A stretch of DNA of 63,270 nt. Source: Oceaniferula marina (lineage in GTDB: Bacteria > Verrucomicrobiota > Verrucomicrobiia > Verrucomicrobiales > Akkermansiaceae). Made by a program: the position numbers and the translations under genes. Position 1 is the first letter of the stretch; every line of letters starts with the position of its first letter. The notes under the pieces were generated by a model. That model saw only the letters and a list, made by a program, of their open reading frames with translations. It was not told where the DNA came from and made no database searches. This document shows positions 1 to 63,270 of this stretch, piece by piece. The DNA is taken from contig NZ_JACBAZ010000013.1 in assembly GCF_013391475.1 (NCBI RefSeq), forward strand, positions 1 to 63,270. Direction: 5' to 3'.

Positions 1-1
1 C

Positions 2-121
2 CACTACAATTACGGTTTGGGGCGCTTGACCACGATGGTAACTGCACCACAAAAGCATGAAGCTCTGATAGATGAATTCTTCAGGTGGCTAAAAAGCGAC
101 GAGCTTATTCAAGCTACCTGA
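2..121 (+). CDS. C-terminal end of a truncated hypothetical protein
   Basis: An open frame enters from the left edge and ends at TGA 119-121, giving about 39 residues that begin HYNYGLGRLTTMV. The start lies outside the window. The opening HYNYGLGR resembles the last repeat of the cyclase-like protein at 50288-51391 (NYHYAYGTGYM), but this is too short to assign a family. It converges on the minus-strand pair to its right. Confidence 0.4.
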   Translation, partial: HYNYGLGRLTTMVTAPQKHEALIDEFFRWLKSDELIQAT

Positions 122-163
122 ATTTTTGTCGTGTAATGTGGTCTCGGTTGTTTTTCTGACTGA

Positions 164-197
164 CAAAAAAAACCGCCTACCCGGACAGGGTAGGCGG
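164..197 (-). terminator. Rho-independent terminator of the 2950-237 gene pair
   Basis: A perfect 10-bp stem (173-182 with 188-197) closes a 5-nt loop. On the minus strand it is followed by an eight-base T run. It sits 40 bp past the stop of the 237-1571 gene. Confidence 0.85.
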
Positions 198-236
198 TAA
201 GCTGACCACGGACAATCAGCCCGGGCAAATTATTGC

Positions 237-1571
237 TCAGGAAGGATCTGAGGTTTTGGTTGCCATCGGCAATTGCTGCCGGATGTTGGCAATGAACTCG
301 TGCATGTGCGTGGCACTCACCAGATTATCATCCAGCGTCACCAGACCCTGATTCTCCAATTGTGCCAGTACTTCGTCGCGTTTTGCTGCCGTGTTAAAGC
401 CCACGGACCGCTGCACATCGCGCCGGGAAACTGAGCCCCCATCTTCTCGCAATACTTTCAGAACCTTGCGTGCAGTCCTCAGAGAGCAGGATAGCTCGAT
501 ACCATGTCCATGCCAGGCAAGGAACGCCAGACTCAGTGCCGTATTCCTCAGAACGGTGGTAAACAGGTTACGGGCCAGTGCCCGGGTATCGGGTGTAGAC
601 TCGCCGTTGGCTGGTCCTGAATACAAGACCAATGTCTCGCACGCAATTTGTAGTTGATGAACGGTTTCAAGAATGCAGAACCTGTAGTTTTGAGGTAAAC
701 GTGACAGGCGTTGAAATATCCAGTCACCATAATACGAACACCACTTGTCTTGAGGAACTAATGGAGCACTACAGGGTAACATGTTTGCAGTTGTGTCCAG
801 TTTTAGTGCGAAGTAGCTCAATGCCGGATAGTTCGGAATATTGATGGGTTTGCTGGTTGTGTGGGGTAGAAAGAAGAGGGGGATGCCGAGTTCGAGAACG
901 GCATCAACAAGCTCATGGTCGCACCGCTCGGCTTCCAGGGCCCCGTTTAGCGTCAGTGACTTTACCAGAAGATCAAGCTCAGTGCTTATGCCAGCTGGGC
1001 TCTTTAGTTTTTGAGGTTCATTGTGCAGGTCATGACGGAATGTTTCCCAGTCCGATTCCCCATTGAGTTTCAGGACAATGGAGTTCTTTTTGTCTGTGAT
1101 AAGTCCCAGCTGGGGATGCCAAGCACGGGCGTAATCAGATACATTGCCCTGTCCAAAACCAACGACCCTCTCTTTATTGTAGATCTCAGGCCAGCAGGAT
1201 TTGCAATGGGCCGAAGCCGGGTTTGCCCGGATCTGTTGCTCTGTGAGTGCTGCTTTGAGCATGGCATCCGGAGCTCGTTTCATTGCTTCGGTGTTCTGCT
1301 GTTCCTCGACTTTGCCTTCGTTGCAGAGTTTACGGACAGCTTTGAGGATGTGATCTTGTCCTTGCTCATTACTGGCATTGACCAGAATGATCGACGGGGT
1401 TTGTCGCATTACTCCACGAGATGCTAATTGCCAGAATGAAAGAGTGAGTGATGAGAGCATGGCTTCCCGGGTTTCAGGATCGTCGGAGCATTTGTCCATG
1501 AACTCGGTCAGTACCTTGTATACGGGTTCGGTAATCTGTTCGTGGACTGAGGGGGGGTGTGTCGTAGTCAT
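237..1571 (-). CDS. Winged-helix-ended protein of unknown function (second gene of a coupled pair)
   Basis: This is a 444-residue protein I do not recognise by name. The last 90 residues read like a winged-helix module (SVSRRDVQRSVGFN, then AAKRDEVLAQLENQGLVTLDD). The middle is mostly alpha-helical with no signal peptide or membrane segment, so it is probably cytosolic. Its ATG overlaps the stop of the upstream gene by 4 bp (ATGA), so the two are translationally coupled. Both carry a similar C-terminal helix-turn-helix, and the overall style recalls DUF3987-like proteins of mobile elements, but that is a weak resemblance. Its place in an integrase-bearing element suggests cargo or an element-maintenance role. 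Confidence 0.7.
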   Translation of the reverse strand: MTTTHPPSVHEQITEPVYKVLTEFMDKCSDDPETREAMLSSLTLSFWQLASRGVMRQTPSIILVNASNEQGQDHILKAVRKLCNEGKVEEQQNTEAMKRAPDAMLKAALTEQQIRANPASAHCKSCWPEIYNKERVVGFGQGNVSDYARAWHPQLGLITDKKNSIVLKLNGESDWETFRHDLHNEPQKLKSPAGISTELDLLVKSLTLNGALEAERCDHELVDAVLELGIPLFFLPHTTSKPINIPNYPALSYFALKLDTTANMLPCSAPLVPQDKWCSYYGDWIFQRLSRLPQNYRFCILETVHQLQIACETLVLYSGPANGESTPDTRALARNLFTTVLRNTALSLAFLAWHGHGIELSCSLRTARKVLKVLREDGGSVSRRDVQRSVGFNTAAKRDEVLAQLENQGLVTLDDNLVSATHMHEFIANIRQQLPMATKTSDPS

Positions 1572-2950
1572 ATTTCTAAGGTCAGTGGTTGGGTTGTTGA
1601 GTTAGTTAGGGACCATTCCCCATCGATATCGGTGACCTTGCCTTCCTCCTCAAGCTCATGGAGTAGTTGACGGCATGTCTCTGCTGCAAGTCTGCTAAAT
1701 CTTCGTGTGAGATCTCTCACCGTATGTGGACCGTCTTTGAGCTTTTGTTGGATTCTTTCTTTTAACTGGTCGTTGCGGGCTTCTCTCGCAGAGTAAGTCA
1801 TGACGCTCCTGGCGTTCACCATTCTGTGGATAAGGAACCGTGCAAATGCCTCAATGCCAGACAGCGGGTTAGGATTGCCGGCAGCAGGTGTGTAGCGAGA
1901 AGTAAGCTCAAGAGCACCGAACACCAAGGTCGCTAGCAGGTTACGTGCATGGCCGCTGATACCGGGAAGTGAGCCTTCGATGCCCTTGAGAAATTCTACC
2001 CACCTGTGCTGCGCCGCTTTCATATCCAGCTCGTGGATGACCGGGTATTCTGATTTGTGGTTGAGGCGCTTACCGAATGCCCGGGACAGTGCGCTTTTAA
2101 ATTTGTCAGCAACATTGCCAAGGGGGGATGCTGTGGGGTCATAGTTCGGTAGCTCGGGACCAGCATTGCCATCAACTAACCAGAGCATGTGTCCGAGCCA
2201 TGTGGTGTGCTCATCGGCGTTCTTGGCCAGTGTGTGGAGCATGCCATCGGAGTCGGTGATGATCAGGTAGCCTTGCGCGGTTTTACCATTATCACCATCC
2301 GCAAGCCTGCCGCTCATGAGTCCAGTGCAGAGGTCTGACATGCGCTCGGTATTGGAAGTGTGATTGAGGCCATGCAGTGCCAGTGGGTGACTCAGGTGGG
2401 TTCCTTGAAGTAGGTTCGAGAGTTCGGCCGGGGTAGAGGCACTGACTACAATTTTTGGGCTACTGACAATTTCATCAATCGCAGGGTTTGGTGGGGATAG
2501 AGAAACGATTGCCCATTTGTCTACGATCGATGACATACCTCCATGCTCCTCCTTCAGCATAGATAACAGCATGTTTTCGGATTGATTGACTATGTTCTTC
2601 TCCGCGAACTTGATGAATTTTGGTCGGTCAGCCGTATCTTCACGAGCCTTTGTGGTTTTGACCCGTTCAAGTTGAGCGGTGATGTTGTTTTGGCAGAGTC
2701 GTAGTTCGGTGATTACGTCATCGGTAATCAGACTCGAACTCAGGGAACCGGATATAAGCAGGGAGTTGCCTGCCTTGATGAGCCTCCCGTCTGGGTTCAA
2801 AATACCGCTTCCGGGACGTGAGATGTTGGCGACGGTGAAGAGCATTGTAGCAAGCGTGTTGACACCGGCATTGATGTTGCCTTCGCCTAGTGAATGAATA
2901 TCAAAGGTGCTGAAAAATGTGTTAAGTTGGTGGTGGTCGTCAGGAGTCAT
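1568..2950 (-). CDS. Winged-helix-ended protein of unknown function (first gene of a coupled pair)
   Basis: A 460-residue soluble protein with no confident family. The region GRLIKAGNSLLISGSLSSS near residues 54-72 resembles the nucleotide-binding stretch of DUF3987-type or primase-helicase accessory proteins, but no intact Walker A motif is present. The C-terminal 60 residues form a likely winged helix (HTVRDLTRRFSRLAAETCRQ, then LLHELEEEGKVTDIDGEW). It is the promoter-proximal gene of the pair, and the intergenic repeats at 3172-3371 lie in front of it. A paralogous relation to the downstream gene is possible from the shared layout. Confidence 0.7.
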   Translation of the reverse strand: MTPDDHHQLNTFFSTFDIHSLGEGNINAGVNTLATMLFTVANISRPGSGILNPDGRLIKAGNSLLISGSLSSSLITDDVITELRLCQNNITAQLERVKTTKAREDTADRPKFIKFAEKNIVNQSENMLLSMLKEEHGGMSSIVDKWAIVSLSPPNPAIDEIVSSPKIVVSASTPAELSNLLQGTHLSHPLALHGLNHTSNTERMSDLCTGLMSGRLADGDNGKTAQGYLIITDSDGMLHTLAKNADEHTTWLGHMLWLVDGNAGPELPNYDPTASPLGNVADKFKSALSRAFGKRLNHKSEYPVIHELDMKAAQHRWVEFLKGIEGSLPGISGHARNLLATLVFGALELTSRYTPAAGNPNPLSGIEAFARFLIHRMVNARSVMTYSAREARNDQLKERIQQKLKDGPHTVRDLTRRFSRLAAETCRQLLHELEEEGKVTDIDGEWSLTNSTTQPLTLEI

Positions 2951-3171
2951 GAGGGGGGTGGATTATTTACTGACAGTTTAAAGGATGTGGAGATTGATGT
3001 ACAGCGGAAATCACAAATTATTTTTTGAAGATCTGTCTGTGTGGATGTGGTGATTATCAGAGCGGTATAGGAATCATCGGCGGGCGCAGAGATCGGCAGT
3101 GAGAAGATGAATTGTAAGTCGATAGCAAGTTTTTGCTATTTGTCTCAGTTCTCCCGGATCTCATGTCTCAA

Positions 3172-3199
3172 CCCTCCCCCTCTATAGAGAGGGGGAGGG
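3172..3199. repeat. 12-bp perfect inverted repeat
   Basis: CCCTCCCCCTCT (3172-3183) and its exact complement (3188-3199) flank the loop ATAG. No T run follows on either strand, so it is more likely a cruciform or protein site than a terminator. A smaller hairpin, ATAGCAA-GTT-TTTGCTAT, lies at 3122-3139. Confidence 0.75.
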
Positions 3200-3202
3200 G
3201 GT

Positions 3203-3371
3203 GAGTCATGGATCTATCCCCATGATTCAGTGAGTTTTGTAGGTGTAGAGGTGAGGATGTGATCGATCCTTTATGTTACAAGGGGTTTGTCATGACTCAA
3301 TCACTGCTGAGTAGGCTTGAGCCATGTGAGTCATGGGAGCTAAAACCATGACTCATGACGGTTGAGTCATG
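3203..3371. repeat. Cluster of GAGTCATG/CATGACTC repeats
   Basis: Copies of the octamer occur at 3203-3210, 3291-3298 (inverted), 3328-3335, 3347-3354 (inverted), about 3350-3357 (overlapping GACTCATG) and 3364-3371, with a near copy (CATGATTC) at about 3221. The density is far above chance in a 170-bp non-coding stretch. Iteron-like replication sites or a regulator-binding array are possible; the neighbouring ATPase remnant favours a former replication module. Confidence 0.6.
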
Positions 3372-3399
3372 GAGAGCCCTCTGAGACGGATTTTTGAGT

Positions 3400-3652
3400 T
3401 CATTTAGCGGGTATATCTATCCGATTGTTACTGCTGCCTCTGTTGTCGGCCACCTCCAGAAACTGCCATTTGTCACCGCACGCAACGCGCTTTTGCTTCC
3501 CCACCGACCCGTCAGTGGTTTTGTAGTCATCGGGCTTCTGCATCTTACGGCTAATGAAGTTCCGAGCAGTATCTTTTGTGGTGTTTTTTCCTAACGCATT
3601 AGCTTCGACAGCAGCCTTGTGCCAGTCGCTCATTGACGGTTGTCCGCCCATT
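3400..3652 (-). pseudogene. C-terminal remnant of an element-encoded ATPase/replication protein
   Basis: An open frame of about 83 residues (GGQPSMSDWHKAAVEANALG onward) ends at 3400. It has the look of the C-terminal helix-turn-helix of RepA-like or DUF3631-type ATPases, where a Trp-containing helix is followed by a short spacer-domain tail. There is no start or ATPase core. It is abutted at about 3652 by IS1380 sequence, so the frame that reads across the junction is a chance fusion. The assignment is tentative. Confidence 0.4.
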
Positions 3653-4019
3653 ATTCCATACGGCAGAGCGTGGGTGGGCTGGCCAGCGGGGGTCACTTTG
3701 TCGGTGGCGAGTTGCAGCAGGTTGTCGTTGCGCAACAAATCGTGGTCGTTTGATCCTCGTAGCCCTGGACCAGTGCCATCACCCGCTGCTTGACGAGGCT
3801 TTGGGCACTGTGGCGGACTTTGCCTGTCTCGCGAGGATCATCCAGAAGCTTGGCTGCCCTGGGAAGAACGTCGAGTCTCCTGTCCACTTCGCGTGGCAAC
3901 AGCAGGCCTCCATCAGAACTAATGTCGCCGCCGTCGAAACGGGCTTCAACTTTACGGCTTTGACTGCTTGTAAAAGGCAGTTCTGTCTGATTACATTCTG
4001 TTGTTGAGCGATTGGTCAT
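3653..4019 (-). mobile_element. 5' remnant of an IS1380-family transposase gene
   Basis: The frame starts at 4019 (MTNRSTTECNQTELPF) and shows the IS1380 N-terminal signature FDGGDISSDGGLLL, then RAAKLLDDPR and LVKQRVMALVQGYED. It then needs a frameshift near 3740 to continue as LLRNDNLLQLATDKVTP, and another near 3685 to read LASPPTLCRME, after which IS1380 similarity stops at about 3653. The catalytic DDE domain is missing, so this is dead. No clear terminal inverted repeat was found. Confidence 0.85.
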
Positions 4020-4108
4020 GTTTCAAGTGTTAAGCTACTTAAAACTAATGACTCCCGCGCTGATATGATGGGCTGTTACCTAGCCCGGCAGTGCGAGTGT
4101 CTGGCGCA

Positions 4109-4312
4109 CTAGTTACCCACTATCCCGTCGCCACCACATTGAAGGCACTTTTGATTACCAAACCACCCGGAGCCATTGCAGCGACTGCACTTTACGCCGT
4201 GCCGTGCTTGGACTGTTGTCATATTGATCTGTGAGCTGACCGAGTGGTTTGAGCCTGTCCAGAGCAAGGTGATCACGATGGCTGGGATCGTTATTTTAAG
4301 TATCGTTTTCAT
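4109..4312 (-). CDS. Small exported protein with a DnaJ-type zinc motif
   Basis: A 67-residue protein. The start at 4312 (MKTILKITIPAIVITLLW) is chosen over an upstream in-frame ATG because it gives a clean signal peptide or membrane anchor. The C-terminal 25 residues contain CSRCNGSGWFGNQKCLQCGG, which is two CxxCxGxG-type pairs as in the DnaJ zinc-finger domain and should bind one zinc. A freestanding module like this may act in redox or protein binding; no function can be assigned. It lies among gene fragments but looks intact. Confidence 0.5.
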   Translation of the reverse strand: MKTILKITIPAIVITLLWTGSNHSVSSQINMTTVQARHGVKCSRCNGSGWFGNQKCLQCGGDGIVGN

Positions 4313-4358
4313 AATCTGTATTGGCTGGGTTTCTTTGCTGTCCCATTGCTCTCCCTTA

Positions 4359-4545
4359 TTACCGGGTAGGTTGGCTGGGGATACGTGCACCGTATTGGGC
4401 CGCGATCTGGGTAAGCTGATTATAGGTGGAATTGATTCGCTGAATAGCTGCATTTACCTGCGCGGCTGAATAGCCCACCCCCGAGTAGTTGCCTGTGAAA
4501 CCTCCGTAGAATCCCTCCAGAAAAGTGTTAAGTGTTACGTTGGTG
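4359..4545 (-). pseudogene. C-terminal fragment of an unknown protein
   Basis: The minus frame ending at 4359 reads FATNVTLNTFLEGFYGGFTG and continues to GARIPSQPTR. Upstream of about 4545 the same frame is only the antisense of the XRE fragment, so the original 5' part has been lost at that junction. No family was recognised. Confidence 0.35.
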
Positions 4546-4731
4546 GCGAAGATCCAGGTTGCGGGCTGGGATTTGAGCCGGGGAGGCTTGTCGAAGATAG
4601 AGGCCCAACTGCGCAGGGTTAACGATGCTGAACTATTGGTACTGTCCCGGGCTCTGAAGTGTGAAGTGCAGGATTTGTATCCTGCGAGGGTGAGAGGATT
4701 ACGGGATGTGCTCCGCCAAGGGAAAGGGTGA
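4535..4731 (+). pseudogene. C-terminal fragment of an XRE-family regulator
   Basis: The plus frame reads KIQVAGWDLSRGGLSKIEAQ, then LRRVNDAELLVLSRALKCEV and DLYP. This is the last helices of a Cro/C1-type (XRE) helix-turn-helix domain of the common 65-80 residue single-domain class. The first two helices, including the N-terminal half of the HTH, are absent. It joins unrelated sequence near 4535-4545. Recognition rests on the motif; the start codon at 4525 is incidental. Confidence 0.6.
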
Positions 4732-4845
4732 TTGACGGTCAGTAATTGATACTGATACAAAAACACTACCAACAACAATATGTATAGAAGTAAAGCAAAC
4801 CAATCATCGGAGACAACACGCAACTCTTCTGGTATTAAACTGAGT

Positions 4846-5097
4846 ATGAGCACTCACAACAGCCAACGCAATTTAGAATACCTGCATAAGCTTCGTCTAT
4901 TTGTGATGATGACTCAGCTACTTTTGATTTGGTTGAAGCTGACTAATATTTTCCCTGAGAGAAGATACCATTTAAAGGTGCTATTCGATAGGCGGTCAGC
5001 AATTCTAGCAGGCATTGGTGCTGATGACGTAAATCGTTGGCTGAATGATTGGCACAACCCGAGGAGTTCACGCTATGTCATGCGAGATGACTTTTAA
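4846..5097 (+). CDS. Hypothetical small protein
   Basis: About 83 residues from the ATG at 4846 (MSTHNSQRNLEYLHKLRL); a longer start at 4780 is possible. It has one hydrophobic segment (FVMMTQLLLIWLKL) and a polar tail ending SSRYVMRDDF. No homologue was recognised. It could be genuine or a chance frame in a degraded stretch. Confidence 0.3.
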   Translation: MSTHNSQRNLEYLHKLRLFVMMTQLLLIWLKLTNIFPERRYHLKVLFDRRSAILAGIGADDVNRWLNDWHNPRSSRYVMRDDF

Positions 5098-5420
5098 CAC
5101 TGCCTACAAGGTAATAGACTTGGTGACAGAATGTTAAAGCTTTCTAGCAATAAATTATACTCATCTCACACTGGGAAAACCATAGAAGAATCACAGCATG
5201 ATCAACTACCCGATCATAGACATCCAGTTTGAGGGCGGCGGTATTGGTAATACTGTTGCTGATATATAGATACTGCCCTGAAAATGTGTTTGCGTGGAAA
5301 TATATAGAGGCTAAATGTAGTAGTAGATGGCAACGGTTTATCATGAAAACAGAGTGTGCCTTGAATGAGTCTCATTACGTCGCTAACGTACGCGGACTGT
5401 GAAATTGTAGGAGTAAATGA
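5098..5420. other. Intergenic stretch without a recognisable gene
   Basis: About 320 bp of moderately AT-rich sequence. A 66-codon minus frame is not credible (no family, no ribosome-binding site). It probably holds the promoter of the 5421-6818 gene. Confidence 0.4.
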
Positions 5421-6818
5421 ATGAGCTTGTTCCGCCGCATACGAAATAGATTACGTCGACAAAGTGTTGAGATGCCAACGGAAGATGCTTGTCAATGTTC
5501 TGTGGATACAGAGGGTTTTACGATCGATCTCATGTGGGATGATTTTGAACTTCGTACATGGCAATATGATCAGGTGAAGGACACACTGGGCAAGACGGAT
5601 AAGCGCCTGCTCAATTGGATAGGCTCTATTGATCAGTCGGGTTATACTCGGGAAAAATGTTTATATGAGCTGATTACTGCATATGAACAGGGGGATGAGA
5701 ACCGGATTCTTTTGCGATTGTCCGATTGGGTGTCTCAGGTTCGAGATATAGCTAGAGACTGGGTCATTGAAAATTTTCATCAGCTTCCATTGGAATCTAT
5801 TTATTCGAACCAGCGTTTGATCCTTTATTTGTTCCGTAAAGAACGACTTCAGAGTGATCAAGGGGTAGCTGCGATCAGGAGGGACTTGAAAAAACGAATC
5901 CGCTTGTTAAAGCATTCACAGTATTTCGAATTTTCCCCTATGTTCAGGCGGTTTCTTTTTTCTCTATCAGGGAACACGGGAGGAAAACTGCGCCGTTGGG
6001 TGTTGGATGACCCTGAACCATTTAACCGGCTTCAGTTGCTGAATAATGTAGAGATTCCTTGTCTTACAGATGATGAGCAGGGGCGACTGGCTAGTGATCA
6101 ATCCATTTTTGTGCGACGTCGCTATTTTTACAGCTTAGTGAGTGCCGGTATTAGACCAACACAAGGGCAGCTCGGTAGTTTGGCGATGGATAGGAACCAA
6201 AGTTTGCGCCTGTTCGGGCAATACTATCTCAATAAATTTTATCAAGCTGATGCATACTCGATATATAAGACTCAAGATGGGGAGGTATTTTATTTCATTG
6301 CAGACTATGCCCGAAGTGAGGATGCGGATCATTTCATAGAAGGTGTTCGGACTGGATCAAAATTGACCAAGCTTAACTGTCTGAGAGCATTGGCTTCTTG
6401 TGCTGAAGAGCGAGTCGGAGAATTGGATATACGATCACTGCTTACGGAGAATCGTAGGCTTAGGGCTGTGATCGTGCCTTTGCTACCTCGAATGATGTCA
6501 GTTGATCAGTTTGTTGAGCTGCGCGAGGTGTTTGAAAGTTCTTCGCCATATGGGAAGATTAGTTTTCTCCGAATTCTTGAAAAACAGTCGTTCTGGGCGT
6601 TTGTTGACGTGGGGCTGACAGAACTGCTGAATGATAAGTCGGAAGTTGTCAGAAATTTCATTGTGCAGAGTGTTTTAGGAAAGTCTGCTATCTATGAGTC
6701 GCTGTCAGCTAGCAGGAGACAGAGCATTCAACAAAAAATCCAAGCTCTGCGACACGAGGATTCCAACAATAATACTCGGTTAATGGATCTTATTGAGTTC
6801 TCCATGGAGGGGGAGTGA
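5421..6818 (+). CDS. HEAT/ARM-repeat-like hypothetical protein
   Basis: A 465-residue soluble protein, almost all alpha-helical. Repeating helix pairs such as VSQVRDIARDWVIENF, LNDKSEVVRNFIVQSVLG and LASDQSIFVRRRYFYSLVSA resemble HEAT repeats, which usually make curved protein-binding scaffolds. There is no catalytic motif, signal peptide or membrane segment. A basic N-terminus (SLFRRIRNRLRRQ) may bind membrane or nucleic acid. It stands alone between fragments and the integrase, so it is probable cargo of the integrative element. Lower GC than the core genes to the right is consistent with that. Confidence 0.7.
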   Translation: MSLFRRIRNRLRRQSVEMPTEDACQCSVDTEGFTIDLMWDDFELRTWQYDQVKDTLGKTDKRLLNWIGSIDQSGYTREKCLYELITAYEQGDENRILLRLSDWVSQVRDIARDWVIENFHQLPLESIYSNQRLILYLFRKERLQSDQGVAAIRRDLKKRIRLLKHSQYFEFSPMFRRFLFSLSGNTGGKLRRWVLDDPEPFNRLQLLNNVEIPCLTDDEQGRLASDQSIFVRRRYFYSLVSAGIRPTQGQLGSLAMDRNQSLRLFGQYYLNKFYQADAYSIYKTQDGEVFYFIADYARSEDADHFIEGVRTGSKLTKLNCLRALASCAEERVGELDIRSLLTENRRLRAVIVPLLPRMMSVDQFVELREVFESSSPYGKISFLRILEKQSFWAFVDVGLTELLNDKSEVVRNFIVQSVLGKSAIYESLSASRRQSIQQKIQALRHEDSNNNTRLMDLIEFSMEGE

Positions 6819-7000
6819 GCAATACATGATTGGTAGTTGCGGAGTTGCCAATGGAGATTGAATTGAGATAGCTATGGACGAGTCAGTTACTCTTCAGCGC
6901 GAAACACTCTATATAGAAATGTGGGGTGAACTGGTAACCGATCCGGCTGTTGCATATGGGATTTACGTCTTGTGGAAGTACTGGGAGGCATGCCGTTGGA

Positions 7001-8230
7001 TTACAATCCCGGCACTCCGGACATGGCATTTTGCAATGTTTCATCACCGAGGTGTGTATAAAGGCTGTGGACGTCTTGTGATTTGTGTCCAATAATCTCC
7101 ATGCGGATTTCCGGGGATACATTGGAGTCAGCAAGCCAACTGGTAAGTGTGTGGCGCAGGCTGTGGAAGCTGCGCTCATAACTGGAGCGTCCACCTGTTG
7201 TTGAGGCTTTGCCTCTGCTGACGTTGGCTTTATCCATAATTTCTGTGAATTGTATGGAGAGACCGTTTCGCCCTGGTCCTGATTGAACTGCAAGTTCCGG
7301 AAAAACTGGAGCGGTGTTGTCTATGGGGGTAGGTCTGCTACTAAGGAAGGATGCTAGGGATGGATGAAGGGGGATGCGAACGATTGTCCTTTTGCGTTTT
7401 GTCTTGCTAGGCATGGTCACAATCTCACCTTTTTTGAGGTTGACGGCATCCCATGGCAATTGTGCGCAGTCGGTGAGACGTAAGCCAGTGAAAGCTCCCA
7501 TGAGAATCAAACCTCGCCAGTCATCTGAGGGGGCATGATTAATGAGAGATTTGACTTCTTGAAGAGTAAATGGTTTGCGTGTGATACTGTCCTCTTGGGG
7601 TAGGGCTTTTAGTGCAGCGACAGGGTTGAAGTTGGTAATCCCTTGTTTCATGGCTTCGATGTAGATGGATGAAACCGTTTTCATTTTCTGTGTAGCCGTA
7701 TTTACACTCGCTTTTCGCTTACCTCCGGCCCCGTCCAGAAACCATTGTCTTAGTTTTCGCATGTCTGCTGTGGTGAGGCTTTGAAGTGTATTATCAGCGC
7801 GTGGACCAAGCCATTTGAGAAACTGTTTTGTGTATGTGTTATAGGCCCGTACGGTGGCTATAGATACACCTTCTTGTCTGGCTAGCCATTCACTCACCCA
7901 TTCTTTGATGGTGTAGGTCTGCAGGTCTTCACCAGTAGCAATTTTGATGATTTCTGCGATATATGCACTACCTTTTGTTGAGTTGAGTATGCCTCTTTCA
8001 GCATCTTCCGTTGCTCGGGTAATGACAGAGAGGATTCGGCGGCTTTTTTCTTCTCCTGCACCAGCTTCAGCTTGAGCCGTTTTTTCCATGGCGACAGCCA
8101 CATGCATAGCTTCCCTCCGGCTCGTCTTGCGAGTGGTCCGTGAGATAAGTTTGTTTTCTCCGTCTTCCTGAAGCACTCGGAAGGCGGCGTGCCAGTAGCG
8201 GGATCCCTTCTTTTTACTTAGCGTTGGCAT
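7001..8230 (-). CDS. Tyrosine recombinase / site-specific integrase
   Basis: A 409-residue phage-type integrase. The N-terminal SAM-like core-binding domain (EWVSEWLARQEGVSIATVRA) spans about residues 120-200. The catalytic domain holds the first Arg in GAFTGLRLTDCAQLPW, the HxxR box in SFHSLRHTLTSWL, the downstream His in IIGHKSQDVHSLYTHLG, and the nucleophile Tyr in SLYTHLG. All catalytic residues are present, so it should be active. It is transcribed away from the tRNA-Cys 3' end only 110 bp upstream of its start, the usual layout for an element integrated in a tRNA gene. Confidence 0.93.
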   Translation of the reverse strand: MPTLSKKKGSRYWHAAFRVLQEDGENKLISRTTRKTSRREAMHVAVAMEKTAQAEAGAGEEKSRRILSVITRATEDAERGILNSTKGSAYIAEIIKIATGEDLQTYTIKEWVSEWLARQEGVSIATVRAYNTYTKQFLKWLGPRADNTLQSLTTADMRKLRQWFLDGAGGKRKASVNTATQKMKTVSSIYIEAMKQGITNFNPVAALKALPQEDSITRKPFTLQEVKSLINHAPSDDWRGLILMGAFTGLRLTDCAQLPWDAVNLKKGEIVTMPSKTKRKRTIVRIPLHPSLASFLSSRPTPIDNTAPVFPELAVQSGPGRNGLSIQFTEIMDKANVSRGKASTTGGRSSYERSFHSLRHTLTSWLADSNVSPEIRMEIIGHKSQDVHSLYTHLGDETLQNAMSGVPGL

Positions 8231-8341
8231 GATAGGGCTGGTAACATACTGGTAACAAAATGCAACGTTTATGTTGTTTATAGTGCCCGCAATCCTTGTA
8301 GTTACGTTCTATATTGTTCATTTTGTTCAAGGGATGGCTTC

Positions 8342-8369
8342 GCGGGTTCGATTCCCGCTCCCGCCTCCA
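8342..8369 (+). other. tRNA-Cys 3' end, likely attachment site
   Basis: The sequence has a T arm (GCGGG, loop TTCGATT, CCCGC), then TCCCGCC as the acceptor 3' strand, T as discriminator and CCA. U73 is characteristic of tRNA-Cys. No matching GGCGGGA acceptor 5' strand or anticodon arm lies 70-75 bp upstream, so only the 3' end is present. This is what an integrase leaves at one border (attL/attR). The intact tRNA gene should be at the other border, outside the window to the left. Confidence 0.7.
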
Positions 8370-8388
8370 TTGTTTTTTAATTCAGACT

Positions 8389-8412
8389 GCACCTACAAGG
8401 GGTGCTTTTTTT
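8389..8412 (+). terminator. Terminator of the tRNA unit
   Basis: GCACC (8389-8393) pairs with GGTGC (8401-8405) across a 7-nt loop and is followed by seven T. It lies 20 bp after the tRNA 3' end. Confidence 0.7.
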
Positions 8413-8673
8413 GTGCCCGGTGAGAGCAGCCTGGAATGGTGGCGGCAGCTGGATGAGAACCTCCGGAGCGAGCACAGCGAGCGGAGACCCACGGGTTCGA
8501 GCGCACCATGCCCGCGCATCGCGGGTTTCCCACCTACCGGAAATCCGGAGGAGGATTTCCGCAGATCCGCACAGCCCGAGCGGAGCGGAGGCTGCCGTGA
8601 TGCTGGCATCCGCCAAGCTAAAGCACATCTCTGGATAGATAGAGAGGCAATGCTGCTGGTGAAAAAATCGTTT
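8413..8673. other. GC-rich non-coding stretch with hairpins
   Basis: Frames open on both strands here but none has a recognisable protein. The sequence is unusually GC-rich and contains a perfect 9-bp inverted repeat (CGGAAATCC 8538-8546 with GGATTTCCG 8553-8561) and reiterated GAGCG words. It looks like an intergenic repeat rather than a gene. Confidence 0.45.
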
Positions 8674-9792
8674 TCAAGAACGACCGGAAAGATCCAAATT
8701 CCTGCTAAGTGTGCGTGTGCAGGAAAATCCAGCTAGTCGGGCTGCTTCACGAATGGTGAGTTCTGGATTTTCTTTCAACAGACGTGCTGCAATCAGGGTG
8801 CGCTCCTCTCGTAAGTAATCAGCAGGTGTATTTCCCAGTTCTTGACGAAACAGGTTATAGAGTGTGCGGTGTGATATGCCTGCAGCATCAGCGGCCTGTT
8901 CGAGAGATATCGGCTGGCGGATGTTGGTCTTTATAAAATGAATGACCTGCTTGAGACGAGGGTCGTGAACGACAGTGGCATCGCTGCTTTCCCGTGCTAC
9001 CAATTCTCCTACGGGGATATTGCTGCTGGTTGCAATGCTGGATCGCTTGATCATAAGCTGGTTGAGCAAGGCCGCGGCTTGGTTGGATACTTCTTCGCTT
9101 CTGAGGTTGATACTAGTGATCGGGGTTTGTGCACACTCGCAAACGGCACGGTCGTTTCCAAGGCCTATGACGGCAAAGTCATCCGGTATTTTTTTGCCGG
9201 ATTCTAATGCAATCTCAATCAGATCGGATGCTGTTAGGTCGTCGAGTGCGAGAATCCCGGTTTGCGGCGGGAGTTGATCCAGTTGTTTAGTGAGATAGGG
9301 TTGTTGCGTGGACCATGATGGGTTGGCGGCATTTGTCCTTTTACTTTTTAATGGATGAAAGCTGAATCCGGCTTGTTGGATCGTGTCTTTGAATCCGGCT
9401 TGGCGTAAGTCGGAGACGGCCCCCTTGCTGGGAGAGTAATAGGAGAAGTTTTTATATCCGCGGCTGATCAAGTGCTTTGCAGCCAAGCTGCCTGCGGCGT
9501 AGTTGTCCGGACTGACAACTGGTATGTTCAGACCTTTTGGAAGATTAGAATTTAAGGCAACCACCGGACAGTGTTTTGAATATTTCATCACAAAGTCATC
9601 GAGTTTGGGTCGTATGCCTTTTGAATAGATAATTCCATCGCCGTCCCAGCGTTCGGGAACGGATCCTGTGTAATAAGCTCGGAGTTCGAGGTGCCAGTTA
9701 TATTCGAGAGCTTTTGAGGTGATCGCATCAAAACATTCCGGGTCGTTCCATCCCAGGATGATCATGACATTGAATTTTTTATGTGCGAGCAT
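8674..9792 (-). CDS. XylR-type regulator (sugar-binding domain plus AraC HTH)
   Basis: A 372-residue protein with a LacI/periplasmic-binding-like sensor (residues about 8-270; GILALDDLTASDLIEIAL and DDFAVIGLGND) and a C-terminal AraC/XylS DNA-binding domain (RQPISLEQAADAAGISHRTL, then LTIREAARLAGFSCTRTLSR). This is the architecture of E. coli XylR, where a free sugar activates catabolic promoters. The C-terminus is slightly short: after TLSR the usual FKRxTGxSPxxYR tail is replaced by NLDLSGRS. It stands at the head of the glycan locus, and a repeat also found upstream of the target genes lies 19 bp before its start, implying autoregulation. Confidence 0.88.
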   Translation of the reverse strand: MLAHKKFNVMIILGWNDPECFDAITSKALEYNWHLELRAYYTGSVPERWDGDGIIYSKGIRPKLDDFVMKYSKHCPVVALNSNLPKGLNIPVVSPDNYAAGSLAAKHLISRGYKNFSYYSPSKGAVSDLRQAGFKDTIQQAGFSFHPLKSKRTNAANPSWSTQQPYLTKQLDQLPPQTGILALDDLTASDLIEIALESGKKIPDDFAVIGLGNDRAVCECAQTPITSINLRSEEVSNQAAALLNQLMIKRSSIATSSNIPVGELVARESSDATVVHDPRLKQVIHFIKTNIRQPISLEQAADAAGISHRTLYNLFRQELGNTPADYLREERTLIAARLLKENPELTIREAARLAGFSCTRTLSRNLDLSGRS

Positions 9793-9810
9793 ACAAGGAA
9801 TACTTGCAGG

Positions 9811-9843
9811 GGTGCAGAAATTGTCAACCCGTTGTAAGAAACG
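9811..9843 (+). promoter_or_regulatory. Candidate operator before the XylR-type regulator
   Basis: GGTGCAGAAATTGTCA (9811-9826) followed, at a start-to-start spacing of 20 bp, by GTTGTAAGAAACG (9831-9843). It matches GTTGCAAGAATTGTCA plus GTTGCAAGGAATG found at 11675-11707 with the same spacing. Two direct half-sites two helical turns apart are typical for AraC-type activators. Confidence 0.6.
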
Positions 9844-9899
9844 GCGTATGCGGGGTTGGGCTTATTGTTGACTATTGCTGTTCCTTAGTCCGTCATCAA

Positions 9900-9937
9900 C
9901 CTGATCTTGCGTTGGTGTGATCAGGTTTTTCTTTTTC
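9900..9937 (+). terminator. Plus-strand hairpin with T run between two minus-strand genes
   Basis: CCTGATC (9900-9906) pairs with GATCAGG (9919-9925) and is followed by TTTTTCTTTTTC. The orientation is plus, but no plus-strand gene ends here, so it may close a short non-coding transcript or simply limit read-through. Confidence 0.5.
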
Positions 9938-10003
9938 TCGGTTTTTCTTTTTCAAAGTCGACCACTCTTTGCAAAGCATCGAGGTGCCCCTTAAGGCATT
10001 CTA

Positions 10004-11608
10004 TTATTTTTCTCTTTTCGGGGGCGTTCTTCTGCTTGCAGCTTTCATGATGGCTGCGGTGTCATCGGGTACTTCGTATAGTTTACGCATCTCATCCAGT
10101 TTCATATGGAGATGTTTGCGGGTAGCTGAAAACTCAGGATTCTCATATTCATTTTTCAATTCTTCTGCATCATTTTCTAAATCGTAGAGCTCCCAATGTT
10201 CGCGCGTTTTGTCAAAGAATCGAATGAGCTTATACCGGTCTGTTCGTACACCGTAATGGGAGGGGAGGCTCCATTTCTTGCCGTAGTATTGGTAATAGAG
10301 AGCATCGCGCCATTTTGATGTTGCTTGCTCCCCCTTAAGCAGTGGCAGCAGCGAGCGGCCCTGCATATAATCAGGAGTATCTACACCAGCTATATCCAGA
10401 AAGGTCTGCGCAAAATCAAGATTCTGTGTGAGGTGTGTGTCCACAGAGCCTGGTTTGACTACTCCTGGCCATCTTACGATCAAGGGCATACGCATAGAGG
10501 TTTCATACATATAGCGTTTATCATACCACCCGTAGTCTCCCACAAAGAATCCTTGATCAGACGAATAAATGACAATCGTATTCTTGTTCAATCCGCTACG
10601 GTCAAGATAGTCCAGCAGGCGTCCTATGGAATCGTCCAGTGATGATACCGTAAGATAATAATTGCGCGCCAGCCTTTGAAAACGCCAGCGAATGTCTTCT
10701 TTTTTGCTCAATGTTTTTGTTTTACGCTTCTTGAAATAGGCTTGATTTTCTTCATCGTAGATGGATTTCCATTGCTTTATTTCAGCTTGATTTAATCCGC
10801 CAGGTGGTTTGATCATCAGGTGGCCCTTGTCCCATGTTTTGCTCAGGGTGTGCGCAGACACTTTGGATGGAGATCCCTTGCCTCTGCCCTCAAACGTTTC
10901 CCACATGGTAGCCGGCTCTGGGATAAGCAAATCCTTATAGGCATTACCATACTTATCCATGTTCGGTAGCCAGTCTCCGTGCGGTGCTTTATGATGAGAA
11001 AAGAGAATGAATGGTTTTGATTTATCACGTCTTTCCAGCCAATCGATACTCAGATCCGTTATGACATCTGAGGCATAGCCCTGTGGCGTGTAATCTTTGC
11101 GTCCGCCACTACGTTTCATGTGTGGATTGTAGTAGGTTCCTTGTCCCGCACTTGCGGTCATGATTTCCCATTCATCGAAGCCCGTGGGAGGACTGATTAG
11201 GTGCCATTTACCAAAAAGTGCTGTTTGATAGCCTCCTTTCTGCATCAATTCCTGAACATTGCCTCGGGCTGGATCGAACACATAATGTGGAGCTAGCTGC
11301 AAGACTCCATTCTTGTGACTGTGCTGTCCACTTAGAACCGTCGCCCGACTTGGTGTGCAAATCGAATTTGCGCAGAATGTCCGATCAAAGCGCATGCCCT
11401 CTTTTGCCAGACGGTCGATGTGAGGTGTTTTCCATCGACCTTCCCCGTAGGCGCCAATGGCGCCAATGGCGTGGTCATCCGAGAAGATAAAAATGATGTT
11501 AGGTTTTTTTGTTGCAGCGCCTATGGCCCCAAGCTGTAGGGATATAGCCATGATGACTATGAGAGTGGCCACACTTCTCAATGATTTTTGATATAACTTT
11601 TTTTTCAT
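10004..11608 (-). CDS. Exported type I sulfatase
   Basis: A 534-residue family S1 arylsulfatase-like enzyme that removes sulfate esters from carbohydrates. An N-terminal signal peptide (SVATLIVIMAISLQLGAIGA) places it in the periplasm or outside. Metal-binding Asp residues lie in FIFSDDHAIGAIGAYG. The active-site sequence NSICTPSRATVLSG contains the C-T-P-S-R motif with Cys84, which is converted to formylglycine by a maturation enzyme not present here. YDLENDAEELKN near the C-terminus is also typical of the family. It is divergent from the first GH95-like gene, sharing a 138-bp intergenic region that carries the operator repeats, so it is probably co-induced. Exact substrate unknown. Confidence 0.95.
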   Translation of the reverse strand: MKKKLYQKSLRSVATLIVIMAISLQLGAIGAATKKPNIIFIFSDDHAIGAIGAYGEGRWKTPHIDRLAKEGMRFDRTFCANSICTPSRATVLSGQHSHKNGVLQLAPHYVFDPARGNVQELMQKGGYQTALFGKWHLISPPTGFDEWEIMTASAGQGTYYNPHMKRSGGRKDYTPQGYASDVITDLSIDWLERRDKSKPFILFSHHKAPHGDWLPNMDKYGNAYKDLLIPEPATMWETFEGRGKGSPSKVSAHTLSKTWDKGHLMIKPPGGLNQAEIKQWKSIYDEENQAYFKKRKTKTLSKKEDIRWRFQRLARNYYLTVSSLDDSIGRLLDYLDRSGLNKNTIVIYSSDQGFFVGDYGWYDKRYMYETSMRMPLIVRWPGVVKPGSVDTHLTQNLDFAQTFLDIAGVDTPDYMQGRSLLPLLKGEQATSKWRDALYYQYYGKKWSLPSHYGVRTDRYKLIRFFDKTREHWELYDLENDAEELKNEYENPEFSATRKHLHMKLDEMRKLYEVPDDTAAIMKAASRRTPPKREK

Positions 11609-11656
11609 CTGTCCGGTTTGTTTTTATGTACGGGTAGGCTAGGCTTACTTGTCAGT

Positions 11657-11711
11657 GTTGCAGGAATTGTCAGGGTTGCAAGAATTGTCATGCTGTTGCA
11701 AGGAATGCTTG
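11657..11711 (+). promoter_or_regulatory. Triple operator-like repeat between sulfatase and GH95-like gene
   Basis: Three tandem half-sites: GTTGCAGGAATTGTCA (11657), GTTGCAAGAATTGTCA (11675) and GTTGCAAGGAATG (11695), spaced 18 and 20 bp apart. The 32 bp at 11676-11707 recur exactly at 14887-14918. They lie 36 bp before the GH95-like ATG and 50 bp before the sulfatase ATG. Confidence 0.65.
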
Positions 11712-11746
11712 TGTGCAAGAGCTTGGATTGTTTTAGGGTTTTAGAC

Positions 11747-14700
11747 ATGCATAGGCTACAAACGGGCACCATCCTGACCCTTATTATAGGCGCCTTATTG
11801 TGGGTGGTTGCGTCTGCCCCTCTGTATGGATCTGAAGTGTTAGACGTTGTCGGGAAGTATGAATCCGTATGGACCAGTCCGCCGACAAGGACCCCGGCGA
11901 ACTTCGCGGTCGATGGCCCTTTGCTGGGCAATGGCGATATGCTCGCGGCGATCTCGGGGCCGCCCCAGGCAGTGGTTTTTCACCTCGGCAAGAACGACTT
12001 TTGGCGACTGCAACAGGGAAATGGAAACGCCGCGCCCCAACCGGTCGGCACGTTCACGCTGAGCACAGCCGATCTTGTGGGTGCCTCTTACCAGGTGAAC
12101 CAGTCACTGGTTGATGCCACTACGCGCCTGAACTTTGACCGCGGTGACGGAGTGCTGCGGATGGAAAGCCGAGTCCTGGCACAGGAGAATCTACTGTTGA
12201 TCGGACTCACTGCCGAGCAACGCTCATTCGAAGTGGTGTGCGGTTTGACCGCCCACAGTGGTCGCGGATCGGTTTCCGCCAGTGGAGATTCAGGCGGCGT
12301 GTTGTGGATTGAACGCGCCTTTGGGGCTGATGTGGTGGATATCCCGACCAAGGTGGCCTGCGCCATGACAACTCTCGGCGGTAGCACCTCGGGCCAGGTT
12401 GCCCTAACCATCGCCGCTGGCGAAACTGTCTGGGTCGCGGTGTCCATGGACAGTCTGTTCAAGAGCACCACCCCGCGGGATGACGTCATCGTCCGCTGTG
12501 CGGGTTTGCTTGAATCCGACATCCCGGGGCTCATCGCCGCACATGCCGCATGGTGGGCCGGATACTGGGACAAGGCCTGGATCGAGATCGGCGATCCGGA
12601 AATTGAGCTTGCCTATTACCGGAGCTACTACGGGATGGGCAGTTGCTCGCGCGACCCGGAGTTTCCGCCGGCCATCTTCGGCTGGACCACCACCAACAAC
12701 CCGAGGTGGAACGGTGATTACCACACCAACTATAACTTTCAGACGCCTTTCTACGCGCTGGCCTCGGGCAATCGCCTTGAACAGCTTACGCCTCACGATG
12801 CCCCTGTGTTCGATTTTATGAGTCGAGCCCAAGGGTATGCGACCGACATTTTCGGCTCTGGCACGGATCCCTGGGGCGTCATCTTCGGAGTGGGCATCGG
12901 CCCCAAGGGCATTGACACCACCTACAACCATGGCTCCTTTTCGTTTCCGAACAAAGAGCAGGGTGTGCTGACCTTCGGTCAGCGTTCCGACGCAGCCCTC
13001 TGCTTAGTGAACATGGCCGACCGTTGGCGCCGCAGCTACGATCCAGCCTATGGTGAGAAAGTCTATCCCTTTGCCAAAGAGGTTGCCGCCTTCTGGGAAA
13101 ACTACCTCGTTTGGGACGCCGCCAACTCGCGCTATGTCATCAACAACGACTCGGTCCACGAGGGCAGCGGAGCGGATTTCAACTCGATCCTGAGCCTCGG
13201 CCTGATCCGTAACACCTTCGATTTCGTTCTCGACCTCAGCAACGAGCTCGACCGCGACGCCGACAAGCGGGCTGCCTGGCAGGATATCCTCGAAAAGATT
13301 TCGGGCTACACCACCCATTTCAAAAAAGCCCCCGACGGGAGTTCCTTGGAAGTCTTCCGCTACAGCGAGGTAGGTACCAGTTGGTGGAGTAGTAACACGC
13401 TTGGTATCAAACCCATCTTCCCCGCCGGGTCGATCAACTATGAAAGTGATCCGAATCTTGTCCAGTACGCGCGCAATACCATCGAGGTGATGCAGCGTTG
13501 GAATGATTCCAACGGCAGCAACAGTTTTTTTCCCGCCGCAGTGCAGATTGGCTACGAGCCGCGCGTCATCCTCAATCAACTCGGCACTTACGTGCGTAAC
13601 ATGTACCCGAACGGGTTTTTGGTGAACAACCCGCACGGGATCGAAAACTTCTCCACTGTGCCGAGCACCATTAATGAGATGCTTTGCATGAGCCGCGTGG
13701 CGGTTGGCTATAGCGGCCCTACGGGACCGTTCCCCGCAAGGGATGAGTCGATCCTCCGCCTCTTCCCGGTCTGGCCGCGCGAGCGCGATGCCCGTTTCAC
13801 CCGGCTGCGCGCCTGGGGAGGATTTCTCGTTTCTTCCTCGCTGTGGGCTGGCGAGGTACAGTTCGTTGAGTTGACCAGCGAACAGGGGCGTGATTGCATC
13901 ATCCGCAACCCGTGGCCTGGACAAGCCGCGCGCCTTTACCGGAACGGCGAAACGGCGGAAGTCGTAAGCGGCGCCACCTTTAGCTTTGCGACCTCACCCG
14001 ATGAGACGATCCGCCTCTTTCCGGGTGAGCATGCACTCTCCGAAGAGGCGCAGAACCGGCTCATGCGTTCACCGTCCTCGATTTCCGGAACGCCAGTGGG
14101 CGGGCAAAACCTGTCCTTTGAATCCGGTATCACCGGTTGGACCGTCAACGGTGGCACCTCTACCTTCGACGATCTAGCAGCCTGGACATCCTCCCCGCTG
14201 CCCGACGGATCGCATGCCCGCGGCATCCGTGCCAATGACCCGGGAGATCCAATCAGCATCAGCCAGGACTTCGGGCCGGCCGCTACAGGCACCTACCTCG
14301 TTTCCTTCCACGTCGCTGACCGGATCAATGAGAAGTGGCTCAACTACCGGGTCGAACTGCTCGCAGGTGATCAGGTGTTGTTCGATCGCGATTCGGCCAC
14401 CGACCCGTCGCTGCGACCACCGAATGGATCAACCAGCCACCTTGGCGCATGGGGCCAGGGGGGAACGGAAGGCAGCTGGCACAAACTCCGGCTTCAGGCC
14501 GAAGTGCCCGTCTCGCTCGCAGGTCAGACTTTGACCTTGCGTTTCACCAGTAGCACCCAGTCAACCGGTGATGATGGCAACCACCACGACTTTGCGCTCG
14601 ATCATGTAGCTTTAAATTTTGTTAGCGACAGCTGGCCACTAAAGGCCTACATTCAAAAAAGGAATACACTTGCCGACGGCAGCACCGAGATCACCCTCAA

Positions 14701-14869
14701 CTGGCTAAGCTCTGCTGACTGGACTTACCGGGTTGAAAGTTCTTCGGATTTGCAACCACTCTGGAATGAGGTGCTATCCGGTATTGAGGCGACACCACCC
14801 GTGAATTCGATAACGATGACTGTGCCGCCCGGAAAGTCTCGCTTATTTTTCCGTGTGATGGGGTGGTGA
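11747..14869 (+). CDS. Exported GH95-like glycosidase with C-terminal carbohydrate-binding-like domain
   Basis: About 1040 residues from ATG 11747, chosen because it begins a clear signal peptide (LTLIIGALLWVVASAPLYG); an in-frame ATG at 11618 would bury it. The N-terminal sandwich motif DGPLLGNGDMLAAISG, the (alpha/alpha)6-type core (NDSVHEGSGADFNSILSLGL, GSNSFFPAA) and the closing domain (PHGIENFSTVPSTINEMLC, ILRLFPVWPRERDARF) resemble GH95 (alpha-L-fucosidase/galactosidase) or sister families. After about residue 775 come a jelly-roll carbohydrate-binding-like module and a YRVESSSDLQPLW tail domain common in Verrucomicrobiota. Base composition is visibly richer in G+C than the neighbours, suggesting separate acquisition. 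Exact specificity unknown. Confidence 0.8.
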   Translation: MHRLQTGTILTLIIGALLWVVASAPLYGSEVLDVVGKYESVWTSPPTRTPANFAVDGPLLGNGDMLAAISGPPQAVVFHLGKNDFWRLQQGNGNAAPQPVGTFTLSTADLVGASYQVNQSLVDATTRLNFDRGDGVLRMESRVLAQENLLLIGLTAEQRSFEVVCGLTAHSGRGSVSASGDSGGVLWIERAFGADVVDIPTKVACAMTTLGGSTSGQVALTIAAGETVWVAVSMDSLFKSTTPRDDVIVRCAGLLESDIPGLIAAHAAWWAGYWDKAWIEIGDPEIELAYYRSYYGMGSCSRDPEFPPAIFGWTTTNNPRWNGDYHTNYNFQTPFYALASGNRLEQLTPHDAPVFDFMSRAQGYATDIFGSGTDPWGVIFGVGIGPKGIDTTYNHGSFSFPNKEQGVLTFGQRSDAALCLVNMADRWRRSYDPAYGEKVYPFAKEVAAFWENYLVWDAANSRYVINNDSVHEGSGADFNSILSLGLIRNTFDFVLDLSNELDRDADKRAAWQDILEKISGYTTHFKKAPDGSSLEVFRYSEVGTSWWSSNTLGIKPIFPAGSINYESDPNLVQYARNTIEVMQRWNDSNGSNSFFPAAVQIGYEPRVILNQLGTYVRNMYPNGFLVNNPHGIENFSTVPSTINEMLCMSRVAVGYSGPTGPFPARDESILRLFPVWPRERDARFTRLRAWGGFLVSSSLWAGEVQFVELTSEQGRDCIIRNPWPGQAARLYRNGETAEVVSGATFSFATSPDETIRLFPGEHALSEEAQNRLMRSPSSISGTPVGGQNLSFESGITGWTVNGGTSTFDDLAAWTSSPLPDGSHARGIRANDPGDPISISQDFGPAATGTYLVSFHVADRINEKWLNYRVELLAGDQVLFDRDSATDPSLRPPNGSTSHLGAWGQGGTEGSWHKLRLQAEVPVSLAGQTLTLRFTSSTQSTGDDGNHHDFALDHVALNFVSDSWPLKAYIQKRNTLADGSTEITLNWLSSADWTYRVESSSDLQPLWNEVLSGIEATPPVNSITMTVPPGKSRLFFRVMGW

Positions 14870-14874
14870 GGATA

Positions 14875-14918
14875 CGTTGCGAATCTTTGCAAGAATTGTC
14901 ATGCTGTTGCAAGGAATG
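14875..14918 (+). promoter_or_regulatory. Operator-like repeat before the PEP-CTERM gene
   Basis: A 32-bp stretch at 14887-14918 is identical to 11676-11707: TTGCAAGAATTGTCA followed by GTTGCAAGGAATG at the same spacing. GTTGCGAA at about 14876 may be a third, degenerate half-site. It lies just after the GH95-like stop and 120 bp before the next ATG. Confidence 0.65.
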
Positions 14919-15038
14919 GGTCTTTGAGGCGCCTTTTTATTGGGTAATATGATTACAACTAGATACTTGAAAACTTGGCTGCACAGCAGTGGCTGATCTA
15001 GGTGAAACCAACAAAACAACCAACGAGAAACTAACACG

Positions 15039-15818
15039 ATGAACATAAAATCAATAACACTACTAATAGCCATGTCATTTGGCGCAGCTGCAATCGGGCA
15101 AGCCGCCACGGTGGCCTTGGGAGAAAACACGAACATGGTGTTTGCTGACGGTGATAACGCGAGCGGAGATGCTGTTTACAACGACGGAAACCCCTATACT
15201 TGGAGTATCACTGGTAACGTGAACGTGGGCGATGGTGTTGGCACCAACGCCGGTCGTATTTTTGTGGGCACCAATAGCGGAGCCAAGATTGGGGATCTCA
15301 CTCTGCACGGAACCAGCGGTGCAGGTGACACATTGTTGCTCAATGGCTATCACAGTGCCGACCGGGTCCTGGGACGATTGGGGCACAATACTGGTGGCGA
15401 GTCGGCGACGATCTCCATCACAGGCGGCCTGGCGGTGACGATGGGTGGGCGCAACCTCAAGATTGCTCAGGGAACCAACACCTTTCAAGTGTTGGACGGA
15501 AGCCTCGATTATGCAACGAACACGGGTTTCGGATTCCTGAAAAATGACGGAGGCGGAAGTGTAGGACACGTAGTTGGTGCCAGTGGCTCCATCATCATCG
15601 ATGCTGTAATCACCGACGCCGCAGGATTTACCGCATGGGCAGATGCCAACGGTCTGGATGCCACCGGTAAAATAGGAACGGTAACTGCGGACAGTGGTCT
15701 TACTCTGGCATTTGCAAACGACGGTACCAATACGACGATCACGGCAATTCCTGAGCCTTCGTCCGCCGCTCTTCTGGGGCTGGGTGGACTCACGTTGATT
15801 CTTCGCCGCCGCATGTAG
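15039..15818 (+). CDS. PEP-CTERM sorted surface protein
   Basis: A 259-residue exported protein with a signal peptide (ITLLIAMSFGAAAIGQA), a Gly/Thr/Asn-rich beta-type body (autotransporter-like repeats such as GRIFVGTNSGAKIGDLTLHG) and a C-terminal sorting signal PEPSSAALLGLGG followed by a hydrophobic stretch and RRR. Exosortase should cleave this tail and anchor or release the protein at the surface; the exosortase gene is not in the window. It lies between two GH95-like paralogues and follows an operator copy, so it is probably co-induced and may help bind the glycan at the cell surface. That last role is inference. Confidence 0.85.
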   Translation: MNIKSITLLIAMSFGAAAIGQAATVALGENTNMVFADGDNASGDAVYNDGNPYTWSITGNVNVGDGVGTNAGRIFVGTNSGAKIGDLTLHGTSGAGDTLLLNGYHSADRVLGRLGHNTGGESATISITGGLAVTMGGRNLKIAQGTNTFQVLDGSLDYATNTGFGFLKNDGGGSVGHVVGASGSIIIDAVITDAAGFTAWADANGLDATGKIGTVTADSGLTLAFANDGTNTTITAIPEPSSAALLGLGGLTLILRRRM

Positions 15819-15842
15819 AAACACTTTATAATCCTGTATCTT

Positions 15843-15880
15843 GAAGCTGACCTCACGCTGATGAGGTCAGCTTCTTCTTT
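15843..15880 (+). terminator. Rho-independent terminator after the PEP-CTERM gene
   Basis: A perfect 13-bp stem (15843-15855 with 15862-15874) with a 6-nt loop, followed by TTCTTT. It separates the PEP-CTERM transcript from the long operon starting at 15950. Confidence 0.85.
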
Positions 15881-15949
15881 GCCTAAAATGTCCACCCTTT
15901 GCATAGTTTAGTCGTTTATAGGGAAGACGTTTGTGAGTATGTTTTAAAC

Positions 15950-18766
15950 ATGAATTTTCCATCATCTTTGTTGTGTTTCCTCTTGGGGAGCAGTGTTCTG
16001 TCGATGTCGTGTGCCTTTGGTGCTGAAGACGTAGGTTATTTGCCTGATGCGACATTAAAATTTGTCAAGGTGCCGACCCTCACTCCCGCTGCACAGGCTG
16101 TGGACGGTCCTTTACTGGGGAACGGCGATATGAAGGTCGCGATCGGGGGGGCTCCCGAACGTCAGCAATTTCACTTGGGCAAAAACGATTTGTGGAGACT
16201 TCAGCATGGTTACAGCAACTCGAGCCCTGTGACATTCGGTGAACTGGTTCTCGATATCCCCGCACTCAAGGGAGCGGAGTACCAGCTTAATATGCCACTC
16301 GGAGATCCTAGGGCAGAAGCTACATTTCGCCTTGGTAACTTGACGGTAAGCCAGCAAAGCCGGGTGATTGCTGATCGAAATTTATTGTGGATTCGTCTTG
16401 AGGCGAAGGGTGGGGAAGTCGAGGTCAAGCCGCAGCTTAAGGTGCAGCAAGGTCGAGGTTCGGTATCCACGGTCGAAAATCGAGATGGCATGTTTGTTGC
16501 GGCCCGGTCGTTTCCTTCCAATGTGGTTGATATGGCTTCGGGAGCCGCCGTGGCGATGAAGGTGCTTGGTTCAGAGATCGGGGAGAATCATGCAGGAGTG
16601 AAAAAAGAGGCAGCAAAGACGCAAGCATTTCGGGTGGCCATTGGACACGAGCAAATGCAAGGGGGGCGCTGGGGATTTCATGGAGCCATCGATGAGTTGG
16701 CAATCTATGATTTTGCGTTACAGGAAGCGGACATCTCAGGTGTGATGTCGGGTTCTTTGGACAAGAAACCATTGCAGCAGTGGAAATTTGAAAAGCCGTT
16801 ACCGCAATCTCATGGAGTCACTTTGGTTCAGGGGAAGAGCGGGAAAGCGTTGAAACTCAATGGAGAGAAAAAGAACCGGGTGGACGTCGGTGCGCTTGAT
16901 CTCCCAGTAGGGGATATCAGTGTAGCCTCGTGGATCTACATTGATCAGGCAGCATCTGATGCCAATTATATTCTTAGTTGCGGAGAGTGGAGCAAGGGAG
17001 TGAGTATGGGACTATCCGCAGGAAAACTACGCTTTGCTGTTGGAGGTAAATATGTGGAAACGAAGCCTTTGCCTAAAAAAACATGGCTTCATGTGGCTGG
17101 AGTTCTCGATGGCTCTTCTCTGGTGATTTACGTTAATGGCAAGGAAGCGGCACGTAAGCTGGGTGGCGCCGAGCACTGGGTGCAGGGGCATTTTAAACTC
17201 ATCCCAGGGAAGCCTGTTGATATCTTGTTAGCGATGGATAGTTTGTTTGATGCCCCGGATTATAAGCAACGTGTGGTAAAAAATGTAGCTGCGTTGAAAA
17301 AAGCGGAACTTCGTGCCATTGAGCAAGGACATCGTGAGTGGTGGGCTGGTTATTGGCAGCGTTCTTGGATCGAGTTGGATGATCCCGTGCTTGAGTTGGG
17401 CTATTATCGGAGTTTGTATGGGATAGGAGCATGCAGCCGTAATCCTAGGTTTCCCGCTGCGATTTTTGGTTGGGATACCTCAGATCAACCTCGATGGCAT
17501 GGTGATTATCATTTGAATTACAATCATTACGCTCCGTTTTACGCCATGTATGGAGCGAATCGAATGGAACAAGGGGATCCTCAGGATACTCCTATGTTAG
17601 AGTTTTTGAAACGCGGGCAGTGGTATGCAAAAAACGTGACCAAGACACGGGGTGTCTTATTTCCCGTCGGCATTGGTCCATGTGGTATTGAGACGACAAA
17701 GGGGAGCCCTAAATATGCCAAAGGTCCGAATGCGGAACTGGGTGGGTTGTTTTTTCAACAGCGTTCGAATTCAGCGTATGCCTTGGTGAACATAGCACAG
17801 CGTTGGCGTAGTTCTTATGATGTAGAGTATGCCAAAAAAGTATACCCTTTGGTTCGTGAGGTGGCATTGTTTTGGGAAGACTATTTGGTTTATGAAAAGG
17901 GACGTTATGTGATTGTTGGAGATGCCATTCACGAAGGGTCGGGACAAAATTTGAACCCCATCCTTTCGCTCGGGATGGTGCGAAATGCGATGGACCTCGC
18001 ACTTGATATGAGTGCTGCTCTCAAGGTCGATTTGGATAAGAAGGAAAAATGGCAGCATATGATGAGTCATTTGAGTCATTGGAGCACGCAGGAGAAAAAT
18101 GGCAAAACGGTGTTTCGCTATACTGAAAAAGGGACTGCTTGGTGGAGAAATAATACACTGGGGATTCAACATATTTATCCCGCAAACTGCATTGGTCTCG
18201 ATAGTGATGATAAGTGGTTAGAAGTGGCTCATAATACTATTGATATCATGAGTCGTTGGATAGATCACAACGGATCCAATAGTTTTTTTCCTGCTGCCGT
18301 GCGAGTGGGCTATGATCCCGATGTGATTCTTGATCAATTGCGCAAATACACGAAAAATACTTACGCGAACGGATTTCAGCGTGGCAACCCCCATGGAATT
18401 GAGAATTTTTCAACGGTCCCGAATACGATCAACGAAATGCTGTGTATGTCTCACGTTCCGATCGGGGATGTAAAACGCAATGAGTCCGTGATCCGGGTTT
18501 TTCCTGTCTGGCCGAAAGATAAAGATGTCCGCTTTCATACTATCCGGACGTGGGGGGCTTTTTTGGTTTCCAGCGAGCTCAAAGAGGGGGAGGTGAGCTA
18601 TGTTGAGGTGACCAGTGAACAAGGACGTGACTGCACGTTGATCAATCCATGGCCGGGAAGTAAGGTTCAACTTAAAGGGGCTCAACGAAGTGAGACCTTG
18701 AAAGGTGATCGTTTTACCATCAAAACAACGAAGGGTGAGACCGTTCGTTTCACCCGGCAACCATAG
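15950..18766 (+). CDS. Exported GH95-like glycosidase with an inserted LamG domain
   Basis: About 938 residues from ATG 15950 (MNFPSSLLCFLLGSSVL, a signal peptide); the longer frame from 15899 lacks a sensible leader. It is a paralogue of the 11747 gene: DGPLLGNGDMKVAIGGAPER, GDAIHEGSGQNLNPILSLG, NPHGIENFSTVPNTINEML, VIRVFPVWPKDKDVRF. It lacks the C-terminal binding modules but carries a concanavalin/LamG domain at about residues 200-417, inserted in the N-terminal beta-sandwich. The LamG pieces appear in permuted order: the usual last strands (GFHGAIDELAIYDFAL) come first, then KALKLNG, SVASWIYID and WLHVAGVLDGSSLVIYVNGK. It is 33 bp before the symporter gene and probably opens that operon. 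Confidence 0.82.
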   Translation: MNFPSSLLCFLLGSSVLSMSCAFGAEDVGYLPDATLKFVKVPTLTPAAQAVDGPLLGNGDMKVAIGGAPERQQFHLGKNDLWRLQHGYSNSSPVTFGELVLDIPALKGAEYQLNMPLGDPRAEATFRLGNLTVSQQSRVIADRNLLWIRLEAKGGEVEVKPQLKVQQGRGSVSTVENRDGMFVAARSFPSNVVDMASGAAVAMKVLGSEIGENHAGVKKEAAKTQAFRVAIGHEQMQGGRWGFHGAIDELAIYDFALQEADISGVMSGSLDKKPLQQWKFEKPLPQSHGVTLVQGKSGKALKLNGEKKNRVDVGALDLPVGDISVASWIYIDQAASDANYILSCGEWSKGVSMGLSAGKLRFAVGGKYVETKPLPKKTWLHVAGVLDGSSLVIYVNGKEAARKLGGAEHWVQGHFKLIPGKPVDILLAMDSLFDAPDYKQRVVKNVAALKKAELRAIEQGHREWWAGYWQRSWIELDDPVLELGYYRSLYGIGACSRNPRFPAAIFGWDTSDQPRWHGDYHLNYNHYAPFYAMYGANRMEQGDPQDTPMLEFLKRGQWYAKNVTKTRGVLFPVGIGPCGIETTKGSPKYAKGPNAELGGLFFQQRSNSAYALVNIAQRWRSSYDVEYAKKVYPLVREVALFWEDYLVYEKGRYVIVGDAIHEGSGQNLNPILSLGMVRNAMDLALDMSAALKVDLDKKEKWQHMMSHLSHWSTQEKNGKTVFRYTEKGTAWWRNNTLGIQHIYPANCIGLDSDDKWLEVAHNTIDIMSRWIDHNGSNSFFPAAVRVGYDPDVILDQLRKYTKNTYANGFQRGNPHGIENFSTVPNTINEMLCMSHVPIGDVKRNESVIRVFPVWPKDKDVRFHTIRTWGAFLVSSELKEGEVSYVEVTSEQGRDCTLINPWPGSKVQLKGAQRSETLKGDRFTIKTTKGETVRFTRQP

Positions 18767-18799
18767 TCCTATTGATGGAGCTGACCGCACTCATTCGTT

Positions 18800-20611
18800 A
18801 TGACAATCATTGATTTCTTGGTTCTGGGTCTCTATTTTGCGGTGACCTTAGGGGCCGGCTTGTGGTTTGCCCGGGAATCATCCAGCGGATTAAGATCTTA
18901 TTTTTTAGGAGATAATCGGCAGAAATGGTGGATGCTTGCTTGTTCGGGATCATCGACGAATTACTCGGTTGATGGGACGGTTTGGATGATTTCGATGTTG
19001 ATGGTGCTTGGAATGAAATCGTGGTGGACCACGATGATTTGGTGGATGCCGTCATCGATTGTGTTGATGTCGTTTACGGCGATCTGGATTCGCCGAACCG
19101 GTGTGATGACGGCGGCTGAGTTGAATGTGGTGCGTTTTGGAAAAGGAACCGGGGCGAAGGCTGCAAGAACCGGGTTTGCCTTGATGATTACGGTTTTTAG
19201 TATCGCCCAGCTCTGTATGGCCTATGTGGTGATTCATAAATTCGCGACAATTTTTGAGTTTCCCGGGCATGCTAGTGCCTTGACGATTGTCGGTGTGACA
19301 GGGGTCTATGTCATGATCGGCGGGTTCCGGGGAGTTATTGTTACCGACTTCATTCAGAATGTCCTGCTGGTGGTTGTTTCTGTGATGATTGGAGTGATCT
19401 GCATGATGCATTACTCGGCTGATGAAGTGCATCAAGCGGTAGCCAGTGGCTCAGGAGCTACCGAGGTAACAACAGAATATTGGAAGTCGCTTCGTTATGA
19501 CGCGACTCCTCAGCTTGGGGCATTTGAGTCGTCTGAGGTTTACAATGGCTGGAAAGATTTTGGTGGCGCAGCCTTGGCATGGTCGCTGGTTGGATTGATT
19601 GGTTGTTTTGGCGGTGCCGGTGGTCGATATGGTGAGCAGCGATATTTGGCGGCACGGAATGCCAAACAAGCCGCCTGGCAGGCTGGGCTATGGTCGGTTC
19701 TTGCTATTCCTCGCTGGATCGTGATCGCCGGATTGGCCTATTTGGGATTAACCTTGTTTAGGGATTCGGCCTTGCTTGATCCAGATAGCGTCTACCCTCT
19801 TTTTGTGAAATCCAGCCTATTGATTCCTGGGATCAAAGGGCTGGTGATTGCCACCTTGGCCGCCGCTTTTATGAGCACGTTTAGTTCGGAAGTGAATGCA
19901 ACGGCCTCGATGATGGTGCGTGATATCTGGCAGCCTTTAACATCGAAGGGTGATGGTGATGAGGGGCAGTCGATGGTGGTGTCGTATATGACGTCGGGCA
20001 TCCTTGTCGGTGGCTGTATGATTTGCGGGTATTTTTTCGCTGAGAACAGCTCGCTGAATGCCATTTGGACATGGATGTTAGGAGGGCTGTTGGCCTGTTA
20101 TGTGATCCCCTTGGCCTTGCGTTGGTATTGGGGGCGCATGAATGGTTGGGGGTTTGCGATAGGAAGTGTGTCCGGGTTGATCCCCGCCTTGATGCTGTTG
20201 TATAAAAAATTTGCCAGCGCGGATGCGATGGTGCAATCCATCCCCGATGACATGTTTACCTACGGGATTTTGGCGATATCCCTAGTTACCTGTGTTTTGG
20301 CATCCTTATTGACCAAGCCTGTGGAACCTGAATGCATCGATACCTTTTACTGTCGAGTCAGACCCTTTGGTTTGTGGAAGGAAATCCGGTTGCGCGCCAT
20401 GTCCTCTGGACAGCCTGTCAATGAGCCGATTCCATTTGGCCGTGCGATGTTGAACCTCGTTGTCGGCTGTGTGGCTATTTATAGCCTTTATATGGCACCC
20501 GTCTATTTTCTGGGGAAATGGTATTTAGAATCCGCGGTTTGTTTTGCGGTGTTTTCCGTGATGAGTTTCACGCTTTACCACACCTGGTTGAAAAAATTAC
20601 CTGAACAATAA
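18800..20611 (+). CDS. Sodium:solute symporter (SSS family)
   Basis: A 603-residue inner-membrane protein with about 13-14 hydrophobic segments. It shows SSS features: an N-terminal segment FLVLGLYFAVTLGAGLWFAR, the region SSGLRSYFLGDNRQKWWM, and the sodium-site helix AAAFMSTFSSEVNATASMMV. Family members import sugars, sialic acids, amino acids or vitamins with Na+. Between a glycosidase and mannose-handling enzymes it most likely imports the released monosaccharide or a small glycoside. Downstream genes follow by 9 bp or less, so it belongs to an operon through 28421. Confidence 0.92.
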   Translation: MTIIDFLVLGLYFAVTLGAGLWFARESSSGLRSYFLGDNRQKWWMLACSGSSTNYSVDGTVWMISMLMVLGMKSWWTTMIWWMPSSIVLMSFTAIWIRRTGVMTAAELNVVRFGKGTGAKAARTGFALMITVFSIAQLCMAYVVIHKFATIFEFPGHASALTIVGVTGVYVMIGGFRGVIVTDFIQNVLLVVVSVMIGVICMMHYSADEVHQAVASGSGATEVTTEYWKSLRYDATPQLGAFESSEVYNGWKDFGGAALAWSLVGLIGCFGGAGGRYGEQRYLAARNAKQAAWQAGLWSVLAIPRWIVIAGLAYLGLTLFRDSALLDPDSVYPLFVKSSLLIPGIKGLVIATLAAAFMSTFSSEVNATASMMVRDIWQPLTSKGDGDEGQSMVVSYMTSGILVGGCMICGYFFAENSSLNAIWTWMLGGLLACYVIPLALRWYWGRMNGWGFAIGSVSGLIPALMLLYKKFASADAMVQSIPDDMFTYGILAISLVTCVLASLLTKPVEPECIDTFYCRVRPFGLWKEIRLRAMSSGQPVNEPIPFGRAMLNLVVGCVAIYSLYMAPVYFLGKWYLESAVCFAVFSVMSFTLYHTWLKKLPEQ

Positions 20612-20620
20612 GAATTTATT

Positions 20621-23014
20621 ATGTCACAGCTCGAAGAAATACTCGTTATTCATCATAGTCATCTCGACTTAGGCTATACGCATAGCCAACCTATCGTAGA
20701 ACAACTGCACCTTGAGTTTATTGATCAGGCGTTGGACCTGTTGGACGGCTCGGATGGGTGGCCTGAGATTTCAGCTCCGAAGTGGACTTGTGAGGTGACT
20801 TGGCCGGTACTGGACTGGTTGAGTCAGGCGAGTGACGAGCAAATTGATCGGTTCCGAAATTATTACCTCAGTGGTAGGATTGATGTATGTGCGCTTCCGT
20901 TTGGGATGACTCCATTGCTTGGGGAGGGGTTACTTCCTGAACTGATGAAGCCTTTGCAGGTTTTGAAAGACAAGTTAGGTGTGGTTCCTACAACGGCATT
21001 GCAGCATGACGTCAATGGCATGCCATGGCCGGTAGCGGATTTGTTGCTGGATTCTGGAGTGGAAGCCTTTTTTATGGGGATTAACGCGCATTGTGGAGGG
21101 GCTCCGATGCCGCGCCCGGGGATCTTTGATTGGGAATCTCCGAGTGGGAGAAAACTAACGGTCTTCAACGGATTGCACTACAGTATGTTTGATCAGTTTG
21201 CCAAGGTGGATGAAAATAACCCAGAAACATTCAAGGCTGGTATTGAGGATTTGCAGCAGTTTTTAAAAACTCAGAACTATGATTACCCCTTTGTCTGGAT
21301 TTCCGCAACCAATCCACCTGAAGCATGGGATAATTCGCCACCTAACCCAGAGCTAGCTCAACAAATTCAACAGTGGAATGACGCTGGAGGACAACCCCGC
21401 ATTCGTTTTGCAACGCCAACGGATGTTTTGGATCGATTCAATGCTCTGCCATCTCACGAGCTTGAAGTGAAACGGGGAGATTGGACGGATTATTGGAATT
21501 TTGGTTGTGGTTCGACGGCCGCAGATACTGCACTTCATAAGCAGGCGACAGAGAGCCTGGCTCTTGCCGATGGTCTGCGTCAGCAAGGTTATGAGTGTCA
21601 GAATCTTGACACCATGAGACAGGAGGCGGTTGAGCATCTCTTGCGATACAATGAACACACCTGGGGGTCGGACCACTCGGTGATGAATCCGAGCGCGCAC
21701 GTGCGATCTCAGTTGATCCTCAAGCAGCGACACGCCAGTGAGGCTATTGAACGCGCTTCGTTTTTACTTTTTGATGCCTTGGAATCTTTAGCAAAAAACC
21801 CGCTTCAAAGCCGTGGAGCTATGGAAGGCGTTCTTGTCTATAACCCATCATCGGAGGCTTTCGATGGGCCGATTACTATTCCTCAATCATGGCATGAAGA
21901 TCGCAAGCGACTTCGCTGTGAGCGTTTTGCTTATCGGGCGCGCTTTGCCAAAGGATCTGACGATTCCTATGTGGGGCCGGTCCATCTTGAACCGGGTGAA
22001 TGGAAACGTTTGCCATTGAGTGGTTTGAGTCCGTATCAGCCATCCTCTTTAGTGAGTCATGGTGTGATGGATGAGCCAGAAGAAAATGTTCGTCCTGAAA
22101 CCATTCTCAATGAAGACCGTAGTGAGGCTGTGGCTTATATTGAGAGCCCGTTTCATCGGATTGAGTATCATTCCAGCACCGGTCGTTTATTGAGTGTTAT
22201 GGATAAACTGAGTCAGTGGCAACTGCTGGCAGATCATTCGACCTTAGGATTTTTTGAGTTTGTTCACGAACGCCCCGATGCCCGGTTTGATGATCGTCAT
22301 GAAGCCTATTATAAACGGGATATTGAAGACGAACGCTATTTCCGTTCATGTTGGCGTCCCGACTGGAAGGTGATCAGAGAAACGCCGGAGCGTGTGCTGT
22401 CGCATCGAGTTGAAGAACAGGGTGGCAGTGTCACTTTGGTTCAATGTTTACAGGCACGGGGGACTGAGATGCTGGAACAACGGGTCACCTTGCATAGTCA
22501 CACAGCCCGGATTGATTTGGAGATAGAGATGGTGAAATCGGATTGCCATACTCCAGAGTCGATTTATTTTGCTTTCCCTGTTTGCCTTGATACCGGTTGG
22601 AAAGGATACTTCGATACTGTGGGGCAAGGTGTAGAATTGGATGCGGATCAATTGGAAGGAAGTTCGCGTGGTTGGGTGACGACTGATCGTTATGCTGCAA
22701 TTTGTGACCAACAGCACGGGTTAGCGTTGTTCACTCCGGATGCTCCGATGGTGCAGTTTGGGGATTTTAACTTTGGCCGTGATATTCGAGAAAATTGCAG
22801 AGAAGCCAATCCGCTTCTGTTAGCCTGGCCGATCAATAACTATTGGAATACCAATTTTCCAGCCTCACAGCCGGGCCGGGTGAGTTTCCGGTATTCGCTA
22901 CGAAGCTTTAAAGCTCAAGAATTGGAAAAACTTCCAAACTGGGCTTCGGAAGTCAGTTCCCCGCTTCAGGTGCATCCATTGGTGAGTTGCGCTGGTTCAG
23001 ACCAGCCACGATAG
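20621..23014 (+). CDS. GH38-like alpha-mannosidase-type glycosidase
   Basis: A 797-residue protein without a signal peptide, so probably cytosolic. The N-terminal HHSHLDLGYTH holds the His-x-Asp zinc ligands of the GH38/GH57 fold, and QHDVNGMPWPVADLLLDSG contains the expected Asp nucleophile region. LLRYNEHTWGSDHSV supplies the later conserved His/Glu region. The C-terminal half is beta-rich as in GH38. Resemblance is closest to the DUF5054-type branch of the GH38 superfamily, so the exact linkage is uncertain. It would act on imported mannosides before the phosphomannose isomerase encoded next. Confidence 0.8.
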   Translation: MSQLEEILVIHHSHLDLGYTHSQPIVEQLHLEFIDQALDLLDGSDGWPEISAPKWTCEVTWPVLDWLSQASDEQIDRFRNYYLSGRIDVCALPFGMTPLLGEGLLPELMKPLQVLKDKLGVVPTTALQHDVNGMPWPVADLLLDSGVEAFFMGINAHCGGAPMPRPGIFDWESPSGRKLTVFNGLHYSMFDQFAKVDENNPETFKAGIEDLQQFLKTQNYDYPFVWISATNPPEAWDNSPPNPELAQQIQQWNDAGGQPRIRFATPTDVLDRFNALPSHELEVKRGDWTDYWNFGCGSTAADTALHKQATESLALADGLRQQGYECQNLDTMRQEAVEHLLRYNEHTWGSDHSVMNPSAHVRSQLILKQRHASEAIERASFLLFDALESLAKNPLQSRGAMEGVLVYNPSSEAFDGPITIPQSWHEDRKRLRCERFAYRARFAKGSDDSYVGPVHLEPGEWKRLPLSGLSPYQPSSLVSHGVMDEPEENVRPETILNEDRSEAVAYIESPFHRIEYHSSTGRLLSVMDKLSQWQLLADHSTLGFFEFVHERPDARFDDRHEAYYKRDIEDERYFRSCWRPDWKVIRETPERVLSHRVEEQGGSVTLVQCLQARGTEMLEQRVTLHSHTARIDLEIEMVKSDCHTPESIYFAFPVCLDTGWKGYFDTVGQGVELDADQLEGSSRGWVTTDRYAAICDQQHGLALFTPDAPMVQFGDFNFGRDIRENCREANPLLLAWPINNYWNTNFPASQPGRVSFRYSLRSFKAQELEKLPNWASEVSSPLQVHPLVSCAGSDQPR

Positions 23015-23030
23015 ATTGAGAAAGAGCACG

Positions 23031-24794
23031 ATGGATTATTCTATGAAATCGAATTATGACAAACAGCCGTATGTAGAAGTTCCCAGTGGGGCCGGTCGTT
23101 GCGTGTCAGGATGGGCAGCTGTTTGTGCGAAGCTGGAAACCGTTGTCGCTGACCGCAGAGCGATACGTACGGTGATGACAGTGGAATGTTATACTGGCGT
23201 ATTAGAGGACGAGATTGTGGTGGCCATGCAATCGTTGGGGGCGATAAAGATCGTTCGCAGCGCAGAGGCGTTTCTTTCCAAGGGAGAAATTGATGCCAAA
23301 GTGGCACCCTTGAATGGTGGAGATGACCCTGTTTTTGGATGCATGAACCATTTGCAAATGGGCGACTTGATGGATCCGCGAAAGATTGACCAGCTGGCAG
23401 AGGAAATCGAGCAGGCCGAGAGCTGTCTGGTTGTTGTGCTTGGCAGCGGCGCGAGCCTGATTCATCCAGGGGACATTCTGGTCTATGCTGATCTCGCCCG
23501 TTGGGAGGCTCAGTTGCGTATGCGCCGTGATGAGATCTCCAATCTCGGCATCGACAATCACGATTTAAAATGGAGTTTACAGTATAAGCGTGCCTATTTC
23601 ACGGACTGGAGGGTTTGCGACCGATTGAAGCGTGATCTGATGGCGCGCTGGGATTTCGTGCTCGATACCAACCAGCCAGATGAGCCTCGTATGGCAGATG
23701 GCGAAGCGGTGCGAGAAGGTTTGAAAGAAGCAACACGCCGGCCGTTCCGCGTGGTGCCGTTTTTTGATCCTGCCCCTTGGGGCGGTCAGTGGATTAAGGA
23801 GGCTTGCGACATGGATCGAAGCGCTAAGAATTATGGCTGGGGTTTTGACTGTGTGCCGGAGGAAAACTCACTGCTGTTGAAGTTTGGAGAAACGCTCATG
23901 GAGCTGCCCTCGATCGATGTGGTCTTTCAGGAACCTAGGGCATTGCTGGGTGACAAGGTTTACGCACGCTTTGGGGATGAGTTTCCGATCCGTTTTGATT
24001 TCCTTGATACCATCGAAGGGGGTAATCTCTCTTTCCAGGTCCACCCATTGGCTGAATATATTCAGCATCACTTCGGGATGAACTACACGCAGGATGAGTC
24101 TTACTATTACCTCGATGCCGCTGAAGATGCCACCATGTATCTTGGCACCAAGGCAGGCATCGATCCTGAGGCGATGATGGAAGATCTCCGCTCTGCTCAG
24201 CGCGGTGAAAAACACTTTGACGATAGCGCATACGTTAATTGTTTGCCTGCCAAGAAACACGACCATTTTCTCATTCCTGCTGGCACGGTGCACTGTGGCG
24301 GTGGGGGCGGTATGGTGCTCGAAATATCAGCCACACCGTATATTTTCACTTTTAAAATGTGGGATTGGGGGCGGCTTGGTCTCGATGGGCTGCCACGCCC
24401 GATTAATGTCGAGCGCGGCGGGGAAAATATCGTTTGGGAGCGAGATGAACAGTGGGTCAAAGAAAATCTGGTCAACCAGGTTGAGCCGTTGGACAGTGGT
24501 GAAGGTTGGCGCGAGGAGCGCACTGGACTGCACGAGCTTGAGTTTATCGAAACGCGGCGTCATTGGTTCACAGATACAGTGCCCCATGATACCCAAGGTG
24601 GGGTGAACGTTCTCAATTTAGTCGAAGGACGCGAAGTCATTGTCGAAAGTCCGACCGATGCGTTTGAACCTTTTGTGGTGCACTATGCCGAGACCTTTAT
24701 CGTGCCCGCAGCCGTGGGTGCCTACACGATCCGCCCTCACGGTGAGTCAGTCGGTGAAGAGTGTGCCACTTTGAAAGCCTACGTTAGAACCTGA
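23031..24794 (+). CDS. Class I mannose-6-phosphate isomerase, long form
   Basis: Interconverts mannose-6-phosphate and fructose-6-phosphate. About 587 residues from ATG 23031; a TTG at 23016 is a less likely start. The cupin isomerase core lies in the C-terminal two thirds: GGNLSFQVHPLAEYIQHHFG (zinc ligands), HDHFLIPAGTVHCGGGGG and LEISATPYIFTFKMWDWGR. The N-terminal 200 residues are an extra domain resembling the nucleoside-kinase-like extension of long Bacteroidetes/Verrucomicrobia enzymes (CLVVVLGSGASLIHPGDILV), with no intact P loop. It sits 1 bp before the ROK kinase gene, consistent with a kinase-isomerase pair for mannose. Confidence 0.9.
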   Translation: MDYSMKSNYDKQPYVEVPSGAGRCVSGWAAVCAKLETVVADRRAIRTVMTVECYTGVLEDEIVVAMQSLGAIKIVRSAEAFLSKGEIDAKVAPLNGGDDPVFGCMNHLQMGDLMDPRKIDQLAEEIEQAESCLVVVLGSGASLIHPGDILVYADLARWEAQLRMRRDEISNLGIDNHDLKWSLQYKRAYFTDWRVCDRLKRDLMARWDFVLDTNQPDEPRMADGEAVREGLKEATRRPFRVVPFFDPAPWGGQWIKEACDMDRSAKNYGWGFDCVPEENSLLLKFGETLMELPSIDVVFQEPRALLGDKVYARFGDEFPIRFDFLDTIEGGNLSFQVHPLAEYIQHHFGMNYTQDESYYYLDAAEDATMYLGTKAGIDPEAMMEDLRSAQRGEKHFDDSAYVNCLPAKKHDHFLIPAGTVHCGGGGGMVLEISATPYIFTFKMWDWGRLGLDGLPRPINVERGGENIVWERDEQWVKENLVNQVEPLDSGEGWREERTGLHELEFIETRRHWFTDTVPHDTQGGVNVLNLVEGREVIVESPTDAFEPFVVHYAETFIVPAAVGAYTIRPHGESVGEECATLKAYVRT

Positions 24795-24795
24795 T

Positions 24796-25734
24796 ATGAT
24801 TGCAGCAATCGATCTCGGGGGAACCCGCACGAAATACGGATTGGTTGACGATGGCAAGGTTGTCGCCAGTTCTACATGCCCGTCCGATGCACGGGGCTCG
24901 CTTGAGAGGCACCTCGATGAGGTGGTGGCACACCTGCGGATTATGTGTGTGGAGTTGCAGATTACTCTGGAGTCTTGTGAGGGGCTTGGTGTCCTGTGCA
25001 CGGGACTGGTTGATAACCGTGCGATGAAAGTGCTCTCAACGAACGGCAAATACGACGACGCCGTGGATTTTCATTTTTCTGAATGGGCACGGGAGCGCAC
25101 GGGTTTGCCGCTGCGTATGGACAATGATGCCCGGGGAGCTCTGCTTGGTGAGTGGCGTTATGGCGCCGGTCGTGGCGTGGATGATTTGATGATGGTTGTT
25201 TTTGGCACGGGGATTGGCACAGCGGTGCTTATCGATGGTAAGCCATTAACGGGTTCGCATTTTAGTGGTGGAATTCTAGGCGGTCACATCTTGGTGAATT
25301 CCGGAGGGCGACAGTGTACCTGTGGTGCCGTGGGCTGTCTTGAGAGTGAAGCATCCGGCTGGGTGCTTCCTGAACTGATACGCAGTCATGCCCTGTATCT
25401 TGAGAGCAGCATGCAGGGGCTTGATGTGGATACAATCGGCTTTCAGGAACTCTTGGCACATGCGGCATCCGGCGATGCTTGTGCCTGTGCTGTGCAAGAG
25501 CACTGTTTCCGCATGTGGGGCGAGGCGCTGGTGTCGTTTATCCATCTGTATGATCCGCAGCGGATTGTCGTTGGAGGAGGTTTAATGAATTCTCCGGAGC
25601 TGGTCCTGGCGAGCTTTCGCAAAACGGTGGCGAAGTTCATCTGGGGTGATCTGGACCAGGTTGACCTTGTCGCCGCTCAGCATCCTAACGATTCTGGACT
25701 CATCGGTGCGGCGGCACTCTTTTATCTCAAATGA
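24796..25734 (+). CDS. ROK-family sugar kinase
   Basis: A 312-residue cytosolic kinase, probably a mannokinase/fructokinase or glucokinase. Phosphate-binding DLGGTRTKYG is at residues 6-15, the catalytic Asp in MDNDARGALLGE, the second phosphate loop in VVFGTGIGTAVLIDG, and the zinc-binding ROK motif in CTCGAVGCLES. In most ROK kinases the Glu-Ile-Gly-His motif precedes the zinc site; here it reads GGILGGHI, keeping the His. It is coupled to the isomerase upstream (1-bp gap) and to GH92 downstream (ATGA overlap). A partial duplicate of this gene lies at 29043-29309. Confidence 0.92.
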   Translation: MIAAIDLGGTRTKYGLVDDGKVVASSTCPSDARGSLERHLDEVVAHLRIMCVELQITLESCEGLGVLCTGLVDNRAMKVLSTNGKYDDAVDFHFSEWARERTGLPLRMDNDARGALLGEWRYGAGRGVDDLMMVVFGTGIGTAVLIDGKPLTGSHFSGGILGGHILVNSGGRQCTCGAVGCLESEASGWVLPELIRSHALYLESSMQGLDVDTIGFQELLAHAASGDACACAVQEHCFRMWGEALVSFIHLYDPQRIVVGGGLMNSPELVLASFRKTVAKFIWGDLDQVDLVAAQHPNDSGLIGAAALFYLK

Positions 25735-28421
25735 AAAAGAAAAGTAATCAACTGTATGTAATGACCTCTATGTTATTGGCTCTCTGGTCTGCGGACGCCC
25801 AGGGAGAGAATACGAAGAACCTTGCACCGCTAGCTACTGTCAAGGGGGAGGGCAAGCACCCGATGGCTGTCATTGATGGAATTAAACAACAATCTGGCAG
25901 CGGGGAGTGGATCGGTCACAGCCCCAATGCGTGGTATGGCTGGATTCAATATCCGAAACTGGAATTGAACTGGAAAACGCCTCAAAAAATCAACAAGGTC
26001 GTGCTCTATGACCGCCCTACACAGAACGAGCACATGGCTGCTTGTGTGCTCAAGTTTTCCGATGGCTCTGAAGAGCATGTCGTTGCGGTTCCTAACGATG
26101 GTTCTCCGATCACCGTCGTTTTCGAACCACGCACCGTCAAAGGGCTTACATTGTCGGTCGTGGATGGCATTGGCTCGCACATTGGCCTTTCTGAGCTGGA
26201 AGTCTATTATGATCCGGATGCCCGTCCGCTATTAAAACAAAAAGAATTCAGCGACTTTGTGTCGTACGTTGATCCGACGATTGAAACCGGACGCGGGCGC
26301 TGGTTTTTCTGCACTCCGGGAAGTCGCCCGTTCGGTATGGTTTGCGCATCGGCCTATACCCGCAACAAAAACCAAGGCGGCGGCGGATACAACTACAACA
26401 GCACCGAAATTCTAGGTTTCGCGCAGATCCACGCATGGATCATGTCGGGTATTAACATCATGCCAATCACTGGTGAGGTGAACGCCAACCTTGGCGAGAA
26501 GGAATGGAAATCACCTTTTTCGCATGACACCGAGGTTATCGAACCTGGATACCATAAGCTTTTCCTTGATCGCTATAAGACACAGGTGGAATACACATCG
26601 ACTGACCGTACTGCTTTTTATCGATTAAAATATCGGGAGGCAGCCAAGGCAAAGCTGCTACTTCAGTTGGGTGGTTTTGTTGGAGCCGCCAGCTACGTTG
26701 ATGGTAAGGCCAAATTGGTCAGCCCGACCTGTATCGAAGGTTCTCATGGCATGACCGACCGCCTGTGGGGTGGGCCGGAGTTGTCTCATGTCTTCTACGT
26801 GATGGAGTTTGATCGACCCGTGCAGCGCATGGATGGTTGGAAAGGGGCAGCCGAGAAGCTTAATAACATTCAAGAATTTACGAACCCCATCCCGTCAGGG
26901 CGGCTAAGTCAGGATAAACGAAAATACCTTTTTAAGAACTTGCCTGAAGAACAGGCGGGCGTCTCGCTAGCCTACGATGTAGCCGCCAATGACGAGGTTC
27001 AGGTGAAAATTGGCATATCCTATACCAGTATTGAAAACGCCCGCCGTAACTTAGCTTCCGAGTGCCCTCACTGGGACTTTGACCGAGTAAGAAAAGACTC
27101 ACGCAATGAGTGGAATCAATGGCTGGGAAAGATTTCGGTCAAGGGCGGCGAGGAAAAGACACGGGTGAAGTTTTATACCGACCTTTGGCATGTTTTGTTA
27201 GGTCGTCATAAAATTGATGATCATAGCGGTGATTATCCCTCCTACATGGGTAAGGCAGGAAAAGATAAAGTCGTTCCCTTGGTTATCCAGACCTTACCAA
27301 AGGATAAAGAAGGTAAACCGAAGTTTCACATGTATAACTCCGACGCACTGTGGCTAACCATGTGGAATCTCAATACGCTCTGGGGGCTGGGGTGGCCGGA
27401 AATGCTTGATGAGTTTTCAGCTTCAATGGTTCAGTATGCGAAAGTGGGTGGGCGTCTGCCTAATGGCCCCAGTGCAGGCGGTTATACCGGAATTATGGGG
27501 GGGCGACCTGCAACGAGCCTTATCACAGCCACCTGGCAGAAAGGGTTACTGAACAAAATCGATGAAAAGGATGCCTACGAAACCATGATGCGGAATCATC
27601 CCGCCCGCATCAGCAAGCATGCCGGACGTTCTGTTCAAGATGCATTCGAATATTGGGCGCTGGCGCAAATGGCGCAGGAAATGGGACACGGTGGTGATGT
27701 CATCGCCTTTGAGCCCGTGATCAATCACTGGAAGACGTTCTATGACCCCAAGCAAAAATTACTGAATGGCAGGTGGGTCGAAGCCAATAACTGGCAGGGA
27801 ACCTTTGGTGTCTCTCATGACATCAAGGGGTTGAGCACGCTGATGGGTGGAAACGAGATATTAGCCGACATACTCAATCAAGCCTTTGAATCCGAAGTAG
27901 CTTCCGACTTTGTCTATACCTACGGAAAGGGTAAAGTGAGCTATGCCAATCAGCCGGGATGCTCCAATGCGCATGTCTTTAATTACGTAGGACACCCATG
28001 GTTGAGCCAATACTGGGTTCGTCGCGTTAGCCGTCAGGCCTACGGCGGGGTCAATCCGAATGTCGGTTATGGTGGTCACGACGAGGATCAGGGGCAGATG
28101 GGAGGCGTTAGCGCTCTCATGAAACTTGGTTTGTTCAGTTTGCGTGGGACTTCCTCCAAAGAACCTATCTATGAGATCACGGCACCGGAATTCGATGAAA
28201 TTACAATCAAACTTGATCCTAGGTATTATTCCGGCAAAACTTTTACGGTGAAAGCTTATAATAATTCGTTAGAAAGCACCTATATTCAGAAAGCCAAACT
28301 CAATGGTAAGCCGTTGGATACCTGTTGGTTTTATCACAAAGATTTTGCCAAAGGTGGAACGTTGGAACTTTGGCTTGGAGCTGAGCCCAATAAGGCGTGG
28401 GGAGGTGCTCCCAACGAGTAG
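25731..28421 (+). CDS. GH92-family exo-alpha-mannosidase, exported
   Basis: An 896-residue calcium-dependent GH92 enzyme that removes terminal alpha-mannose. The signal peptide LYVMTSMLLALWSADAQG is followed by an F5/8-type discoidin-like domain (residues about 28-165), then the GH92 N-terminal sandwich (FVSYVDPTIETGRGRWFFCT, then GSRPFGMV) and the (alpha/alpha)6 domain. The catalytic-base region is GGHDEDQGQMGGVSALMKLG, corresponding to the family GNEDxGQMSAW motif with substitutions after QM. Its ATG overlaps the ROK stop (ATGA). It is the last operon gene, and a 201-bp repeat is inserted immediately after its stop codon. Confidence 0.92.
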   Translation: MKKKSNQLYVMTSMLLALWSADAQGENTKNLAPLATVKGEGKHPMAVIDGIKQQSGSGEWIGHSPNAWYGWIQYPKLELNWKTPQKINKVVLYDRPTQNEHMAACVLKFSDGSEEHVVAVPNDGSPITVVFEPRTVKGLTLSVVDGIGSHIGLSELEVYYDPDARPLLKQKEFSDFVSYVDPTIETGRGRWFFCTPGSRPFGMVCASAYTRNKNQGGGGYNYNSTEILGFAQIHAWIMSGINIMPITGEVNANLGEKEWKSPFSHDTEVIEPGYHKLFLDRYKTQVEYTSTDRTAFYRLKYREAAKAKLLLQLGGFVGAASYVDGKAKLVSPTCIEGSHGMTDRLWGGPELSHVFYVMEFDRPVQRMDGWKGAAEKLNNIQEFTNPIPSGRLSQDKRKYLFKNLPEEQAGVSLAYDVAANDEVQVKIGISYTSIENARRNLASECPHWDFDRVRKDSRNEWNQWLGKISVKGGEEKTRVKFYTDLWHVLLGRHKIDDHSGDYPSYMGKAGKDKVVPLVIQTLPKDKEGKPKFHMYNSDALWLTMWNLNTLWGLGWPEMLDEFSASMVQYAKVGGRLPNGPSAGGYTGIMGGRPATSLITATWQKGLLNKIDEKDAYETMMRNHPARISKHAGRSVQDAFEYWALAQMAQEMGHGGDVIAFEPVINHWKTFYDPKQKLLNGRWVEANNWQGTFGVSHDIKGLSTLMGGNEILADILNQAFESEVASDFVYTYGKGKVSYANQPGCSNAHVFNYVGHPWLSQYWVRRVSRQAYGGVNPNVGYGGHDEDQGQMGGVSALMKLGLFSLRGTSSKEPIYEITAPEFDEITIKLDPRYYSGKTFTVKAYNNSLESTYIQKAKLNGKPLDTCWFYHKDFAKGGTLELWLGAEPNKAWGGAPNE

Positions 28422-28424
28422 TAA

Positions 28425-28625
28425 TACCACTCCGCAAAACAGATGAGACGATTGAAAGTTTTAAAGCTGTGAGGAAATGCACTTCGTGGTCTACCAGAGT
28501 TCCGGATAAATTTCTGTTCTGGCTGCGTTTCTCCTCAGTCATGGTGCCCGCACCATTCCATCGTCGCGCCTTGCCAAAACAGAAATTTATCTCGGCAATC
28601 GTCCCGTCTGTTTTGCTACTTGGTA
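28425..28625 (+). repeat. 201-bp fold-back repeat, copy A (complete)
   Basis: Bounded by TACCA ends: left TACCACTCCGCAAAACAG and, inverted, right TACCAAGTAGCAAAACAG, each followed by a GACGRGACGAT block. A TAA direct repeat flanks it (28422-28424 and 28626-28628). The centre is the perfect hairpin ATGGTGC-CC-GCACCAT (28542-28557), within longer arms GATAAATTTCTG / CAGAAATTTATC. It has no coding capacity. Copies B, C, D and E are listed separately. Confidence 0.85.
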
Positions 28626-28825
28626 TAACGAGCAAGAGTTATAAATAGTCGATCTTAAAAAGGTGAAGAACCCAGAAATCTCCAAGGGTGAACATTCTAA
28701 CATTATTTCTACATTGCAAGGAGTCAACACGACCCCCAAGGCGCAGAGATCGCACACTCCAAAAGTGGCCGGGGGGGCAACCATCGCAGATCTAGGCTAA
28801 CTGGAATTAACATTCAAGAACACAC

Positions 28826-28923
28826 CCAAAGGAGTCATTCATCCGGAACTCTCATGGATCACGCAGTGCTTTTTCAAATACCTCAACAGCGATCAATCGT
28901 CTCGTCTGTTTTGCGGAGTGGTA
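28826..28923 (-). repeat. Fold-back repeat, copy C (left half, inverted)
   Basis: About 98 bp matching the first half of copy B in reverse orientation, ending GCGGAGTGGTA at 28923 and followed by TAA (28924-28926). The half stops at CCAAAGGAGTCATTC, just short of the central hairpin. The 197 bp between copies A and C hold no recognisable gene. Confidence 0.75.
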
Positions 28924-29042
28924 TAATTGCCCTGCATATTTGTTCATCGTAACGACCTCTGCATCGTCTGCTTCGATTCAAACCAAGGCCCAAAGGCTAA
29001 CCTGACCTAATGCGACCAAAGCTCGTGAGGCCGTCGAAAGGG

Positions 29043-29309
29043 CCGTGCAATGAAGGTGCTCTCGACGAACGGCAAATACGACGATGCCGTGGATTTTAAT
29101 TTTTGTGAATGGTCACGGGAGCGCACGGGTTTGCCGCTGCGTATGGACAATGATGAGCAGAGTGCTCTGCTTGGTGAGTGGGTTTATGGTGCCGGTCGTG
29201 GTGTGGGTGATTTGATGATGGTTGTTTTTGGTATGGGGGGGTGGCACAGCGGTGATGATCGATGAACAGCCATTAACGGGTTCGCATTTTAGTGGTGGAA
29301 TTCTAGGCA
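29043..29309 (+). pseudogene. Partial duplicate of the ROK kinase gene
   Basis: About 267 bp closely matching 25019-25285 (the middle of the ROK gene, from the MKVLSTNGKYDDAV stretch to the GGILG stretch). One extra G near 29232 shifts the frame, and both ends of the gene are missing. Substitutions are scattered in all codon positions, as expected for a decaying copy. It lies between repeat copy C and araD. Confidence 0.85.
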
Positions 29310-29335
29310 ATCATCCCATCTGTTGCTATCTGGTA

Positions 29336-30034
29336 TTAATCCTGTTGCCCGTAGTAGGCATTGGCACCGTGTTTGCGGGAGTAGTGCATTTCGAGGATAT
29401 GTTCTGGGATGGGACCGGACTGCGGATTGAGTTGCCAGGTCATCAGAGCCATCTTGGCGCACATTTCGAGAGCGATGCTGTTTTCCAGTGCCTTTAACGG
29501 TGTTTGGCCCCAGGTGAATGGAGCATGGTGTTGAAGCAAAACGGCTGGAACTTCCATCGGCACAAGATTCAGCTCACGAAAGCGCTCAACAATGCTTACG
29601 CCCGTGGCGTGTTCGTAGTCGTTTTTAACTTCAGTTTCGGTTAAGGCTCTGGCGACTGGGACTTCTCCGTAGAAGTGGTCTGCATGAGTGGTTCCTAAAC
29701 AGGGCAGGGGGATACCGGCTTGGGAAAATGCCGTGGCGCACGGGCTGTGGGTATGAACGACAGCTCCGATGGATGTAAAGTTGCGGTAGAGTTCCAGATG
29801 GGTTTTGGTATCGGACGAGGGGCGTAAGTCGCCCTCAACGACTTGCCCGTCCAGGTTCAGAATGACAAGTTGCTCGGTGTTGAGATCGGCGTAATCGATA
29901 CCACTGGGTTTGATCGCAATGAGTCCCGATTCGCGGTCGATGGCGCTTACATTGCCCCATGTGAGCGATACGAGTCCGGATGAGACAAGCGCACGATTGG
30001 CTTTAACAACTTGCTGTTTTAGATCAAGGTTCAT
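29336..30034 (-). CDS. araD: L-ribulose-5-phosphate 4-epimerase
   Basis: Converts L-ribulose-5-phosphate to D-xylulose-5-phosphate. 232 residues from ATG 30034, just after the AraB stop. Residues match the E. coli enzyme with an offset of one: SSDTKTH with Asp75, zinc ligands His94 and His96 in VVHTHSP, His170 in LLQHHAPFTWG, the Asp in THADHFYG, and the C-terminal catalytic Tyr in EMHYSRKHGANAYYGQ. It is the last gene of a six-gene operon. Confidence 0.95.
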   Translation of the reverse strand: MNLDLKQQVVKANRALVSSGLVSLTWGNVSAIDRESGLIAIKPSGIDYADLNTEQLVILNLDGQVVEGDLRPSSDTKTHLELYRNFTSIGAVVHTHSPCATAFSQAGIPLPCLGTTHADHFYGEVPVARALTETEVKNDYEHATGVSIVERFRELNLVPMEVPAVLLQHHAPFTWGQTPLKALENSIALEMCAKMALMTWQLNPQSGPIPEHILEMHYSRKHGANAYYGQQD

Positions 30035-30037
30035 CAA

Positions 30038-31720
30038 TTAGTTGTGTTTGCGTTGTGTTTCCCTGATGGATATGAGTTCTTTCATCACATGGGCGAGTGA
30101 GCCTTGCCACTGGGAGTCACCAAAAGCGTCATGCATGGTTTGATAGAGGGCGTAGAGCTTCTGATAAATGGCGTGGTTTTCAGGATCAGGATGATAAACG
30201 GTGTCGTGGTAAGTGACTATATTGGATTGTAGCTCCTTGATTTCTGAATGACCAGATGCCAGTGCCCCAAAAATGGCGGCACCCAGAGCACAGGTCTGTT
30301 CACTCATGGATACCTTCATTGGTCGACCTAGCACATTTGCGTAGATTTGCATCAGGGTGGCATTTTTCAGCGGAAGCCCGCCTGTCGTAACCACTTCGTC
30401 GATGGACAGCCCATGATCTTCCATCCGCTTGATGATGGTGAGGGCACCGAAGGCTGTGGCTTCGATGTAGGCCTGATAAATTTCGTGAGCTTCGGTATGT
30501 AGCGTTTGTCCGAGCACTAAGCCAGAGAGGCGGACATCGGTTAAAACAGAGCGGTTGCCATTATTCCAGTCGAGAGCTAACAATCCGGATGCTCCCGCGC
30601 CAAGATGAGCTATACGAGCTTCCATCGCAGCAAATTTTTCATCCATGGTGGATCCATATTTTTCGGGAACCAATTGGTTTACGAACCAGAGAAAAATATC
30701 TCCCACGGCGGATTGACCGGCTTCGATTCCCATGGTGCCGGGAATAACGGATGATTGAACTTGCCCGCAAAGTCCCGGGATATCCGGTAGGTCAGTTGGG
30801 GCTACGGTGATATCACAGGTAGATGTTCCAAGGACTTTGACCAAGGTCTTTTGTTTAACGCCAGCGCCGACGGCTCCCATGTGACAATCAAAGGCACCGA
30901 CAGAAATGGCAATGCCTTCCGGGAGACCTAGTCGAGTTGACCATTCCGAGCACAGGTAACCCGCGGCAGTGTCTGAGGCATAGGCGCAATGATAAAGGCG
31001 GTCTCTCAGGTTTGCCAGTGAGGGGGAGAGCTGAGCCAGAAATTCTTTGTCGGGCAGACCTCCCCAATCTTCGTTGTACATCGCCTTATGCCCTGCGGCA
31101 CAAATCGAACGCTTTAGTGTTTCCGGTGTGGTATCACCTGCAAGGACCGCCGGCAACCAGTCACAATGTTCAACAAAGGAGTGAGCGGCCTCGAAGACTT
31201 CGGGATCGATTGTTTGAAGGTGAAGGATTTTTGACCACCACCATTCGGAGGAGTAGGTGCCACCACATTTGGCGAGGTATTCCGGGCGGCATTGTTTTGC
31301 CAAGGCTGTGATTTGTTCCGCCTCCGCGTGCGCTGTATGGTCTTTCCAAAGCCAGACATGCGCATTGAGGTTATGTTTGAATCTGTCTTGAAAGGCGATA
31401 GGGGTCCCTGATGCGTCGACCGGGATGACTGTGGATCCGGTTGTATCCACGCCGATACCGATAATGTCATGGGTGTTAAAATCGGGACTTGCAGAGGTTG
31501 CTTGAGCGATGGCTTCCCTGATAATTGTTTCACAACCATTCAGGTAGTCCTGAGGATGCTGGCGTGCGACGTGCGGGTTTGCCGTGTCGGTTAAAATGCC
31601 TTGCTGTCCAGTCGGGTAGGGGAACACCGCGGATCCTAACTCACAGCCATCGGCAAGATCGACGATCAGTGAGCGGCATGAGTTGGTTCCGTAATCGAGT
31701 CCTATTGCGTATTGAGCCAT
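30038..31720 (-). CDS. araB: Ribulokinase
   Basis: An FGGY-family kinase phosphorylating L-ribulose. 560 residues from ATG 31720 (MAQYAIGLDYGTNSCRSLIV); the upstream in-frame ATG at 31795 would overlap the hydrolase gene. Phosphate-binding YAIGLDYGTNS is at the N-terminus, with GIGVDTTGSTVIPVD, the catalytic-region GAFDCHMGAVGAGV and the C-terminal ATP-site VVTTGGLPLKNATLMQIYAN. The length and motifs fit the AraB type rather than xylulokinase. The neighbouring AraD supports this. Confidence 0.93.
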   Translation of the reverse strand: MAQYAIGLDYGTNSCRSLIVDLADGCELGSAVFPYPTGQQGILTDTANPHVARQHPQDYLNGCETIIREAIAQATSASPDFNTHDIIGIGVDTTGSTVIPVDASGTPIAFQDRFKHNLNAHVWLWKDHTAHAEAEQITALAKQCRPEYLAKCGGTYSSEWWWSKILHLQTIDPEVFEAAHSFVEHCDWLPAVLAGDTTPETLKRSICAAGHKAMYNEDWGGLPDKEFLAQLSPSLANLRDRLYHCAYASDTAAGYLCSEWSTRLGLPEGIAISVGAFDCHMGAVGAGVKQKTLVKVLGTSTCDITVAPTDLPDIPGLCGQVQSSVIPGTMGIEAGQSAVGDIFLWFVNQLVPEKYGSTMDEKFAAMEARIAHLGAGASGLLALDWNNGNRSVLTDVRLSGLVLGQTLHTEAHEIYQAYIEATAFGALTIIKRMEDHGLSIDEVVTTGGLPLKNATLMQIYANVLGRPMKVSMSEQTCALGAAIFGALASGHSEIKELQSNIVTYHDTVYHPDPENHAIYQKLYALYQTMHDAFGDSQWQGSLAHVMKELISIRETQRKHN

Positions 31721-31734
31721 GCGTCGAAAGTCAG

Positions 31735-32553
31735 TTAGTTGTTGCTGTTGATAAAATGAGCCACCCGTTGATTGAAGTCCTCCAGGTTTTCCCAATGAAA
31801 CGCATGTCCGGACTCCGGATAAAGGTGGAGGGTGCTGTTTGATAGTTTGGCATCAATTTCCTCTGCCATCCAAGCTGGGGTGAAGATGTCCTCGGCACCA
31901 CCGATCACTAAAGCAGGTGCTTGGATTTGTTCAAGTTGATTGAGTGTGTCGTGGTGGATGCATGCCGCTGCTTGTCCTTGTAGTCCGTGCAACGGTTGCG
32001 GGTTCGGGTCTTCGGCTGCGTTTTCACGACCTTCGATCATCGATTCCAACATTTCCGGATCGTCCCAGCTTCGTTTATGAAAAATGAGCAGTTGGATCCA
32101 TTCCATGAATGCAGCCGGAGTGAGATGGGCTTTGGTTTGCTGCATGTGTGAGAAGATCGACTTGGCATAGTTGTCGCATCGAGCCCATGAGCACATTAAA
32201 ACCAGGCTTTTGACTTTTTCCGGGTGTCTGATTGCCAATTGTTGACCGATGATACTACCCATTGAGCATCCAACAATATGAGCCTGTTGAATACCTAGCC
32301 CGTCCATGAGGTTGGCATAATCGTCGGCCATCATGGCACTGGTGTAGTCGCCGGACGGCTTATCGCTTTGTCCGACACCTCGGTTGTCCGCAGTGATACA
32401 TTGGAATTGTTGACTCCATACCTCTACGTGCGCCTCCCAGACGGATCCCGGGGCTGTGATACCCATAATGCAGATCACAGGTGTTTGAGATGTATTGCTC
32501 TGCTGATGCACTTCATAGTGCATGTTAAACTGGTGGGTGGAGTGGATAGGCAT
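31735..32553 (-). CDS. Alpha/beta-hydrolase
   Basis: A 272-residue soluble hydrolase. Oxyanion-hole region CIMGITAPGSVWE, nucleophile elbow VGCSMGS (Ser), acid around GGAEDIFTP (Asp) and His in ESGHAFHWE give a full catalytic triad. NRGVGQSDKP is typical of the fold. Inside a pentose operon it might be a sugar lactonase or a deacetylase/esterase for acylated sugars, but the substrate cannot be read from sequence. Spacing is 14 bp to araB and 17 bp from the gene upstream. Confidence 0.85.
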   Translation of the reverse strand: MPIHSTHQFNMHYEVHQQSNTSQTPVICIMGITAPGSVWEAHVEVWSQQFQCITADNRGVGQSDKPSGDYTSAMMADDYANLMDGLGIQQAHIVGCSMGSIIGQQLAIRHPEKVKSLVLMCSWARCDNYAKSIFSHMQQTKAHLTPAAFMEWIQLLIFHKRSWDDPEMLESMIEGRENAAEDPNPQPLHGLQGQAAACIHHDTLNQLEQIQAPALVIGGAEDIFTPAWMAEEIDAKLSNSTLHLYPESGHAFHWENLEDFNQRVAHFINSNN

Positions 32554-32570
32554 CGTGATCGTTATTGAAG

Positions 32571-33380
32571 TTAATGAATGGATGGGATGAGTGTTTCTCT
32601 AATCCATTGGCCGTCGTGGATTGTGACACCGTCAGGATCATCGACCGCCTGGGGTGCCTCGTCTTCGCAAATAATCCAGCCTTTGTAATCCTGGTCATGC
32701 AGCCACTGGGTAATACCTGTGAGGTCGACCTTGCCCTCACCCATGAGGGCAAACTCAGGTTGACCGTCCCAGTCCTTGTAGTGAACATGATTGATGAGCT
32801 CGCTGTATTGCTTCATTTTTTTGAGTGGGTCCATACCACCATTGATGATGTGACCCACATCGGGAGTCCAACCAGTGACTGTGGCATCGAGTCCTTCCAG
32901 AATGACGGTATAATCTTCTTCGGTTCGGTTGGTCGACGTCTCAGGTGAGTTCGGGTGGAAGGAGCAAGGCACTCCCGCTTCCGTAGCTCGTCGGGAAACG
33001 GCGTTGACATTGGCTACCAGGTTCTTGCGGCGTTGCTTCAAGTCGTGTCTGCCGGTCGGCATTTGCACTGTGCAGAGCACCGCCCCGGGAAAGTGCTTGA
33101 GAAGCTCGATGGTTTCTTGAGCTTCCTGTTTTTCCTGATCCGTTTCCTCTGGCTGGTTCCAGTCTTGGACAAAGGCGATGGCTGCGAGTTCGATACCATG
33201 ACTTTGCAGGCTGTCTTTGAGTTTTTCGGGGTCTGATAGATCGCCCATCCAGGAGTGAATGGGTTCGATCCCCGTCATGCCTGCCTGGGCGGTGACTTCG
33301 ATCATGTGATCGAGTTGGTTATTCCAGAACTTCCCTGATTCCTTCATAAACCAGGTGTAACATTCGTTGCCAAATTTCAT
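32571..33380 (-). CDS. Sugar phosphate isomerase/epimerase (TIM barrel)
   Basis: A 269-residue xylose-isomerase-like TIM-barrel protein. The N-terminus KFGNECYTWFM, the strand-end SFHPNSPETS and GWTPDVGHIINGG, and the metal-binding NHVHYKDWDG plus IICEDEAPQA follow the pattern of the IolE/IolI and DTE superfamily, where Glu, Asp, His and Glu bind Mn2+. No signal peptide. The exact sugar is unknown. It is the third isomerase-type protein in a run of three. Confidence 0.82.
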   Translation of the reverse strand: MKFGNECYTWFMKESGKFWNNQLDHMIEVTAQAGMTGIEPIHSWMGDLSDPEKLKDSLQSHGIELAAIAFVQDWNQPEETDQEKQEAQETIELLKHFPGAVLCTVQMPTGRHDLKQRRKNLVANVNAVSRRATEAGVPCSFHPNSPETSTNRTEEDYTVILEGLDATVTGWTPDVGHIINGGMDPLKKMKQYSELINHVHYKDWDGQPEFALMGEGKVDLTGITQWLHDQDYKGWIICEDEAPQAVDDPDGVTIHDGQWIRETLIPSIH

Positions 33381-33401
33381 GACGAGCTGTGGTTGTTCGT
33401 T

Positions 33402-34253
33402 TTATTGCCGCTGATGTTTTTCGATCATGGCCTTGGTAAAGGCGAACCCGTCACGGCAGATGTCCATGCGGGAGTTGAACTCTCGCCAAACGTTAATGGC
33501 ATTGGCGAAATCGACGTCGTCCCTTGAGAATGCCTCGATGTAATACCATCCGTCGTAGCCCGTTTTGGCAATCGACCCGAAGACTTCATCCCAAGGGATG
33601 TGGCCGGCTCCTGGTGTGCCTCTGTCATTTTCACTGATATGCACGTGAGTCATCACGGGTGCGATCGTGTCGATCGCTTCAGCAAAGGATTTTTCCTCGA
33701 TGTTGGCATGGTGCGGGTCAAACATTCCTCTGAGGTTCGGATGATCTACCATATCCACCAATTTTTTAAGTTGGGCCATGGTGTTGCAGAGATAGCACTC
33801 GAAGCGGTTGAGCGCTTCGGGGGTGAGGGTGATACCCGCTTGTGCTGCATGTTCAGCGGCTTCGTGTAGAACCTCGGCGCTACGTTGATACTCATCTTCC
33901 TGCGGCGCATTGCGGGAGAAGTTGGCAAAGGCAGAGTGGAAAGGACCACAGATGTTTTTGCCCCCAGCCGCGTGCATGTTATCGATGGCTTCTTTGATTT
34001 TATCGACGGCTGCTTGCCTGATCTCAGGGTCTTTGGAGATGGGATCTTGGTCGGGGCCGAGCCCGAGGCAACCATTGACCTCCATCTTGATTGACTGGAG
34101 GAAATTTCCCAAGTCAACATAACCTTTACGGTCGGGGTCGGCGAGAAAGACTTCAATGCCATCGTAGCCGATCGCCTTTAATTCCCCGATGTCGTCGTAG
34201 TGCTCTTCTGTGATATGGGTAGACCACAGGTGCATATTCATTCCAATTTTCAT
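33402..34253 (-). CDS. D-tagatose/ketose 3-epimerase-type enzyme
   Basis: 283 residues from ATG 34253 (MKIGMNMHLWSTHITEEHYD); the longer frame from 34553 overlaps the upstream gene. Predicted metal and catalytic residues Glu146 (LTPEALNRFE), Asp179 (GMFDPHHANIEE), His205 (HVHISENDRG) and Glu240 (WYYIEAFSRDD) have exactly the spacing of Glu152, Asp185, His211 and Glu246 of Pseudomonas D-tagatose 3-epimerase. The enzyme should therefore epimerise a free ketose at C3, for example L-xylulose to L-ribulose, the substrate of AraB. The chemistry is a family inference; the substrate is a guess from context. Confidence 0.88.
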   Translation of the reverse strand: MKIGMNMHLWSTHITEEHYDDIGELKAIGYDGIEVFLADPDRKGYVDLGNFLQSIKMEVNGCLGLGPDQDPISKDPEIRQAAVDKIKEAIDNMHAAGGKNICGPFHSAFANFSRNAPQEDEYQRSAEVLHEAAEHAAQAGITLTPEALNRFECYLCNTMAQLKKLVDMVDHPNLRGMFDPHHANIEEKSFAEAIDTIAPVMTHVHISENDRGTPGAGHIPWDEVFGSIAKTGYDGWYYIEAFSRDDVDFANAINVWREFNSRMDICRDGFAFTKAMIEKHQRQ

Positions 34254-34275
34254 ATAAAAAGTGAGTGGTTCAATG

Positions 34276-35298
34276 TTAGTGAGTGAGTTCGGAACGGACC
34301 TTCTGCATGGTTGCCAGAATGGTGTTCCAGGTTGACTGTTGTTCGAGTTCTTGGTTGGGGAACATACAGCCGTCCCAGCAGATATGTTGAATCGCTTCAC
34401 GAGGGCTGCCATCTTTGTTGAGTAGCCAGTATGATGAGCATTTGACAATATCCAACTTCCCGTTGGCGTCATCAGCTTTACAATGGCGACCCGTTTTGTC
34501 GTGAGCCCCGGTGCCATGCACGCTGCCATCGTTCTGGGCGACATGAAAATCATACGTCCACGGGCGTAGCAGGTCGGTCATTTTTTGATAGGCTCGCCAA
34601 AACTCCTGATCCGAGCTGTCGGGACGAATGAGGGCGTGCTGTTCGGCATTATACCCCAGCAGGTAGAGATAGGTGTGGGCGAGATCGGCCTGAAAACCAA
34701 CACGTCCAGGCATGCCGACTTCCTCTAAGAGGTCGAGCATGTCTTGCCACGAATGCATGCCACCCCAGCAAATTTCACCTTCGGCAACGAGGATTTCATC
34801 ATACTGTTCTGCGACTCGTGCCGCTTCTTGAAGGGTTTGCGCGATTAGTCGGGTGTTGGCGGCTGGATCTTTGGACCAGTCGGCCACACTGGTAGCGGAA
34901 TCGATCCGTATGGACCCGTATTCGCGGACGCCATGTTGACGCAGGATTTTGGTATATCGGCATGCCTTATGCACTGCATCGACAAAACGAGCACGATCAT
35001 CGCTGTCGCCCATGGCACTTCCGCCGCCGGTGTCTTTCCAGATGGGGGCGACCACGGAACCAACCTTCAGATTCATCGAACTGATGTGATCGGCGAGTTG
35101 TTTGATCTCATCTTCGGCGGCCTCGATGTTGAGGTGAGGTTGGTAGAGAAAAATATCAACACCGTGATAATGTGCGCCGTTGACCTCACTGCGAGCAGTC
35201 AGTTCGAGCATTCTGTCCAAGCTGATTGGAGGCTCGCTGGAGCCTTCTTCTTTGCCGACTAGGCCGGGCCACATGGCATTGTGTAATTTCCAGGTCAT
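34276..35298 (-). CDS. Sugar isomerase/epimerase-like TIM-barrel protein
   Basis: A 340-residue protein of the xylose-isomerase-like TIM-barrel clan and the first gene of the pentose operon. [20 protein letters not shown] leads the barrel; [36 protein letters not shown] and [20 protein letters not shown] carry the acidic and His residues expected at metal sites. It is longer than the two following paralogues and ends in a distinct tail ([20 protein letters not shown]). It may isomerise an aldose and stand in for the absent AraA, but that is inference. Confidence 0.78.
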
Positions 35299-35403
35299 GA
35301 TTGGTTGTGCGATGGTGCAGTCATGATCTTACCCTTTTAATCTATTTTGTCTTGGACTCGTCTGTCTATTTTTTGGATAAAATCGGCGTGATGGATTAGT
35401 GTT

Positions 35404-36138
35404 TTAATTTCCTCGAAATCTCATTCGGTAGGATTTTGGCGTTTCTTTGATGAGTTTGGAAAACTCCCGGTTGAGATGGCTTTGATCTGAGAAGCCACAT
35501 TGTGCGGCGATGTTAGCCAAGGGGGCTGAACTCTGAACAATTTGGTGGCATGCTTCCTGAACGCGAATGTGGCGGAGATATTCTTTGGGAGTCATATGCA
35601 GTCGCTTTTTAAATTTTCGAGTAAAAGCACTTTCTGAAAGGTTGACCGCTTGAGCCAGCTCGCTGACGGGGAAGGTTTCAGCGTAGCGCTTCTGAATAAT
35701 GTTTAGTGCCGGTCCTAATTCCGAGTGGGCATCCAGACTACTTGTGCCGGTAGCAAATGGGCGGGTGACACCTGCGACTCCGCGGATTTTTCCGGAGTGG
35801 TCTCTGAGTGGCACTTTGGTGGTTGTGGACCAATCGACGAGACCTTTGCCTCGAGTGACTAATTCCACCTTGTTTAGAATGGTTTCACCGGTCTGAATCA
35901 CATGCAGGTCATCTTCCTTGTAAGCGGCAGCCAGAGTTTTTGGAAGCAGTTCGTCATCTGTTTTTCCCAAGGCGTCTTTAGCCTCCTTGAGACCCAGTTT
36001 GTTTGCCAGTCGTTGATTGAGTGAGACGATACGAAGCTGGGTGTCCTTTGCGAAATACAGGAATCCGGGCATACTGTCGAACAGGGATGCCTGGTGATCC
36101 CAGAGACCATACTTTTGAAAGAATTCGACATCATACAT
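35404..36138 (-). CDS. PAS-AraC family transcriptional regulator
   Basis: A 244-residue regulator with a PAS domain at residues 15-130 (FDSMPGFLYFAKDTQLRIVS, KTDDELLPK, GVAGVTRPF) and an AraC double helix-turn-helix at 140-240 (VSELAQAVNLSESAFTRKFK, then PLANIAAQCGFSDQSHLNRE and FSKLIKETPKSYR). PAS-AraC proteins of this type control sugar operons in Verrucomicrobiota and Planctomycetes. It lies 105 bp upstream of the isomerase operon on the same strand and probably activates it. The N-terminal two fifths plus upstream sequence are duplicated at 38485-39103. Confidence 0.9.
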   Translation of the reverse strand: MYDVEFFQKYGLWDHQASLFDSMPGFLYFAKDTQLRIVSLNQRLANKLGLKEAKDALGKTDDELLPKTLAAAYKEDDLHVIQTGETILNKVELVTRGKGLVDWSTTTKVPLRDHSGKIRGVAGVTRPFATGTSSLDAHSELGPALNIIQKRYAETFPVSELAQAVNLSESAFTRKFKKRLHMTPKEYLRHIRVQEACHQIVQSSAPLANIAAQCGFSDQSHLNREFSKLIKETPKSYRMRFRGN

Positions 36139-36342
36139 TGCTCGGCTACCCTAGCTGCTCGCTGGGTGAGCACCATCTAAAATGTCGTTTAAGTTCGGTT
36201 GATCATACTGGAAGATGGAACCCACTCTATTTGGGACACTAGTGCCTCCTTCCCTGTTTTCTCACTGCTCACATTTTTATAGCAGTGCAAAGTTTACATT
36301 TCCGTTGTTCTGATTAAATTAAGGAAACTAGTTGAAACTAAT

Positions 36343-37426
36343 ATGCAGCCACCTGACCGTACTCCCCTTAATAAAAAAACAGCTGATATTCTGAAAAAAG
36401 AGATATGTAATGGGCGGTGGAAGAGCCATTTGCCGGGCTATCGAAAACTTTGCGCATTAATGGATGTAAGCCCGCGAGTCATGCACGATGCGATTGAAAT
36501 GCTCAAGCATGAGAAAATTATCTTATCTACACCAAACACCAAACCTTACCTGATTAATTCGGATATCGTTAACTCCCAAAACAGTCAAAAGGACAAAAAA
36601 TCATTACTTATCCTCACGCAAAAACATCACCAGACAGAACAAGTAGCTACACGTGTCATCCTAAACAAAGTAACCTCAAATTACCTTCGAAAGGGCTGGA
36701 ACGTTGATTTTGAAGTTTGCCCTGAATTTGTAACGAACAAAATATCCCGGTCTTCTCAACAAATGCTCACTAACAGATCCTACGAGATATACATTCTCGT
36801 TCAGGCTCCTTTCTCATTTATTCAATGGTGCATGGACAAGAAACTTCGGATTATCTGTTTAGGAGGTGAACATGAACACTTGCGCCCTCCCATTGTCGCA
36901 ACTAGTCATCACGCAGATGATTAGAGACTCCAACTTGCACCTTGCCCAAATAGGTCATCGACGAATTTGCACGCTAGCCTACTTCTCTTGTGAGCATGCT
37001 AAAGAACGAATCAGGGGTCTGCTAGAACAAGATATGAAAGCGTTAGGTGTTGACTTTCACCCTAGTTACAACCTCCCGTGCATTCAAGATGACACTCAAT
37101 CTTTGTGGGAGATGCTTGAAAACCTCTTTTCCATTACTCCTCCAACGGCCCTCATTGCAACAGAGACAACGCAACTGATCACCATTTATTCATACTGTAT
37201 GTTGAATCAATTAACGATCCCGAATGACCTCTCGCTCATTGTTACACAGAACAGCCCCAACTTGGAGTGGTTTCGGCCCTCACCAGCTTTTTTTGAATAC
37301 CATACTGATAAATATATCAAACAGATTCACAGCTGGATTGAGAACTACCCATCTAGTGATATTGACCCCGTTTTATTGCCTTCAACCTTCAGCCAAGGAG
37401 CTTCACTTAAAGCTATTCCTTCATAA
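36343..37426 (+). pseudogene. Frameshifted GntR-LacI-type sugar regulator
   Basis: Two adjacent frames form one regulator. The first (36343-36924) has a GntR winged helix (TADILKKEICNGRWKSHLPG, then KLCALMDVSPRVMHDAIEML) and the first half of a periplasmic-binding-like effector domain up to CLGGEHEHLRPPIVATSHHA. The second frame, from about 36905, continues RDSNLHLAQIGHRRICTLAY to the stop at 37426. Skipping one base near 36915-36920 restores the reading frame. No slippery heptamer is visible, so this is a mutation or a sequencing error, not programmed frameshifting. A full-length protein would be about 360 residues. Confidence 0.8.
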
Positions 37427-37484
37427 TGGACCAACCTAGATCATCGATGTCTAATTCAGATTTCAGTTTGTCTGCACGGATTGA

Positions 37485-37515
37485 CAAAAAAAGCCCCCGT
37501 CATACGACGAGAGCT
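37485..37515 (-). terminator. Terminator of the 37575-38234 PEP-CTERM gene
   Basis: On the minus strand AGCTCTCGTC pairs (with G-U pairs) with GACGGGGGCT across GTAT and is followed by seven T. It lies 60 bp beyond the stop codon. Confidence 0.8.
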
Positions 37516-37574
37516 TATAAATTGGTCTGAAGCCTCCTCCTTTTACAAAGTGGATCAACCTCGTTTCTTATAGA

Positions 37575-38234
37575 TTACTTACGACGGCGCAGTAAAAGAC
37601 TGATGCCCCCTAAAGAAATCAACGCTGCACTGGATGGCTCAGGAACAGCCGTAATGATGATTCCTGATACACTCGTGCGAGTTCCATTCGTGTTAGTTGG
37701 ATCGATATATAAAGTATCTACCGAATGGGCTCCTGCACTGGAAGAAGTAGAAAACTTAGTATCTCCAGTTGTCCCAATCGTTTCCAAGAGCAAGCCCGCA
37801 CTATTGGTCTCTCGGAGGAGGATATCGCCAAAGGTATTGCTTGCAGTGTCTGATCCTTGCATGATTTGGATCGTGTAACCTGTAGCACTATTAGCGGTAA
37901 GCCAAGCTCCTAGACCGGTGACCGTAAAGGCTGTAGCATTATCCACATAACTTTGGTGAATCGCTGTAGGAGCTCCTCCTCCTGACCATGCGCCACCTCC
38001 CCATGTAAAGGTAACCCCGTCTGTCGTGACCTGATCTATCCCTGATCCGCCTGCGTCGTTGTTCGCAAGGACATCCACCCATGTAGAAATTCCAAACTCG
38101 CTACCATCATTGAGCGCTGGTGCGTTTGTCACGGTTCTCATGAAGTTGACAGCTATTACGCTAGCGGCATTGGTTGTAGCAAGCATCACTGATGAGGATA
38201 GGGTTAGTGCTACGATCGTTTTACTTAGTTTCAT
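37575..38234 (-). CDS. PEP-CTERM sorted protein
   Basis: A 219-residue exported protein: signal peptide (IVALTLSSSVMLATTNAASV), a beta-rich Gly/Thr/Asn body with WGGGAWSGGGAPTAIHQSYV, and the sorting tail PEPSSAALISLGGISLLLRRR, truncated in the usual place by an Arg cluster. Related in type to 15039-15818 but not in body sequence. Function unknown; it would be handled by the same exosortase. It is monocistronic, with its own terminator, and converges with the regulator pseudogene. Confidence 0.85.
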   Translation of the reverse strand: MKLSKTIVALTLSSSVMLATTNAASVIAVNFMRTVTNAPALNDGSEFGISTWVDVLANNDAGGSGIDQVTTDGVTFTWGGGAWSGGGAPTAIHQSYVDNATAFTVTGLGAWLTANSATGYTIQIMQGSDTASNTFGDILLRETNSAGLLLETIGTTGDTKFSTSSSAGAHSVDTLYIDPTNTNGTRTSVSGIIITAVPEPSSAALISLGGISLLLRRRK

Positions 38235-38484
38235 GTTGTTTTTATTGTTCGTGTTGTGCTGTTTAAGAAGTTGATTTTCCGTGATTTCAACTGGATCACC
38301 TCGTTCCTTTGCTATTCAGGCATGGTTTTAACAAATTATGAACTTTTTACTGAGATTTTACTGGGTCCAGTTAGGTAGCAGTTGTCCTTTTCCGTTGATC
38401 TAAAGAGCATTTCTCATGCTGATACGACGATTATGAATTGGTGGTATGTAGATCTCGGGCGGACGAAGTTTGATTGGAAAGTGG

Positions 38485-39103
38485 GGATCGGAGGGGTTTT
38501 TCCGGAGGTGTCTCTGAGTGGTACTTTGGTGGTTGTGGACCAATCGACGAGACCTTTGCCTCGAGTGACTAATACCACTCCGCAAAACAGACGAGACGAT
38601 TGATCGTTGTTGAGGTATGTGGAAAAGCACTGCGTGATCCATGAGAGTTCCGGATGAATGACTCCTTTGGCTTTGTTTCTCCTTAGTCATGGTGCCCGCA
38701 CCATTCCTTCGTCGCACCTTACCAAAGAACTCATTCATCTCGGCTATCGTCCCGTCTGTTTTACTACTTGGTATAATTCCACCTTGTTCAGAATGGTTTC
38801 ACCGGTCTGAATCACATGCAGGTCATCTTCCTTGTAAGCGGCAGCCAGAGTTTTTGGAAGCAGTTCGTCATCTGTTTTTCCCAAGGCGTCTTTAGCCTCC
38901 TTGAGACCCAGTTTGTTTGCCAGTCGCTGATTGAGCGCGACGATACGAAGCTGGGTGTCCTTTGCGAAATACAGAAATCCGGGCATACTGTCGAACAGGG
39001 ATGCCTGGTGATTCCAGAGACCATACTTTTGAAAGAATTCGACATCATACATTGCTCGGCTACCCTAGCTGCTCGCTGGGGGAGCACCATCTAAAATGTC
39101 GGC
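38485..39103 (-). pseudogene. Partial duplicate of the PAS-AraC regulator, split by a repeat
   Basis: Sequence 38485-38569 plus 38777-39103 matches 35775-36190: the upstream region, start codon and PAS domain of the PAS-AraC gene. The AraC domain is missing. The copy is interrupted by repeat copy B at the TAA of GAGTGACTAATTCC. The open part (38744-39052) would encode about 95 residues of PAS domain only. Only scattered point differences from the parent are visible, so the duplication is fairly recent. Confidence 0.88.
38573..38773 (+). repeat. 201-bp fold-back repeat, copy B (complete)
   Basis: Exactly the length of copy A, with the same ends and a TAA flank on both sides (38570-38572, 38774-38776). 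The intact gene at 35860-35862 has a single TAA at the same place, which shows insertion with a 3-bp target duplication. The central hairpin ATGGTGC-CC-GCACCAT is at 38689-38704. The arms differ from copy A but still pair: GATGAATGACTCCTTTGG / CCAAAGAACTCATTCATC. Confidence 0.9.
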
Positions 39104-39845
39104 TCATTTTTAGATGCTCGCTTTGGGGTGATTGAAAAACGCATGTCATGAGGTGGTGAGACTCCTGGGGCTCGTCAGCGGCCCTCTTCATGACCCCTGT
39201 ATCATCAAGACTTTCAGTTGGCGTAAAAATTTATATGCCCATGAAATATGGGATGATCTCGCGTGTTCTGCTCTTCAGAGCGGGCGGGAATGAAAATTTT
39301 TGAAAATTCTGAGGAGGGAGCTGGCAGATCTGGTCGATCGTATTTTTTTTTGCCCCCGCCTTGGGTGCCACTCTAACGGCAAGCGCTTGGTTAGCTGACA
39401 TCGGGAAGCGGTGGTTTTCCTAGGATTTGTCGTGTCGCAAGTAAAAAATGGCAAGGAGTGCCTGGGTTCTTGAAACCTCAAAAACCACAACATGTTGTAT
39501 TGTGAATAATTTGTGGATACCATATGAGCAAAATGAAATTGACGAGAATGGGTTTGTCAGGGCATGATGATGAGGTTGCGCGGTGACTGGATCCCAATCC
39601 TCTCAGGCTGCAAAACAATCAAGAAACCCTTTTTATCAAGCGCCTGCCTTCACCCACTCATCTTTTGCCACTCACCCCCTCCTAAAGCTCTCTGCAAGCC
39701 CCCAATCTGAGTCTTTCTCCTTATGGACTCAGCACAAACTTTCCCTCATCCCCTCAAGTTCTCTCATTTCCCTCCGATTCACCCTTTCATGCGTGCCTTA
39801 TGGCGCGAGTATTTTTTCACCCTTACCGACTGCTGCATACGACCC
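39104..39845. other. Non-coding region upstream of the ribonucleotide reductase operon
   Basis: About 740 bp with no credible gene. It contains a perfect palindrome ACAACATGTTGT (39487-39498) lying inside a wider CCACAA (39485) ... TTGTGG (39511) arrangement. It is a candidate regulatory site for the nrd genes, though it does not match the usual NrdR box. In-frame ATGs at 39723 and later precede the chosen nrdB start but give an unlikely leader. Confidence 0.45.
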
Positions 39846-40904
39846 ATGGCCGACACCATTACCATCACCCTTGGAGACCGCTCCTTTGAACTCGACCGAG
39901 AAAAAGCTGAAGAGGCCTACTCGGCTAAAAAAGTTATCAATGGCCGCAAATCCATGTTTTTCAATATCCTGCCTTTGAAATACCAGTGGGCGTATGATCT
40001 CTACAAGGAGATGAAAAACGAACATTGGGAGCCTGCGGAAACCACCCTTCGGGATGACCTGGCCCAGTGGTCGAGGCTGGATGAGTCGAGTCAGTCGTTT
40101 GTGAAGTTGGCATTGGGCGCGTTTGCGCGGGCACAGGAGATTTTTCATTCTGATGAGATCTACACGGTGCGCGACTTGCTGACGGCTCCGGAGCTCAAGC
40201 TGGTATTCGGTCGTTTTGTGCATGAAGAAAACACGCGCAATGACGTGCTGGTGTATTTGCATGGTGCGTTGTCGATTAATCCGATGGAGTGTGGAGTCAT
40301 GGCCTCAAAGGAGGTGATCAATGCCAAGGCTGCGTTTATGGATTCCAGGCTCAGCCCGGTTGACCGGAATACCGACACCACGGTGACCGAGAATAAGCAG
40401 GCGATTGTGCGCAATATTTTTCTGATCAACCAGTGCATGGAAGGCACGCAGTTCTACAGCATCTGGGCCGGGATTTTCTCGCTGGCGATGCAGAACAAGC
40501 TGCCGGGCAAGGGGCGAATTCTCAGCTATCTGCTGCGTGACGTGGCATTCCGGATTCGTTTGTTTGACAAGCTAATCAAGGAGATGGTCGAAGAAAACCC
40601 GGACCTTTGGACTGCGGAGTTTAAGGATGAGTTGGCCGCGCATATGAAGGATGCCGTCAAACTCGAGCAAGAGTTGATTGCCAGTCTGCCGATCTCGGAG
40701 GTTGGGCTGGATGCCGATGTCTTGGGCGTTTACATCGAATACCTTGCCGACGAGCGTCTGGCAGCATGCGGATTGGCCCGTCAATATTTCCATTCACGCA
40801 GCCCTTACCCGTGGCTTGATGAGCAGATTCATTTGGCCTCAGCCCATGAAGGTCACAGTAGCACGGCTACGCTCGACACTTCGTTTGAAGATGATGACCT
40901 CTAA
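39846..40904 (+). CDS. Metal-ligand-deficient ribonucleotide reductase beta-like subunit
   Basis: 352 residues from ATG 39846 (MADTITITLGDRSFELDREK); the longer frame from 39723 adds an unconserved leader. The fold is clearly NrdB and it is closely related to the next gene. Compared with E. coli R2 ligands D84, E115, H118, E204, E238 and H241, this protein keeps D71, E128 and E199 but has Arg131 (HEENTRND), Val233 and Arg236 (LLRDVAFRIRLF). The radical Tyr position is Leu135. The tail EGHSSTATLDTSFEDDDL lacks the radical-transfer Tyr. It should not assemble a di-metal site. The intact frame and conserved fold argue for a retained structural or chaperone role, like yeast Rnr4. Confidence 0.85.
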   Translation: MADTITITLGDRSFELDREKAEEAYSAKKVINGRKSMFFNILPLKYQWAYDLYKEMKNEHWEPAETTLRDDLAQWSRLDESSQSFVKLALGAFARAQEIFHSDEIYTVRDLLTAPELKLVFGRFVHEENTRNDVLVYLHGALSINPMECGVMASKEVINAKAAFMDSRLSPVDRNTDTTVTENKQAIVRNIFLINQCMEGTQFYSIWAGIFSLAMQNKLPGKGRILSYLLRDVAFRIRLFDKLIKEMVEENPDLWTAEFKDELAAHMKDAVKLEQELIASLPISEVGLDADVLGVYIEYLADERLAACGLARQYFHSRSPYPWLDEQIHLASAHEGHSSTATLDTSFEDDDL

Positions 40905-40988
40905 ACCCCCTCGCATGGGTTTGATCGAAACCCGTTTACTTTTTACACGCCAGTACAAGGACACTGACAACCACTCACTTTCACCGCT

Positions 40989-42068
40989 ATGACCACCGCA
41001 CAACTCGATGATTTTACTATTCCGCTTGATTCGGAAAAGGCCGCCAAGATTCTGGAATCCAAGAGAGTCATTGGAGGCAGCCGGCCCAGTGGCTTTGGTT
41101 TGCTCCCGTTGAAATACCAGTGGGCCTGGGACATTTATACCGATATGCGCTCGAACCATTGGGAGCCAGAGGACATTCCGATGCAGAAAGACGTGGAGCA
41201 GTGGCGCAGCAATGAGATCAGCGATGTGGAGCGGTGGATCATCAAGATGGGGATTGGTTATTTTTCGGCTGCTGAAGGGATTGTTGGCGATAACATTATT
41301 CACGTGATCCGGGATCAGGTGACGGCTCCCGAGTTGGAACTGGTCTTCCGCCGCCATGCTCATGAAGAAAATATTCATGCCGATTCGTTGGTGTATATGG
41401 TGAGTTCACTCGGCTTAAATCCGCATGAATGTGAAGCGATTTTCGAAGGGGTGCGCACGGTTCAGGAAAAAACCGACTTTGTGGTGTCGAACTCGCGCTC
41501 TCTGCGGCGCGATATGGATATGTCTCTAACTGAAAATAAACAGGCGCTGGCACGCAACGCCTTTATCTTCGGTCAGTGTATGGAGGGGACTCAGTTTTAC
41601 GGCTTGTTCGGAATGATTCTCAGTCTGTATCGCCAGAACAAGTTTCCTGGAATTGGTCAGATGTTCCGCTACACCCTGCGTGATGAGAGCAACCACATTG
41701 AGTTGCTGCGCAATTTGCTGATGGATCTGGCTACTGAGAACCCGGAGATCTGGACAGATGACTTCAAAGAGGAACTCCGCCAGACGATGGCCGAGGCGAT
41801 CAAGCTCGAAAAAAACTTCATTCGCGATTGCCTGCCGGTGTCTGCGGTTGGATTGAATCTGGAGGACTTCCATCAGTATATTGATTACATCGCGGATCGT
41901 CGCCTTGAAAGTTGCGGATTGGCCCCCTTGAAAGGTGATATTCAAAACCCATTCCCCTGGTTGGCCGAAATGATCGACATCAAGAAGGAGCAAAACTTCT
42001 TTGAAGGTCGGGTCACTGAATACCAGAAATCCACAGCTCTTGGAAACATCGATGACGATGAGCTCTAA
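40989..42068 (+). CDS. nrdB: Class Ic-like ribonucleotide reductase beta subunit
   Basis: A 359-residue R2 subunit with all six metal ligands: D68 (MQKDVEQW), E127 and H130 (HEENIHADS), E199 (QCMEGTQFY), E233 and H236 (RDESNHIELL). The tyrosyl-radical position (H130 plus four) is Leu134, giving HADSLVY where Chlamydia R2c has a Phe. Loss of the Tyr is the mark of class Ic proteins, which use a Mn(IV)/Fe(III) cofactor in place of a tyrosyl radical. The tail keeps a Tyr (GRVTEYQKS) for radical transfer and ends in acidic IDDDEL for binding NrdA. It lies 84 bp after the ligand-deficient paralogue and 147 bp before nrdA. Confidence 0.93.
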   Translation: MTTAQLDDFTIPLDSEKAAKILESKRVIGGSRPSGFGLLPLKYQWAWDIYTDMRSNHWEPEDIPMQKDVEQWRSNEISDVERWIIKMGIGYFSAAEGIVGDNIIHVIRDQVTAPELELVFRRHAHEENIHADSLVYMVSSLGLNPHECEAIFEGVRTVQEKTDFVVSNSRSLRRDMDMSLTENKQALARNAFIFGQCMEGTQFYGLFGMILSLYRQNKFPGIGQMFRYTLRDESNHIELLRNLLMDLATENPEIWTDDFKEELRQTMAEAIKLEKNFIRDCLPVSAVGLNLEDFHQYIDYIADRRLESCGLAPLKGDIQNPFPWLAEMIDIKKEQNFFEGRVTEYQKSTALGNIDDDEL

Positions 42069-42146
42069 ATCATTCTCTCATAAATAACCGAACACCCATC
42101 AGCCTTGTTGGTTTTTAGCACGTAGAAGACCTCCATGGCCGATCCC

Positions 42147-42162
42147 GGCACCTCAGGGTGCC
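42147..42162 (+). promoter_or_regulatory. Small hairpin before nrdA
   Basis: GGCACC (42147-42152), loop TCAG, GGTGCC (42157-42162). No T run follows, so it is more likely an mRNA stability or processing element than a terminator. Confidence 0.4.
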
Positions 42163-42215
42163 TGACAAAAAACAAACCCTAACGAATAAAACCCTAATTA
42201 ACCAAACCTGCTCCA

Positions 42216-45200
42216 ATGTACCGCTCCATATCCCTCGAAGAAGATCTCGCCCTGAAGAAAGTTATCACCGACCGCGCGTCCGCCCCGATATCGGAGCGGT
42301 TTGATTGGTGTGCCGTGCTCGGCGAACAAACCAGTGACCGTGTGCCGCAAATCCTGGTTACTCGCGGACACGAAGAAGAAGAACTCTCACTGGCGAAAGT
42401 CGCTGACACGATTGGTAGCGCACTAACCGATTTGCTTATTTCACGACAGGAGGCGGAAGAGAAAATTTTCAACGATGAGAACCGCATGTTTGTTTCCAAT
42501 GTGGCGAACAGTGTGGCGACGTCTCTGACCGAACAAGTGCAGGACGGTGGGCAGCTTCGTCTTACCCGCAATGATCTTTACCTCTTGATCGAAAAGGCAC
42601 TGATTGAAAATGATGCCCATGATGTTGCCAAATCACTGGTGTTTTCCCGCTCGCTTGAGCGCAATGGTGAAGTGATTGTTTCGGAAGAACCCCAGACGAT
42701 GCCGGTGCGCTTGATTCGTCGGAATGGGAACGTGGTGCCGTGGAGTCAGACCAAGATTGAGATCGCGGTGCGCAAGGCTTTTCTCTCCATCAAAGAAGAC
42801 CCTGAGGCCGCCGTCAAGGTGTCCAATGCCGTAACGGAGACGATTCGCAATGGCGACTCAGCCTTTGCGCATATTGAAAATGTTCAGGATTTGGTGCAGG
42901 AGGAATTGATGCGTCAGGGATACTTCAAGGCCGCGGAAGCTTACATCCTTTACCGTGCGCAGCGGGCGCAGATGCGTCTTGACGAACAACCGGTCGAGGA
43001 CCCGAATCAGGAGTCGATGATTGTGGTCACCGAGGATGATGGTGGCACGGAATTCTGGGATGGTACCGAGTTACGTAAGCGGATTACCTTTTCATGTATT
43101 GGATTGGAGTTGTGTCTGAGCGAGGCGGAAATCGAGCAAGAACTGCGGCGTTCGATCGGAACGGAAATCACTCGTGAGGCTTTGAAATCGACCATTATTC
43201 TCAATGCCAAGTCGTTGATTGAGAAGGATGCGGACTTTGCCAAATTTGCCGGACGGATTCTGCTGACTTATATTTACGAGGAAGTGCTCGATTGGAATAT
43301 TTTAACCGATGGGATCCGGGCTTTGAAAACGGCACACCAGGAAAGCTTCAAGAAATACCTTGATCACGGCGTGAAGATCAAGCGGATCTCTCCCGAGGTG
43401 GTGGCTCATTATGATCTTAAAAAGTTGGCTGTCGCGCTCGACCCTACTGCCGACCTGGACTTCGACTACCTCGGTATCCAGACACTTTATGATCGTTATT
43501 TGATCGTGGATAAAACCGGTGAAAAACCGCGCCGACTCGAGACTCCGCAGTTCTTTTGGATGCGGGTGTCGATGGGGCTTTTCCGTGGCGAAAAAGAGCA
43601 ACAAGAAGACTGGGCCATCCGTCTTTACTCACTCTACAAAGGGCGGAGGTTCTGTTCCTCGACGCCTACGTTGTTTAACTCCGGGACACTGCACTCGCAG
43701 CTTTCTTCCTGCTACCTGTACAAGGTGGACGATACCATTGAAAGCATCATGCAGCGTGGGATCGCTGACAATGCGTATCTCTCGAAGTGGGCTGGTGGTC
43801 TCGGAGGTTCCTGGACGGCAGTGCGTGGCACCGGCGGATACATCCAGGGAACCAATGGAGAGTCCCAAGGAGTGGTTCCATTCCTGAAACTGCACAATGA
43901 TCAGCTGGTTGCCGTGAACCAAGGGGGCAAACGCCGTGGGTCCGGATGCGCTTATCTCGAGTCTTGGCATAACGATATCGAAGACTTTCTTGAGCTGCGT
44001 AAAAATACGGGTGATGAACGCCGCCGTTGCCACGACATGAATACCTCCAACTGGATTCCGGATTTGTTTATGAAGCGCATGGAGGCCCGACAGGATTGGT
44101 CCTTGTTCAGGGCGAATGAAACACCGGACTTGCACGACCTCTACGGCAAAGCCTTCGAGTTGCGATACGAAGAGTATGAGCAGCAGGCTGCCGATGGAAA
44201 AATCTGGACCCGGAAGATGCCAGCGATCGAGTTATGGAAGGGCATGCTGAAGATGATTTTTGAAACCGGTCATCCCTGGATCACCTTCAAGGACCCCTGC
44301 AACCTGCGATCACCTCAGGATCATTGCGGTGTGATTCATTCGTCCAACCTCTGCACCGAGATTACACTGAATACCTCCGATGAGGAAACCGCCGTTTGTA
44401 ACCTCGGATCGGTGGTGCTCGACACCCATATCACCAAGGATGGATCGCTTGACCACGATATGCTCAAGGAGACGATTACCGTGGCGATCCGCGCACTCGA
44501 TAACGTGATCGATATCAACTTTTATCCAACCGAGGCTGCGAAAACCGCCAACAGCCGTCACCGCCCGATTGGTATGGGAGTGATGGGCTTGCAAAACGCG
44601 CTCTACAAGAAGGGGCTGTCATTTGCTTCGGATGCTGCCGTTGACTTTAACGATGAGTTCATGGAGGCGATTGCCTATTATGCATACAATGCTTCCAGTG
44701 ATCTGGCTGCTGAGTCCGGCACCTATTCCAGCTACGAAGGTTCGAAGTGGGACCGCGGGATTCTTCCTCAGGACACGGTTGATTTACTCGAAGACGAGCG
44801 TGGTATGCCGGTGGATGTGCCGCGTGGTGCCAAGATGGACTGGAGCCATCTGCGCAAGAAGATTGCCGAGCACGGGATGCGCAACTCCAATGTGCTGGCG
44901 ATCGCGCCTACGGCAACGATTTCCAATATCATGGGAACGACGCCCTGTATCGAGCCGAACTACAAAAACCTCTATGTAAAGAGCAACCTGTCCGGTGATT
45001 TCATTGTGCTTAACCGTGAGCTTGTCAATGACCTCAAGAGTGAGGGGCTTTGGAACCAGGATATGCTGGATCAGTTGAAATACTTTGATGGTGAGCTGTC
45101 GGATATCGAGGATATGCCGGAAGCGCTCAAGGAGAAACACAAGACCGTGTTTGGTGTCGGATACAAGGCGATCATTGATGCCGCGGCACGCCGCCAGAAG

Positions 45201-45476
45201 TGGATCGACCAATCGCAGTCCGTGAACCTCTTCCTCGCCGAGCCGGATATGAAAACGCTGAGTCACATGTATCGACATGCATGGCACACCGGTCTGAAAA
45301 CCACTTACTACCTGCGCACTCTGCAGGCGTCGAATATTGAGAAGTCCACCATCGACGTGAAGAAGGAAGTGCGTGGTGTGGCCAGCGGTCAGAAGAAACA
45401 ATACACCGAGGCTGAAAAAAATGCCTGCTCGATCGACGCCATGCTGAATGGTGGAGAGTGTGAGGCTTGTCAGTAG
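42216..45476 (+). CDS. nrdA: Ribonucleoside-diphosphate reductase alpha subunit
   Basis: A 1086-residue class I alpha subunit that reduces NDPs to dNDPs. It is longer than E. coli NrdA (about 760) because of two N-terminal regulatory segments: a divergent ATP-cone-like unit (residues about 40-150, QILVTRGHEEEELSLAKVAD) and a canonical ATP-cone (about 163-255, RLIRRNGNVVPWSQTKIEIA). Catalytic residues are present: Cys in HSQLSSCYLYKVDD, the SNLCTEI triad, Cys in ETAVCNLGS, the stacked Tyr pair in LKTTYYLRTLQ, and the C-terminal redox Cys pair GGECEACQ. It forms an operon with the two beta genes. Confidence 0.97.
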   Translation: MYRSISLEEDLALKKVITDRASAPISERFDWCAVLGEQTSDRVPQILVTRGHEEEELSLAKVADTIGSALTDLLISRQEAEEKIFNDENRMFVSNVANSVATSLTEQVQDGGQLRLTRNDLYLLIEKALIENDAHDVAKSLVFSRSLERNGEVIVSEEPQTMPVRLIRRNGNVVPWSQTKIEIAVRKAFLSIKEDPEAAVKVSNAVTETIRNGDSAFAHIENVQDLVQEELMRQGYFKAAEAYILYRAQRAQMRLDEQPVEDPNQESMIVVTEDDGGTEFWDGTELRKRITFSCIGLELCLSEAEIEQELRRSIGTEITREALKSTIILNAKSLIEKDADFAKFAGRILLTYIYEEVLDWNILTDGIRALKTAHQESFKKYLDHGVKIKRISPEVVAHYDLKKLAVALDPTADLDFDYLGIQTLYDRYLIVDKTGEKPRRLETPQFFWMRVSMGLFRGEKEQQEDWAIRLYSLYKGRRFCSSTPTLFNSGTLHSQLSSCYLYKVDDTIESIMQRGIADNAYLSKWAGGLGGSWTAVRGTGGYIQGTNGESQGVVPFLKLHNDQLVAVNQGGKRRGSGCAYLESWHNDIEDFLELRKNTGDERRRCHDMNTSNWIPDLFMKRMEARQDWSLFRANETPDLHDLYGKAFELRYEEYEQQAADGKIWTRKMPAIELWKGMLKMIFETGHPWITFKDPCNLRSPQDHCGVIHSSNLCTEITLNTSDEETAVCNLGSVVLDTHITKDGSLDHDMLKETITVAIRALDNVIDINFYPTEAAKTANSRHRPIGMGVMGLQNALYKKGLSFASDAAVDFNDEFMEAIAYYAYNASSDLAAESGTYSSYEGSKWDRGILPQDTVDLLEDERGMPVDVPRGAKMDWSHLRKKIAEHGMRNSNVLAIAPTATISNIMGTTPCIEPNYKNLYVKSNLSGDFIVLNRELVNDLKSEGLWNQDMLDQLKYFDGELSDIEDMPEALKEKHKTVFGVGYKAIIDAAARRQKWIDQSQSVNLFLAEPDMKTLSHMYRHAWHTGLKTTYYLRTLQASNIEKSTIDVKKEVRGVASGQKKQYTEAEKNACSIDAMLNGGECEACQ

Positions 45477-45508
45477 CCGAGGTCTTCAATCTAGCAGAAA
45501 AAAATCAG

Positions 45509-45543
45509 GCCCTCTTTCTCCGAGTGAGAAGGAGGGCTTTTTT
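45509..45543 (+). terminator. Terminator of the nrd operon
   Basis: GCCCTCTTTCT (45509-45519) pairs with AGAAGGAGGGC (45527-45537), with one G-U pair, and is followed by TTTTTT. Confidence 0.9.
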
Positions 45544-45561
45544 CTGTTTTGCGGAGTGGTA
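45544..45561 (-). repeat. Fold-back repeat, copy D (18-bp terminal remnant)
   Basis: CTGTTTTGCGGAGTGGTA is the exact inverse of the left end of copies A and B, followed by TTA. It abuts the nrd terminator, so only the terminal inverted repeat survives or was captured. Confidence 0.7.
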
Positions 45562-45745
45562 TTATGGAGTGCTCCGGCTTGACGGAGCTTTGTGGTAGGC
45601 GGGGCTTGACCCGCGTGGTGGCGTGCTCGAGTAGAAAAGCGGAGTCGAGCCTCCGCAGTCCGAAAGGGGGCAATGGCCCGGTCGGTGGGATACGATGAAC
45701 CGCCCCTTGCCAGTTCACCAGAGAAACAGGAAAGTGGGGATGTTT
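45562..45745. other. GC-rich intergenic stretch
   Basis: No credible gene. It contains short self-complementary words (GGAGTGCTCC; CGGAGCT; GGCGGGGCTTGACCCGC) of a kind seen in intergenic repeats. It overlaps the 3' flank of the small lipoprotein gene. Confidence 0.35.
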
Positions 45746-45979
45746 CTACTCTTCTGTCGTCGAGGCTTCCGAAGCATCAACCTCTCCAGAATCAGGCGCG
45801 GGAATCGCCGGGGATTCGACGACGGGTGACGGGGCTTCATCGGTCAGGCTGCTGACGCCTGCGGTGCGACCGATCGAGCGCATCAGGCTGGCAGGGAGTT
45901 TAAGAATGCTGCCGATCAGAGAGCATGATGGAAGGGTGCAGAGCAGGGCGGCGGCGGTGAACAGACGGAGAGTTTTCAT
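45746..45979 (-). CDS. Small predicted lipoprotein
   Basis: 77 residues with a signal peptide (KTLRLFTAAALLCTLPSC) and a lipobox-like LPSC with Cys19, then a short amphipathic stretch and a Pro/Glu/Ser-rich tail (APSPVVESPAIPAPDSGEVD). It should be membrane-anchored. No family recognised; the tail resembles entericidin-like or envelope-stress small lipoproteins only in size. It follows the lamin-tail/CotH gene by 90 bp on the same strand. Confidence 0.65.
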   Translation of the reverse strand: MKTLRLFTAAALLCTLPSCSLIGSILKLPASLMRSIGRTAGVSSLTDEAPSPVVESPAIPAPDSGEVDASEASTTEE

Positions 45980-46069
45980 GGTAGGGTGTGGATAGAGGAA
46001 CGTTATGGAAAAATCAGGTTTAGTCTAGGTTGATCATCATGTGCGTCAATGAACAATTCCAGAGGGGAG

Positions 46070-49000
46070 TTACGATTCCGGCAGCTCGCGGATTTCCAGT
46101 CGCATGAAGAGTTTGCCGTCTGGGTAATCTTCGCTTGGTAAGGCGCTGCGGTAGTGAAGACTTTCCAGAGGAGGGGTCAGGGGCGTGCGTTCAATCTCAA
46201 GGGGGGTGCCGGATGTGTTCCAATCGATCAGGTTGCCGGATTCCTGCACGGTGAAGCTCAGGTCATCGGCATTCATGTTTCGCTGGAATCCGAGAGTGAA
46301 GTAGGTCTCGTTTGTTTCGCTGATGCTCAGGTCGCGGAAGGCACTTTTGGGGGCTTGGTCCATTGAGGCCTCCAGCGGGTGGGTTCCGAGGAAGTATTCT
46401 GCCAGGTGGGGGAGGCCGTCGAGATCGGGATCATCGTTGGCTCCGGCATCCGGGATGCCGTGTGAGCGTAGCCATGCTTGGAAATTCCAGCTATCGACCA
46501 CGCCCGGCTGGCCGTGATTGCTGTGGCTGGCGCGCCAGTTGCTGGCGATGTTGTGGTCGGGGAGCGACCATGGATCTTGCAGGACCAGGCTGGCTCCGGT
46601 GCCATCGGCCGCTTCGGGCCATGGTGAGATGTCATCGTAGGTGAACTCACGGATCAGGTTGCCGGCGCTGTTGCCGTCACCGTAGGACAGGCGCAGTGTT
46701 TCTCCTCCATTGGAGAGGCTTTTATCGAACTCTCCGGCGATGGGTTGTCCGGTTCCGTAGCGGCTTTCGAAGGCTGCCTTGTCTTTCACCACCAGTACCC
46801 GGGCTCCGGGCTCCAAGGTGGTGATGTCGGCTCCGGTAAAGTCGAAGCTAATGCCGTCGGCGATCCGCACGGCGTTGAGATCCAGTGGCTGGGAGCCAAC
46901 ATTCATTAGTTCGATAAACTCAAAGTCGCTGGGATCCAGGGAAGCTCCGAGTTCACCCGGAGTGGTTGGGCCGAGTGGGTGGTAATGAATTTCACTGACA
47001 ACCAGAGTGTTGCGGAACAGCGAGATGTCCGGGGCGGTGCTGGTGAATTCGAGTGGAGCCGACCAACGGCTCCAGCGCCCGGTTTGGTCCTGGTGCCTGA
47101 CTCGTGCCCGGTAGGTTTTTCCGACTTTGAGCTGGGACGGGGGCACTTGGATTTGCCGGGTATTTCCGTCCCAAGCGGCGGAACCACTTTCCCAGACGGG
47201 GGTGATTTCATACTTCCATGGGTCGCCTGGAGTGTAGTGGCTTAGGTTCGGGTCATAGATCTCGCCGACCCTCCATTGGATTTGAGCAACTTGTCCACCA
47301 TTGCTTTGAAAGGAGGAGCTTTCGAGGGTGATATTGGATGTTGGGTGGCCGGGGGTGCCATGGTAGCTGATACTTGGTGTGCCTGGGATCGAGCTGTCGG
47401 CATTGGCCTGGGATTTGGATTCGAGCTGATCTCCCCCAAAGGACCCCGGTTTAGGGAAATCCCTCATGTAGTTGGCCATATCGGCGAAGCCATTCCAGTA
47501 GCTGCTTCCCTCGATGCGATACCAGTTCCCTTGATAGCGCTTTCTCGGGTGCTGGTTCCACATCGCCTGATTGGCATCGACCAGGGTGTTGGTGGTGGTT
47601 CCGCTGGAGCTGCCACTGAGGAGAGTGACGATTTCATCGACACTGCGGTCGTATTGGCCATTCCAGAGAAGCAGATCCTGAAGTTCACGGACACGGTTTT
47701 GGTAGGCGATGAAATACTCGGGGTGATCGAGCGATCGGTGCAGGTCTTCCCACCACGCGTAGGGGTCACGGTTGTGGTGCTGTGCATCTTCAAACAGGAG
47801 GTCAACGTCCCATATCGATGGGTGCCAGCGGTCGGTTTCCGAGTTGTGCCAGTAGATGACATTTTGCTCTTTGCGCAGGTCCGAGTTATTGAGGGCTAGG
47901 TTCAGCGTGTTCCATGTGTAGTAGACAGGGAGCTCGAGGTTGTCGGCCCACCACTGGGCGCTGTTGGTGGATTTGTAGCCAGTGATGAAGGCGCTGAGGT
48001 CGGAAGCATCATCAACCTGAGAGCCGTCCTGGTACCACTTGGAGGCGGTGGCGCCGTTGGTGCTGCCAGAAACATTTAGTTTGTAGAGGTTGCCTGTCGG
48101 AAGGTCGTGTTGTTCGAAAAAACTACGGTCCGGGTGTTGTTGGGCGGTGTAGATTCCCCAGAAATCTCCGTCGTATTGGCTGCTGGGGCTGGATTCGGAG
48201 GCGTCATCGATGACCCGGAAATGGAAGTGGAACATTTTGGTGGCATGGGCACCCGCCAGGTTGTTGACTTTGCTCATCAGGCTTTCCTGAAAGAGCATGC
48301 CGCTCATCGGGTAGCGGTCGTTGCGCCACCACGGTGACTCACCGGTCTGGATGCTGAATTTGTCCCACTCCGCGGCCATTTTTTTGCCGTAGTCATCTTT
48401 TGCTTGGAAGCGATGCCCGCGGTTGAAATTGAGTTTCCATTTGTTATGTCCCATTCGGTAGGTTGATCCGGAGCCCTTGTTGCGGAACTTGATGTGGTCG
48501 TAAACTTTTCCATCGTAGACCAGAGTGCCCTCGAAGTATTGTTCGTTGTAGCTGCCATTCCACTGACTGTTTTCGATGTCGGTGTTGTTGGCTATGAGGT
48601 GGTAGACCGGCAGGCGGCCAAGCTCGGCGCTGCTGTAGGTGACCTGAGCCGAGCCACTGTCGATTTTCCCCGACCAAGACGGCAGACCGTTGTAACAAAA
48701 ATAGGCAAAATTGGCTTGGGTGTCATCGCCGTAGGGGAGGCGCATGCAGTGGTTCAGTGTGTCGGTTACCGTAATACGGTATCGGATCAGGCGGCGGTGA
48801 ACTTGTACGCTTCCCGGGATGGTGACACTGTAGATGGCATCTCCGGCGGCGAGATCTCCCTGGTTGCCGGTGTCCACCATGTTGAGTTTGATCCATTCGG
48901 AGGCGTCTTCATAGTCAGCATCCGAGCGACGGATGTAAGTTCCGGGGTCGACAATTTGATAGGCAAGTTCGACGGATTGGATACCGTTGGGGTCGGTGCA

Positions 49001-50224
49001 TTTGGCGCTGATGACGACGGCTTCGCCTGCTGCGGGTTGTTCCGGCAGGTGTTGCACTTGACGGACCTGAGGTGCCGCTTTGCTGGAATACGAATGATTC
49101 TGCGCCATGGGTGACGGGCTGCTGTCCCCCCCTGATCCTGAGTTTGCGACTTCGCTGAGCTCCAAGTCAAAGTGGCAATCACCGCTGGTCAGGCGTTGAT
49201 TAAACATCTGAACGGCAATCAGATTGTTGCCGTCGACCAGATAATCTTCCGGAGTTTCGAGAATCTGGCTGATGTAAATGGCACCATCTGATTCCGAGCG
49301 GCTGTCTGTGGCTGTGGCCGTGTGTGGTGACGGGTTTGCCGCTTCTCCCGGTGCGAGGTTCTGGTAGACCGGGCTGCCGTTGATCCAAATTTTGATGCCG
49401 TCATCGTAGCGGAGGCTGAGCTGGAGTTGCTCGATGGCTGAAGCATCACCGACGGTGAAGGTTTTGCGCAGGAACAGGGTGCTGTAGTTGCCATACATAT
49501 CTGAGATGAAAGTGTTCAGATGGCTTTCTCCGTAACCCATCGGTGCCGTGGCTGTCGCCCAGTCGCTATTTTCCACAAAGCCGAAGTCCTGCCACCAATT
49601 GAGACCTCCGTCATCGTCGCTCGGGTCGGATGTTCCCTTGTGGTATCTCCACTGGATGGATTCCTTCGAGATGAAGGTGCTACTGGCACCGCTGCCTGCA
49701 CAGACCGATGGCTCGCCGGATGCCCGCCAGCTGCCACCGAGGTCGTTATCGAGTGAGGGATGGATCAACTCCATCGAGGAACCGGTGCCTCTGGCTCCCA
49801 GCGGCCATGGGAAGCCAACGCCGTAATCGACGGTGTCGATGGTTTCCCCGAGTGGGTTTTTCAAGGTGATGGTTTCCCCCTCGTTGCTTAATTTTCCTGT
49901 CCATGGCCCGAGTGCGCTGACTCCGAATTTGGTGAGGATAGCATGGGGGTTTTCGGCAATGATCAGGTAGGCTCCGGGGGCGAGGCTGGTTGATTCCGGC
50001 AGGCTGTAACGGACGCCGTCGGTGAATTGCCAATGGCTGAGATCCACGCTTTCGCTACCGTTGTTGTAAAGCTCGATAAACTCGACGGCTTCGGTATTTG
50101 GCTCCGGATCGTAGTGAATTTCATTGATCACCACATTCCCTTGCACTGTTCCTTGAAGGAGCAGGCATAAGGTGGACAGCGAGGATAGGATCCAGAAGGG
50201 TGCGAAGCCGGACGGCATGCGCAT
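46070..50224 (-). CDS. Large exported lamin-tail / CotH-kinase-domain protein
   Basis: 1384 residues with a signal peptide (WILSSLSTLCLLLQGTVQG). A first lamin-tail domain spans about residues 30-150 (NVVINEIHYDPEPNTEAVEF). A discoidin-like Ig stretch and a CotH-type kinase domain follow at about 520-880, with IKFRNKGSG, EQNVIYWHNSETDRWHPSIW and DVDLLFED, whose Asp residues fit the CotH catalytic loop. A second lamin-tail domain lies at about 1080-1230 (LVVSEIHYHPLGPTTPGELG), then a C-terminal domain YFTLGFQRNMNADDLSFTVQ. Such proteins are common on Verrucomicrobiota and Planctomycetes surfaces; their function is unknown, with phosphorylation of secreted proteins suggested by CotH. Confidence 0.85.
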   Translation of the reverse strand: MRMPSGFAPFWILSSLSTLCLLLQGTVQGNVVINEIHYDPEPNTEAVEFIELYNNGSESVDLSHWQFTDGVRYSLPESTSLAPGAYLIIAENPHAILTKFGVSALGPWTGKLSNEGETITLKNPLGETIDTVDYGVGFPWPLGARGTGSSMELIHPSLDNDLGGSWRASGEPSVCAGSGASSTFISKESIQWRYHKGTSDPSDDDGGLNWWQDFGFVENSDWATATAPMGYGESHLNTFISDMYGNYSTLFLRKTFTVGDASAIEQLQLSLRYDDGIKIWINGSPVYQNLAPGEAANPSPHTATATDSRSESDGAIYISQILETPEDYLVDGNNLIAVQMFNQRLTSGDCHFDLELSEVANSGSGGDSSPSPMAQNHSYSSKAAPQVRQVQHLPEQPAAGEAVVISAKCTDPNGIQSVELAYQIVDPGTYIRRSDADYEDASEWIKLNMVDTGNQGDLAAGDAIYSVTIPGSVQVHRRLIRYRITVTDTLNHCMRLPYGDDTQANFAYFCYNGLPSWSGKIDSGSAQVTYSSAELGRLPVYHLIANNTDIENSQWNGSYNEQYFEGTLVYDGKVYDHIKFRNKGSGSTYRMGHNKWKLNFNRGHRFQAKDDYGKKMAAEWDKFSIQTGESPWWRNDRYPMSGMLFQESLMSKVNNLAGAHATKMFHFHFRVIDDASESSPSSQYDGDFWGIYTAQQHPDRSFFEQHDLPTGNLYKLNVSGSTNGATASKWYQDGSQVDDASDLSAFITGYKSTNSAQWWADNLELPVYYTWNTLNLALNNSDLRKEQNVIYWHNSETDRWHPSIWDVDLLFEDAQHHNRDPYAWWEDLHRSLDHPEYFIAYQNRVRELQDLLLWNGQYDRSVDEIVTLLSGSSSGTTTNTLVDANQAMWNQHPRKRYQGNWYRIEGSSYWNGFADMANYMRDFPKPGSFGGDQLESKSQANADSSIPGTPSISYHGTPGHPTSNITLESSSFQSNGGQVAQIQWRVGEIYDPNLSHYTPGDPWKYEITPVWESGSAAWDGNTRQIQVPPSQLKVGKTYRARVRHQDQTGRWSRWSAPLEFTSTAPDISLFRNTLVVSEIHYHPLGPTTPGELGASLDPSDFEFIELMNVGSQPLDLNAVRIADGISFDFTGADITTLEPGARVLVVKDKAAFESRYGTGQPIAGEFDKSLSNGGETLRLSYGDGNSAGNLIREFTYDDISPWPEAADGTGASLVLQDPWSLPDHNIASNWRASHSNHGQPGVVDSWNFQAWLRSHGIPDAGANDDPDLDGLPHLAEYFLGTHPLEASMDQAPKSAFRDLSISETNETYFTLGFQRNMNADDLSFTVQESGNLIDWNTSGTPLEIERTPLTPPLESLHYRSALPSEDYPDGKLFMRLEIRELPES

Positions 50225-50287
50225 AGATTAGGGGCAAAATGGAAAATGTAAACCCGTGAAAACCAGTGGGTTATACAGGGTGTCGGC

Positions 50288-51391
50288 TTAGCGGCAGCGT
50301 GCCAGAGTCGACAGCATGTAGCCGGTGCCGTAGGCGTAGTGGTAATTATACAAGGGGTAGTCCCACCAGGAGCCGTTTTTCTCCTGTTTCGGGATCAGGA
50401 TGGCTGCCAGCTTTTCCTTCCACGGGCCTTGCTCTTCTTTGGGTAGGATGTGGATGCATTCGCTGGCGTAATAGTGGCCGTAGTAGTAAAAATAGCCGGC
50501 GACAGCAGCCGGAGCCTCATGTGGAACCGGGCGTTTGCGGCCGTGATCGAGCCAGCCTTGGCGGTCGACCAGTCGTTGCAGGAAGGTGCGGATGACGTCG
50601 TCGGTGACGGCGGTGTCATCGAACTTGCGCAGGGCGGCATTGCAGACCTGGGAGCGGCCGAGTGATCCAGCGGCGCGGTTGATTGGCAGGCGTGGGCGGC
50701 GTCGGTGTTCGCGGGCGTAGACGTAAGTGAAGTCGGCATTGCGTTGTTCCTGGATGCAGCGAATGCAGGTTTTGATCAGCCGTGGTGGTAGCTCCAGGTC
50801 CATCGTGCTGGCGGCATCGTGCATGCCGAGCAAGGCGGTTGCCGTGGTGAAGCTGGTGGGCATACCGGACGGCCGCACAGTATTTTGTTTGAAATCCAGG
50901 TAGCCAAACCCGCCGTTGATATCTTCGTAGCGCTTGAGCTTGGCGATCTGGGTGAGGGCCTGCTCTTTGTAGACCTTTCGTTTTTCCGGGTCGTCGTGGT
51001 AGCGGTAGAGGGAGGCCAGTGCCCTTAGGCCATAGGCGTGAGCCCAGATATTGTAGGTGGCTTTCGGGTTGATGCTGCGTGTTTTTGGCAGCACTTCGAG
51101 CAGCCATTGTTCACCTCGGGCAATGGACTTCAGGGTGTCGGGCCGTTGGTCACGGGATTCGAGCAGCCCGTGCAGGGCGAGTGCCGAGCTCGCGGTATGA
51201 AACGCCTGGTGGCCGTCTGGCAAGGGAGCGAAAATGTTCAGTCCCTTGGTGCGCGTCGGACCACCCCATGAGCCGTCCTTGTTCTGATGGCCGACCAGGA
51301 AATCGACGCCTTTGGTCATGGCGGATTCGAGATCCGGATTGGCCATGAGGCTGGATCCAAGCAGGACGAGGATGGCAAAGGTGCGCAGCAT
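50288..51391 (-). CDS. Exported terpenoid-cyclase-like (alpha/alpha)6 repeat protein
   Basis: 367 residues with a signal peptide (LRTFAILVLLGSSLMA). Repeats typical of prenyltransferase/squalene-cyclase toroids recur: GVDFLVGHQNKDGSWGGPTR, GEQWLLEVLPK, YEDINGGFGYLDFKQ and KQEKNGSWWDYPLYNYHYAY. It lacks the DxDD motif of hopene cyclases, so it is probably a binding or structural barrel rather than a cyclase. It lies between the CotH protein and the HlyD adaptor with gaps of 47-63 bp on one strand. Confidence 0.78.
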   Translation of the reverse strand: MLRTFAILVLLGSSLMANPDLESAMTKGVDFLVGHQNKDGSWGGPTRTKGLNIFAPLPDGHQAFHTASSALALHGLLESRDQRPDTLKSIARGEQWLLEVLPKTRSINPKATYNIWAHAYGLRALASLYRYHDDPEKRKVYKEQALTQIAKLKRYEDINGGFGYLDFKQNTVRPSGMPTSFTTATALLGMHDAASTMDLELPPRLIKTCIRCIQEQRNADFTYVYAREHRRRPRLPINRAAGSLGRSQVCNAALRKFDDTAVTDDVIRTFLQRLVDRQGWLDHGRKRPVPHEAPAAVAGYFYYYGHYYASECIHILPKEEQGPWKEKLAAILIPKQEKNGSWWDYPLYNYHYAYGTGYMLSTLARCR

Positions 51392-51438
51392 ACCGGTGAG
51401 GCGTGTGATATTTTTTCGAGGGAAGGGAAGATGCCCGC

Positions 51439-52842
51439 CTACTTCTTGACGATGACCTGTCCTTTTTCCAGTCCCTTGGTAATGACCGCCCAGCTACTGC
51501 TTGAGGCACCAATGCTAACGGTGCGAGAGGCGGTTTTTCCGTCGGCCAGTTTGACTTGCACGCTGAAGCTGCCATCGGCTTCCTGGCTGATGTAGTCGCA
51601 GGGGACTTTCAGGGCCTTGTCGATTTTTGAACTGCTCAGTTTGACGGTGGCTTTCATTCCGGGCACGGCGAGTGAGCCATCTGGCAGGGATGGTTCCAAG
51701 GTGACGAGGAACTTACCGTTGGTTTGTGGACGACTGGCAACCTGGCTGAGTTTGACGGGGATGGTTTGATAGCGGTTGCTTTCGCTGATGGCGGTGCCAC
51801 TTGGTTTGGCATGCAGTGCCTGAAGTTGGTTGGCTCCGGCGAATGCGGAGAGCTGGAGTGGGCTGTCTGCCGGGATGAAGGTCATCACGGTGGTTTTGGC
51901 AGGAAGTTTTCCACCTATTTTGAGGATCTTAGCAGCGGCTTCGGGAGACCAGTGGCCTTGTTCGATGCTGCCATAGTAGATGGAACCGTCAGCTGGGGCC
52001 ACGATGTTCATCATTGCCCGGTCCGCTTTGAGTTTGGCCAGGTTCTCTTTGGCTTGTTCATCATCACGCTCGGCTTTGGCGACGGCGAGTCGCTTGAGCT
52101 CGAGTTCGCGTGGAAGCTGTGCTTTTGCCGAGGCGTTGGCAATCTGGGCATTTTTTAATGCAAGCTGGCTCGAGAGCAGTCGGCGTGGGATGACGGTGCT
52201 GAGTGCCTTTTCGGAGTCAATTTTTGCCTTTTTCAGGGCGATTTCCGAAGCCTCCACTGCATTCTGGGTGCGGGTCAGGATGATTTCCTCGGTTTCTTCA
52301 ATTTTGTCATCCTCCTTATACATAATGAGGAGCTGCTTGAGTTCCTCTTTAATGTAGGAAAGTGCTTGCTCGGACTTTTTGACGGAATACTTGGCATCGG
52401 CGATGTCTTTTGGGTGGCCGATTTCAGTGTACCATTTCAGGTTTTCGGCCAGTTCCTTTTCGAGGCGGGCCGCATCTTCGAGTTTCCTTGGCGTGTTGAT
52501 TTCGAGTTGTGCCAATTCGTGTTTCGCCTGGGCAAGTGTCAGTTCAGCGGATTTCCGTTGTTTTTCCACTTTGGCGATGTGCTTGTCGAGATTTTCGCTG
52601 TCGATGCCGATCAGGACATCTCCTTTTTTGACCACGCTGCCTTGCATGACCAAGCTGGTGATGGAGAAGTCTGTCCAAGCATCGGGTTGAATCCGGATGG
52701 CCAGGCTTTGAGAGGGAAGAAAGGTCGCTTGCAGCTCGGTGTCGATCTGGAAGGTTTTTTCTTCAACCGTGAAGTCGTCAGCGCGGGAAATCAGGCTGAG
52801 GGCGGGAAGGAGGATGGCGCAGGTAAGTAGGGTGTGTTTCAT
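51439..52842 (-). CDS. HlyD/RND-type periplasmic adaptor protein
   Basis: About 467 residues from ATG 52842, which begins a signal peptide (TLLTCAILLPALSLISRA); an upstream start at 52920 is unlikely. It has a lipoyl-like half domain (VVKKGDVLIGIDSENLDKHI), a long coiled coil (residues about 90-290, for example KVEKQRKSAELTLAQAKHEL), the second lipoyl half (IVAPADGSIYYG) and beta-barrel/membrane-proximal domains. Adaptors link inner-membrane pumps to outer-membrane channels. No transporter gene adjoins it, so its partner is elsewhere. Confidence 0.85.
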   Translation of the reverse strand: MKHTLLTCAILLPALSLISRADDFTVEEKTFQIDTELQATFLPSQSLAIRIQPDAWTDFSITSLVMQGSVVKKGDVLIGIDSENLDKHIAKVEKQRKSAELTLAQAKHELAQLEINTPRKLEDAARLEKELAENLKWYTEIGHPKDIADAKYSVKKSEQALSYIKEELKQLLIMYKEDDKIEETEEIILTRTQNAVEASEIALKKAKIDSEKALSTVIPRRLLSSQLALKNAQIANASAKAQLPRELELKRLAVAKAERDDEQAKENLAKLKADRAMMNIVAPADGSIYYGSIEQGHWSPEAAAKILKIGGKLPAKTTVMTFIPADSPLQLSAFAGANQLQALHAKPSGTAISESNRYQTIPVKLSQVASRPQTNGKFLVTLEPSLPDGSLAVPGMKATVKLSSSKIDKALKVPCDYISQEADGSFSVQVKLADGKTASRTVSIGASSSSWAVITKGLEKGQVIVKK

Positions 52843-52892
52843 GGAAGGTCGGAAGGTCGGAATGGATGGGAGTCGGAGTAGAAGCGTCGCGG

Positions 52893-53576
52893 TTAATAGG
52901 ATTTTTTTCGAGCAATCCAAATTGTGTGGGTTCGGCGTTTGCTTCCCTTGTGGGCTGCGGCGACCGCGTGTTCGTGGGCGTCGAATCCGGCTTTACGCAG
53001 TGTTCTGGTGAAAGCTTTATCGCTGCGTGCTGACCATACGGCGAGCAGGCCGCCTCCTTTCAATGCGTGTTGAATTTCACGCAGGCCTTTTAAGGTGTAG
53101 AGACTGTCGTTGTTCTTGCCGTGGAAGGCCGAGGGTCCGTTGTCAACATCGAGTAAAATGGCGTGGTACTCGGCATGGGCTTGGCGGATCAACTTCTGAA
53201 CCGGCTTGATTTGGATGTCGATTCTCGGGTCGTCGAGTAGGCCTGGATTGAGGCTGGACAGGTGGGTGCGGTTCCAATCGACGATGGCGGAGGTGAGCTC
53301 GGCGACGACAAAGCGGGCCCGTTGCTTGTGGATCGTCCGGCTGGCGGCTGCCAGAGTGTATCCCATGCCAAGTCCGCCGATGAGGAATTTCGGCTGTTTG
53401 ACCGGAGCAAAGGGACTGCATGCCAGTTCGGCGAGCGTTTCCTCGGATCCGTGGGAAAAGCTGGTCATCAGCTGTTCCCCCTGTGAGCAGATCATAAAGG
53501 TGCCGTCGTGTTCGATGAGTTCGAGGGATTCGCCTTCGGGAGTCGTGGTTTTTGCGATGTGCTTGTAAGGTTTCAT
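52893..53576 (-). CDS. Spermidine-synthase-like methyltransferase-fold protein
   Basis: 227 residues with a Rossmann-type fold: FLIGGLGMGYTLAAASR (nucleotide/dcSAM-binding glycine loop), ARFVVAELTSAIVDWNRTHL, and HAILLDVDNGPSAFHGKNND (Asp-rich strand end like the synthase gate). It resembles short spermine/spermidine-synthase-like proteins whose substrate is often unknown. It is the first gene of the minus-strand run 53576 to 45746 and is divergent from the TM2 gene. Confidence 0.8.
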   Translation of the reverse strand: MKPYKHIAKTTTPEGESLELIEHDGTFMICSQGEQLMTSFSHGSEETLAELACSPFAPVKQPKFLIGGLGMGYTLAAASRTIHKQRARFVVAELTSAIVDWNRTHLSSLNPGLLDDPRIDIQIKPVQKLIRQAHAEYHAILLDVDNGPSAFHGKNNDSLYTLKGLREIQHALKGGGLLAVWSARSDKAFTRTLRKAGFDAHEHAVAAAHKGSKRRTHTIWIARKKSY

Positions 53577-53669
53577 GAGGATGTGGGAAAAGAAAAGTTA
53601 GGTCGTTTCTGTTATTTTTGGAACTTTGTCTTGATAGAGGCCTCGGTGATGTGCTAGGGTTCGTATGCT

Positions 53670-54002
53670 ATGTCAGAAGAACCTCAAGAACAATCACAAG
53701 CTGTTGAACCGACGGCGCCCCAGTCACCTCCGCCTGCCGCACCTCAAGGTCCGGTTCCCGGAGCGGATAAAAAGATCCTGGCGGGAGTTCTCGGTATTAT
53801 ATTGGGTAGTCTTGGAATCCACAAATTTGTTTTGGGATACCAAAAGGAAGGCATCATTATGCTGGTGATTTCGTTGGTGAGTTGTGGTTTCGCAAGTCCG
53901 GTAATGGGAATTATTGGGCTGATTGAAGGAATCATGTACATCACTAAATCCGATGAGGAATTTGTGAATACCTATATTACAAATCAAAAGCCCTGGTTCT
54001 AG
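53670..54002 (+). CDS. TM2-domain membrane protein
   Basis: 110 residues with a Pro/Gln-rich N-terminal tail (about 32 residues) and a TM2 domain: ILAGVLGIILGSLGIHKFVL, then GYQKEGIIMLVISLVSCGF and IIGLIEGIMYI. Two membrane helices joined by a short loop, with the conserved Gly-x-x-x-x-HxFYxG-like GIHKFVLGYQ. Function of bacterial TM2 proteins is not established. It has its own terminator. Confidence 0.9.
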   Translation: MSEEPQEQSQAVEPTAPQSPPPAAPQGPVPGADKKILAGVLGIILGSLGIHKFVLGYQKEGIIMLVISLVSCGFASPVMGIIGLIEGIMYITKSDEEFVNTYITNQKPWF

Positions 54003-54047
54003 GCCACGGGCTCAATCTTTTTTTTGGTTGGTTGTTTCATAAACAGA

Positions 54048-54086
54048 GCACCCCGCTTGTTGATTCAGGCGGGGTGCTTGTTTTTA
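54048..54086 (+). terminator. Terminator after the TM2 gene
   Basis: GCACCCCGC (54048-54056) pairs with GCGGGGTGC (54069-54077), followed by TTGTTTTT. Confidence 0.9.
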
Positions 54087-54142
54087 ATGATTGAAAGGGG
54101 GGCGATGAGGAGCCCAATACGTGAAACTGTAATCGTCACCCC

Positions 54143-54167
54143 CTGAAAACCGTCTGACGGCTTTCAG
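54143..54167 (-). terminator. Hairpin just after the dapL stop
   Basis: CTGAAAACCGT (54143-54153) pairs with ACGGCTTTCAG (54157-54167) with one mismatch. The minus strand lacks a T run after it, so termination is likely weak or the structure protects the 3' end. Confidence 0.45.
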
Positions 54168-54169
54168 AT

Positions 54170-55396
54170 TTAGGCCAGTGCGGTGAGGCGGCGGCACACT
54201 TCCTCGACATTTTCGCGGGTGTTGAAGGATGAGATGCGGAAGTAGCCTTCACCGGCTGCTCCGAAGCCAGACCCCGGGGTGATCACGACCTGGGCTTCTT
54301 CGAGCATTTTGTCGAACATTCCCCAGGAGTCGACGCCTTCCGGGCACTGAACCCAGACGTAAGGCGCGTTTTCGCCGCCGAAGGTTTTGAGTCCGATTTC
54401 CTGACAGGTTTTCAGCAGCAAGGCCGCGTTGCCCATGTAGTGTTCGATCAGGGCGGAAACCTGGGCCTTGCCTTCCGGTGAGAAGACGGCGGCGGCTCCG
54501 CGTTGGACGGGATAGGAAGCACCGTTGAACTTGGTCGACTGGCGTCGGTTCCAGAGTGCGTGTAAGCTGACCTCTTCGCCGGTCGAGCTGGTTACGGTGA
54601 GGGATTTCGGGATGACGGTGTAGCCGCAGCGCACGCCGGTGAATCCTCCGTTTTTGGAAAAGGAGCGGAATTCGATGGCACAGTCGTGAGCGCCTTCGAT
54701 CTCAAAGATCGAGTGAGGGATGGCCGGATCCTGGATGAAGGCTTCGTAGGCTGCATCGAAGAGAATGATCGAGCCGTTTTCCTTGGCGTAATCGACCCAG
54801 GCTTGAAGTTGCTCTTTGGTGGCAGTGGTTCCGGTCGGGTTATTTGGGTAGCAGAGGTAGATGAGGTCGACTTTTTCTTCTGGAATGGCCGGGGTGAACT
54901 GGTTGTCGGCGGTGCAGGGGAGGTAGACAAGCCCGTCGTAGGCTCCATTTTCATCGGCTTCACCGGTGTTGCCGGCCATGACGTTGGTGTCGACGTAAAC
55001 CGGGTAGACGGGGTCGGTGATGGCGATTTTGTTGCCTGGGCCGAAGATGTCGAGGATGTTGCCTGTGTCGCACTTGGATCCGTCCGAGACAAACACCTCA
55101 TCGGCGGAAATATTGAGCCCTGCGAACTGGTTTTCGATGATGGCATCGCGCAGGAAGCCATAGCCTTGTTCCGGGCCGTAGCCGTGGAAGGTTTCAGCGA
55201 CCCCTTGTTCGTCGACGGCCGTTTTCATGGCGTCACGCACGGCCTGGGGCAGGGGTTCGGTAACGTCACCGATGCCACAGCGGATGAGGTCGCCGGTTTT
55301 GTCCGGGTTGGCTTCAGTCCAGTTGTTGACGCGGCGGGCGATTTCCGGGAAGAGATACCCGGCTTTCAGCTTGAGGAAGTTTTCGTTGATGGTCAT
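54170..55396 (-). CDS. dapL: LL-diaminopimelate aminotransferase
   Basis: A PLP enzyme that converts tetrahydrodipicolinate directly to LL-diaminopimelate for lysine and peptidoglycan. About 408 residues from the [23 protein letters not shown]; an upstream start at 55522 adds a non-conserved leader. Motifs: [52 protein letters not shown], the PLP lysine in [19 protein letters not shown], and [13 protein letters not shown] near the C-terminus. The DapL route is known from Chlamydiae, Verrucomicrobia and plants, which fits the organism. Confidence 0.96.
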
Positions 55397-55469
55397 GGGA
55401 TTAAAATGGGTGATGGGTGATGGAAATTTGTGATTTGTGATTTGTGATTGGTAATAAATGGAGCGTGCC

Positions 55470-56330
55470 TTAGCGCTTGGTTTTACGGCGGGCAAGGATG
55501 ATGATTGTAGTGGTAATGGCAAGAAAAACTACGGCGATGATGGCAAAGCCTTTCAGTAGTCGGTCGATGATGAGTTCGGTGCTTTCTTCCGGTTGGCTTG
55601 CGGGTGCCTGATAACCGGGGTCGGTTTTGAGCAAGACACATGCCTCATTGATCTCAACGCCCGAGAGACCTTGAAAAACCGGTCCGATTTCGGGGTCGTC
55701 GTAGACCGGTTTGAGTAGGGTCTCGGAGATGAATTGTTTGAATTGTTCGTGAACCTCACCGGCGTTATCGGATTGGATTGCGGTGATTTTGGGGAATGGG
55801 GCACCGTCGACGAGTTCGGGCTGAATAGTCAGGGTGGCATTGATGTAGCGATTTTCATCACTGCGCATGCGCGATTTGGTTGGAAATGAAATATCGGCGA
55901 TGATGCCCGACTCGGTGATTTCGCGGATGTAGAGTTTTCCTTGGTGTGGTTTCAGGATTTCAAAGGTGGCGATGGCGAGGTTCATCTCTTCGGCGGTGAG
56001 GCGCATCTCGGCTTGGTGTCGGGCTTCGACGTTGTGGCGGAATCCGACCAGCTTGCTTTTGAGTTCGACCTGTTCGCTTTCCCTGCCTGAGGTGTCAACC
56101 ATCTCGATGGATTTTGGTTTTTCATCCGTGAAGGACTCCACCATGTCCCGGGTCTGGAAGTAGGACCAGATCAGGAAGGTCACCATGCCTAGGGCGATGG
56201 TCCCGGCGATGATAAAGATCGAGCAGCCGGCAAAGGGGGAAAATTTTCCCTTGGTCGGATCGTTTTCTGGCTGCTGATCCTGATCGTCAAGTGCTTGAGG
56301 CTCAGTGCCGGTCGGCTGGGAATTGGACAT
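55470..56330 (-). CDS. Hypothetical membrane protein
   Basis: 286 residues with two hydrophobic segments, one at about residues 35-53 ([20 protein letters not shown]) and one near the C-terminus ([20 protein letters not shown]), so a large central domain lies outside the membrane. The central part is acidic, with [20 protein letters not shown]. No family recognised. It is divergent from mnmA by 110 bp. Confidence 0.75.
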
Positions 56331-56440
56331 GCAGGGGAGTTATGCTTTTTTTTGAGAAATTCACAGGATTTTTCAGGAATTATTGGGTCAGCGTGAAAAT
56401 TCGGGGTTGGCATTTGAGTGTTCGGGCTTATGAGTTCGGC

Positions 56441-57520
56441 ATGTCGAAGATTCTTGTTGGCCTTTCCGGGGGGGTGGATTCCGCTGTTGCAGCTGCGTTG
56501 TTGCTTGAGCAAGGGCATGAGGTAGCCGGGGGATACATGAAAAACTGGATCAACGAAGATGAGATTGCCGGTGAGTGCCCATGGGAGCAGGATGTGGAGG
56601 ATGCTCATGCCGTGGCCAAGAAGCTGGGTATCGAATTCCGGGTGGTGGATTTAATTGACCAGTATCGTGGGCGTATCGTCGATTATATGCTTGAGGGATA
56701 CCGCAGTGGGATTACGCCGAATCCGGACGTGTATTGTAACCGCGAGATGAAATTTGGTGTGTTTCTCGATTATGCCTTGTCGCAGGGCTTTGAGGCGGTG
56801 GGCACGGGGCATTATGCCCGGAGGCGGGAGCGGGCTGACGGCACGGCGGATATTTTGCGTGGTGCGGACCCGAATAAGGACCAGAGTTATTTTTTGTCGT
56901 TGATGGAGCAACGTCAGGCCTGGCACGCCCGATTCCCGTGTGGGGAAATGCTCAAGCCAGAAGTGCGCGATGTCGCCCGGCGCTTCGATTTGCCGGTGGC
57001 AGGGAAAAAAGACAGCCAGGGGATTTGTTTTATCGGCAATGTCAAGATGAGCGATTTTCTTCGCCATTATGTGCCGGATAGCCCGGGTGAGATTGTCGAT
57101 CTCGATGGCAAGGTGCTGGGACGGCACAAGGGGCTGCACCTCTACACCCTGGGCCAGCGGAAAGGTCACGGCGTGGCCTCTCCGCGTGAGGGAATGGCCT
57201 ATGTGGTGGTCGGTAAGGACGCCGAAAACAATCAGCTCATTGTCGGCTGGGATCAGCAGGACACACCGGGGCTCTATACCAAGAGCTGCGTTGTTGGCAC
57301 TGTGTCATGGGTCAACAAAGCGGTGACATCGCCGCGTAAGATCGAGGCCCAGCCGCGTTACCGGGCGAAGAGTGAGCCGGTGATGGTGACTCCCCGGGAT
57401 GACGGTAAGCTGGATGTCGAGTTTGTGCGGCCCCAACGGGCGGTGACCGCCGGGCAAATCTGTGCTTTTTACGAGGGCGGCACCTTGCTGGGTGGCGGGG
57501 TGTTTGAACGCTTATCCTAG
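56441..57520 (+). CDS. mnmA: tRNA-uridine 2-sulfurtransferase
   Basis: Thiolates U34 of tRNA-Lys, -Glu and -Gln. 359 residues from ATG 56441 (MSKILVGLSGGVDSAVAAAL), where the PP-loop motif SGGVDS begins the enzyme; the frame from 56291 adds a false leader. Catalytic Cys99 (PDVYCNREMKF) and Cys196 (SQGICFIGN) correspond to E. coli Cys102 and Cys199. DPNKDQSYFLS is the tRNA-binding signature. gluQ follows after 18 bp, and both modify tRNA. Confidence 0.97.
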   Translation: MSKILVGLSGGVDSAVAAALLLEQGHEVAGGYMKNWINEDEIAGECPWEQDVEDAHAVAKKLGIEFRVVDLIDQYRGRIVDYMLEGYRSGITPNPDVYCNREMKFGVFLDYALSQGFEAVGTGHYARRRERADGTADILRGADPNKDQSYFLSLMEQRQAWHARFPCGEMLKPEVRDVARRFDLPVAGKKDSQGICFIGNVKMSDFLRHYVPDSPGEIVDLDGKVLGRHKGLHLYTLGQRKGHGVASPREGMAYVVVGKDAENNQLIVGWDQQDTPGLYTKSCVVGTVSWVNKAVTSPRKIEAQPRYRAKSEPVMVTPRDDGKLDVEFVRPQRAVTAGQICAFYEGGTLLGGGVFERLS

Positions 57521-57538
57521 GGCTCTGAGATTGGCAGA

Positions 57539-58390
57539 ATGAAAACGCGCTTTGCTCCATCCCCCACCGGTCTTTTGCACCTCGGGCATGTCTATGCCGC
57601 CAAGTTTGCATTCGACTTGGCTCGCGAGCACGGCGGTTCGTTTTTGCTGCGTTTTGAAGACATTGACACCACCCGGGTGCGTGAGAAATACTACGCGATG
57701 ATCGAAGAAGATCTGGTGTGGTTAGGATTTTCCTGGCAAGGATCTGCGCTTCGGCAGGTGGATCGCTTGGATGCTTATACCGATGCCTTGCAGCGATTGA
57801 AATCGCTCGGTGTGGTGTATCCTTGCTTTTGTACCCGACGCGAGATTCAGGAGGAAATGGCCGCGATGGCTCATGCTCCCCATGGCCCTGAGGGGCCACT
57901 TTACCCTGGGATCTGTAAGTCACTTTCCTCGTCGGAGCGTGAGCAACGACTGGCCAGAGGTGATTCGCATTGTTGGAGGCTGGATGCCGCAAAAGTGAGT
58001 GATGATCTAGGCCCTTTGTTTTTTGAAGATGTCTTACACGGAAGCATCGAGATGGATTTGTCGCTTCTCGGAGATGTGGTTTTGGCACGTAAGGACATCG
58101 CGACGTCCTATCATCTGGCGGTGGTGGTGGATGACGCTGCCCAGGAAGTGACGGATGTCACCCGGGGGGAAGACTTGCTGGCCTCGACCCATGTGCACCG
58201 GGCGTTGCAGTCGTTATTGGACTTGCCGGTTCCCCGGTATCATCATCACCGGCTTATTTGTGATGAAGAAGGCAAACGTCTCGCGAAGAGGGATGAGGCT
58301 TTGAGCGTCCGCCATCTGCGGGAGCAGGGGAAAACACCGGAAGAGGTGCTGCAGGAGATAGCTTTACATCTCCTTTACACACAGGATTGA
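57539..58390 (+). CDS. gluQ: Glutamyl-Q tRNA(Asp) synthetase
   Basis: A truncated GluRS paralogue that attaches glutamate to queuosine 34 of tRNA-Asp. 283 residues: APSPTGLLHLGH (HIGH-class motif), FEDIDTTRV, a zinc-knuckle-like CFCTRREIQEEMAAM with a later Cys in LYPGICK, and KRLAKRDEALSVRHLREQG (KMSKS-like). It lacks the anticodon-binding domain, as in all GluQ proteins. Confidence 0.95.
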   Translation: MKTRFAPSPTGLLHLGHVYAAKFAFDLAREHGGSFLLRFEDIDTTRVREKYYAMIEEDLVWLGFSWQGSALRQVDRLDAYTDALQRLKSLGVVYPCFCTRREIQEEMAAMAHAPHGPEGPLYPGICKSLSSSEREQRLARGDSHCWRLDAAKVSDDLGPLFFEDVLHGSIEMDLSLLGDVVLARKDIATSYHLAVVVDDAAQEVTDVTRGEDLLASTHVHRALQSLLDLPVPRYHHHRLICDEEGKRLAKRDEALSVRHLREQGKTPEEVLQEIALHLLYTQD

Positions 58391-58431
58391 GAAAGCGGAC
58401 TACCTTCGGATCATCAAAGTAAGATGATCCG

Positions 58432-60711
58432 ATGAAACGTAGAGAAATTGTCAGAATATTTGGAGGCACGGTGATTGCCGGAGCTGTTGGTTCGAAACTG
58501 ATGGCCCATCCGGTCCGTCACCGTCACTGGCATCCACCAGTGTTGCCTCATGTCCGCCCTACACCGCACCCGTTGCCGCGTCACAGCCAACCGGTCGTTG
58601 TCCGCTCGGTTGATGTCAAGGCGACGATCGTGGGCCGTTTGGCAACCACGGTGATGACCATGGACTTACACAACCCAGGTCACCGTCAACAGGAGGCGGT
58701 GGTCATGATTCCAGTTGGCGTATCGGCCACCATCCGGGAGTTTGGCATGGAGGGTGCCCATGGCAAGTTTCCTGCCAAATTGATTCCACGAGAGGAGGCT
58801 CGCAGAATTTACGATGAAATTGTGCGCCGTTCACTCGACCCCGCGTTGTTGGAATTTGCCGGGAATGGTATGGTGAAGTCTTCGGTTTTTCCGGTTCCGG
58901 CAGGGGGCAGCAGCTGCATCCGTTTGGTGTATGAGGAAATGTTGGAGGTGGATGGTGAGCGGGTGGATTACACCTTGCTGCGGACGGAATCACCTCAGTA
59001 TGCAGTCCCGTGGTCGGTTCAAATCGACTGGACCTTACCCGGCGGATTGGCCGGGGTGTATTCTCCGAGTCATGATTTGTTGGAACAACGAAAAGGCCCC
59101 AAGAGGATGGTTCTAACGAACCGGGGGAAGATGCAGCCTGGGAACTTGATGTTGTCGGCTACCCGACGGAAGAAGGATCATGTCACGGCCTCATTGATGG
59201 CTTATCCGTCGAACAAGGTGGGGCCGGGGGGCAAGGAGGATGGTGGGTATTTTCTCCTCTTGCTATCACCTCCTGAGCTGAAGGAAGAGACTGCAGTGAA
59301 GCGTGAGCTCACGCTGGTGATTGACAAATCCGGGAGTATGGCGGGAGGTAAGATGGATCAGGCATTAAAGGCCGCGAGTCAGGTGATCGAGGGGCTGGAT
59401 GACGGGGAGTTTTTTAACATTCTGGTTTATAATGAAGCGGTGGAATCCTTTGCTGATCTTCCGGTGAAAAAAACAGCGCAAAGCCTGCTGGATGCCCGTG
59501 ATTATCTGAGTGGCGTTCGGGTGAGTGGAGGGACCAATATTCATGATGCCTTGATGCGGGCGGTGCAACAGGATGTAAGCCCTGGCTCCTTGCCCATTGT
59601 CTTGTTTCTTACCGACGGGGTGCCCACGATAGGCCAGACCCATGAGAAAAAAATCAGAGACGGGGTGGCTGCCGCTAACCGGCATGGACGACGTATTTTT
59701 ACCTTTGGCGTCGGGGTGGATGTGAATACTCCCTTGCTTTCGCGCCTTGCGGATGACAGTCGGGCAAGGGCATCCTATGTGTTGCCGAAAGAGGATGTGG
59801 AAGTCAAAGTCGCTAGAGTGTTTCGCAGGCTTTCCGGTCCGGCGCTCAGCGACCCGGTGCTTACGGTTCCCCATGAGAGAAAGAAGAAAGAGAAGAAGGT
59901 TGCCATGGTGAGTGATGTGCTTCCATCGCGACTCCCGGATATGTTTGATGGGGAGCAATTGGTTGTGTTAGGGCGTTACCGTGGAAAGAAAAACCTGCGC
60001 TTTCGGTTGACGGGTAAGGATAGCGGCGGTGAGAAAAAGTATCACTTTAACCTCTCGCTCAACAAAGCGAATCGGGGGAATGCCCATGTCCCGCGGTTGT
60101 GGGCAACGCGCAAGATAGCGCTGTTGACTGAGGCCCTGCGCGATCTTGGAGCTGGTAACGGATCCCCCGTGGATATGAACGATCCCAAGGTGCGCGAGTT
60201 GGTGGATGAAATTGTGCGGCTTTCCACTGAGCATGGAGTGTTAACGGAATACACGGCCTTCCTTGCGCGTGAAGGTATGGTGTTCACCAATCATATGCAC
60301 CGCGAGGCGGTGGGCCGTGCATCGGCAGAACTTCAAAATAAGGCCGTGCAAAAAAGGTCCGGTGCGGCCTCGGTCAATCAGGACTGGAATATAGCACGTA
60401 GCAAATCCGCAACGCATTTGAACCGTGACAACCGATACCTGAACGACCAATTGGTTGATGATCGGGTGGATCAGGTGCGCCAGGTTGCTGACAAGGCATT
60501 TTACCGAAAGGGGAATGAATGGGTGGATGCCGACTTGGCAGGGAAGGAAATTGCCGCGGCTGATGCCAAGTTGGTGAATGTCTCCAGTCCGGAGTTTGCC
60601 GATGTGGTGAGCCGATTGGTTCAAGATCAACGTCAATCCTGCTTGGCACTTGGCGAAAATATCCGTGTCGTGATCGACCAGCAAACCTATCTGATTCAAT
60701 CAGGTAAATAG
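58432..60711 (+). CDS. VIT and von Willebrand factor A domain protein
   Basis: 759 residues with a Tat-like or lipoprotein-like leader (KRREIVRIFGGTVIAGAVG) followed by a His/Pro-rich stretch. A VIT domain lies at about residues 60-180 (PREEARRIYDEIVRRSLDPA, SSVFPVPAGGSSCIRLVYEE) and a vWA domain at about 290-460 with MIDAS sequence DKSGSM and later TDGVPTIG. Such proteins resemble inter-alpha-trypsin inhibitor heavy chains and are common in marine Bacteroidetes and Verrucomicrobiota; function is unclear. It is 80 bp from a second vWA gene on the same strand. Confidence 0.9.
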   Translation: MKRREIVRIFGGTVIAGAVGSKLMAHPVRHRHWHPPVLPHVRPTPHPLPRHSQPVVVRSVDVKATIVGRLATTVMTMDLHNPGHRQQEAVVMIPVGVSATIREFGMEGAHGKFPAKLIPREEARRIYDEIVRRSLDPALLEFAGNGMVKSSVFPVPAGGSSCIRLVYEEMLEVDGERVDYTLLRTESPQYAVPWSVQIDWTLPGGLAGVYSPSHDLLEQRKGPKRMVLTNRGKMQPGNLMLSATRRKKDHVTASLMAYPSNKVGPGGKEDGGYFLLLLSPPELKEETAVKRELTLVIDKSGSMAGGKMDQALKAASQVIEGLDDGEFFNILVYNEAVESFADLPVKKTAQSLLDARDYLSGVRVSGGTNIHDALMRAVQQDVSPGSLPIVLFLTDGVPTIGQTHEKKIRDGVAAANRHGRRIFTFGVGVDVNTPLLSRLADDSRARASYVLPKEDVEVKVARVFRRLSGPALSDPVLTVPHERKKKEKKVAMVSDVLPSRLPDMFDGEQLVVLGRYRGKKNLRFRLTGKDSGGEKKYHFNLSLNKANRGNAHVPRLWATRKIALLTEALRDLGAGNGSPVDMNDPKVRELVDEIVRLSTEHGVLTEYTAFLAREGMVFTNHMHREAVGRASAELQNKAVQKRSGAASVNQDWNIARSKSATHLNRDNRYLNDQLVDDRVDQVRQVADKAFYRKGNEWVDADLAGKEIAAADAKLVNVSSPEFADVVSRLVQDQRQSCLALGENIRVVIDQQTYLIQSGK

Positions 60712-60791
60712 TTCTAACAATTATGGTGTTTGGTGAACTTGCAAGCTCCATGAATCGAAGACCCTCAAGTTCTAACATTAATAATATCAAA

Positions 60792-61976
60792 ATGATGAAA
60801 ACGAATACCATGATGACCCTCGGAGTAGCTGTGTGCGCCTCCCTGTTGACTGCCGTGCCAGGTTTAGCCAAAGAAAAAGCTGGCAAGGAAGCTCCTCCTG
60901 CTGCAGTGGAGAAAAAGGAGGCTGCCCAAGCGAAAGTCCAGATTGCCATTCTGCTCGATACCAGCGGTAGTATGAGCGGACTGATCGAACAGACAAAAAC
61001 CCAGCTGTGGAAAATGGTGAACACCTTTATTGGTGCGAAGCAAAACGGCCAGGTCCCTTATGTGGAAGTGGCACTTTACGAGTATGGCAAGGATAGTTTG
61101 AATGCGGAGACGCATTGGATCCGGCAAATTCAGCCTCTGACCCGTGATTTGGATGAAATCAGCAAGCAGTTGTTTGCTCTGAAAACCAATGGAGGCTCCG
61201 AATACTGTGGTGCGGTGATTCGTAGGGCGACCGAGGACCTGAAATGGGATCCTTCGAGTCAGGTTTACAAGGCGGTGTTTATTGCAGGGAATGAGCCGTT
61301 CACCCAAGGTCCGGTGAAGGTGGAGGATGCGGTCAAGGATGCGATTGCCCGTGGTGTGATTGTGAATACGATTCACTGCGGTGATGAACAGACCGGTATT
61401 AACACGGGTTGGAAACAAGGAGCGATGCTGGCCGACGGTAAATTTCTAACGATCGATCACAACCGGGCGGTGGTTCATATTGAAGCTCCCCAGGATGCGG
61501 AGATTGTGAAATTGAACGCGTCGCTGAATAAAACCTACATTGCCTATGGTCGGCGCGGTGCGGAGAAGAAGCATGAGCAAGCCGTGCAGGATAACAATGC
61601 TGTGGCCAAAGCTTCCAGCGGTGCCGTGGTCCAGCGTGCGGTGTCGAAGGGCAGCAGCAACTACTGGAATGCCAACTGGGACTTGGTGGATGCCAGCAAG
61701 CAGAAGGACTTCGATATCAGCAAGCTGGAGAAAAAGGATCTGCCGAAGGAGATGCAGTCGATGAGCGTGGAGGAGCGCAAGCAGCACGTGGCCAAGATGG
61801 CGAAAGAGCGGGCTGAAATCCAGAAGCAGATTCAGGAATTGAATCAGAAGCGTGAAGTTTACGTTGCTGCCAAGCGCAAGGAAATGGCCGAAGAGACAGG
61901 TGAGCAGACCCTGGATGAGGCCGTGGTTGGCACGGTTCGTGACCAGGCAAAGAAAAAAGGATACTCGTTCAAGTAG
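60792..61976 (+). CDS. Exported vWA-domain protein
   Basis: 394 residues from ATG 60792 (MMKTNTMMTLGVAVCASLLT, signal peptide); an earlier in-frame ATG at 60723 is unlikely. The vWA domain has MIDAS DTSGSMSGL, then VYKAVFIAGNEPF and VIVNTIHCGDEQTGI. The C-terminal 100 residues form a lysine/glutamate-rich coiled coil (EERKQHVAKMAKERAEIQKQ). No other domain. Its pairing with the VIT-vWA gene suggests a complex at the cell envelope, though the sequence does not show a partner. Confidence 0.88.
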   Translation: MMKTNTMMTLGVAVCASLLTAVPGLAKEKAGKEAPPAAVEKKEAAQAKVQIAILLDTSGSMSGLIEQTKTQLWKMVNTFIGAKQNGQVPYVEVALYEYGKDSLNAETHWIRQIQPLTRDLDEISKQLFALKTNGGSEYCGAVIRRATEDLKWDPSSQVYKAVFIAGNEPFTQGPVKVEDAVKDAIARGVIVNTIHCGDEQTGINTGWKQGAMLADGKFLTIDHNRAVVHIEAPQDAEIVKLNASLNKTYIAYGRRGAEKKHEQAVQDNNAVAKASSGAVVQRAVSKGSSNYWNANWDLVDASKQKDFDISKLEKKDLPKEMQSMSVEERKQHVAKMAKERAEIQKQIQELNQKREVYVAAKRKEMAEETGEQTLDEAVVGTVRDQAKKKGYSFK

Positions 61977-62012
61977 TGGATACTTGATGCCATATTTGAT
62001 GCTTCCATTCTG

Positions 62013-62050
62013 GCGGTGTGCGAATTCCCCCCTTCGCACACCGCTTTTTT
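62013..62050 (+). terminator. Terminator after the vWA gene
   Basis: A perfect 12-bp stem (62013-62024 with 62033-62044) closes an 8-nt loop and is followed by six T. Confidence 0.92.
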
Positions 62051-62240
62051 ATGACGGACCGGTTTCTCAAAAGGTGGGTGACACATGCTTATCTTTGTTT
62101 GCTGGGTTATGAATCTGGATAACATGCCTGTAAAAAGCCTTGAGTTCGTTCCGTATGATGGCGGTAATGACGTCAGGCTTGCGGGTTACATCAAAGGTTC
62201 CGCCGCCCGTCCTCATATCAATTAAAACACGAAACATACG

Positions 62241-63107
62241 ATGAACTATCAATGTACGACGATCTGGATTCTCTTGTCTGCCGTGACAGGTATTTGCTGT
62301 GCCGAACCGGCAACTCCTCTGCTCAAGCCGGAGATTAAGAAGTGGACCAAACCCAATGCGAAGGGGAAGGACGTCGAGTTCATGACCATTGATGGCGTGA
62401 TGGTACACGAAACAGATGAAACCAAACAGCCCCAGCCGAAGGTGGTGACCCCTGGGAAGCCAAGCCGTGATGGAAAAGTTGGCACGGCCCCGTCCGATGC
62501 TATTGTTCTGTTTGACGGCACCGAGGAGTCCCTCCAGAACTGGACCGACACCAAAGGAGGATCGAGCAAATGGAAGCTTGTGGATGGAGCACTCGAGTCG
62601 GTGAAAAAAGCCGGGTATATCCAGACGAAGCAGAAATTCGGGTCCTGTCAGCTTCACGTTGAGTGGGCATCGCCATCGAATGTGAAAGGGAGTGGTCAGG
62701 GGCGCGGCAACAGTGGTGTGTTCCTCATGGGGACCTATGAGGTGCAGGTGCTCGATAACTATAACAATAAAACTTATCCGGACGGACAAGCTGGGGCTTT
62801 GTATGGGCGAAAAAAACCATTGGTGAATGCCTGCCTTGCCCCCGGAGAGTGGCAAAGCTACGATATCATTTTTCATCGACCCTTGTTTGACAAAGATGGC
62901 AAAGTAACGCGCAAGGCGACATTTACCGTGTTGCATAATGGGGTGCTGATTCAGGATCATGTTTTTCTGAGTGGAGCCACTTCCTGGCGCGGACCTCACT
63001 CGGTATCCGACTATGCGGCTCACGTGGATGCCTTGCCGATCAAGTTGCAGGACCATGGTAATCCGGTCCGATTTCGCAATATCTGGGTTCGCCCACTTGA
63101 AGATTAG
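62241..63107 (+). CDS. DUF1080 family exported protein
   Basis: 288 residues with a signal peptide (IWILLSAVTGICCAEPATPL) and a DUF1080 (3-keto-disaccharide hydrolase-like) beta-jelly-roll domain: IVLFDGTEESLQNW, KWKLVDGALES, NSGVFLMGTYEVQVLDNY and FRNIWVRPLED. Members of this family hydrolyse 3-keto-glycosides or bind carbohydrates. The N-terminal 75 residues (KPEIKKWTKPNAKGKDVEFM) are an extra linker. Terminates 25 bp before repeat copy E. Confidence 0.9.
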   Translation: MNYQCTTIWILLSAVTGICCAEPATPLLKPEIKKWTKPNAKGKDVEFMTIDGVMVHETDETKQPQPKVVTPGKPSRDGKVGTAPSDAIVLFDGTEESLQNWTDTKGGSSKWKLVDGALESVKKAGYIQTKQKFGSCQLHVEWASPSNVKGSGQGRGNSGVFLMGTYEVQVLDNYNNKTYPDGQAGALYGRKKPLVNACLAPGEWQSYDIIFHRPLFDKDGKVTRKATFTVLHNGVLIQDHVFLSGATSWRGPHSVSDYAAHVDALPIKLQDHGNPVRFRNIWVRPLED

Positions 63108-63131
63108 CCGAGTAGCATCGGTGTGGTATCA

Positions 63132-63270
63132 TACCATTTGAGTGGTTCGTTTGTCGGAATGGCGGTGTTCGTTTGGCCTTGAGTTCAAGGCGTGACAAAG
63201 GAATGTAGCGAGCTACATGACTGAGGAAAAACGCCGAAATCAAGCCAAAGAAATACCGCTTTTCATTCCC
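63132..63270 (+). repeat. Fold-back repeat, copy E (cut by window end)
   Basis: It begins at TACCA (63132). Its core GGCGTGACAAAGGAATG, then TAGC-GA-GCTA and CATGACTGAGGAAAAACGCC matches the inverse complement of the core of copy A (GGCGCGACGATGGAATG ... CATGACTGAGGAGAAACGC). The central stem is ATGTAGC / GCTACAT (63203-63218), not ATGGTGC / GCACCAT, with both strands changed. Outer arms GGAATGGCGGTGTTCGTTTGG and the inverse of the last 30 bp also pair. Confidence 0.75.

Follow-up and report, generated by a model that had tools for sequence, protein, structure and literature searches.

Tandem NrdB paralogues in Oceaniferula marina and related Verrucomicrobiota point to a heterodimeric radical subunit in a class Ic-type ribonucleotide reductase

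The class Ic NrdB (R2c) of C. trachomatis (Ct) acts as a homodimer, and the metal-free class Ie R2 proteins, in which acidic metal ligands are lost, still have their His ligands together with a modified Tyr. In yeast, an R2 with a complete site, Rnr2, and a ligand-lacking paralogue, Rnr4, are described as the active β-β' form (Y2Y4) (PMC3267527; PMC3824934; PMC6754362), the Rnr4-type subunit having a shorter N-terminus than its active partner (PMC3824934). A divergent second R2 with intact frames, R2_e2 (PfR4), stands beside the standard R2 in apicomplexans and is said to lack the radical-forming Tyr; no substitutions linked to functional divergence were reported between it and the other R2 clade (PMC3824934). 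For bacteria, a non-functional NrdB form, the short nrdB of Candidatus Liberibacter asiaticus, has been speculated to enter a heterodimer, its product having 125 aa and being more than 99% identical to the long form at its 3' end (PMC5154197). No full-length bacterial heterodimeric R2 was found in the literature searched, which consisted mostly of papers outside subscription. More than one subclass of class I reductase, in fact several, is reported to show half-of-sites behaviour (PMC8463856). How the NrdB dimer exerts its influence has been described as incompletely understood (PMC6754362).

The locus described here lies in the window, meaning the whole stretch of 63,270 nucleotides of Oceaniferula marina DNA that was analysed (contig NZ_JACBAZ010000013.1), and consists of two adjoining NrdB genes, β' and β, followed by nrdA (Table 1). 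The two NrdBs are 42% identical, are encoded on the same strand and both exceed the PF00268 cut-off of 33.6 bits (β with 227.4 bits), which upholds the initial annotation of them as paralogues; they are also the only PF00268 matches in the genome, the assembly of which is 97% complete. The top PDB match of β is the C. trachomatis R2c 1syy (268.9 bits), and this protein is the nearest solved structure to both. Against NF005550, β' reaches 180 bits, under the cut-off that β passes, and it is still clearly an R2; its start was picked by homology within a longer frame that is open from 39723. The nrdA product scores 1228.1 bits against NF005544 (cut-off 965). The same genome also codes for a B12-dependent class II reductase and for NrdD (class III), so that essentiality of the class I enzyme is not to be assumed.

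Table 1. Features of the β'-β-nrdA locus, in window coordinates.
Feature	Position	Strand	Basis or detail
β' gene (gene 1), NrdB paralogue, 352 aa	39846..40904	+	PF00268 148.6 bits, alignment to Ct R2c, AlphaFold R2 fold
N-terminal segment of β', residues 1-63	39846..40034	+	33/40 conserved columns kept, 1 lost
Q97 of β', replaces first Glu ligand (Ct E89)	40134..40136	+	
E128 of β', ligand position kept (Ct E120)	40227..40229	+	
R131 of β', replaces His ligand (Ct H123)	40236..40238	+	
E199 of β', ligand position kept (Ct E193)	40440..40442	+	
V233 of β', replaces Glu ligand (Ct E227)	40542..40544	+	
R236 of β', replaces His ligand (Ct H230)	40551..40553	+	
Acidic C-terminal tail of β' (EDDDL), resembling β tail (DDDEL)	40887..40901	+	
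β'/β spacer, 84 bases	40905..40988	+	small hairpin in window copy
β gene (gene 2), class Ic-like NrdB, 359 aa	40989..42068	+	NF005550 332.4 bits, cut-off 309
N-terminal segment of β, residues 1-60	40989..41168	+	21/40 conserved columns kept, 14 lost
Helix C start of β: K117E, G121R vs lone NrdBs	41337..41351	+	
Y345 of β, tail radical-transfer Tyr position (Ct Y338); missing in β'	42021..42023	+	
nrdA, catalytic subunit α with ATP-cone, 1086 aa	42216..45476	+	PF02867 624.8 bits, PF03477 81.5 bits
Terminator-like hairpin 3' of nrdA, possible operon end	45507..45539	+	consensus match only

Metal ligands were assigned by alignment to C. trachomatis R2c. All six are kept in β (E96, E127, H130, E199, E233 and H236), whose radical position is occupied by Leu134; at the same positions β' has Q97, E128, R131, E199, V233 and R236, with Leu135 at the radical position, so that four ligands are lost (E to Q97, H to R131, E to V233 and H to R236) and E128 and E199 remain. 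The complete set and Leu134 of β, like the three losses at R131, V233 and R236 and the two retained Glu of β', agree with what had first been annotated, but D68 and D71 had there been taken as the first ligand. This Asp is conserved in both genes and aligned with no ligand; the first ligand is the equivalent of Ct E89 (E96 in β, Q97 in β'), and β' has thus lost four ligands rather than three. As judged from its sequence, β is a class Ic-like NrdB (R2c), with six ligands and a non-Tyr radical position (Leu, not Phe), and its cofactor is probably of the Mn/Fe type, Mn(IV)/Fe(III) being characteristic of class Ic. It shares with the C. trachomatis protein the ligand set and the lack of a radical-site Tyr, and differs from it in having Leu134 in place of Phe127. 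With two of six ligands in the window gene, as against six in the C. trachomatis protein, β' lies outside the six-ligand definition of this class.

Among the 15 β' rows of the alignment, the Ct E89 position is occupied by Q (13) or G (2), H123 by R (13) or Q (2), and E227 by V (8), I (4), A (2) or T (1), and H230 is R in every row. Glu is kept at the E193 position in 15/15 and at the E120 position in 13/15, with Q in two Rubritalea-type rows, which have lost five of the six ligands. Two fixed Arg opposite two Glu (13 of the 15 rows) suggest a salt-bridge core that would replace the metals. All six ligands are present in 97/97 rows that represent single-NrdB loci and in 13/13 paired β rows, and Leu stands at the radical position in all 13 paired β and all 15 β' rows. 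The Y222 position of β' is K in 13 rows, S in one and Y in the window gene, and positions W51 and D226 are retained in 15/15. The β' tail ends in DDL (14/15) or EDL (1/15), and no Tyr occurs within the last 25 residues in any of the 15 rows, which bears out the earlier observation that the C-terminal Tyr is missing. The likeness to class Ie R2 proteins that had been drawn from the Glu-to-Val change did not hold: β' has Leu at the radical position and has lost both His ligands in 15/15 rows, and its assignment to that class was ruled out.

A β'-grade match (at least 502 bits, the next best, lone-type match having 430) was found in 15 of 244 genomes of the family, namely in 12 of the 14 of the window's genus, in Persicirhabdus sediminis KCTC 22039 (G026) and in two Rubritalea-type genomes, Rubritalea profundi (G451) and G043 of the same genus. 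The two genomes of the window's genus without β' have only the end of β, at a contig end (G001), or no match (G011). The gene order β'-β is found in 14/14 mapped loci, and nrdA follows β in 13 of them, the contig of the 14th (G007) ending within β. Across the 244 genomes, 74 have no match and most others have one; G025 and G040 carry ordinary extra NrdB copies, and partial or weak matches come from G499 and a number of genus g3 genomes. In the tree, β' forms one clade (100/100), as does paired β (100/99), and the junction of β' with lone genes is unsure because of the long β' stem. β' is 42-49% identical to the lone NrdBs with which it was compared and 28-29% to C. trachomatis NrdB.

Selection was estimated as ω by pairwise codon maximum likelihood in the three least distant pairs (relatives G003, G005 and G010), distant pairs including the window gene not being relied on because their dS is high or saturated. 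For β', ω was 0.110, 0.090 and 0.072 (likelihood ratio tests against ω = 1: 66.5, 76.6 and 18.7), and for β 0.011, 0.011 and 0.048, so β' is constrained, though less than β. All 15 β' frames are open, with no internal stops, and within the genus the other β' are 65.9-71.2% identical to that of the window and the other β 86.5-93.3%. The low ω and the open frames rule out a pseudogene, and the relaxed selection or frame breaks in the ligand-poor gene that would have counted against the initial proposal were looked for and not found.

The 97 rows from one-NrdB loci served as reference for the divergence of the two genes, with 240 columns that are at least 90% conserved. Of these columns, 24 are lost in β, 71 in β' and 4 in both. 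Losses confined to one partner fall in the N-terminal segment and elsewhere, respectively, 12 and 4 times in β and 0 and 66 times in β' (Fisher P = 2.2e-11, a post hoc value, since the regions were chosen after inspection of the list; the tests in genera g100 and g17 below came later). The same split was obtained with 18 non-redundant rows (7 and 3 in β, 0 and 57 in β'; P = 1.4e-7). Within β', the N-terminal segment has 33 columns kept and 1 lost, compared with 61 kept and 70 lost elsewhere (P = 1e-8). The Fisher and hypergeometric tests used here take neighbouring columns as independent, and over all columns, without regions and with a 50% threshold for calling a column kept or lost, complementarity of β and β' did not reach significance (odds ratio 1.5, P = 0.42). 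In helix B (residues 81-111 in β' numbering), 21 of 24 columns are kept and 1 lost in β, and 2 kept and 13 lost in β'; at the start of helix C, where β is changed, β' keeps the lone-type K118 and G122. The N-terminal odds ratio is 10.2 for paired β and 0.05 for β', and in seven other lone-NrdB sets used as a control it ranges from 0.75 to 2.67, none being significant; part of the N-terminal change in β may reflect a general tolerance of this segment. On the evidence of the alignment, the paired genes have divided between them what lone NrdBs conserve, a pattern that is new here.

The changed segments can be placed on a described interface. In NrdB of L. blandensis the monomers meet in a bundle formed by helices B and C; in the metal-loaded protein V173 of helix B touches L113 and P187 of the opposite monomer, and in the apo protein a bond links E237 of helix D to K109 of the opposite monomer (PMC6754362). 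Residue 36 of β aligns with index 114 of the chain of this class Id homologue, which places L113 and K109 at about β' 36-41, in an approximate register taken from alignment coordinates only; the segment there reads MFFNI in β' and SGFGL in β. A heterodimer would pair an unchanged arm with an unchanged helix B and a changed arm with a changed helix B, whereas a β homodimer would pair changed with unchanged, which points to a heterodimer. For β', AlphaFold predicts an R2 fold (mean pLDDT 87.7, pTM 0.85) with a disordered tail (residues 334-352), and the β model has a mean pLDDT of 82.6. Foldseek places C. trachomatis NrdB first for the β' model (TM 0.79) and yeast Rnr4 (1sms) 44th.

Altogether, the class I ribonucleotide reductase of this operon is likely to have an obligate β-β' heterodimer as its radical subunit. 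In such an enzyme, β would provide the metal site and the radical path to NrdA, and β', with no cofactor and no tail Tyr, would be the structural half, in which pairing of R131 and R236 with E128 and E199 probably holds the cavity. It is proposed that packing against the intact helix B of β, beside the metal site, has kept the N-terminal segment of β' ancestral, and that packing against the degenerate helix B of β' accounts for the changes in the N-terminal segment of β. NrdA may be bound by both tails; if the radical is passed by β alone, the sequence itself would impose half-of-sites behaviour.

By analogy, the pair would work most like yeast Rnr2-Rnr4, as a bacterial case of class Ic type. 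An Rnr4-like partner in a heterodimeric R2 had already been proposed and remains the best-supported reading, given the conserved ligand loss, purifying selection, conserved gene order, predicted fold, retained tail and complementary divergence, although the ligand details of that proposal were off. β' resembles an Rnr4-type subunit in combining a predicted full-length R2 fold with lost ligands, and differs from it in that its N-terminal segment is present, the two proteins being of 352 and 359 aa. Other differences from the yeast pair are the class Ic-like character of the NrdB, which has Leu as its radical-site residue, the loss of four ligands in a Q/R/V/R pattern, and genes that adjoin each other and nrdA. 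The pair is bacterial, unlike R2_e2, which forms a eukaryotic clade, and β' is full-length and diverged, unlike the short nrdB of Candidatus Liberibacter asiaticus.

Other roles for β' were weighed against the same data. The acidic DDL or EDL tail, present in 15/15 rows despite the lost ligands and tail Tyr, would suit a regulatory decoy whose own homodimer competes with β for NrdA and lowers activity. A decoy, however, would leave unexplained why the N-terminal segment and the helix C start have changed in β and are kept in β', as well as the overlap of changed columns in other lineages (see below), and the first place in the operon would be odd for an inhibitor; this role is considered unlikely. 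The retained tail would in turn be needless for a pure chaperone, which speaks against β' being a helper in cofactor assembly or folding that binds β during maturation only and stays outside the active enzyme. Yeast Rnr4 has been given a folding or chaperone role (PMC3267527; PMC3824934), and conservation of an interface is compatible with transient binding, yet a helper of this kind is thought improbable.

If β and β' formed separate homodimers, with β' serving an unrelated function, the intact predicted R2 fold of β' and the other reductases of the genome could be accommodated, but neither the constant β'/β/nrdA linkage nor the complementary divergence would be expected, and this arrangement is very unlikely. 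Decay of a duplicate, with the N-terminal pattern marking only the segment of an active NrdB that best tolerates change, would agree with the faster evolution of β' within the genus and with the somewhat greater N-terminal variability in certain sets of lone NrdBs, where odds ratios reach a non-significant 2.67. It is hard to reconcile with ω values well below 1 and 15/15 open frames, and the retention by β' of its N-terminal segment amid losses of conserved sites elsewhere is the opposite of uniform decay, so that decay is judged extremely unlikely.

The heterodimer reading can also be compared with tandem NrdB genes in two other families. In genus g100, of another family, 2/9 genomes have two NrdB genes, A then B, followed by nrdA, and both products keep all six ligands. 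Compared with four lone genes of the genus, sites changed in A alone number 11 in the N-terminal segment and 17 elsewhere, and those changed in B alone 6 and 89 (P = 6.9e-5). In genus g17, 2/33 genomes (G597 and G086) have β' followed by β, with an ordinary nrdB on a separate contig. Their β' has G, G and K at the Ct E89, H123 and E193 positions, keeps the E120 and E227 positions and the acidic tail, and has His (G597) or Q (G086) at the H230 position; breaks in the G086 genes sit at runs of N, so that these genes are not to be regarded as broken. Against nine lone genes, the intact-site gene of G597 has 17 N-terminal and 6 other changes not shared with its partner, and the diverged gene 7 and 82 (P = 4.2e-10), in a test of this one genome, which is 53% complete and in which the intact-site gene is truncated after 302 residues. 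The split is weaker when all lone rows serve as reference (g100 A, odds ratio 2.84, P = 0.02; g100 B, 0.51, P = 0.1; g17 intact-site gene, 1.51, P = 0.3; g17 diverged gene, 0.38, P = 0.008), and the diverged partners are also changed N-terminally, in 12/57 columns in g100 and 15/46 in g17.

Over the 177 columns common to the three lineages, the changed columns of the intact-site partners overlap across lineages (P = 9e-4, 2.5e-5 and 0.006). The diverged partners likewise share changed columns (P = 5e-4, 1.4e-4 and 4e-8), and none of nine intact-versus-diverged comparisons in the same columns shows overlap (P 0.32-0.98). The same like-with-like pattern is found over 238 columns in the first two lineages. 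Columns 38, 40, 118 and 178 are changed in all three intact-site partners, and the overlap among diverged partners could be shared relaxation. The N-terminal motifs of the diverged partners (MFFNIL, TMTFNLL and SEAFNLL) are each like those of the lone genes of their own group, which favours separate duplications. Three changes are required on the tree, two of them forced by well-supported branches, with the β' of G597 on a very long branch and its placement unsure.

The proposed heterodimeric arrangement appears to have arisen more than once in Verrucomicrobia. The fuller proposal, held with about even confidence, is that obligate heterodimeric R2 subunits of class Ic-type reductases had at least two origins in Verrucomicrobiota, probably three, with an identical division of labour and an arm acting in trans. 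One copy would keep helix B and the metal site and have a changed N-terminal arm and helix C start; the other would keep the arm and helix C start better and lose helix B, with ligands lost in two of three cases. If this is true, the overlapping changed sites of repeated origins mark R2 contacts that act across the dimer, an arm acting in trans on the partner's metal site would fix these enzymes in a half-of-sites form, and the asymmetry of class I reductases becomes testable by genetics. A bacterial enzyme with one cofactor-less half would make the structural and catalytic halves separable in one operon, and the pair occurs in a named strain, P. sediminis KCTC 22039.

Several smaller features of these loci were also recorded. 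A chimeric β'-β gene in G040 was ruled out, the gene being an ordinary β with a run of N, and the β of R. profundi has an apparent frameshift. A conserved hairpin between β' and β was likewise ruled out, as spacer length and structure vary across 14 loci. The terminator-like consensus matches 13 sites in the region where 7.5 are expected. With as many as 3 mismatches allowed, NrdR boxes matched at 14 sites in the window, compared with 10.9 expected, and are unconvincing; a palindromic NrdR-box-like match with 3 mismatches lies upstream of β' at 39485-39500. In a viral search with β', 32 stretches matched, and two of them encode relatives that are 25% identical.

Tandem NrdB genes outside the family of Oceaniferula marina were found in two forms. 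In the g100 genus, all six metal ligands of the class I R2 site are kept by each NrdB of the tandem, and the second NrdB carries Asn at the position of Y222 (Chlamydia trachomatis numbering) and has an altered helix B, so that this pair is possibly an early step in heterodimer evolution. In the g17 genus, a highly diverged NrdB that has lost three (genome G597) or four (genome G086) ligands precedes an intact-site NrdB, and a separate normal nrdB is present at another site. The intact-site gene of G086 lacks the terminal DDDL, its diverged partner terminates in DDEL, and no nrdA match was found in the ~650 bases between this pair and the contig end. Within the family scan, several g3 genomes gave one or two weak matches to the profile of beta', the ligand-deficient NrdB paralogue (E 1e-8 to 1e-17), and other g3 genomes gave none.

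Among relatives carrying beta' next to beta, the intact-site NrdB, Rubritalea profundi has an apparent frameshift in beta directly past the first metal ligand (L089, ~6430), which may be genuine or a sequencing error; the adjoining beta' has an open frame. The beta'-beta spacer is occupied in several relatives (L006, L041, L044) by long inverted repeats, which differ from species to species, have predicted energies of about -27 to -37.5, and may be mobile palindromes.

Besides its class I enzyme, O. marina encodes NrdJ (class II) and NrdD (class III) on contigs C12 and C3 (L186, L187), and all three reductase classes thus occur in one genome.

Loci of tandem NrdB pairs and of genes near the nrd operon
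Feature	Position	Strand	Detail
g100 tandem NrdBs	L152 4219-6532; L153		
g17 NrdB pair	L211 1-2050; L050 650-3480		
PAS + AraC-type regulator	35404-36138	-	PF08448, PF12833
Truncated regulator copy	38744-39094	-	102 aa frame
Small secreted-looking protein	37575-38234	-	C-terminal end

The small protein had no Pfam match at 1e-5, and its C-terminus resembles PEP-CTERM sorting signals. Immediately upstream of the nrd operon in the window lies the copy of the PAS/AraC regulator, near-identical to the full gene but truncated, the frames diverging past ~95 residues.
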